21,775 nucleotides of DNA from a virus: IMG/VR virus record IMGVR_UViG_3300006052_000034, positions 1-21,775 of that record. The stretch is one strand, 5' to 3'. The notes below the pieces were generated by a model. The model searched no databases and was not told the DNA's origin. It saw only the letters and a program-made list of their open reading frames with translations. Shown piece after piece: positions 1-21,775 of the stretch. How positions within the stretch are numbered: the first letter of the stretch is position 1; every line of letters begins with the position of its first letter. Position numbers and translations under genes: made by a program.

Positions 1-24
1 AGCCGGAGCCGTAGCCGGAGCCGC
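1..24. repeat. Two copies of a 12-bp unit (AGCCGGAGCCGT/C)
   Basis: The unit occurs twice in tandem with one mismatch at the last base. On the minus strand it encodes a Gly-Ser-Gly-Tyr pattern, so it is probably low-complexity coding sequence of the partial gene at the window edge. The array may continue beyond the window. Confidence 0.5.
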
Positions 25-34
25 CCTTAACCAC
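1..34 (-). CDS. Start of a Gly/Ser/Tyr-rich small protein (partial)
   Basis: On the minus strand a GTG at position 34 overlaps the stop of the upstream gene and opens a frame reading V-V-K-G-G-S-G-Y-G-S-G before the window ends. An AAGG six bases before the GTG could be its ribosome binding site. The arrangement matches the overlapped starts seen throughout the window, but only eleven codons are visible. No function can be given. Confidence 0.25.
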   Translation of the reverse strand, partial: MVKGGSGYGSG

Positions 35-311
35 GATACACCTTCGCGCTTTCCCATTCCTTGGCGGCGACTTCGGAGACTTCTGCGACAGACGTGATCT
101 TACGAAGCTCCAGTTTTGGAACAACCGCCCCGATGCGCGATCCTTTCGCCGGCCCTTCGCTAGCGAGACCACCGAACCCGCCATTTGCCAAAGGCCAATA
201 AATGCAGTTGCGAGCGTTAGTCAGCGTGATCGGATCGCCGCTAGTATCCTCGGCATAACCGAAGAATACGGCGCGAAATTCTGTAGTGACAAGAACAGGA
301 CGGGGCATCAT
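27..311 (-). CDS. DUF6948-type small phage protein
   Basis: This leftward gene gives about 94 residues. Its N-terminal half (PRPVLVTTEFRAVFFGY, then an ARNCIYWP segment) and the ELRKITSVAEV segment match, from memory, the DUF6948 family found in alphaproteobacterial phages and prophages, where the function is unknown. The frame extends to an ATG at 329, but a GGAG at 317-320 is correctly spaced from the double ATG at 311/308, so one of those is the likely start. It is transcribed away from the regulator at 469, probably from the leftward promoter at 419-448. The family assignment is fairly secure; the role is unknown. Confidence 0.75.
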   Translation of the reverse strand: MMPRPVLVTTEFRAVFFGYAEDTSGDPITLTNARNCIYWPLANGGFGGLASEGPAKGSRIGAVVPKLELRKITSVAEVSEVAAKEWESAKVYRG

Positions 312-330
312 ATCATCTCCAATCGCCATC

Positions 331-468
331 GGTTGCCCGGTTGATTCGCAAGCAACCGTAACGGCGAGACAGAGGCTTAAATCATTTTTCCGCGCCGCGC
401 AAGCCCTCTGCGAAAATTATTTTAACTCCCTCTTGCCAAACGCCGCAAATCGCTTTAAGCAAGCAACC
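331..468. promoter_or_regulatory. Divergent control region with repeated GCAAGCAACC sites
   Basis: This is the space between a leftward gene and a rightward HTH gene. The decamer GCAAGCAACC occurs at 348-357 and again at 459-468, where it directly abuts the ATG of the regulator. An inverted half-site GGTTGC lies at 331-336 and pairs with GCAACC at 352-357. Such repeated sites between divergent genes are typical of phage operators, and the copy at the start codon would suit autorepression. Binding by the adjacent YdaS-like protein is inference. Confidence 0.45.
419..448 (-). promoter_or_regulatory. Leftward sigma70-like promoter
   Basis: On the minus strand a TTGCGG -35 box (443-448) and a TAAAAT -10 box (419-424, five of six consensus bases) are separated by 18 bp. 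Transcription would start near 412 and run into the DUF6948-type gene. I found no equally good rightward promoter in this gap. Confidence 0.45.
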
Positions 469-708
469 ATGTCAGAAAATAGCCAAGTCGCAGAGAGATT
501 GCGCCAAGCCATAGAGATTGTCGGCTCTCAGGCCGAACTCGCGCGGTTAGGCGCGATCACGGAAGCCGCGATCAACATCAGCATCAAGACGAACTGGTGC
601 GGCCCGAAGGTCGCGATAGCGATTGAGACCGCCACCAAGGGCAGGATCAAGCGGAGCGCGTTGCGGCCCGATCTCTGGGCGCCGAGAAAGAGGCGAAAGA
701 AATGCTGA
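469..708 (+). CDS. YdaS/Cro-like helix-turn-helix regulator
   Basis: A 79-residue protein. The sequence GSQAELARLGAITEAAI around residues 20-36 is the helix-turn-helix, followed by VAIAIETATKGRIKRSALRPDLW, which in pieces matches the hallmark IE-x-ATxGxIxRxxLRPD ending of the YdaS/Cro-like antirepressor and repressor family. The open frame extends upstream to 286, but those codons overlap the divergent gene and the control region; the ATG at 469 gives the normal family length. The position at a divergent junction, next to repeated operator-like sites, supports a phage early-gene regulator. Compared with typical members the recognition-helix region looks slightly altered (AINISIK where AVSxWxx is usual), so DNA specificity may differ. 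Whether it acts as repressor, Cro or toxin-like protein cannot be told. Confidence 0.75.
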   Translation: MSENSQVAERLRQAIEIVGSQAELARLGAITEAAINISIKTNWCGPKVAIAIETATKGRIKRSALRPDLWAPRKRRKKC

Positions 709-1073
709 CATGCGATTACGATTGGGATCCAAAGCCTGGCGCTATTTGCTGGACGGCCTGCAATAAAATAGCGCCATGCGACCGGAAGCGAGCGACAAAA
801 TGCCGGTCGTGCAATAACATCGTTAGGCCAGGAGAGTTGTCAGCAAAATTCAAGCGATGGAAAATTCCTGAATGCGAGATTGAACGTAAAATCTATGGCG
901 AAGAGTATGAAAATGGGCCGCCACGCGCGCCGTATTTCCTCTGCCTTGATTGCGCTAATATCTATTTTTTCTTATGCACATTTCAATATGCGATTAATAT
1001 CAATGAGAATATGCACGATCTCGCAAAGGAGCACGCCGAACTGATTCGCGACGGACATGGGGGTTGTCTATGA
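702..1073 (+). CDS. Hypothetical protein with CxxC zinc-ribbon-like pairs
   Basis: A 123-residue protein whose start overlaps the end of the regulator gene in the arrangement ATGCTGA. Two pairs, CRSC at about residues 34-37 and CLDC near residue 80, are spaced like a zinc ribbon, and further cysteines (C4, C16, C20, C26) lie at the N-terminus. This suggests a metal-binding fold with a nucleic-acid or protein-binding role, but I do not recognise a family. The lower GC of this gene than of the structural genes is in line with its early neighbours. Coupling to the regulator upstream and the nuclease-like gene downstream suggests co-expression. Confidence 0.7.
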   Translation: MLTCDYDWDPKPGAICWTACNKIAPCDRKRATKCRSCNNIVRPGELSAKFKRWKIPECEIERKIYGEEYENGPPRAPYFLCLDCANIYFFLCTFQYAININENMHDLAKEHAELIRDGHGGCL

Positions 1074-1405
1074 CATCTCGCTTTCCTGTTGCCGACAAGC
1101 GCGACCGTTTCGTTGACGGCATTCTATTCGACAGCAAGAAAGAGGCCGAGAGATACAAGGAACTGAAGCTGTTAGAGCGAGCGGGGATTATCTGCGACAT
1201 CCTAATTCAGCCCGCTTATCCTGTCCTCATAATGGGAAAGCACTTCTGCACATATACTGCGGACTTTTCCTACTTAGACAAGCGGTGCGGGCGTGTCGTG
1301 GAGGACACAAAGTCAACAGGCACAGCGATGGATGCGGCTTATCGTCTGCGTAAGAAAGCGGCTGAATTGTACTACGGAATAAAAATCACTGAGGTCATTC
1401 GATGA
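1070..1405 (+). CDS. DUF1064-family nuclease-like protein
   Basis: A 111-residue protein starting at the ATG that overlaps the preceding stop (ATGA). It shows the DUF1064 pattern from end to end: VDGILFDSKKEAERYKEL, then LLERAGII, then an aromatic/proline stretch, TYTADFSYLD, VVEDTKS and YRLRKKAAELYYGIKI. DUF1064 proteins are small phage proteins with a PD-(D/E)xK-type nuclease core; the D of ADFSY and the ExDxK-like residues of VVEDTK are the expected catalytic positions, and the first glutamate in KKEAERY completes the site. They may act in phage recombination or Holliday-junction processing, but this is inferred from fold, not proven. The neighbours are early genes with ATGA couplings on both sides. 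Confidence 0.85.
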   Translation: MTSRFPVADKRDRFVDGILFDSKKEAERYKELKLLERAGIICDILIQPAYPVLIMGKHFCTYTADFSYLDKRCGRVVEDTKSTGTAMDAAYRLRKKAAELYYGIKITEVIR

Positions 1406-1548
1406 CTGACGACGCCGCGCTTCGATTGACGATCGCCGCCCTTGAAAAGCGGATAACCGCGCTCGAAATCTTGGTTGCGAAGATCGTTGAACTTCAAGGG
1501 ATACAGTTCGAGGATGCGGTAAAGCGTTTGAAAAAGAAGAGGCCGTGA
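1402..1548 (+). CDS. Small coiled-coil protein
   Basis: A 48-residue frame whose ATG overlaps the previous stop (ATGA). The sequence LTIAALEKRITALEILVAKI has leucine/isoleucine heptads, so a short parallel coiled coil (SlyX-like in appearance) is likely, followed by a basic tail KRLKKKRP. The tight coupling on both sides supports it being real despite its size. The function is unknown; an oligomerisation module or cofactor of a neighbouring protein is possible. Confidence 0.65.
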   Translation: MTDDAALRLTIAALEKRITALEILVAKIVELQGIQFEDAVKRLKKKRP

Positions 1549-1550
1549 AG

Positions 1551-1958
1551 ATGCCTGACTTTCGTGTGGGAGATCGGGTTAAGCTGTCTCCGAAAGGGAT
1601 AGACCGTCTCTGGCAGACGATGCCAGAACGTCCTACATTCCGTGGCACAGTGACCGGACATAGCACCCTCGCTGATTGTCTATGGATAAAATGGGACCAT
1701 AACAAAAAGCCGTATTCCTTCCACGCTGATTTCATCTGCTGCGCCGATGAAGTTATTGGGAATAACTCTTGCGAGGTTCTAGCAGATGCAGAACCTCGCA
1801 TGACGGACTTTCACCGGGTAGCGCTTGAACTGTTCGCAGGCCCAAGCAAATTCAACAGTTGGCAAATCGCGCGCGCCCTGGCCCAATCGGAAGCCCGCGT
1901 TGCGACCGCCATCGCCGAGGCGCTTGCTTGGACGCGAGAAGCGAGGAAACGAGCGTGA
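1551..1958 (+). CDS. Hypothetical protein with SH3/KOW-like N-terminus
   Basis: The frame begins at GTG 1545, but the AGAGG at 1538-1542 is eight bases from the ATG at 1551, which I prefer; the product is then 135 residues. Residues 1-65 contain FRVGDRVKLSP, FRGTVTGHS, LWIKWDH and YSFHADFI, the pattern of a small beta-barrel domain of SH3/KOW kind seen in phage and ribosome-associated proteins. Residues 85-135 (FHRVALELFAGP, SWQIARALAQSEARVATAI) look helical, perhaps a winged-helix-like segment. The fold statements are inference from pattern; no specific function is known. Confidence 0.7.
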   Translation: MPDFRVGDRVKLSPKGIDRLWQTMPERPTFRGTVTGHSTLADCLWIKWDHNKKPYSFHADFICCADEVIGNNSCEVLADAEPRMTDFHRVALELFAGPSKFNSWQIARALAQSEARVATAIAEALAWTREARKRA

Positions 1959-2068
1959 GCGCTTACGAGGAATTGTTGGCGCGCCCTCTAACGAAAAACC
2001 GCCCGGCTGGGGCTGCCGAGCGGTTCTTGACGAAGCGCATGATTTGCGCCTATCGTATAGATGCCTAG
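1955..2068 (+). CDS. 37-residue hypothetical protein
   Basis: A GTG start overlaps the previous stop (GTGA), and GAGGAA lies at a workable distance upstream. The product, beginning MSAYEELLARPLTKNRP, is basic and 37 residues long. Its last codons contain the promoter at 2027-2056, and its stop codon sits inside the first stem of the structured region that follows. It may be a real small gene or a remnant; coupling is the only strong evidence. Confidence 0.45.
   Translation: MSAYEELLARPLTKNRPAGAAERFLTKRMICAYRIDA
2027..2056 (+). promoter_or_regulatory. Sigma70-like promoter in front of the structured gap
   Basis: A TTGACG -35 box (2027-2032, five of six consensus bases) is followed after 18 bp by TATCGT (2051-2056, four of six). 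The expected start point is close to 2063, which is the first base of a stable hairpin. The fit of promoter, start point and hairpin supports a transcript beginning here rather than a promoter for the gene at 2544 alone. Confidence 0.5.
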
Positions 2069-2543
2069 GGGGTTTGCCGACCCTGGTCTAGGCGAGCCAC
2101 GGAGCAATCGTGACCGACAACCCATATACAGTTTCGCGCATCCGAACGCAAGCCCTAGGGCTGGGCGCATGACGTTCGTCTGTTCGTTCATCCTAACAAA
2201 GGAGGCTTTCGAAGCATCCTAATTCGTCGGCGGTTCCAGAAACTGAGGACGCTGGGGCGAATCAGGCAAAAAGCATCACCAGGGGGCGCGGCAAAGATGC
2301 AGGACTGGTCCGAAAGGCGCGAGGTCCGACCGCTAGAGCGACGCAAAGCTCTGAAAAGTAGGCGCCAAGGCAATCCGCAGCGTCGCGAGATTGCCGCCCG
2401 AAACGACGGCTGGCTCCGGCAAGCAAGATCGGTGAGGGCGTGGGGACTGGCCTTGCTAATTCAGCAGGGCTGGTCGTCCTATGCCCTTACTCAGACCTCA
2501 CCAACAAGCATGAACATAGGAAAATAAGACTGGTAGGGACGAA
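2063..2543 (+). ncRNA. Candidate structured non-coding RNA
   Basis: No credible gene covers this stretch. It holds many stem-loops: GCCTAG 2063-2068 with CTAGGC 2088-2093 plus an inner GGGT/ACCC; CGAACG 2143-2148 with CGTTCG 2173-2178 enclosing the palindrome AGCCCTAGGGCT (2151-2162); GGA-GCTT/AAGC-TCC at 2202-2220, which would hide a perfect AAGGAGG; GCATC 2273-2277 with GATGC 2296-2300; AGAGC 2335-2339 with GCTCT 2348-2352; GGCAATC 2369-2375 with GATTGCC 2389-2395 plus an inner CGC/GCG; and the largest, GGTGAGG 2431-2437 with CCTCACC 2496-2502, enclosing a near-continuous inner stem 2445-2457/2463-2475 with loop AATTC. A promoter at 2027-2056 would start transcription at the first hairpin. 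No U-run terminator is seen, so the 3' end is uncertain and the RNA may run into the gene at 2544. I cannot match it to tRNA, tmRNA, RNase P, SRP RNA or an intron core. A replication origin is an alternative. Confidence 0.5.
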
Positions 2544-2924
2544 GTGGGCATATCGGCGGCAACATTGGAGCGGCTGCTAGCGCTCGAACTTGGGGACAAG
2601 TTGCAGGCGGTTATCCAAATTGTCATCGATAGCCATAAGCGAGAGGTAAATCCCGTGAGACAGGCGATAAACCGAAGATATTATCTTAAAAGTCTTACTA
2701 AGACGTCTGAAAACGTCTTAAATGGTCTTAATAAGACGTCTGAACACGAAAACGGCAAAGTATTCGTCAAAATAGGAACGCCGCAGTGGGCGGCATGGGA
2801 AATCGAGTATCGACGATCTAAGGGCAAAACGCCCCCCGTCGATAAACTGGGAATAGGATGGCACTTCCCGTCAGAATGGCCGCCGAATGGCGCTGGGCTC
2901 GCATCGGCGGAGCCACGGCCATGA
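2544..2924 (+). CDS. Hypothetical phage protein with a C-terminal tryptophan-rich motif
   Basis: A 126-residue product starting at GTG with AGGGA four bases upstream. The C-terminal third (VFVKIGTPQWAAWEIEYRR, then GIGWHFPSEWPP) resembles the ending of many alphaproteobacterial prophage proteins annotated as hypothetical or replication-associated: V-x-x-xTPxWxAWxxxxR, then W-x-FPSxWPP. The N-terminal part (LERLLALELGDKLQAVIQIV) is helical. The middle, residues 50-70, is built from an 11-residue imperfect repeat (LTKTSENVLNG / LNKTSEHENGK) whose DNA carries palindromes. Homologues, as I remember them, often have a longer N-terminal region, so this copy may be shortened where it meets the structured gap. 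No enzymatic motif is visible. Confidence 0.65.
   Translation: MGISAATLERLLALELGDKLQAVIQIVIDSHKREVNPVRQAINRRYYLKSLTKTSENVLNGLNKTSEHENGKVFVKIGTPQWAAWEIEYRRSKGKTPPVDKLGIGWHFPSEWPPNGAGLASAEPRP
2692..2748. repeat. Direct repeat containing GTCTTA-N-TAAGAC palindromes
   Basis: A 24-bp unit at 2692-2715 recurs at 2725-2748 with 22 of 24 bases identical, offset by 33 bp. Each copy contains the 13-bp inverted repeat GTCTTA-N-TAAGAC and the overlapping palindrome AGACGTCT, and a further CGTCTTA lies between them at 2714-2720, pairing with TAAGACG. It lies within a coding frame and preserves it. Operator, replication-initiator site or simple internal duplication are all possible. Confidence 0.6.
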
Positions 2925-3241
2925 AAAAACGAGCGGCTCCCGTATCGGCGCTTCCCGCGTTGCAGCGGTTCAAAATGTCGCATTACCGCGAAGCACCCCC
3001 TGGTCAGGTTATCGATCCGGCAGAGCGAGCGCGGGTATCTGCAGGTCTGGCGACATTGGCTGAAAGCCTAGCAACTCGGCAGGCTAACCAAATCGACCGC
3101 AAATATTCGGAATTACCAATCGCGAAAACCGCGCGCTTGACGGCGGAATACCGAGCCGACCCGCCAAAGGTTGGCCCTCATCTCTCGCGATGGATTGTCG
3201 AGAATGTTTGGTCGGCGGATGAAGCGGAGACCGAGCGATGA
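2921..3241 (+). CDS. Hypothetical protein
   Basis: A 106-residue protein beginning at the ATG that overlaps the previous stop (ATGA); a longer in-frame extension to 2858 only shadows the upstream gene. It is polar and basic at the N-terminus (MKKRAAPVSALPALQRF), with a probable helix around residues 40-60 (ARVSAGLATLAESLATRQ) and a tryptophan-containing C-terminus (SRWIVENVWSADEAETER). No cysteine pairs, membrane segment or known motif are visible and I do not recognise a family. It is translationally coupled on both sides and so probably belongs to the same early operon. Confidence 0.65.
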   Translation: MKKRAAPVSALPALQRFKMSHYREAPPGQVIDPAERARVSAGLATLAESLATRQANQIDRKYSELPIAKTARLTAEYRADPPKVGPHLSRWIVENVWSADEAETER

Positions 3242-3624
3242 GCGAAGTAGATAAGGCGTTTGCACTGGCCCTAGCCCTTCCGGCCACAGGGTTAGCGTTC
3301 TGGCTAGGCGCAGCTAGCGCCCAAAACCTCACCTCCTGCCCACTCGACGAGGATCTGTACCATGGCTATTGCCTCATCGACACACCCCGCACCATAGCCA
3401 CACCGTCAACCGCACCAGCCGACCCGGTCTACCCCTACGCCTGTAACGACATAAGAGGCCAAGGGTGCGTCCCCGATCCACCCGCTGGCGGCGCTGGCAC
3501 GAGCAACAACGGCAGTCCCAACGCAGGCTACGGTAGCTCGACTAGCGGCGCGGCTGATGCGGGCGGCAATGCTGATGGTGCAACTTCTTCCAGCAGCGGC
3601 GATGGCTCTAGCAGTGGATATTGA
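3238..3624 (+). CDS. Exported Gly/Ser-rich protein with four cysteines
   Basis: A 128-residue product with an ATGA overlap to the preceding gene. Residues 7-28 form a hydrophobic segment ending in A-S-A before Q29, a plausible Sec signal-peptidase site, although the N-region (MSEVDK) is unusually acidic. The mature part has four cysteines (in TSCPL, YHGYC, YACND and QGCVP), fitting two disulfides, and then a 40-residue tail of Gly, Ser, Ala and Asn. It is therefore likely periplasmic or surface exposed. Its first codons nearly repeat those of the next gene at 3628 (both begin MSEVD), as if the start region had been duplicated. No family is recognised. Confidence 0.65.
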   Translation: MSEVDKAFALALALPATGLAFWLGAASAQNLTSCPLDEDLYHGYCLIDTPRTIATPSTAPADPVYPYACNDIRGQGCVPDPPAGGAGTSNNGSPNAGYGSSTSGAADAGGNADGATSSSSGDGSSSGY

Positions 3625-3627
3625 CCG

Positions 3628-4089
3628 ATGAGCGAAGTGGATATTAGCGAGGGATCGCTGCTCAAGATTGGGCCCATCTATTCGGAAGCCGTGTCGGCGA
3701 CCGTATTCGGTCGGGTCCTGGCCGAACGGGACGCCCTCCGCGCCACTCTCACCGAAGTTGAGCAAAGAGCCGCCAACAGCGCCGCCGAGGCGAAATACTA
3801 TCTCGAAAGCACAATACTTGCGTTAAAGAAGGCTCATAATGATGAATCCGCCGCTCGCGACGCAACCATCGCGGAACTGCGGGAGGCGTTGGCGAAGGCG
3901 ACGGCCGATGCTGAGCTATATGCAAGTCGGCTGGCTCCCGCGCAAGCCTATCGGGATAGATATCAGGAAGCCCTCAAGCAGGCCGGCGATTGGATAGAGC
4001 AGCAACAAGACCTGTATGGCGTGACATGGGGCAGGGATATTTTGAAAGTTATCGACGCCGCCCTCTCTAACTCAGGGGCGAGCCAATGA
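3628..4089 (+). CDS. Coiled-coil protein
   Basis: A 153-residue soluble protein. Residues 30-110 are rich in Ala, Glu, Arg and Leu with heptad spacing (RVLAERDALRATLTEVEQRA, then ATIAELREALAKATADAELY), so a long coiled coil is likely. The C-terminal 45 residues (YQEALKQAGDWIEQQQ, then WGRDILKVIDAALS) look like a short helical domain of a type that often ends small phage proteins. It starts three bases after the stop of the exported protein and overlaps the next start by ATGA. Function unknown. Confidence 0.7.
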   Translation: MSEVDISEGSLLKIGPIYSEAVSATVFGRVLAERDALRATLTEVEQRAANSAAEAKYYLESTILALKKAHNDESAARDATIAELREALAKATADAELYASRLAPAQAYRDRYQEALKQAGDWIEQQQDLYGVTWGRDILKVIDAALSNSGASQ

Positions 4090-4361
4090 CGGCGGAACAG
4101 GCGGTTGTATTTGCAATACGTAACAGCAGTTCGGCGAAAGAGTTCATCGAAAAGCTCAGCCTTAATAACTTCGCCCTCGTCCCCACAAACCCCGATTCCC
4201 AAGAGTTCAAGGATATGGTGGAGAGAGGGGCGAAGGAACAATACGAACGTAATGTACGAATGTTTTTCACTCCTGAGTGGAATGACGAAACTGAATACGT
4301 TCGAAATGATTATCGCGAACGTGCCCGCGTCTCCCTTCTCGCCGCCATCAAACCGGAGTGA
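4086..4361 (+). CDS. Hypothetical protein
   Basis: A 91-residue protein starting at an ATGA overlap. The N-terminal half (TAEQAVVFAIRNSSSAKEF) appears helical, and the middle contains FALVPTNPDSQEF and ERGAKEQYERNVRMFF. It is acidic to neutral, with no membrane segment or cysteine. A second frame overlapping 4105-4368 encodes an implausible serine/proline-rich product and is a shadow. No family recognised; operon position is the only context. Confidence 0.65.
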   Translation: MTAEQAVVFAIRNSSSAKEFIEKLSLNNFALVPTNPDSQEFKDMVERGAKEQYERNVRMFFTPEWNDETEYVRNDYRERARVSLLAAIKPE

Positions 4362-4364
4362 ATC

Positions 4365-4598
4365 ATGAATAGAGAGGAAATGCGGAGTCGAGCCCTTACG
4401 ATAGCTCGGGGTGGTAGCTGTCCTTGCGTTGACTGCTGCGAGCGTCTATGCAACGAGATTATTGCCCTTATCGGAGCCGAAGCGGTGAAGATAGCGGAGA
4501 ACAAGATAACCGAATTGGAACGGCTTGGTTTCGAAAGCATGTCTCTTGAAGAGGTCGTGACCGCCCTTCGGGAGTTGTTCGGAGTGCAGAAGCCATGA
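4365..4598 (+). CDS. Hypothetical protein with CPCVDCC cluster
   Basis: A 77-residue protein starting three bases after the previous stop. Near residues 19-29 it has a dense cysteine cluster (SCPCVDCCERLC), five cysteines in eleven residues, which could bind zinc or another metal. The rest is helical (EAVKIAENKITELERLGFES) and acidic. The cluster is too short to be a classical two-knuckle zinc ribbon, so a single metal knuckle with dimerisation is one option. No family is recognised. Confidence 0.65.
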   Translation: MNREEMRSRALTIARGGSCPCVDCCERLCNEIIALIGAEAVKIAENKITELERLGFESMSLEEVVTALRELFGVQKP

Positions 4599-4888
4599 AA
4601 GACAGTCATATCGGCGGCATCGTTGTCTGCGTCGCCCTAGGCGTTGCCACGGTCGCGGTGTTTCAAGAGCACTCCGCTCCGCTCCGCATTGGCGCATGCG
4701 ACATGACGCCAAGGCCTCAAGCCTTTTACGCTTTGCGCTCCTGTTATGGTCGAGACGACAACGACATCAGTCATTTCTTCGATCTAGGGACCGGCTGTTT
4801 CATCAATCAAATGACAGGAGCCGCAGATTATTGTCCGACTTTTGTGTCCCACAGTGTTGACCATGCGACTGTTTGGGGTTTCGAATGA
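4595..4888 (+). CDS. Membrane-anchored or exported protein with four cysteines
   Basis: A 97-residue product with an ATGA overlap. Residues 7-23 (GGIVVCVALGVATVAVF) form one membrane helix or uncleaved signal anchor with no clear cleavage site. The rest carries four cysteines (GACDM, RSCYG, GTGCF, ADYCP) suited to disulfides outside the cytoplasm. It resembles the exported gene at 3238 in layout (N-terminal hydrophobic segment and four cysteines) but not in sequence. Function unknown; superinfection or envelope-related roles would be guesses. Confidence 0.65.
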   Translation: MKDSHIGGIVVCVALGVATVAVFQEHSAPLRIGACDMTPRPQAFYALRSCYGRDDNDISHFFDLGTGCFINQMTGAADYCPTFVSHSVDHATVWGFE

Positions 4889-5166
4889 AAGACCTCCAAA
4901 TTATGCTCAACGAAATCCGCACCCGCTTCGGCCCTCACTACGTCACGAGGGCTATCAATGTAGGCGGAGTTCTGCGGACAGAGATACGGGTCTTAGGAGA
5001 CGACTGGTGCCCTCACATCGCAATGGCCGAGCGGATGTACGAGAACGGGGATCGCCACGGGCTGACGACGCTGTACGATATGATGATGGGGGGATGGAAG
5101 CCGTGGAACACGCTCAATGCGGCCATAGTGATTAATCAAGCGCGGAAGGCGACCAATGACAAATGA
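4885..5166 (+). CDS. Hypothetical soluble protein
   Basis: A 93-residue protein whose ATG at 4885 overlaps the previous stop (ATGA); the frame also offers a TTG at 4873, which is less likely. The sequence has a helical start (LQIMLNEIRTRFGPHYV), a probable beta segment (VLRTEIRVLGDDW) and a methionine-rich stretch (YDMMMGGWKPW). It overlaps the next gene by 11 bases. No family is recognised. Confidence 0.65.
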   Translation: MKDLQIMLNEIRTRFGPHYVTRAINVGGVLRTEIRVLGDDWCPHIAMAERMYENGDRHGLTTLYDMMMGGWKPWNTLNAAIVINQARKATNDK

Positions 5167-5395
5167 ACCCGATAAGCAAACCATGATCGAGCGCGCGCGG
5201 CTCCTTTGCAATCCCGATGAGGCCCGGCACTTCGAGAGCCTGGTCAAGTTGTCCAATCAGCATGGGGGCCATGACGGAAACGTCAAGGTGTTTTATTATG
5301 CCTTGATCGCGCCGCCGGTGTCGGAAGAAACCAAAGCCTTCATCGAAAAGATGCTCTGCACGAATGAGCCAGCCAAACGCTGGACAAAGCAATGA
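5156..5395 (+). CDS. Hypothetical small protein
   Basis: A 79-residue protein starting inside the end of the preceding gene (11-base overlap) and ending in an ATGA overlap with the next. It is helical and charged (MIERARLLCNPDEARHFESL) with a hydrophobic patch VKVFYYALIAPPVS. There is no signal, membrane segment or known motif. Confidence 0.6.
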   Translation: MTNEPDKQTMIERARLLCNPDEARHFESLVKLSNQHGGHDGNVKVFYYALIAPPVSEETKAFIEKMLCTNEPAKRWTKQ

Positions 5396-5598
5396 GTCAT
5401 TCCCCGACCTATCTCGCGGCTCATTTTCGATCAACAATTGCCGAGCGCACCGCGGCGAACAGACGACGCTCTTGGGACAAATCGTTTCCCGCGCCAAAGC
5501 CAATTCGTCGTATCGTTCGCAAGTCGATAGTCGGGGAGCGCTGCGACGTGACACTCCCCGCGCTGGCGTGGATGGACCCTAAGCGATCCTCTCCGTGA
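5392..5598 (+). CDS. Basic hypothetical protein, last of the rightward run
   Basis: A 68-residue, strongly basic protein (RRRSWDKSF, then KPIRRIVRKSIVGERC) starting at an ATGA overlap. The end converges with and overlaps by 20 bases a leftward mini-gene ending at 5579, so this is the 3' end of the rightward early block. I see no terminator hairpin at the junction. Basic charge suggests nucleic-acid contact, but that is only inference. Confidence 0.6.
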   Translation: MSHSPTYLAAHFRSTIAERTAANRRRSWDKSFPAPKPIRRIVRKSIVGERCDVTLPALAWMDPKRSSP

Positions 5599-5710
5599 TT
5601 TTGGCTTGCGGGCCGAGGGACGGCGCTGCTTCGCCCGTCAGGCGCCCGAGCATGAACATCAGAAGCGCGAATATCGCTGTGAGGACGAGAAATCGAGCGC
5701 GCTGGCTCAT
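5579..5710 (-). CDS. 43-residue single-helix membrane protein
   Basis: Leftward frame starting at an ATG that overlaps the stop of the upstream mini-gene (ATGA). The product begins MSQRARFLVLTAIFALLMFM: a basic N-terminus followed by a membrane helix at about residues 8-22, then a polar tail (TGEAAPSLGPQAKITERIA). Orientation with the tail outside or in the periplasm is likely from the positive-inside rule. Last gene of a leftward five-gene cassette. A role in lysis (holin or spanin-like), membrane signalling or superinfection control cannot be distinguished. Confidence 0.55.
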   Translation of the reverse strand: MSQRARFLVLTAIFALLMFMLGRLTGEAAPSLGPQAKITERIA

Positions 5711-5814
5711 GGTATCGCCCCCGCAGCGTAGAGAACCGCCAGAGCCGCAATGACGGCTCCGATGAATGCCAAGAGGTCGAATGTCGCGATTTGTGCGGGG
5801 CTCTGATGGGTCAT
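5707..5814 (-). CDS. 35-residue single-helix membrane protein
   Basis: Leftward mini-gene with GGAGG ten bases before its ATG and ATGA overlaps at both ends. The product starts MTHQSPAQIATFDLLAFIGA; residues 10-33 form one hydrophobic helix (LLAFIGAVIAALAVLYAAGA) and almost nothing follows it. The size is typical of phage mini-membrane proteins. Function unknown. Confidence 0.55.
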   Translation of the reverse strand: MTHQSPAQIATFDLLAFIGAVIAALAVLYAAGAIP

Positions 5815-6116
5815 GATGGATCGTCCTCCGCAGTTACACGCTGATGACGCGCGCGCAGACCCTTCAGCCCATTATGAGCGGCCCACGATTGGACATTCTC
5901 AGGAGAGCCCCAGCAGCCGGACGGTGCGGCGTTATAAAAGAATATGATGCAGTCTTTAATGCACAAGGCATTCGTGTCGTCGGCTTTCGCGAACGTCTCT
6001 CGAAGATCATTAGAAAGCAGCGCTGTCAGGAAGTCGCCCGGCGGTGTGCCATTATTGATCCATCGCATTATAGCGCCGTGCATATGTTGTGGCAGTTTTC
6101 CAATAAGGTAGCTCAT
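5811..6116 (-). CDS. Conserved small phage protein (GTPPGDFLTALLSNDL type)
   Basis: A 101-residue leftward protein. The long frame reaches 6317, but AGGAG eight bases before the ATG at 6116 and the overlap with the upstream stop fix the start at MSYLIGKLPQHMHGAI. The pattern LPxHMxxxIxRWIxNGxxPGDFLTAxLSNDL, then ADDTN, then FYNxAPSGCWGSPENV recalls a widespread family of roughly 80-100-residue phage proteins of unknown function that I have seen beside small early genes; this match is from memory. It is the only soluble, clearly conserved member of the leftward cassette, lying between two mini-membrane genes, so it may act together with them. Confidence 0.7.
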   Translation of the reverse strand: MSYLIGKLPQHMHGAIMRWINNGTPPGDFLTALLSNDLRETFAKADDTNALCIKDCIIFFYNAAPSGCWGSPENVQSWAAHNGLKGLRARHQRVTAEDDPS

Positions 6117-6214
6117 GACAATGCTCCTATGAGAACAGTCGCTCCGCCGATAGCCCCAGCAACAGCGCAGGCCAGCGAGATAGCAGCCCAGATCAGATGT
6201 GCGAAGAAGGTCAT
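6113..6214 (-). CDS. 33-residue membrane protein
   Basis: Leftward mini-gene with AAGGA nine bases before its ATG and ATGA overlaps on both sides. The product begins MTFFAHLIWAAISLACAVAG and is almost wholly hydrophobic, with small residues (GAIGGATVLIGA) in the second half that would favour helix packing or oligomerisation. One long helix or two short ones are possible. Function unknown. Confidence 0.55.
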   Translation of the reverse strand: MTFFAHLIWAAISLACAVAGAIGGATVLIGALS

Positions 6215-6438
6215 GATCGCCAATCCTTAAACTCTGGAACAAGCGCCGCAACCTCGGGCAACACCCATGTTTGTAGCCAGCCGCGCGTAGCAGCTTCAAC
6301 GGCGACTTGGACTGCATGTCGAACTTCTGGCGTCATGTCGCGGGCTCCATCCACGCCAAAAACCGCAAAGCTGAAAGCCGGACCGCGAGTTAAAAGACGG
6401 CGCAACTCGACCGCGTGAGATGACCTCGTTCGCTTCAT
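6211..6438 (-). CDS. Hypothetical protein, first gene of the leftward cassette
   Basis: A 75-residue protein with GGAG seven bases before its ATG. It starts with a basic segment (MKRTRSSHAVELRRLL), has a hydrophobic patch (PAFSFAVFGVD), then MTPEVRHAVQVAVEAATRGW. It heads the cassette behind the leftward promoter at 6477-6505 and overlaps the next mini-gene by ATGA. No family is recognised; soluble, with no membrane helix long enough to be convincing. Confidence 0.6.
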   Translation of the reverse strand: MKRTRSSHAVELRRLLTRGPAFSFAVFGVDGARDMTPEVRHAVQVAVEAATRGWLQTWVLPEVAALVPEFKDWRS

Positions 6439-6476
6439 TTTCGCTCTCCATTCGGGCGTTCGCTCGCCCTGAAAAG

Positions 6477-6505
6477 ACCATAGCGCAGAAAATAATGAAG
6501 CGCAA
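6477..6505 (-). promoter_or_regulatory. Leftward promoter of the mini-gene cassette
   Basis: On the minus strand TTGCGC (6500-6505) and TATGGT (6477-6482, four of six) are separated by exactly 17 bp, placing the start point near 6470 and about 30 bases before the first gene of the cassette. It lies back to back with the rightward promoter at 6519-6547. Confidence 0.45.
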
Positions 6506-6518
6506 GCGAAAAATGCTA

Positions 6519-6547
6519 TTGACAGGAAAAACGATATGGGGTAGATA
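6519..6547 (+). promoter_or_regulatory. Rightward sigma70-like promoter
   Basis: A perfect TTGACA (6519-6524) is followed after 17 bp by TAGATA (6542-6547), a weaker -10 box. The predicted start near 6554 precedes the gene at 6568 by about 14 bases, enough for its GAGG ribosome binding site. It would drive the rightward block after the leftward cassette. Confidence 0.6.
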
Positions 6548-6567
6548 TTGGTCGCAGAGGTAGCGAG

Positions 6568-6807
6568 ATGAAAGAATCAGAGACATATAGGCGCGCTGCT
6601 CGGGTTGTCGCCGCGATGGACCCGAGAATGCGAATGCTTGGGCAAGCAGCCTCGAGTCAAGCCCAAAATCAAAACGAAATGGTTCAAGGATTTGGTCTAT
6701 CTTATAGCCAGACAGAGGCGGCAATCTGGTCAGGCTATGCTGGGGCGGCCGCCACTTTGAGAATGATCGCCGATGAAATTGAGAGAGGCGAGAAATCAAC
6801 ACCATAG
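6568..6807 (+). CDS. Hypothetical protein
   Basis: A 79-residue protein with GAGG before the ATG, directly behind the rightward promoter. It is polar, with helical segments (YRRAARVVAAMDPRMRML, then AGAAATLRMIADEIERGEK) separated by a Gln/Asn/Ser-rich linker. No known motif. As the first gene behind a strong -35 box it may be expressed early and well. Confidence 0.65.
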   Translation: MKESETYRRAARVVAAMDPRMRMLGQAASSQAQNQNEMVQGFGLSYSQTEAAIWSGYAGAAATLRMIADEIERGEKSTP

Positions 6808-6830
6808 GGGCTTATTCGGGAGAAACAACA

Positions 6831-7187
6831 ATGGCTTTGGTCCACGAAAACGGCGCTTGGAACTCCCAGGCGGAGGCTCAAGAGGTCGATCGCCGCATGG
6901 CTGGGCGCCCCGAGTGGCAGCGCGCCTATCTCGCGCGTCAAGTCCGCGAGGAAGCGAGCTTCGAGCGCTGGCCGATCTGGGAGCGTCAACTTTCCTGTGA
7001 ATGGACGCAATCGGAAAAGGCGACGCTTGAATTCTGGATGTATGCTCGTGGTTTGCAGCCGATCAGCAGGGACGGAAACGAAGTGTATTTCGACGCGGGC
7101 GTGAAGATCGACCAGCTTACGAACGCGATCGAAGCGCGTTGCGAGGCTCGGCTCGCGCTTGAAGTCGAAATGGGGCTGGTGGCATGA
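6831..7187 (+). CDS. Hypothetical protein
   Basis: A 118-residue soluble protein with GGGAGA ten bases or so before the ATG. It contains RPEWQRAYLARQVREEASFE, several tryptophans (W28, W47, W50, W58, W69 approximately) and a C-terminal helix with IEARCEARLALEVEM. It ends in an ATGA overlap with the DUF551 gene. No family is recognised. Confidence 0.65.
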   Translation: MALVHENGAWNSQAEAQEVDRRMAGRPEWQRAYLARQVREEASFERWPIWERQLSCEWTQSEKATLEFWMYARGLQPISRDGNEVYFDAGVKIDQLTNAIEARCEARLALEVEMGLVA

Positions 7188-7408
7188 GCGAGTGGCAACC
7201 AATCGAAACCGCACCGAAGGACGGGACGTATATTCTAATCGCGCCGGGATTATGGACTGGAGTGACCTGCGGAATTGGCGTCTATGATCTTGACCGATAT
7301 GCGAAAAAGCCGCGTGCATTCTGGCGGCGCGTGGAAGGGCATGGGCGGTCGCAGTCGCGTGAGGTACCGCCCACGCATTGGATGCCCTTGCCCGAGCCTC
7401 CCAAATGA
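7184..7408 (+). CDS. DUF551-type protein
   Basis: A 74-residue protein with both signatures of the DUF551 family: the N-terminal WQPIETAPKDGTYILI and the C-terminal THWMPLPEPP. These are small phage proteins of unknown function, found in very many phages and prophages. The middle (VTCGIGVYDLD, then AFWRRVEGHG) is the variable part. ATGA overlaps at both ends place it in one operon with the XRE regulator that follows. Confidence 0.9.
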   Translation: MSEWQPIETAPKDGTYILIAPGLWTGVTCGIGVYDLDRYAKKPRAFWRRVEGHGRSQSREVPPTHWMPLPEPPK

Positions 7409-7608
7409 AGCCTTCCCATTGCCGAGCGGCCCGCGGGCTGCTTGACTGGACGATAAAGGACCTCGCGGCCCGTTCCAAGGTCTCGGAAGCGCAGATTATC
7501 CGGTTTGAAAACGATAAGCCAACAGGACCGCTGTATGTCGCTGCGCTACGGGGGGCGCTTGAGGCGGGGGGGATCAAGTTCGTGCCGAACGGAGTTCAGA
7601 TGCCGTGA
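7405..7608 (+). CDS. XRE-family helix-turn-helix regulator
   Basis: A 67-residue protein from the ATG that overlaps the DUF551 stop. It follows the short alphaproteobacterial XRE pattern: HCRAARGLLDWTIKDLAARS, then KVSEAQIIRFEND, then LRGALEAGGIKFVPNG. The helix-turn-helix spans about residues 14-38, and the LEAxGIxFxPxG ending is the usual end of this family. A longer in-frame version from 7378 only shadows the previous gene. Its target may be a nearby promoter, for example the palindrome at 8248-8260, but that is inference. Confidence 0.85.
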   Translation: MKPSHCRAARGLLDWTIKDLAARSKVSEAQIIRFENDKPTGPLYVAALRGALEAGGIKFVPNGVQMP

Positions 7609-7661
7609 AGCCGGTTGCCAGGGTTTACTATCCCGCTAACTCCCCGTAAGATCGACTCTGC

Positions 7662-8243
7662 ATGGCGAGCGGGCGCAAGCGAAAATCAGGACCTAGGCAG
7701 CCAAATGGCCAGCCCTCGCGCGCAATCGCCAATCGCGAACCTTCCTCAGACCGATCCCCCTGCGCGATAAAGCGCCTGATGGATGCTGACATTCGCCTTG
7801 TGCATCAAAGCGCCTATGGAACGTCGGTCGGACGCCTAACCCTCCAAGGCAAGCTCAATGAAACGCAATATGCCGCCGCGCTACAGTGGGCCGCAATCGC
7901 TCAGAAACGCGCAAGGGCGCTCGATATGCCCTCAGCCGACATCAAGAGCCCAAACCTAGAGCCAAGGTCCCCAGGCTCTTCCCCAAACGGATCTAGCGAC
8001 AAAGCCAGTCGCCTCGCAATCCTGCGCTTTGACCGGCTGATTTCCGATCTTCGCGCGCTTGGCCTCACCAAAGGCAGCATAATCGCAATGCGTGAGTGCT
8101 GCGAGGGAATCGGCCGCTCCCCTGCGGGATTTATCGAGCTTGTCGGCCTTCGCGATGCGCTTGCGGCCCTCGCCATTTTACTCGGATTGACGGGAAACGC
8201 GCCGAGTGCAATAAATGCGTCATCGGTGGTTCGCCCTCAATGA
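7662..8243 (+). CDS. Conserved phage protein of the RKRKSGPRQPNGQ type
   Basis: A 193-residue protein. The N-terminus (GRKRKSGPRQPNGQPSRA) and the following GRLTLQGKLNETQYAAALQW and YxxxxQKRARALDMP segments recall a family of alphaproteobacterial phage proteins that sit just before the packaging genes; function unknown. The C-terminal half carries LRFDRLISDLRALG and a helix-rich end (LRDALAALAILLGL), which could be DNA-binding or oligomerising. The ribosome binding site is weak and the gene starts 53 bases after the previous stop. A role in packaging-related DNA recognition is possible but unproven. Confidence 0.7.
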   Translation: MASGRKRKSGPRQPNGQPSRAIANREPSSDRSPCAIKRLMDADIRLVHQSAYGTSVGRLTLQGKLNETQYAAALQWAAIAQKRARALDMPSADIKSPNLEPRSPGSSPNGSSDKASRLAILRFDRLISDLRALGLTKGSIIAMRECCEGIGRSPAGFIELVGLRDALAALAILLGLTGNAPSAINASSVVRPQ

Positions 8244-8247
8244 TTTG

Positions 8248-8260
8248 TGTTAGTCTAACA
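8248..8260. promoter_or_regulatory. Perfect 13-bp palindrome TGTTAGTCTAACA
   Basis: TGTTAG-T-CTAACA is a perfect inverted repeat lying three bases before the ATG at 8263 and just after the stop of the previous gene. Its position over the ribosome binding zone suits an operator for a dimeric regulator, or a small translational hairpin. No binding protein can be named from sequence alone. Confidence 0.45.
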
Positions 8261-8262
8261 GC

Positions 8263-8520
8263 ATGGCAATCCGATTTGAGGACATCAATGGCGCGCAAAA
8301 TCCTGGAAAGCCGCCTCAAGGCTCCTCTCGGCCAAAGCGTAAAATGGTGGGCGCGTTACCATCGCGACAATCCATCAACGCCGGTCAAAATCAAAAATCC
8401 GATGAAATTCCTCAGCGCTCACCAAAGGCGCAAGCTGCTTTTGATCGCGTCGCCTACCAGCGCGAGTTGATGCGCAAGCGCAGGGCTGCTAAAAAAGCAA
8501 AAGTTAGCAAAGCGACTTGA
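8263..8520 (+). CDS. Small basic hypothetical protein
   Basis: An 85-residue protein beginning MAIRFEDINGAQN. The centre is low-complexity and polar, and the C-terminus is a basic helix (AYQRELMRKRRAAKKAKVSK) like that seen in many small phage proteins next to terminase genes. An overlapping frame starting at 8240 (76 residues) competes for this stretch; I prefer this one because of its charged helical ending and phage-like composition. The ribosome binding site is poor and overlaps the palindrome at 8248-8260, which may control it. Confidence 0.6.
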   Translation: MAIRFEDINGAQNPGKPPQGSSRPKRKMVGALPSRQSINAGQNQKSDEIPQRSPKAQAAFDRVAYQRELMRKRRAAKKAKVSKAT

Positions 8521-8545
8521 AAAAATAGCGATAGGATAAATTGCA

Positions 8546-8896
8546 ATGGCCGGACATGGCTCCGCGCCTGGAGAGCGTCGCGGCGGGCGCAAGAAAGGCG
8601 TACCCAACAAGGCGACCTTGGCAAAGGAATCCAAGATAGCTGCGGAAGGGCTGACGCCGCTCGAATTGATGCTCGCTGTGGTGCGCAACAAGGATGAATT
8701 GCTTGCGACCCGGCTTGATGCGGCCAAGTCCGCAGCGCCTTATGTGCACCCTCGTCTGACTTCGGTCGAGGTCGGCGGCATGGATAAACGCCCGCTGGAA
8801 TTTCGCGATGTGACCGAGTACACCGACGAGCAGCGCGCGCGAGCCCTCGCGGCGTTCATCGCCAAGCAGGCTGCATTGGATGCGCAAAAGAAATGA
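8546..8896 (+). CDS. Small-terminase-like packaging protein
   Basis: A 116-residue protein with the hallmark GGRKKGVPNKATLAKE near residues 13-28, followed by GLTPLELMLAVVRN, RLDAAKSAAPYVHPRL and a C-terminal helix. This arrangement (basic, DNA-binding-type N-terminus, then D-AAK-AAPYVHPRL) is shared by phage proteins often annotated as small terminase subunit or terminase-associated. A small terminase would bind the packaging site and hand DNA to the large subunit. The large subunit lies about 3.25 kb downstream, farther than usual. The assignment is by pattern from memory; a general head-associated protein is the alternative. Confidence 0.65.
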   Translation: MAGHGSAPGERRGGRKKGVPNKATLAKESKIAAEGLTPLELMLAVVRNKDELLATRLDAAKSAAPYVHPRLTSVEVGGMDKRPLEFRDVTEYTDEQRARALAAFIAKQAALDAQKK

Positions 8897-8988
8897 GCCT
8901 CTCTACGATTTTGTGGATTGGCGTTTGGGCGTTAGGCTGGTTTGCGGGCGGCTTGGCGATCGGCTTCATGTGGGGTAAATCAAGATGA
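8893..8988 (+). CDS. 31-residue single-helix membrane protein
   Basis: A mini-gene that overlaps the previous stop (ATGA) and the next start (ATGA). The product (MSLSTILWIGVWALGWFAGG..., ending MWGKSR) is one membrane helix with several tryptophans and a GxxxG-like pattern that may favour oligomerisation. A minimal holin-like or membrane-associated role is conceivable; nothing more can be supported. Confidence 0.55.
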   Translation: MSLSTILWIGVWALGWFAGGLAIGFMWGKSR

Positions 8989-9146
8989 GCGAGAAATTCT
9001 GGAAGTTCGTGGCATGGCATCTGATCCCAAAACGCGCGCGATATTGGGTCGTCGTTCGACAATGGGCGCATGCAACGCAGGGAAAATGGTCTCATGTTGA
9101 GGCTCCCATTGTCCTCGCGCTTGAAGTTCTGCAACGAATGGACTGA
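8985..9146 (+). CDS. 53-residue hypothetical protein, WVVVRQWAHAT type
   Basis: The start is an ATGA overlap with the previous mini-gene. The product (MSEKFWKFVAWHLIPKRARY, then WVVVRQWAHATQGKW and VLALEVLQRMD) has the pattern of a small phage family I recall as W-x-LPxxLxYWxxxRxxAHATxGxW...V, function unknown. It is amphipathic and may associate with the membrane. Its stop is followed by the hairpin at 9149-9169. Confidence 0.65.
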   Translation: MSEKFWKFVAWHLIPKRARYWVVVRQWAHATQGKWSHVEAPIVLALEVLQRMD

Positions 9147-9148
9147 AC

Positions 9149-9169
9149 GGCGTCCGGCCGCCTGACGCC
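9149..9169 (+). other. Stem-loop between gene blocks
   Basis: GGCGTC (9149-9154) pairs with GACGCC (9164-9169) around a nine-base loop, immediately after the stop of the preceding gene. There is no U-run after it, so it is not a good rho-independent terminator; it may trim or stabilise the messenger before the block starting at 9193. Confidence 0.35.
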
Positions 9170-9192
9170 CGGAAAACAGAAGGAGAAGTGCG

Positions 9193-9849
9193 ATGCGACT
9201 GAATAAGACACGGGGCCTTCTGGCGGGGCTGATCCTGCTCGCGGGCGGTTATGCGGCGATCGGCGCGGGTTTGTGGCAGACGCTTCCGATTATCGGTGGC
9301 GCGTCCTATTGCGCGAGCTACATCGGCTCGCCCACGGGTCAGGGCACAATTACGGGCACAGGCGGCGGCACGACAACGCCTCCTGCAGTTTGCGGCCAGA
9401 CGGTTCCCGCGGGGCCTGCGACCCTCACTGGCTCGGAAGTGCTTCCCGTCGATCTTTACACGCCCGGCGTTGGCCCGATCTTCGCGGGAGGCCCTACAAC
9501 GGCTCTCATTCCGCTATCGCTCCTGAGCCCTGGCAATGTGGTTGTGCAGACGACGGGCGCGTCCGTGACGCTCGGGAACCTGACCGGCACACAGATTTTC
9601 AATGGTGTAGGCGCGACGGAAGCGGTGACAATGCCTCCGGCGCCGTTCAATGGCCAGCGCGTTCAGCTTGCGAACTCGACCTCGACCGCCATCGCAACGT
9701 TCTCGGTTACGGCGAACACGGGTCAATCGCTGGTGGGCGTTGCGCCAACGAACCTCGCGGCCGAGACGAACAACTCGGCGGCTGGCGCGCTATCTCAGGT
9801 CGAATACATCTATCAGGCATCGAACACGACGTGGTATCGCATTCAGTGA
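9193..9849 (+). CDS. Virion-like protein with N-terminal membrane or signal segment
   Basis: A 218-residue protein with AAGGAG before its ATG. Residues 8-30 are hydrophobic (GLLAGLILLAGGYAAIGAGL) behind a basic N-terminus, i.e. a signal anchor or signal peptide. Two cysteines follow, at about residues 40 and 67, in a Gly/Thr-rich region. From residue 80 on it reads as beta-strand-rich phage fibre/decoration sequence: VLPVDLYTPGV, LGNLTGTQIFNGV, and a C-terminal domain (PAPFNGQRVQLANSTSTAIA, then YIYQASNTTWYRI). This last pattern, G-Q-x-x-x-x-N...W, is common in phage head-fibre-like proteins. The leading hydrophobic segment on such a protein is odd. First gene of a run of similar exported proteins. 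Confidence 0.65.
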   Translation: MRLNKTRGLLAGLILLAGGYAAIGAGLWQTLPIIGGASYCASYIGSPTGQGTITGTGGGTTTPPAVCGQTVPAGPATLTGSEVLPVDLYTPGVGPIFAGGPTTALIPLSLLSPGNVVVQTTGASVTLGNLTGTQIFNGVGATEAVTMPPAPFNGQRVQLANSTSTAIATFSVTANTGQSLVGVAPTNLAAETNNSAAGALSQVEYIYQASNTTWYRIQ

Positions 9850-9884
9850 TATAGCGGCCTCTCTCAAGCAAAAGGACAACGAAC

Positions 9885-10082
9885 ATGGCAGGTCAGAACG
9901 ATATCGGCGACGTCAAGGGCATCAACATGCGCTCGATGGAGTTGAATACAGCTAAGGGCGCCGGGGCGCACGATCCGATGCGCAAGGGCAAGGAAAACCC
10001 TGGCAACACGCATCCGGGTCGCGATGGCTCGCGAGAGGCCCCGTGCGCGATCCCGATGCCGAAAAAGCGCGAGATCGACTGA
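9885..10082 (+). CDS. Small charged hypothetical protein
   Basis: A 65-residue protein with AAAGGA eleven bases before its ATG. It is very polar (IGDVKGINMRSMELNTAKGA, then DPMRKGKENPGNTHPGRDGS), probably mostly disordered, with no membrane or signal segment, unlike its neighbours. Such small disordered proteins are common among phage head genes, but nothing specific is recognised. Confidence 0.6.
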   Translation: MAGQNDIGDVKGINMRSMELNTAKGAGAHDPMRKGKENPGNTHPGRDGSREAPCAIPMPKKREID

Positions 10083-10183
10083 GACCGCAAAGCTTGGGCG
10101 CTTGAACGCTGCGATGCTACAAATGCCTCGTGGATAGCTGGAATGCTCCGGCGCCCGCCACTTCCCTCGCCCTAGGAGCGCCA

Positions 10184-10816
10184 ATGCGCCGCATCGTTAG
10201 CCATGCCCTCGCATTGGCCCTCGCCCTAGCGAGTTGCCTGCCCTCATTCGCCTATGATGCTGCGGTTTCAGCGGGCGGCTATGATGATTTCAGTTGCAAT
10301 GCAGCGACAGGCGGCGCGAGCACCTGCTCGGGGCTAACGCGATCCGCGACGATCACAGCCTATGCCTCTGGGCAGCTTGTTTGCGGCGCGACCTGCGCGC
10401 CAATTCAAATCGTGGCGGGGCGTCGTTCTCCGACCTCGCCGCGTAGCGGGCTGTTGAGCAAGGTCATTCTCGCCAAGAGCACGGGCTCGTTTGCGAATGC
10501 CTCGTTCAATATTTACCTCTTTGCGTTGCCCCCGACTTTCGTGGGGCTCGCGGACTATTCCGCATACACGGGGCCGTATTTCGCGGACCTGACCGCGCCC
10601 GCGATCTACATCGGCCAAGCGACATGCGCGCAGACGACGTGGTCAACAACGACAGATGGCTCGGGCTGGAATGTCTGTCCGCTTGATATCGCACCCGCGG
10701 TCTATAAGTCGTTTCCGCCCGGCGAGACGATTTATGCGACGATCGAGGCGACGGGGGCTTATATCCCGGGCGCGGCGGAAAAGTTCGTCATCGTGACCTA
10801 TGAGGCGCAGGACTGA
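10184..10816 (+). CDS. Exported virion-like beta-sandwich protein
   Basis: A 210-residue protein; AGGAG eight bases before the ATG at 10184 fixes the start although the frame is open to 10130. The N-terminus (MRRIVSHALALALALASC) is a clear signal peptide. L15-A-S-C18 fits a lipobox, and S-F-A23 before Y24 fits ordinary signal peptidase, so lipoprotein or secreted are both possible. The mature part follows a phage structural family I recall: ATITAYASGQLVC, LLSKVILAKSTG, FNIYLFALPPTF, YSAYTGPYF, and ETIYATIEATGAYIPGA, a beta-sandwich fold usually found without a signal peptide. It has several cysteines (FSC, TCSG, LVCGATC, ATCAQ, NVCP). Function unknown. Confidence 0.7.
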   Translation: MRRIVSHALALALALASCLPSFAYDAAVSAGGYDDFSCNAATGGASTCSGLTRSATITAYASGQLVCGATCAPIQIVAGRRSPTSPRSGLLSKVILAKSTGSFANASFNIYLFALPPTFVGLADYSAYTGPYFADLTAPAIYIGQATCAQTTWSTTTDGSGWNVCPLDIAPAVYKSFPPGETIYATIEATGAYIPGAAEKFVIVTYEAQD

Positions 10817-11052
10817 TGCGCGCGCGGCTTGCGTTCGCGGCGCTCGCGATCGGCCTTGTGCTCGCTGGCGACGCGCTTGGGGCGACGCGAGTGGGGCCAA
10901 GGCGGCTGTTTTTCATGCAACAGCATATCGTGGGCAACGCTGGGCCGCCGCCGCAGACGGGCGCGCTGCTTTTGGTGGCAGGCGGCGCGAATAACGTGTT
11001 GCTCGTGGATGGACTGTCGAACCTTTGTCTAACGGGGTCCGTCTCATGCTGA
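10816..11052 (+). CDS. Small exported protein
   Basis: A 78-residue protein whose ATG shares its A with the previous stop (TGATG). MRARLAFAALAIGLVLAGDA is a signal peptide with a likely cut after A-L-G22. The mature part is about 56 residues, Gly-rich with a hydrophobic stretch (TGALLLVAGGANNVLLVDG), and ends with two cysteines (LCLTGSVSC) that may form a disulfide. No family is recognised. It is coupled to the exported proteins on both sides. Confidence 0.65.
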   Translation: MRARLAFAALAIGLVLAGDALGATRVGPRRLFFMQQHIVGNAGPPPQTGALLLVAGGANNVLLVDGLSNLCLTGSVSC

Positions 11053-11972
11053 AGCGCTTAGGTGCGATAGTTTCGGCGCTGGTTCTCGCCTTCGCGCCGT
11101 CCTTGAGCCTCGCGGCGAGCAGCACCGTCAACGCGCTTACGGCATCTCCTGCGATTGTGGGAAGCCAGCTATTTTACTGTCCCGTAGGCGTCGCGAGCGA
11201 TTATAAATGCACGGCGACGCAAGTTGGGGCGTTTGTATATGGCCAAATGTCCGGCGCGATCAATGTCAGCGGAACGGGCGTTGTCACCCTACCGACCGTG
11301 AACGCGAATGTGGGGGCATGCGGATCCAGCACAGCGATTCCGACCGTCACGCTGAACGCGGGCGGCCAGGCGACGGCATGCACGACGAACAGCATCGCGG
11401 CTCCCCTCGCGGGGATTACGGGACTAGGCGCGAACGTCGGAACGGCTCTAGCAGCTACGCTAAATGGCTCCGGCGCACTATCGGCGACGACAAGCCCCGT
11501 CTTTGTGACGCCGTCGCTCGGAACGATCAATAGCGGCAATCTCGCAGCGGGTACGGGTTACACTGTCGCGAACCTCGCGGGCGCGGGTACGGGAGTGCTG
11601 ACCGCAGCAGGAAATCCGGTCAATGCGTCTGGCGGATTTATCACATACGGAAGCGGGGTTTGCCCGACAACCATCGGCACCAGCGCAACTCTAAGCGGGG
11701 CGGTCGCGTGCTTTGTATGCACCGCAACCTGCACCGTGACATTGCCTATACCAGCGGCAGGGGTACAATATTGCATCCAGAACGATACCGGAGTGGCGAG
11801 TACGATCCAAGTGACGCCCACGGGGAGCCAAGTCACGAACACCTCCTATGCGTATAAATCTCCAAACGGAACCGCGATTACGTCGAGCGGGGCGCTTGGA
11901 GATCAGATGTGTTTCCTAGGCCGCGATGCGACGCACTATTTGCTCGGTTCATTCACGGGATCATGGACGTGA
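11046..11972 (+). CDS. Exported fibre-like protein, cysteine-rich
   Basis: A 308-residue protein from the ATG at 11046, which overlaps the previous stop (ATGCTGA). Residues 1-23 (MLKRLGAIVSALVLAFAPSL...) are a signal peptide with a likely cut after S-L-A23. The central part has repeated Gly/Ala/Thr-rich strands of phage-fibre type: LAGITGLGANVGTALAATL, TTSPVFVTPSLGTINSGNL. The C-terminal 90 residues (LPIPAAGVQYCIQNDTGVAS, then GDQMCFLGRDATHYLL) form a beta domain similar in pattern to the end of the protein at 9193. It has at least ten cysteines, including ACFVCTATC, far more than usual fibres, which fits an oxidising compartment. Receptor-binding, decoration or surface-display roles are all open. 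Confidence 0.7.
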   Translation: MLKRLGAIVSALVLAFAPSLSLAASSTVNALTASPAIVGSQLFYCPVGVASDYKCTATQVGAFVYGQMSGAINVSGTGVVTLPTVNANVGACGSSTAIPTVTLNAGGQATACTTNSIAAPLAGITGLGANVGTALAATLNGSGALSATTSPVFVTPSLGTINSGNLAAGTGYTVANLAGAGTGVLTAAGNPVNASGGFITYGSGVCPTTIGTSATLSGAVACFVCTATCTVTLPIPAAGVQYCIQNDTGVASTIQVTPTGSQVTNTSYAYKSPNGTAITSSGALGDQMCFLGRDATHYLLGSFTGSWT

Positions 11973-12145
11973 GGCGGCGGCTGCTGATCTTCGCGTGCGC
12001 GGTCCTGTTCGGGGTTGGGCAATCCTATGCGCAAATCCTACCGCAGATTTTCTTTCATAAGCATGCGGCAACGGGGGGAGGCTGTTCGAACGTGCTGGAT
12101 TTCAGCCAGGCATGCAACAGCCAATACATAGGCGTAATTCTCTGA
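11969..12145 (+). CDS. Small exported protein with CSNVLDFSQAC motif
   Basis: A 58-residue product. I choose the GTG at 11969, which overlaps the previous stop (GTGA) and lies eight bases after GGGA; an ATG at 11963 is too close to it. MRRRLLIFACAVLFGVGQSY is a signal peptide with a likely cut after S-Y-A21. The mature 37 residues end in GGGCSNVLDFSQACNSQY; a Gly-rich stretch then C-x-n-x-LDFS-x-x-C is an ending I recall from small phage proteins beside structural genes. The two cysteines could pair. It directly precedes the large terminase. Confidence 0.65.
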   Translation: MRRRLLIFACAVLFGVGQSYAQILPQIFFHKHAATGGGCSNVLDFSQACNSQYIGVIL

Positions 12146-12146
12146 A

Positions 12147-13832
12147 ATGGGCGTGCCTTCGTCACTCGCGGAGTTTCAATCGTGGGTCTCGACAAGAGCG
12201 CCTGATGCGAAGAAAGAGCTTGACGCGATCATCGCGGAGCAATTGACCGCGAGATGGCTTCCCGACCCGGATAATAAGCCTCAGACGGACGCCTACTATT
12301 CGAAAGCGGATATTCTGCTCTATGGGGGCGCGGCGGGAGCGGGAAAGACATCGCTTCTCGTTGGGCTTGGGATGACGCAGCATCGGCGTTCGGTTATTTT
12401 CCGCGCCAAAGCAACGGATTTGCAGGGCGTTGAGGAATATCTGCTGGAGGTCAACGGCTCTCGCGACGGATGGAACGGCGCGGACAATATCTTGCGGCGC
12501 GACGGGAGATCGATACAACTTGCGCATTTGGAAAAGCCGGGCTCGGAAAAGTCGCATCAAGGGCGCCCACGAGATTTCTATGGGTTCGATGAGGGCGCGC
12601 AGCTCGCTCGCACTAAAGTGCAGTTCGTTATCGGATGGCTTCGATCGGAGGACCCGAGACAGCGCAAGCGCATCGTGATCGCGAGCAACCCGCCGACAGG
12701 AGGCGAGGGCGAATGGCTTATGGAATGGTTCGCGCCGTGGCTTGACAAGGGATTCGGAAACCCCGCCAAGCCCGGAGAGTTGCGCTGGGCCGCGACAGGG
12801 CCGGATCGCGATGGCTCGACAGTCTGGCTTAAGGACGGCTCGCCGATCGTGTTCACGGAAGGGCTGAAATATCGTCTCGCGACCCAAGAGGAAATCGAGG
12901 CGCAAAGCGCGCAGGGCGATACGGTGAGCGATGTTGTCGTGCCGAAAACGAGGACGTTCATTCCCGGTCGGCTAAACGACAACAAATATCTGCGGAACAC
13001 GGGTTATCGGACGGAGTTGCAGAACCTGCCCGAACCGCTTCGCTCGCAACTATTGCATGGCGATTTTACCGCGGGGCGCCAGGACCATGAATGGCAGGTT
13101 ATCCCGACAGCGTGGGTAAGGGCCGCGCAAGCCCGCTGGACGCCCGAGCCGCCCGAGGGGGCGCAGATGACCGCGATCGCCGCGGACATCGCTCAGGGGG
13201 GCGCGGACGACTTTGTAGCAGCACCCCGGCATGGTCCTTGGTATGCGGAGTTAATTGTTAGGCCGGGCGCGAGCGTGCCGCTTCCGAGCGATAGCGCGGC
13301 GTTGATCGTGAAATATCGGCGGAACAATTGCGCGATCGTGGTCGATATGGGCGGGGGCTATGGCGGAGGAGTTGCGGAAAGGTTAGAGGAAAACGACATC
13401 GAGGTGCGACGGTACAATGGGGCCAACGGCTCAGATGCCGTGACCGCGGACAAGGCGAGGCTGAAATTCATCAACAAGCGCGCTGAGGTTCACTGGCGGT
13501 TTCGCGAGGCGCTCGACCCGGATCAGGATGGCGGGTCGCAGATCGCGCTTCCTCCCGACCCCGCGCTATTCGCCGATTTGACCGCGCCGCGATGGAAGCT
13601 GTCGAAGTCGGGCATTCAGATCGAGGGGAAAGAGGACCTGAAAAAGCCTGAGCGTCTCGGGCGCTCGCCTGATCGCGGGGACGCGGTGATTATGGCATGG
13701 TCTGAGGGGGAAAAGGCGATTATCGCGGCGGTCAAACGCGGGGCACGTCTTGCGGGGCGCGCGGAAACGCCTAAACTGCCCGATCTCGCGGGAAGCTTGC
13801 ACGAGCGCGCGACGGGTTGGATGGGACGATGA
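12147..13832 (+). CDS. terL: Terminase large subunit
   Basis: A 561-residue packaging motor that translocates DNA into the prohead with ATP and cuts it. The N-terminal ATPase shows Walker A GGAAGAGKT (residues 60-68), Walker B DFYGFDE (143-149, E149 catalytic) and the coupling segment IVIASNPP (176-183). The C-terminal RNase H-like nuclease has its acidic triad in AADIAQGG (D347), IVVDMGGGYGGG (D400) and PDRGDAVIMAW (D512). Length and motifs fit the Terminase_6 group. All key residues are present, so it should be active. It overlaps the next start (ATGA) and is followed by the portal, the usual order. Its ribosome binding site is weak. Confidence 0.95.
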   Translation: MGVPSSLAEFQSWVSTRAPDAKKELDAIIAEQLTARWLPDPDNKPQTDAYYSKADILLYGGAAGAGKTSLLVGLGMTQHRRSVIFRAKATDLQGVEEYLLEVNGSRDGWNGADNILRRDGRSIQLAHLEKPGSEKSHQGRPRDFYGFDEGAQLARTKVQFVIGWLRSEDPRQRKRIVIASNPPTGGEGEWLMEWFAPWLDKGFGNPAKPGELRWAATGPDRDGSTVWLKDGSPIVFTEGLKYRLATQEEIEAQSAQGDTVSDVVVPKTRTFIPGRLNDNKYLRNTGYRTELQNLPEPLRSQLLHGDFTAGRQDHEWQVIPTAWVRAAQARWTPEPPEGAQMTAIAADIAQGGADDFVAAPRHGPWYAELIVRPGASVPLPSDSAALIVKYRRNNCAIVVDMGGGYGGGVAERLEENDIEVRRYNGANGSDAVTADKARLKFINKRAEVHWRFREALDPDQDGGSQIALPPDPALFADLTAPRWKLSKSGIQIEGKEDLKKPERLGRSPDRGDAVIMAWSEGEKAIIAAVKRGARLAGRAETPKLPDLAGSLHERATGWMGR

Positions 13833-14041
13833 TGAAAGACGTTTTGGGCGTCCCAATTCAAATATGGATGTCGGAGGCGCCAATCCTGACTTGGCATGCG
13901 CCTTTATATGTAGTCGTTCCTATCGACGATGACCCTAATTTAGAAGAAACACTGCGAGAAGGTCGGCCTTGGATGAGAGTGCCGGGCGCCATTTTTAGTC
14001 CTGACAAACCGGCCGTCGCTCAGCGAGAATGTGGGCGGTGA
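13829..14041 (+). CDS. Small hypothetical protein between terminase and portal
   Basis: A 70-residue protein with an ATGA overlap to the terminase. It contains VLGVPIQIWMSEAPILTWHA and LYVVVPIDDDPN, beta-strand-like and rich in proline, and ends basic. No signal, membrane segment or family. The stop is three bases before the portal start, so it is likely part of the head operon. Confidence 0.65.
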   Translation: MMKDVLGVPIQIWMSEAPILTWHAPLYVVVPIDDDPNLEETLREGRPWMRVPGAIFSPDKPAVAQRECGR

Positions 14042-14044
14042 TCG

Positions 14045-16240
14045 ATGCTGTTCGGCGCTGACGATAGCGGCAAGCCCGCGACGAGCGAACACGACATCGT
14101 CAAAGAAGCTGCCTATCGCTACAAGGCCGCGAAGGACTGGCAGGGCCTTGAGGACATCAACGCGGCGGAGGACCGCAAATATGCGAATGCTGACGCCCGC
14201 AATATGTGGCAATGGCCGCAGAAGCAATTCAAGCTCCGGGATGACAAATCGCTACCTTGTTTGACGATCAACAAGGTTCGCGGCCACAACGACATGATCA
14301 TCAATTCGATGATGAAAACGCCTTATGCGGTCAAGATCAGGCCAACAGCGGGGAAAGCGAGCTATAAAGCCGCGGAAATGTATCAGAAGTTGGTGCGGCG
14401 GACACAGGACATTTCGGCGTTTCCGAGCCAAGCGCGAAAGATCGCGGAGCATCAGGTCGACGGGGGAATTGGCTATCTGTTGCTCGAAACGCGCTATGTT
14501 TCTGAGCGCTCGTTCGATCAGGACATTTATCTGACTGTCGGCGAGGACCCAGGCGGCATTCTGCTCGATCCTTGGGCGCGCGAGCCGGATAAGTCTGATA
14601 GTAATTTCGGGTTTATTTTCCGGCGCTTTCCCAAGCATGAGTTCAATCGCAAATACCCTGATTTCAAGGACAAGATCGGGCAGGCTCCGATTGAGAGCGG
14701 GCTTGTGGACTGGCTGACCGACAAAGAGGTCATGGTCGTCAAATATTATCGCAAGAGCGAAAAGGCGGACACGCTTGTCGCGTACACTGACGAGAACGGC
14801 GTCGAGGTCGAAAAACTCGCGAGCGAACTGAAGGACGAAGCAGGGCGCGATCTGTTCAAGATGCTGATGGAGGACATTAAAGAGGGCAGGATCGACGGGC
14901 GCACGCGAAAGGTCGGCAATCCCAAGGTCGAATGGTTTCTGATCGGCGGCGATGTAATAATCGACAGGGGCGTCTGGCCGGGGAAGTTCATTCCAATTTG
15001 TCCCGCGATCGGGCGTGAGATCGTGGTTGATGGACAGCTTGATCGGAAGGGTCATACGCGCCCGCTGATCGATGCGCAGCGCATGCTGAATTACGGCGCG
15101 AGTGGAGGGGTTCAGGCAGTCGCGCTCGGGGTGCTCTCGCAATGGCTCGCGGATAGCAGGGCAACCGAAGGGCAGGAGCAGTGGAAAGACGCCAACGTCC
15201 AGACCTATGGAGTGCTTCAGTATACGGGAGTGGATGAAGAGGGCGAAGGCGAGACGCAGATCATTCCGCCACCGACGCGGATACCTCCGGTCGATGTGCC
15301 GCAAGCGCATATGAGCGTCGCGGCGTCTGCGGAACGTCAGATGATGATGATTTCCGGCCAGTTTCAGGCCCAAATGGGCGAGGAAGACCAACAGAGCGCC
15401 GCGAGCGGAAAGGCGATTGGCGAACGCCAGCAGCAAGGCGATACCGCAACGCACCATTTCCCGGACAATTTCGCGGCGATGCTGCGCTATGCGGGGCGGC
15501 AGCTAATCGACCTATATCCAAAGATATACGACACCAAGAGGGCGCTGCATATCACGGGCGATGACGGGGAGAAGTTCTGGATACAGATCGACCCGAACCA
15601 GCAGGACGATTTGATCGAGTTGCAGCGAGAGAAAGATGACGAGGAAGCGACGCGGCTCGCGTTTAACCCGAAGCTAGGGGAGTTCGAGGTCGTCAGCGAT
15701 CCGGGGCCGGATTATGCGACGCAACGTCAAGAGGCATGGGCGGCCTATTCGCTCATCTTGCAGCAGAATATGGCGCTCGCGGGAGTTATTGGGGATTTGA
15801 TCTTTAAGTACGGCGATTTCCCCGGCGCGGACGATATCGCGGAGCGCTTGGAGAAAGAAATCAAGGCGACGAAGCCTTATCTGTTCGATCCGACGAAGGA
15901 ACCCGCGCTCGCAGCGGCGACGCAGCAGTTGCAGAAACTGACCGCCCTCAATGCTGAATTGATGCAAAAGCTCGCGATGAAAGATTTGCAAATCAAGGGG
16001 AGAGACGAGCGGAGGGATGTGGAGGCGTCGAACGCGGAGACGAAGCGCCTACAGGTCATCGTGGATGCGATGGCGAAACTGGGGTTGCCCGCGGGCGAGC
16101 AGGCGCGGATGGAGCACGAATTAGGGCTGCGCCTGCACGATCATGTTCTGGATAACATTACGATGGCGAACCAGGGTGACATTGACATGCAAGTCAATTC
16201 GGCTATGCCTAAGCCTTCGACGAACGGTTCCGGGGCGTGA
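14045..16240 (+). CDS. P22-like portal protein
   Basis: A 731-residue protein, close to the length of the P22 portal (about 725). The N-terminal part (FGADDSGKPATSEHDIVKEA, then AAEDRKYANADARNMWQWP and LTINKVRGHNDMIINSMMK) and the middle (DGGIGYLLLETRYVSE, LDPWAREPDKSDSNFGFIFR) follow the P22 portal family pattern. Twelve copies form the ring at one head vertex through which DNA passes and to which the tail attaches. Residues about 630-690 (LQKLTALNAELMQKLAMKDL, then AETKRLQVIVDAM) form a long coiled coil corresponding to the barrel region. The ribosome binding site is poor, so translation may depend on coupling. Head context on both sides supports the call. Confidence 0.92.
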   Translation: MLFGADDSGKPATSEHDIVKEAAYRYKAAKDWQGLEDINAAEDRKYANADARNMWQWPQKQFKLRDDKSLPCLTINKVRGHNDMIINSMMKTPYAVKIRPTAGKASYKAAEMYQKLVRRTQDISAFPSQARKIAEHQVDGGIGYLLLETRYVSERSFDQDIYLTVGEDPGGILLDPWAREPDKSDSNFGFIFRRFPKHEFNRKYPDFKDKIGQAPIESGLVDWLTDKEVMVVKYYRKSEKADTLVAYTDENGVEVEKLASELKDEAGRDLFKMLMEDIKEGRIDGRTRKVGNPKVEWFLIGGDVIIDRGVWPGKFIPICPAIGREIVVDGQLDRKGHTRPLIDAQRMLNYGASGGVQAVALGVLSQWLADSRATEGQEQWKDANVQTYGVLQYTGVDEEGEGETQIIPPPTRIPPVDVPQAHMSVAASAERQMMMISGQFQAQMGEEDQQSAASGKAIGERQQQGDTATHHFPDNFAAMLRYAGRQLIDLYPKIYDTKRALHITGDDGEKFWIQIDPNQQDDLIELQREKDDEEATRLAFNPKLGEFEVVSDPGPDYATQRQEAWAAYSLILQQNMALAGVIGDLIFKYGDFPGADDIAERLEKEIKATKPYLFDPTKEPALAAATQQLQKLTALNAELMQKLAMKDLQIKGRDERRDVEASNAETKRLQVIVDAMAKLGLPAGEQARMEHELGLRLHDHVLDNITMANQGDIDMQVNSAMPKPSTNGSGA

Positions 16241-16458
16241 AAGTGGCGAAGAGATCGGCCTTTGTTGAGACTTTCGGCGTGCAAGAGGCCCTCAGCCAAT
16301 ATATCGCGAGCATCGAGGCGTTGGTGCCGACTACTTCCGACGATATGTTCGATTGGGAGCGGGATACTACTCGATCGGGAAAGCAAGCGGCGCGCGCGAA
16401 GGCGCGAAAGATCATCGAGTTTCTGAGGTCTCAAGCTGGGGTTGAACTGCCGGCATGA
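16237..16458 (+). CDS. Small hypothetical protein
   Basis: A 73-residue protein starting at GTG with GTGA overlap to the portal stop; a second GTG lies two codons on. It is helical and basic at the C-terminus (RSGKQAARAKARKIIEFL) and contains FGVQEALSQYIASIEALVP. No family is recognised; it is the first of a run of tiny genes between portal and scaffold. Confidence 0.65.
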   Translation: MKVAKRSAFVETFGVQEALSQYIASIEALVPTTSDDMFDWERDTTRSGKQAARAKARKIIEFLRSQAGVELPA

Positions 16459-16601
16459 GCCGCCTTGCATGGTTCGATGCGGTCAAAGAAGCGGGACGCG
16501 CTGGAATGCAAACGCTGATCGTCTTTATTCTCGGAATGCTTGCGGGTGCGGGAACGCTTGCATTCGTGGTTTTCCGCATATTCGGAACGACAATCCCCTG
16601 A
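16455..16601 (+). CDS. 48-residue single-helix membrane protein
   Basis: A mini-gene whose ATG overlaps the previous stop (ATGA). A soluble N-terminus (MSRLAWFDAVKEAGRAGMQT) is followed by one membrane helix (LIVFILGMLAGAGTLAFVVF) and a short tail. Reading frame, coupling and hydrophobicity support it. Possible roles are holin partner or membrane tether, neither demonstrated. Confidence 0.55.
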   Translation: MSRLAWFDAVKEAGRAGMQTLIVFILGMLAGAGTLAFVVFRIFGTTIP

Positions 16602-16613
16602 TTGGAGCAGCCA

Positions 16614-16787
16614 ATGACAAAGGGCATGGAAGGCAAGAAGATGGACGCCAGCAGCAGCGGAGGTCTGAAGGTTGGGCTCAAGAAGGGCCTTGGCTCCCCG
16701 CGCGATGTTGACAGCCCCGTGAACAAGGGCGAAAAGCGCCGGGGCGGGGCGCGGAGCGGACAGACATTCAAGGGCGCTCGGAAATGA
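16614..16787 (+). CDS. Small basic Gly/Lys-rich protein
   Basis: A 57-residue protein from the ATG at 16614, with GGAG eight bases upstream; an in-frame TTG at 16602 is less likely. The product (KGMEGKKMDASSSGGLKVGL, then GEKRRGGARSGQTFKGARK) is basic and probably disordered, a composition typical of DNA- or head-interior-associated small phage proteins. It overlaps the next start by ATGA. Confidence 0.6.
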   Translation: MTKGMEGKKMDASSSGGLKVGLKKGLGSPRDVDSPVNKGEKRRGGARSGQTFKGARK

Positions 16788-17023
16788 GGGACATGAATAG
16801 GTTGCTCAACCCGAATAGACCTTGGTTTGACTTGATGCGCGAAGCTAAGAAAGTAGGCGATAAGAGTAGCGTCCGACCTGAGCAGATCGCACGCATCTGC
16901 GATGATGAACCTTGGTTTATAAAGGAAGTCCGAAAGCTTTCCCAACGATTGGCGACCGCCGAACAGCTCATCGAACGGTTGGGCGCGGAACCCGACACGT
17001 TCGGCCTTGGAGAAATGCCGTGA
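16784..17023 (+). CDS. Hypothetical helical protein
   Basis: A 79-residue protein starting at an ATGA overlap. It has an NRPWFDLMREAKKVG segment, DDEPWFIKEVRKLSQRL and a helix TAEQLIERLGAEP. Two PWF motifs at about residues 13 and 43 suggest two related small helical units. No family is recognised; it ends in a GTGA overlap. Confidence 0.65.
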   Translation: MRDMNRLLNPNRPWFDLMREAKKVGDKSSVRPEQIARICDDEPWFIKEVRKLSQRLATAEQLIERLGAEPDTFGLGEMP

Positions 17024-17232
17024 GCAAGCTATCTCGCGCGCACCGCAAGGAACTGCCGAAAGCCAAATTCGCGGAGCCGAGCGAGCGGAAGTATCCGATC
17101 GAGGACAAATCCCACGCCCGCAACGCGAAGGCGCGCGCTTCCGAGATGGAGCACAAGGGCAGGCTGTCCTCGTCCGAAAAGTCCAAGATCGACGCGAAAG
17201 CCGATCGGGTTCTCAAGGGCAAGCGCAAATAG
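17020..17232 (+). CDS. Small phage protein of the FAEPxERKYPIEDKSHARNA type
   Basis: A 70-residue, basic protein from the GTG at 17020 (GTGA overlap). FAEPSERKYPIEDKSHARNA followed by KARASEMEHKGRLSSSEKSK and AKADRVL is a pattern I recall from a common family of tiny phage/bacterial proteins near structural genes (DUF6582-like in appearance). It is helical and probably binds DNA or another head component; no activity is established. Confidence 0.7.
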   Translation: MSKLSRAHRKELPKAKFAEPSERKYPIEDKSHARNAKARASEMEHKGRLSSSEKSKIDAKADRVLKGKRK

Positions 17233-17244
17233 CGGAGTTTCGCC

Positions 17245-17469
17245 ATGATCGGACTTGCGATTTCCATCCTGTGGCTCGCGATTGGCGTCATCGTCCTTGG
17301 CGGCGTCGTTTTCCTCGCGCTCCTGGCTGTCAAGACATTCATGGCTGTGGATGCGCGGGTCGAGCGCGCGATTTGGCTTATTTTCTTCATTCTGGTTTTG
17401 ATCTATTGTCTGATGACGCTTTCGGGAACCGCGCCGAGTTTTGGCGGCGGCTTCCGGCAGTTGCATTGA
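17245..17469 (+). CDS. Two-helix membrane protein (possible holin)
   Basis: A 74-residue protein with GGAG seven bases before the ATG. Helix 1 spans about residues 3-29 (GLAISILWLAIGVIVLGG...) and helix 2 about 42-60 (AIWLIFFILVLIYCLMTL), joined by a short loop with charged residues DARVER. A Gly-rich tail (GGGFRQLH) follows. Size and topology fit small class II holins and also a common type of two-helix phage protein found near head genes. No endolysin is in view to support a lysis cassette. Confidence 0.65.
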   Translation: MIGLAISILWLAIGVIVLGGVVFLALLAVKTFMAVDARVERAIWLIFFILVLIYCLMTLSGTAPSFGGGFRQLH

Positions 17470-17478
17470 GGACGCGCG

Positions 17479-17640
17479 ATGAAAGCCAAGTCGAACGTGG
17501 AGCGCAAGGTCGAGAAGGCCGCCAAGGAATTTTCCAAAGGCGAGTTGCACTCTGGTAGCAAATCCGGCCCGATCGTCAAATCCAAGGCTCAGGCGCTCGC
17601 GATCGGCTATAGCGAGGGGCGCAGAGGAAAGAAGAAATGA
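17479..17640 (+). CDS. DUF6496-type small protein
   Basis: A 53-residue basic protein. VEKAAKEFSKGELHSGSKSG then IVKSKAQALAIGYSEGRRGK matches the DUF6496 pattern (V-x-x-EFxxGxLxSG...V-x-x-xxQAxAIxxSExRxxGxK), small basic proteins of phages and bacteria with unknown, probably DNA-related function. It is followed by an ATGA overlap. A weak GAGG precedes the ATG. Confidence 0.8.
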   Translation: MKAKSNVERKVEKAAKEFSKGELHSGSKSGPIVKSKAQALAIGYSEGRRGKKK

Positions 17641-17846
17641 GCGCTGAAATCGTCCATGTCTCGCCTGCGCCCTTGGATGCCGAGATCGCCGCGGAGTTGC
17701 GCCGGCGCCTGACCGAAGCTCTCGCGCCTGTCGGCCTCATTCTGGAAGATGCTCGGAAAGCTGGGCTCTACGTCGGCTTTTCATTTCAGTTCGACGCCTT
17801 CGGGCGTCAAATCCTTGCGCCTATCCAGATCAACAAGCCCCTATGA
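17637..17846 (+). CDS. Hypothetical small protein
   Basis: A 69-residue protein starting at ATGA. A helical first half (DAEIAAELRRRLTEALAPVG) precedes a beta-like second half (LYVGFSFQFDAFGRQILAPI), an arrangement I recall from small phage proteins of unknown role near the head genes. It ends in an ATGA overlap with the next gene. Confidence 0.65.
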   Translation: MSAEIVHVSPAPLDAEIAAELRRRLTEALAPVGLILEDARKAGLYVGFSFQFDAFGRQILAPIQINKPL

Positions 17847-18301
17847 CCAGGACAATCGAACTCAACGGCGAGCAAATCTCGGTTTCCGAGGCCGCAAAGC
17901 TCATTCAGATGCTCTATAACGACGCCGCGCAGGTCGCCGGCGAGTTTCACGGCATGAACCGCAGCGAGAAATTCCGCATAAACTGGCCCGACGAGGACCT
18001 TTTCGTCAAAGCGAACTGGAAAACATTCGTTCAGGCGACGCGCGAGATGTACACCGCGCAACTCGCGGACAAAAAGGTGCCGGAGGCCAAAAAGCAGCAG
18101 ATTTTCAAGGCGCTGGTGCTGGAGCGCAAGATTGCCCAAGGCCAGGAGAGCGATACCCGCCTGCAATTGAAGCCGAACACGCAACAATTCGTCGGAGATA
18201 AGCGGGAGAATGCGCTTATTCTTGACAAATTCGGGAAAAAGCCGAATTTTCGGGCTGCGCTGGCGAACGGCGCGGCAAAAATTCTCAAAACGAGGCACTG
18301 A
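17843..18301 (+). CDS. Hypothetical protein
   Basis: A 152-residue soluble protein at an ATGA overlap. Notable segments are IELNGEQISVSEAAKLIQML, FRINWPDEDLFVKANWKTF, KQQIFKALVLERKIAQGQ and a basic C-terminus (KPNFRAALANGAAKILKTRH). No catalytic motif, membrane segment or cysteine. Its place before the scaffold suggests a head-assembly partner, but no family is recognised. Confidence 0.7.
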   Translation: MTRTIELNGEQISVSEAAKLIQMLYNDAAQVAGEFHGMNRSEKFRINWPDEDLFVKANWKTFVQATREMYTAQLADKKVPEAKKQQIFKALVLERKIAQGQESDTRLQLKPNTQQFVGDKRENALILDKFGKKPNFRAALANGAAKILKTRH

Positions 18302-18303
18302 GG

Positions 18304-18507
18304 ATGCCGATTGTCGCACTTAGGGGAAAATTTGAGAACTGGCGCGCGCTTGTCGCCCATGTGATGGAAGATGACGAAATCGCAAACCTCGTGATTATGA
18401 CATTTTCCAAGGATGAAGAAATTAAGATGGCGCATTTTGGAATGTCGAGAGAGCGGATGGCTTATGCGGCGCTTTGGTTGCAGCGAGCCGCGATAACTGA
18501 GGACTGA
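18304..18507 (+). CDS. Hypothetical small protein
   Basis: A 67-residue protein with an AGG just before its ATG, two bases after the previous stop. LRGKFENWRALVAHVMEDDE then FGMSRERMAYAALWLQRAAI gives a helical, slightly amphipathic product. The stop shares a base with the next start (TGATG). No family is recognised. Confidence 0.65.
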   Translation: MPIVALRGKFENWRALVAHVMEDDEIANLVIMTFSKDEEIKMAHFGMSRERMAYAALWLQRAAITED

Positions 18508-19310
18508 TGCGAACGATGGCCGACGAGAACATCGAGCAAACGCCAATTCCCGCGCCTGCGGAGCCCGTAGAGCCTCCTGCCGCGATTGCCGCGCCTGAGC
18601 CAGTGCCAGCGCCAGAAACACCGCCAGCGCCAGCCGCAAAGCCATGGTATCTGGAGGAGCTCGCGAACGCCCGCGCCCGCGCTCGCCAAGCCGAGGAGCG
18701 CGCCGCAACCGCCGAAGCAATGGCTGCGCGCGCCGCGCAGACTGCGTCGAGCCCATCTGCGCCAAATCCGACGCCCTCTCCCGCGCCTCCGCAGCCCTCA
18801 CAATCGCCGCAGCAGATCGCGCAGCAGATGATCATGAAGGAACAACGCGACGATATTATCCGCGCGGGATATGCGGCCTACGGGGGCGCCAAGTTCGATG
18901 AAATCGGCAATGTTCTCGCGGCGGTCGGCGCGACGACGGACGATTTCGTGCAGGACGTTCTCGCGGTCGATCGCGCGGGCGCCCATAAGCTGTTCGCGGA
19001 CCTCGCGGCAAATCCGCAAGAAGCCAATCGTCTCGCGAGTCTGAATTCGCGTCAAAGAATTGCGGAGCTTGTCAAAATGTCAATGAAAGCGACACCTGCC
19101 GCAGCCGAAGCCGCTGCGGCGGCTATTGCGGCCCCCGCCGCCCAAGCGGTTCCCGCTCCCAGGGGCGTCTCGAAAGCCCCGGCTCCGGCCCCCGTTGTCG
19201 CTCCCGCGGCCGTCAAGCCGGAAGTTGATGGATATTCGGACGATGCCACGGACGAGCAGTTCACGCGCCAGTTCAACGAGCGGTGGGCGAAGCGTCGCGC
19301 GATCAGGTAG
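18507..19310 (+). CDS. Scaffold-like head assembly protein
   Basis: A 267-residue protein directly upstream of the coat gene, the usual place of the scaffold. Residues 8-45 are Pro/Ala/Glu-rich and disordered; 47-80 form an Ala/Glu/Arg coiled coil (LEELANARARARQAEERAAT); 105-195 are helical (EQRDDIIRAGYAAYGGAKF); 196-235 are again Ala/Pro-rich; and 245-267 end in an acidic-to-basic helix (DDATDEQFTRQFNERWAKRR). An elongated, disordered and helical protein with a basic C-terminal helix matches scaffolds, which bind coat through that helix and leave the prohead before packaging. TGAGG before the ATG at 18507 supports this start. The assignment rests on position and composition, as scaffolds show little sequence conservation. 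Confidence 0.7.
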   Translation: MRTMADENIEQTPIPAPAEPVEPPAAIAAPEPVPAPETPPAPAAKPWYLEELANARARARQAEERAATAEAMAARAAQTASSPSAPNPTPSPAPPQPSQSPQQIAQQMIMKEQRDDIIRAGYAAYGGAKFDEIGNVLAAVGATTDDFVQDVLAVDRAGAHKLFADLAANPQEANRLASLNSRQRIAELVKMSMKATPAAAEAAAAAIAAPAAQAVPAPRGVSKAPAPAPVVAPAAVKPEVDGYSDDATDEQFTRQFNERWAKRRAIR

Positions 19311-19598
19311 TGTCACGAATAGCGGGCGTGACATTTCGCGCTCTGGTTTGCTTATCCATAATACTTGCGGTAGTTTTTCTCACTGCGGAATGGAAGGCGT
19401 TCCATTTCCATTGATGCGCGACGCTTCGCGCGTTTGACTGGCAGAGCGCCCGCGCCACGGCTGCGATAACGCCGCGGAGACTTCGGTCTCGACCCATAAT
19501 CGTCTCGGCCTGGGAACTGAGATAGTCGCCGCCTCGCGCGGTCCCTCCAAATCATCGCTCGCCGTGGATCGTGCAGCGCTTTCTCAAGGAGCCATCCC
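19311..19598 (+). other. Non-coding gap with stem-loops before the coat gene
   Basis: This 288-base gap holds no credible gene, in an operon where gaps are otherwise a few bases. It contains TGTCACG/CGTGACA (19311-19317 with 19327-19333), AATGGAA/TTCCATT (19389-19395 with 19400-19406) and GCGCGA/TCGCGC (19416-19421 with 19426-19431). No run of T long enough for a terminator follows any of them. They may be processing sites or a leader that boosts coat messenger; I found no convincing promoter. Confidence 0.5.
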
Positions 19599-20861
19599 GT
19601 GGCTAACAACATCCTTACGCCGAGCATGATCACTCGGTATTCCATCCGCATGTTTCTGAACACGAACTATTTCGTGCAGAATATCAACCGTCAGTTTGAA
19701 GATCAGTACGGCGTCGAGGGCGCGCGCATCGGCGCCCAGCTTCGCATTCGCTATCCGAACCAATATACGGTCACAGACGGCCCGGGCCTCGCGGTTCAGG
19801 ACACGACCGAACAGCAGTTCCTGCTCACCGTCGCGACGCAGCGCCATGTGGACGTGGCATTTACCACGGTCGAAACCACGCTGGACATTGATGATTACAT
19901 GGAGCGCATCGTGCTGCCGCGCGTGAACGCGCTGGCGGCGAACGTCGCGGTTCAGATCATGGTCAACACCGCGAACAGCGTACGCAACATCACCGCGAAC
20001 GTCGACGCGAACAATAATATCTTGCCCGTGAGCGATACCCCGTTCGCGCTCGCGCGCGCGATCTTGGAGGAAAACTCGGCGCCGAATTTCGGCGAAATGG
20101 GTGTTCGCAAGGTCGTGCTCGCCCCGCGCTCCGACGCGCGCATGCAGCTCGCTCTTCGCGGCCTGTTCAACCCTGTCGAGACCATCTCGAAGCAGTTCAA
20201 CGCCGCGATGATGTACGAGGCGCTGCAATTCCGCTGGTTCGAGGATCAGTCAGTCATCAATCATACCACGGGCACGATGGCTTCCGGCACGGTCAACGCG
20301 ACGGCGGGGCAGACGGGCAATACGCTGACGATCACCGCGATCTCGGGAACGATCAACGCGGGCGACGTCTTTACGATCGCGGGCGTGAATGCGATCAACC
20401 GAACGAATTTCAACACGCTCGGAACATTGGCTCAGTTCGTCGCGACCGCCCCCGTCGCGAACGGCGGCACATCGCTTTCGTTCTATCCGCCGATCATTCC
20501 GCCCGCGTCTTCGGTTCCCTATGCGGGGCTTCCCTATACCCCGCAGCAATACCAGACCGTCACTGCGGCGCCTGCCGCCAATGCCGTCATTACTCCGTTC
20601 GCAAACGCGGGCGTGACCTATCGCGAGAACCTCGCCTACGCGCCCGACGCCGTTACGATGGTCGTCGCGCCGCTTTGGATACCGCCGAGCGGAAAGGGCG
20701 TTATCGCGGCGGCCCGGCACAACTTCGATGAGTTGAGCATGAGGTCGCTGGTTTGCTATGAGCCCGCGACGGATCAGCCGATCGACCGATTGGATATCTT
20801 GTTCGGTTCTGGGGTTCCGCGGCCAGAATGGTTGTGCCAAGTCGCCGACATCGTGCCGTGA
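19599..20861 (+). CDS. P22 gp5-like major coat protein
   Basis: A 420-residue protein (P22 gp5 is 430) starting at GTG with AAGGAG six bases upstream. The N-terminus (NNILTPSMITRYSIRMFLNT) and the following QNINRQFEDQYG, IGAQLRIRYPNQYTV, DVAFTTVETTLDIDD and YMERIVLPRVNALAANVA segments are those of the P22-type coat family, with the HK97-like fold. The Gly/Thr-rich region at about 225-300 (TLTITAISGTINAGDVFTIA) corresponds to the variable insertion domain, and MRSLVCYEPATDQPIDRLDI lies near the end. Hundreds of copies form the icosahedral head around the scaffold and portal. Confidence 0.92.
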   Translation: MANNILTPSMITRYSIRMFLNTNYFVQNINRQFEDQYGVEGARIGAQLRIRYPNQYTVTDGPGLAVQDTTEQQFLLTVATQRHVDVAFTTVETTLDIDDYMERIVLPRVNALAANVAVQIMVNTANSVRNITANVDANNNILPVSDTPFALARAILEENSAPNFGEMGVRKVVLAPRSDARMQLALRGLFNPVETISKQFNAAMMYEALQFRWFEDQSVINHTTGTMASGTVNATAGQTGNTLTITAISGTINAGDVFTIAGVNAINRTNFNTLGTLAQFVATAPVANGGTSLSFYPPIIPPASSVPYAGLPYTPQQYQTVTAAPAANAVITPFANAGVTYRENLAYAPDAVTMVVAPLWIPPSGKGVIAAARHNFDELSMRSLVCYEPATDQPIDRLDILFGSGVPRPEWLCQVADIVP

Positions 20862-21036
20862 GCGTAACCGCGTCGTCACAAAGCGCGAGCATGATGGCGA
20901 CGCAATGAACTCTTGGCGGATAAAAATCCTGCTCAGAATTGCGATGCACATTTTGAGCGGGACGGATTATCAAATCACGGCTCCAGCCGTGGGCATAACG
21001 CTCGGATTTCCCGTGCGAACGCGAAAGGGTCAAATC
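20862..21036 (+). other. Short leader with a strong stem-loop
   Basis: A 175-base gap between coat and the next gene. CACGGCT (20976-20982) pairs with AGCCGTG (20985-20991). An ATG at 20905 is in frame with the next gene, but the intervening codons look like leader sequence. No T-run follows the hairpin, so read-through into the next gene is expected; a role in lowering expression relative to coat is possible. Confidence 0.4.
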
Positions 21037-21390
21037 ATGGCAAATTACGAACTGTTCAATGATGAAGTCGTCACTGTCCCAATTCTGACGCAGGATGCGG
21101 GCGGCGACGTGGTTCCGGCTCCGGCGGGCGATACGTTCACAGTCGCGTCGTCAAGTCCGTCGCTCGGCGTGGCGGTCACGGCGCTAGCCAGCGGGGCTCC
21201 CGCTTTAGTGCTGACGCCTTTAGTGCAGGCGTCGCCGGGGATTTCCGTTACGATCAGCGATTCGAAGGGCCTCAAGGTCGCGACGCAAATCGTGGATATC
21301 GTCGCGGATATGAGCCCGACGAACATCGTTTTGGACATCGCCGACGCGACGAAGGTCTCCCAGCCGGTTCCGACCGCTCCGGGGCCGTGA
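21037..21390 (+). CDS. Small structural candidate after the coat gene
   Basis: A 117-residue protein starting at the ATG with AAGGG upstream. It is beta-strand-rich, with ELFNDEVVTVPILTQDAGGD, GDTFTVASSSPSLGVAVTAL and VLTPLVQASPGISVTISDSK, in the style of phage Ig-like or decoration proteins, and no signal or membrane segment. Position directly after coat, before a terminator, suggests a head decoration protein; that is inference. The frame could begin at 20905, but the longer version has no good binding site. Confidence 0.6.
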   Translation: MANYELFNDEVVTVPILTQDAGGDVVPAPAGDTFTVASSSPSLGVAVTALASGAPALVLTPLVQASPGISVTISDSKGLKVATQIVDIVADMSPTNIVLDIADATKVSQPVPTAPGP

Positions 21391-21407
21391 TCTCGTTTGC
21401 AATCTCT

Positions 21408-21445
21408 GCACTCGCGCTGTAACTTGGCGCGAGTGCGTCGTTTTT
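21408..21445 (+). terminator. Rho-independent terminator
   Basis: A perfect 10-bp stem, GCACTCGCGC (21408-21417) with GCGCGAGTGC (21427-21436), with a nine-base loop, is followed after four bases by TTTTT (21441-21445). It lies between the gene ending at 21390 and the next start at 21467 and should end much of the head-gene transcription. Confidence 0.8.
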
Positions 21446-21466
21446 CTCATTTGAAAGGCTCTCGCC

Positions 21467-21775
21467 ATGACCGAACTCGCACCCGCGCCAATTGTCGCAA
21501 CTCCGCCGTTCCCGCCCATTTTCGCGCCAGCGTCTCCGCTGGCTGAAAAACCTGTGGCCGAGGCCACCAAGTCCGACCGCCAAGCGCGCCGAGACGCCGC
21601 CGACAAGGCTGCGATGGTCCCCGTGACCTCGGAAATGATCGCCGCGGCGAAAACGGTCCACGGCCTCCACAATCTGACGGATGGGCAGATCACCGCCGCG
21701 TTCCGCAAGATGTACGTCGCGCATCATCTGCCGCCGCGCCCGACGAACGAATGGCCGAAGTGGATCACTCCGCAT
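21467..21775 (+). CDS. Hypothetical protein, cut by the window end
   Basis: An ATG behind GAAAGG opens a frame with no stop before the window ends (103 codons). The N-terminal 40 residues are Pro/Ala-rich (APAPIVATPPFPPIFAPAS), then come DRQARRDAADKAAMVPVTSE and a domain with HNLTDGQITAAFRKMYVAHH. It lies behind a terminator, so it may have its own promoter or depend on read-through. A position after the head genes fits a head-completion or tail-related gene, but no family is recognised. Confidence 0.7.
   Translation, partial: MTELAPAPIVATPPFPPIFAPASPLAEKPVAEATKSDRQARRDAADKAAMVPVTSEMIAAAKTVHGLHNLTDGQITAAFRKMYVAHHLPPRPTNEWPKWITPH

What the first reader, a model, noticed from the sequence alone, without database searches (positions are those of the whole stretch)
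2063..2543. A structured, apparently non-coding RNA in the early region
Seen: about 480 bases without a credible gene inside an otherwise gapless block; a promoter (TTGACG, 18 bp, TATCGT at 2027-2056) whose start point falls on the first base of a hairpin; and at least seven stem-loops, including nested ones. Established: several phages carry large ornate non-coding RNAs (for example GOLLD and ROOL), often among small early genes. Inference: this may be such an RNA, or a structured origin. I could not match it to a known class.
Basis: partly seen in the sequence, partly recalled or inferred. Interest (0 to 1): 0.8.

Follow-up and report, generated by a model that had tools for sequence, protein, structure and literature searches.

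The report
Phage RNA with paired repeats
A virus of soil and water bacteria carries a gene for an intricately folded RNA of about 320 letters that makes no protein; the same RNA is found in dozens of other phages, prophages, phage-like islands and plasmids, shows a short sequence twice that is kept identical to itself while changing from phage to phage, and has an unknown job.

Summary
Window 2200-2511 (+ strand) is a structured non-coding RNA; nothing 5' of about 2200 is conserved. A profile built without the window finds it at 2217-2529 (E 3e-43). On 57 diverse homologues from viral contigs, bacterial genomes and plasmids, the fold (including four pseudoknot-type helices) shows overwhelming covariation: in the 137-nt 5' domain 92% of cells pair (shuffled 66%, slid 33-41%), with 547 double-sided changes against 152 +/- 13. 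In several phages and plasmids it stands alone among opposite-strand genes, so it looks like a trans-acting RNA gene. No Rfam family matches the window, but a bridging locus is hit both by my model and by RF02932 (Betaproteobacteria-1, an orphan motif), so this is probably a longer alphaproteobacterial relative of that motif.

New here: conserved GGCUCCG and CUCACCA are each followed by the same 7-8 nt. The sequence varies between RNAs but is identical within each (6.7 of 7 positions; 4.55 +/- 0.15 when copies are swapped). A second RNA class upstream of a related terminase obeys the same rule. No complementary partner and no third copy was found. I infer, weakly, a guide-like or synapsis-like RNA; the function is unproven.

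The parts
2200..2511 (+). Structured non-coding RNA (conserved extent, from the first hairpin to the second repeat copy)
   Evidence: Leave-window-out profile hit 2217-2529, E 3.4e-43; R1 covariance model hit 2271-2404, 73 bits, E 3e-20 (the window is one of the 57 sequences behind R1)
2200..2220 (+). 5' hairpin P0 (AGGA/UCCU, GCUU/AAGC)
   Evidence: Read from the sequence; a GC-rich hairpin stands at this place in many homologues; covariation not tested
2222..2262 (+). P1 hairpin, 2222-2228 with 2256-2262
   Evidence: 81.6% of cells paired, all 7 pairs with two-sided changes
2252..2282 (+). PK0: P1-loop 2252-2255 (CUGG) with 2279-2282 (CCAG)
   Evidence: 96.5% paired, 3 of 4 pairs with two-sided changes
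2273..2300 (+). P2: GCAUC 2273-2277 with GAUGC 2296-2300, pseudoknotted with P3
   Evidence: helix 1: 93% paired, 4 of 4 pairs covary
2288..2333 (+). P3: 2288-2291 (GCGG) with 2330-2333 (CCGC)
   Evidence: helix 2: 97.9% paired
2302..2327 (+). P4: 2302-2306 with 2323-2327, loop carrying GUCCGAAAG
   Evidence: helix 3: 100% paired
2316..2366 (+). PK5: P4 loop GGCGC 2316-2320 with GCGCC 2362-2366
   Evidence: helix 4: 100% paired in 56 distinct sequences, 4 of 5 pairs with two-sided changes
2335..2352 (+). P6 hairpin: AGAGC 2335-2339 with GCUCU 2348-2352
   Evidence: helix 5: 95.5% paired (the window row is one column out of register there)
2340..2384 (+). Kissing helix: P6 loop GACGC 2340-2344 with P7 loop GCGUC 2380-2384
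   Evidence: helices 6-7: 71-93% paired, all 5 pairs with two-sided changes despite a gappy alignment
2369..2395 (+). P7: GGCAAUC 2369-2375 with GAUUGCC 2389-2395
   Evidence: helix 8: 10 of 10 pairs with two-sided changes
2404..2431 (+). P8: CGA 2404-2406 with UCG 2429-2431
   Evidence: 91-94% paired
2436..2486 (+). P9 long hairpin, 2436-2443/2479-2486 and 2445-2449/2471-2475; 3' strand carries the conserved UGGUCGUCCUAUG
   Evidence: 86-90% paired
2412..2426 (+). Conserved GGCUCCG (2412-2418) followed by repeat copy 1, GCAAGCAA (2419-2426)
2497..2511 (+). Conserved CUCACCA (2497-2503) followed by repeat copy 2, ACAAGCAU (2504-2511); positions 2-7 (CAAGCA) identical to copy 1
   Evidence: conservation in the family ends here
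2027..2056 (+). Promoter-like site TTGACG-18-TATCGT, a possible but unproven start of the transcript
   Evidence: lies inside ORF 1955-2068
2544..2924 (+). Gene directly downstream; C-terminal domain shared with a replication-initiation-like protein gene downstream of the RNA in L100
   Evidence: 41% identity over 49 aa, E 7e-8

Best explanation
SHOWN (by sequence): 2200-2511 encodes a compact, multi-pseudoknotted RNA read from the + strand, belonging to a family carried by phages, prophages, capsid-gene islands and plasmids, most or all alphaproteobacterial. INFERRED: it is a stand-alone, trans-acting RNA gene and an accessory factor of mobile elements rather than a leader or an essential part. 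MECHANISM (inference, about 0.3 likely): the 5' pseudoknot domain (P0-P7) is a scaffold, probably bound by a protein, while hairpin P9 holds two arms that each end in the same 7-8 nt word. The two arms bind the same complementary sequence, on one target or on two, so that the RNA works like a guide or a synapsis-forming RNA. Because copy 1 equals the DNA strand at copy 2, the simplest target is the RNA's own 3' flank in DNA, with CUCACCA as a PAM-like marker. The stated confidence is for the identity as a trans-acting structured ncRNA, not for this mechanism.
For: Homology: leave-window-out hit; further copies in genomes and plasmids. Covariation. Strand: 130 G-U against 46 A-C cells. No coding frame. 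Stand-alone: in L148 and L150 the flanking genes are on the other strand, and in plasmids L062 and L137 the next gene is convergent. Accessory: an RNA of class I or II precedes the terminase in 29 of 80 loci and is absent in the rest. Repeat rule: positions 2-7 identical in 94-100% of 49 non-redundant RNAs, positions 9-12 near chance; 6.71 of 7 against 4.55 +/- 0.15 for swapped copies; held in sequences found later and in the second class.
Against: No transcript data. No protein partner is common to all loci. No complement of the repeat in the RNA and no extra copy in flanking phage DNA (16 found, 15.6 expected), so the guide idea has no identified target other than the flank itself. The repeat words are not free: most end in AGCA(G/A). 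About 6 of 57 members lack the repeats. The window's own repeat is short (6-7 nt) and not significant alone.
Confidence: 0.88

Rival explanations
1. Accessory counter-defence (or defence) RNA: a decoy or inhibitor RNA that mobile elements carry against host systems or rival phages; the repeats bind a repeated feature of the target.
For: Occurrence in phages, phage-like islands and plasmids that share no other gene; optional presence at a fixed slot; 5' domain replaced by a different one in class II.
Against: No defence target or partner gene identified; a decoy does not explain why two copies of a drifting word stay identical.
Confidence: 0.2
2. Cis-acting leader or antiterminator (like HK022 put) for the genes downstream, for example the late operon.
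For: Often on the same strand just upstream of the terminase or of replication genes.
Against: Stands alone among opposite-strand genes in L148 and L150 and before convergent genes in two plasmids; very different downstream genes.
Confidence: 0.12
3. DNA packaging RNA (pRNA-like) or cos-associated RNA in place of a small terminase, with the repeat word as end sequence.
For: Directly upstream of the large terminase gene, with no small terminase between, in the 10-kb islands.
Against: 51 of 80 related terminase loci lack it; in phage Shpa it is 5 kb from the terminases, and a small terminase is annotated there; also on mobilizable plasmids with no annotated phage structural genes.
Confidence: 0.08
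4. Replication RNA, such as a primer precursor (ColE1 RNAII-like) or part of an origin.
For: Near primase, helicase or replication-protein genes in many phages; in the terminase islands the slot holds HTH genes that look like initiators in some relatives without the RNA (my reading).
Against: Both plasmids also carry an annotated replication initiator A; iteron-like repeats in the next gene are a better origin candidate in the window.
Confidence: 0.1
5. The repeats act in DNA as recombination crossover cores or are target-site duplications, and the RNA fold is a separate matter.
For: 7-8 bp identical but variable words with sharp borders resemble recombinase overlap regions or target duplications.
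Against: The right flank of copy 2 is not conserved; no member without the hairpin domain between the copies was seen; single insertion duplications would have drifted apart.
Confidence: 0.1
6. Decayed or very small protein gene.
For: Two hypothetical proteins are annotated over the RNA in phage Shpa.
Against: Covariation, indels of all lengths and no conserved frame; no codon signal.
Confidence: 0.01

Closest known systems
Betaproteobacteria-1 RNA (Rfam RF02932)
   Same: Same P1 hairpin with GGuCGGgu...ACggCAGC, the same loop pairing CAG/CUG, P2, and by eye P3; reference members also carry GGCUCCG followed by a word, and one (L305) has a near copy after CACCA. L301 is hit by both models and has a perfect repeat.
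   Different: The window is not hit at E <= 5. The Rfam model spans only 120 nt. Bodies differ: GUCCGAAAG, PK5, the kissing helix and the conserved P9 are features of the alphaproteobacterial RNA.
GOLLD and ROOL RNAs
   Same: Large ornate pseudoknotted RNAs of phages and prophages with unknown function (PMC12286853).
   Different: Half the size or less, no Rfam match, no tRNA gene in the window.
IS110 bridge RNA and OMEGA guide RNAs (HEARO)
   Same: Short words in an RNA that match flanking DNA; structured scaffold (analogy from general knowledge).
   Different: No transposase or IscB/TnpB-like gene common to the loci in the neighbour survey; two identical words rather than target and donor guides; no HEARO match.
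phi29 packaging RNA
   Same: Phage structural RNA; some members lie next to the terminase.
   Different: Different fold; optional; also on plasmids.

Membership tests
Betaproteobacteria-1 RNA (RF02932) | Score at or above the Rfam gathering threshold (49.4 bits) | tested here: not met
   Window: no match up to E 5. Relatives L193 25.7 bits and L301 35.2 bits.
Betaproteobacteria-1 RNA (RF02932) | P1 hairpin and P2 hairpin with a CAG/CUG-type loop contact | tested here: met
   Same elements in A2/A3, with covariation; alignment.
Betaproteobacteria-1 RNA (RF02932) | Common descent shown by a bridging sequence | tested here: met
   L301 = L195 hit by R1 (58 bits, E 8e-16) and by RF02932 (E 7e-5).
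GOLLD / ROOL | Match to the Rfam covariance models | tested here: not met
   window; relatives.
GOLLD / ROOL | Homo-oligomeric nanocage | not testable with these tools
   Needs cryo-EM or mass photometry.
Self-splicing intron (group I or II) | Match to Rfam intron models | tested here: not met
   No match at E <= 5 in the window region.
Guide RNA of an RNA-guided nuclease or recombinase | Adjacent or shared effector gene | tested here: not met
   Neighbour clusters are primase, helicase, terminase, HNH, capsid and connector; none shared by all.
Guide RNA of an RNA-guided nuclease or recombinase | Variable word identical to a DNA target | tested here: inconclusive
   Copy 1 equals copy 2 in the 3' flank, but both may be part of the RNA; no other target.

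The most novel reading that the evidence does not exclude
A family of phage RNAs whose scaffolds can differ (class I, class II, Betaproteobacteria-1) but which share a guide module: two identical 7-8 nt words, each behind a fixed heptamer, that must match each other. It would be an RNA-guided system for recognising or joining DNA, used by phages, phage-like islands and plasmids and unlike known CRISPR, OMEGA, TIGR or bridge RNA systems.
Probability: 0.2. Interest if true: 0.95.

Novelty: new variant of a known kind. Interest (0 to 1): 0.76.

Why it matters
It turns an orphan 120-nt motif into a full-length (about 320 nt), widespread phage RNA with a well-supported pseudoknotted fold, and adds an unusual, testable feature: two short words that must equal each other. 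If they are guides, this is a new RNA-guided principle in mobile elements; if not, the rule still demands an explanation. A cultured phage (Paracoccus phage Shpa) carries it, so the function can be tested now.

Tried and rejected
Direct blastn of the window RNA against phages gave nothing, and against plasmids one hit at E 0.7 that proved real. Blast of the RNA against 397 genomes of the order of Beijerinckia mobilis gave mostly short chance hits, but L067 was real. An L019 match was a protein-coding coincidence. Complement of the repeat by column covariation: none. Third copies in phage DNA: at expectation. Cos-end idea: no further copy of the word near the ends of the Shpa record, and no contig ends at copy 2. 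Plasmid-replicon idea: both plasmids carry replication initiator A. Protein-family search of the downstream gene: no hit in PHROGs or Pfam. The search for a beta-type pattern in viral contigs found none. Literature searches found no description of this RNA; the paper behind the 224 candidate motifs is not held. In the genome searches only 8-16 candidates per genome were scored, so 6 of 385 and 5 of 398 are lower bounds.

Full report
What was claimed.

Checking the observation. Codon scoring trained on the phage's own genes finds no gene-like frame between about 2041 and 2543, while a 37-aa ORF at 1955-2068 scores like a gene. Folding is moderately unusual over the whole stretch (z -2.5); almost all of the signal lies in 2301-2500 (z -3.9, among the three best of about 430 windows of 200 nt). 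The promoter match exists but sits inside the small ORF. Rfam gives no match in the window, and only two weak ones, both on the other strand and at its edge, at E <= 5.

Finding homologues. A near-identical phage contig (60 kb) only repeats the sequence. A weak plasmid hit (E 0.7) in an intergenic stretch of an Agrobacterium pusense plasmid shares GGCTCCG...TGGTCGTCCTATG with the window. That sequence in turn hits a Pseudosulfitobacter plasmid (E 4e-7) and Paracoccus phage Shpa (E 5e-6). Patterns taken from these gave dozens of viral contigs. A profile built without the window finds the window at 2217-2529 with E 3.4e-43; a covariance model of the 5' domain, in whose alignment the window is one of 57 rows, finds it at 2271-2404 and nowhere else in the window. 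The same model finds copies in 6 of 385 genomes of the class and 5 of 398 of the phylum of Beijerinckia mobilis, with at most 8 candidates scored per genome. Conservation begins near a 5' hairpin (2200) and ends at the second repeat (2511); 2063-2200 is not part of the family.

The fold. On 57 non-redundant sequences (56 distinct in the 5' domain), P2, P3, P4, PK5, P6, the P6-P7 kissing helix and P7 pair in 92.3% of cells against 65.8% in shuffles and 33-41% when slid; 36 of 40 pairs have two-sided changes. P4 and PK5 are paired in every sequence. P1, PK0, P8 and P9 are supported separately: 87.5% against 75.4%, 224 double changes against 80 +/- 8. P2 is interleaved with P3, PK5 joins the P4 loop to a downstream strand, the P6 and P7 loops kiss, and PK0 joins the P1 loop to the stretch after P2. 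Sequences were aligned before the structure was drawn, but I chose the structure by looking at them, so the slid controls matter more than the absolute numbers. G-U cells (130) outnumber A-C cells (46) in the 5' domain, as expected if the + strand acts as RNA. Frames and indels do not look coding; two annotated 'hypothetical proteins' of phage Shpa lie on the RNA.

Where it sits. Common settings are after a helicase-primase pair, or between a head-tail adaptor plus a small gene and the large terminase in about 10-kb islands with capsid, portal and integrase genes. The latter resemble capsid-forming satellites or prophage remnants (my reading). In the window and in L100 it precedes a gene with a shared C-terminal domain that in L100 belongs to a replication-initiation-like protein. 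In L148 and L150 the flanking genes are on the opposite strand, and on two plasmids the next gene is convergent. It is optional: among 80 related terminase loci 16 carry this RNA, 13 carry a second class of RNA at the same place, and 51 neither. A stand-alone, trans-acting accessory RNA gene fits best.

The repeat rule. GGCUCCG in the arm before P9 and CUCACCA in the arm after it are each followed by the same short word. In 49 non-redundant RNAs positions 2-7 agree in 94-100%, position 8 in 82%, and positions 9-12 near chance. Own copies agree in 6.71 of 7 positions, swapped copies in 4.55 +/- 0.15; of 18 RNAs whose word is unique in the set, 11 match perfectly and 17 in at least 6. Sequences found later obey it (L187, L188, L301), and so does the second RNA class (L217, L205). 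In RNAs that lack the repeats both heptamers are gone as well, replaced by what look like local hairpins. No part of the RNA covaries as a complement, and neither strand of the flanking phage DNA has more copies than expected. In the window the copies are GCAAGCAA (2419-2426) and ACAAGCAU (2504-2511), six identical in a row; alone this would not be significant.

Known relatives. A relative (L193) matches Rfam RF02932, Betaproteobacteria-1, over the full 120-nt model at 25.7 bits, half the gathering score. Among genomes searched with that family, one locus (L301) is hit by both models and has a perfect repeat after GGCUCCG and CACCA; reference members L298, L305 and L306 carry GGCUCCG as well, and L305 a 6-of-7 second copy after CACCA. 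I conclude that the window RNA and Betaproteobacteria-1 are branches of one superfamily, though the window fails the formal threshold. The literature library held no description of this RNA or of the repeat rule; the paper I believe described the motif is not held, so I cannot say what it notes about function.

How it may work. Shown: an RNA fold under strong selection, on mobile elements, with self-matching words. Inferred: a protein-bound scaffold presenting two identical recognition words. I give a guide-like or synapsis-like mechanism about 0.3; rivals are counter-defence, a replication role, a DNA-level recombination core, a cis-acting leader, and packaging. The decisive test is to change one copy, the other, or both alike in a cultured carrier such as phage Shpa.

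Noticed in passing
window 2690-2748: Two 24-nt iteron-like direct repeats (GTCTTACTAAGACGTCTGAAAACG, spacing 33) with inverted-repeat character in an AT-rich dip inside the replication-protein-like gene 2544-2924: a candidate replication origin.
   Followed up: partly
   Followed up: no
window about 1991-2024, - strand: GC-rich hairpin followed by TTTTTCG on the minus strand, terminator-like by eye; a sub-threshold Rfam Rhizobiales-2 match overlaps it. The terminator scan did not list it.
   Followed up: no
L217:2088-2525, also L201, L204, L205, L208, L211, L215, L219, L220, L221, L224, L225, L230: A second structured RNA class upstream of the same large terminase family, with a different 5' domain, no Rfam match at E <= 1, and the same repeat rule.
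   Followed up: partly
window 2310-2321: Another assembly of the same phage (IMG 3300006086) breaks into two contigs inside the RNA.
   Followed up: no
L138:4990-5385 (Paracoccus phage Shpa gp47 and gp48): Two annotated hypothetical proteins overlie the RNA and are probably misannotations.
   Followed up: partly
L278 and L279, after the primase gene: Where related phages carry the RNA, these have a different stretch of several hundred bases that matches neither RNA profile; not examined further.
   Followed up: no
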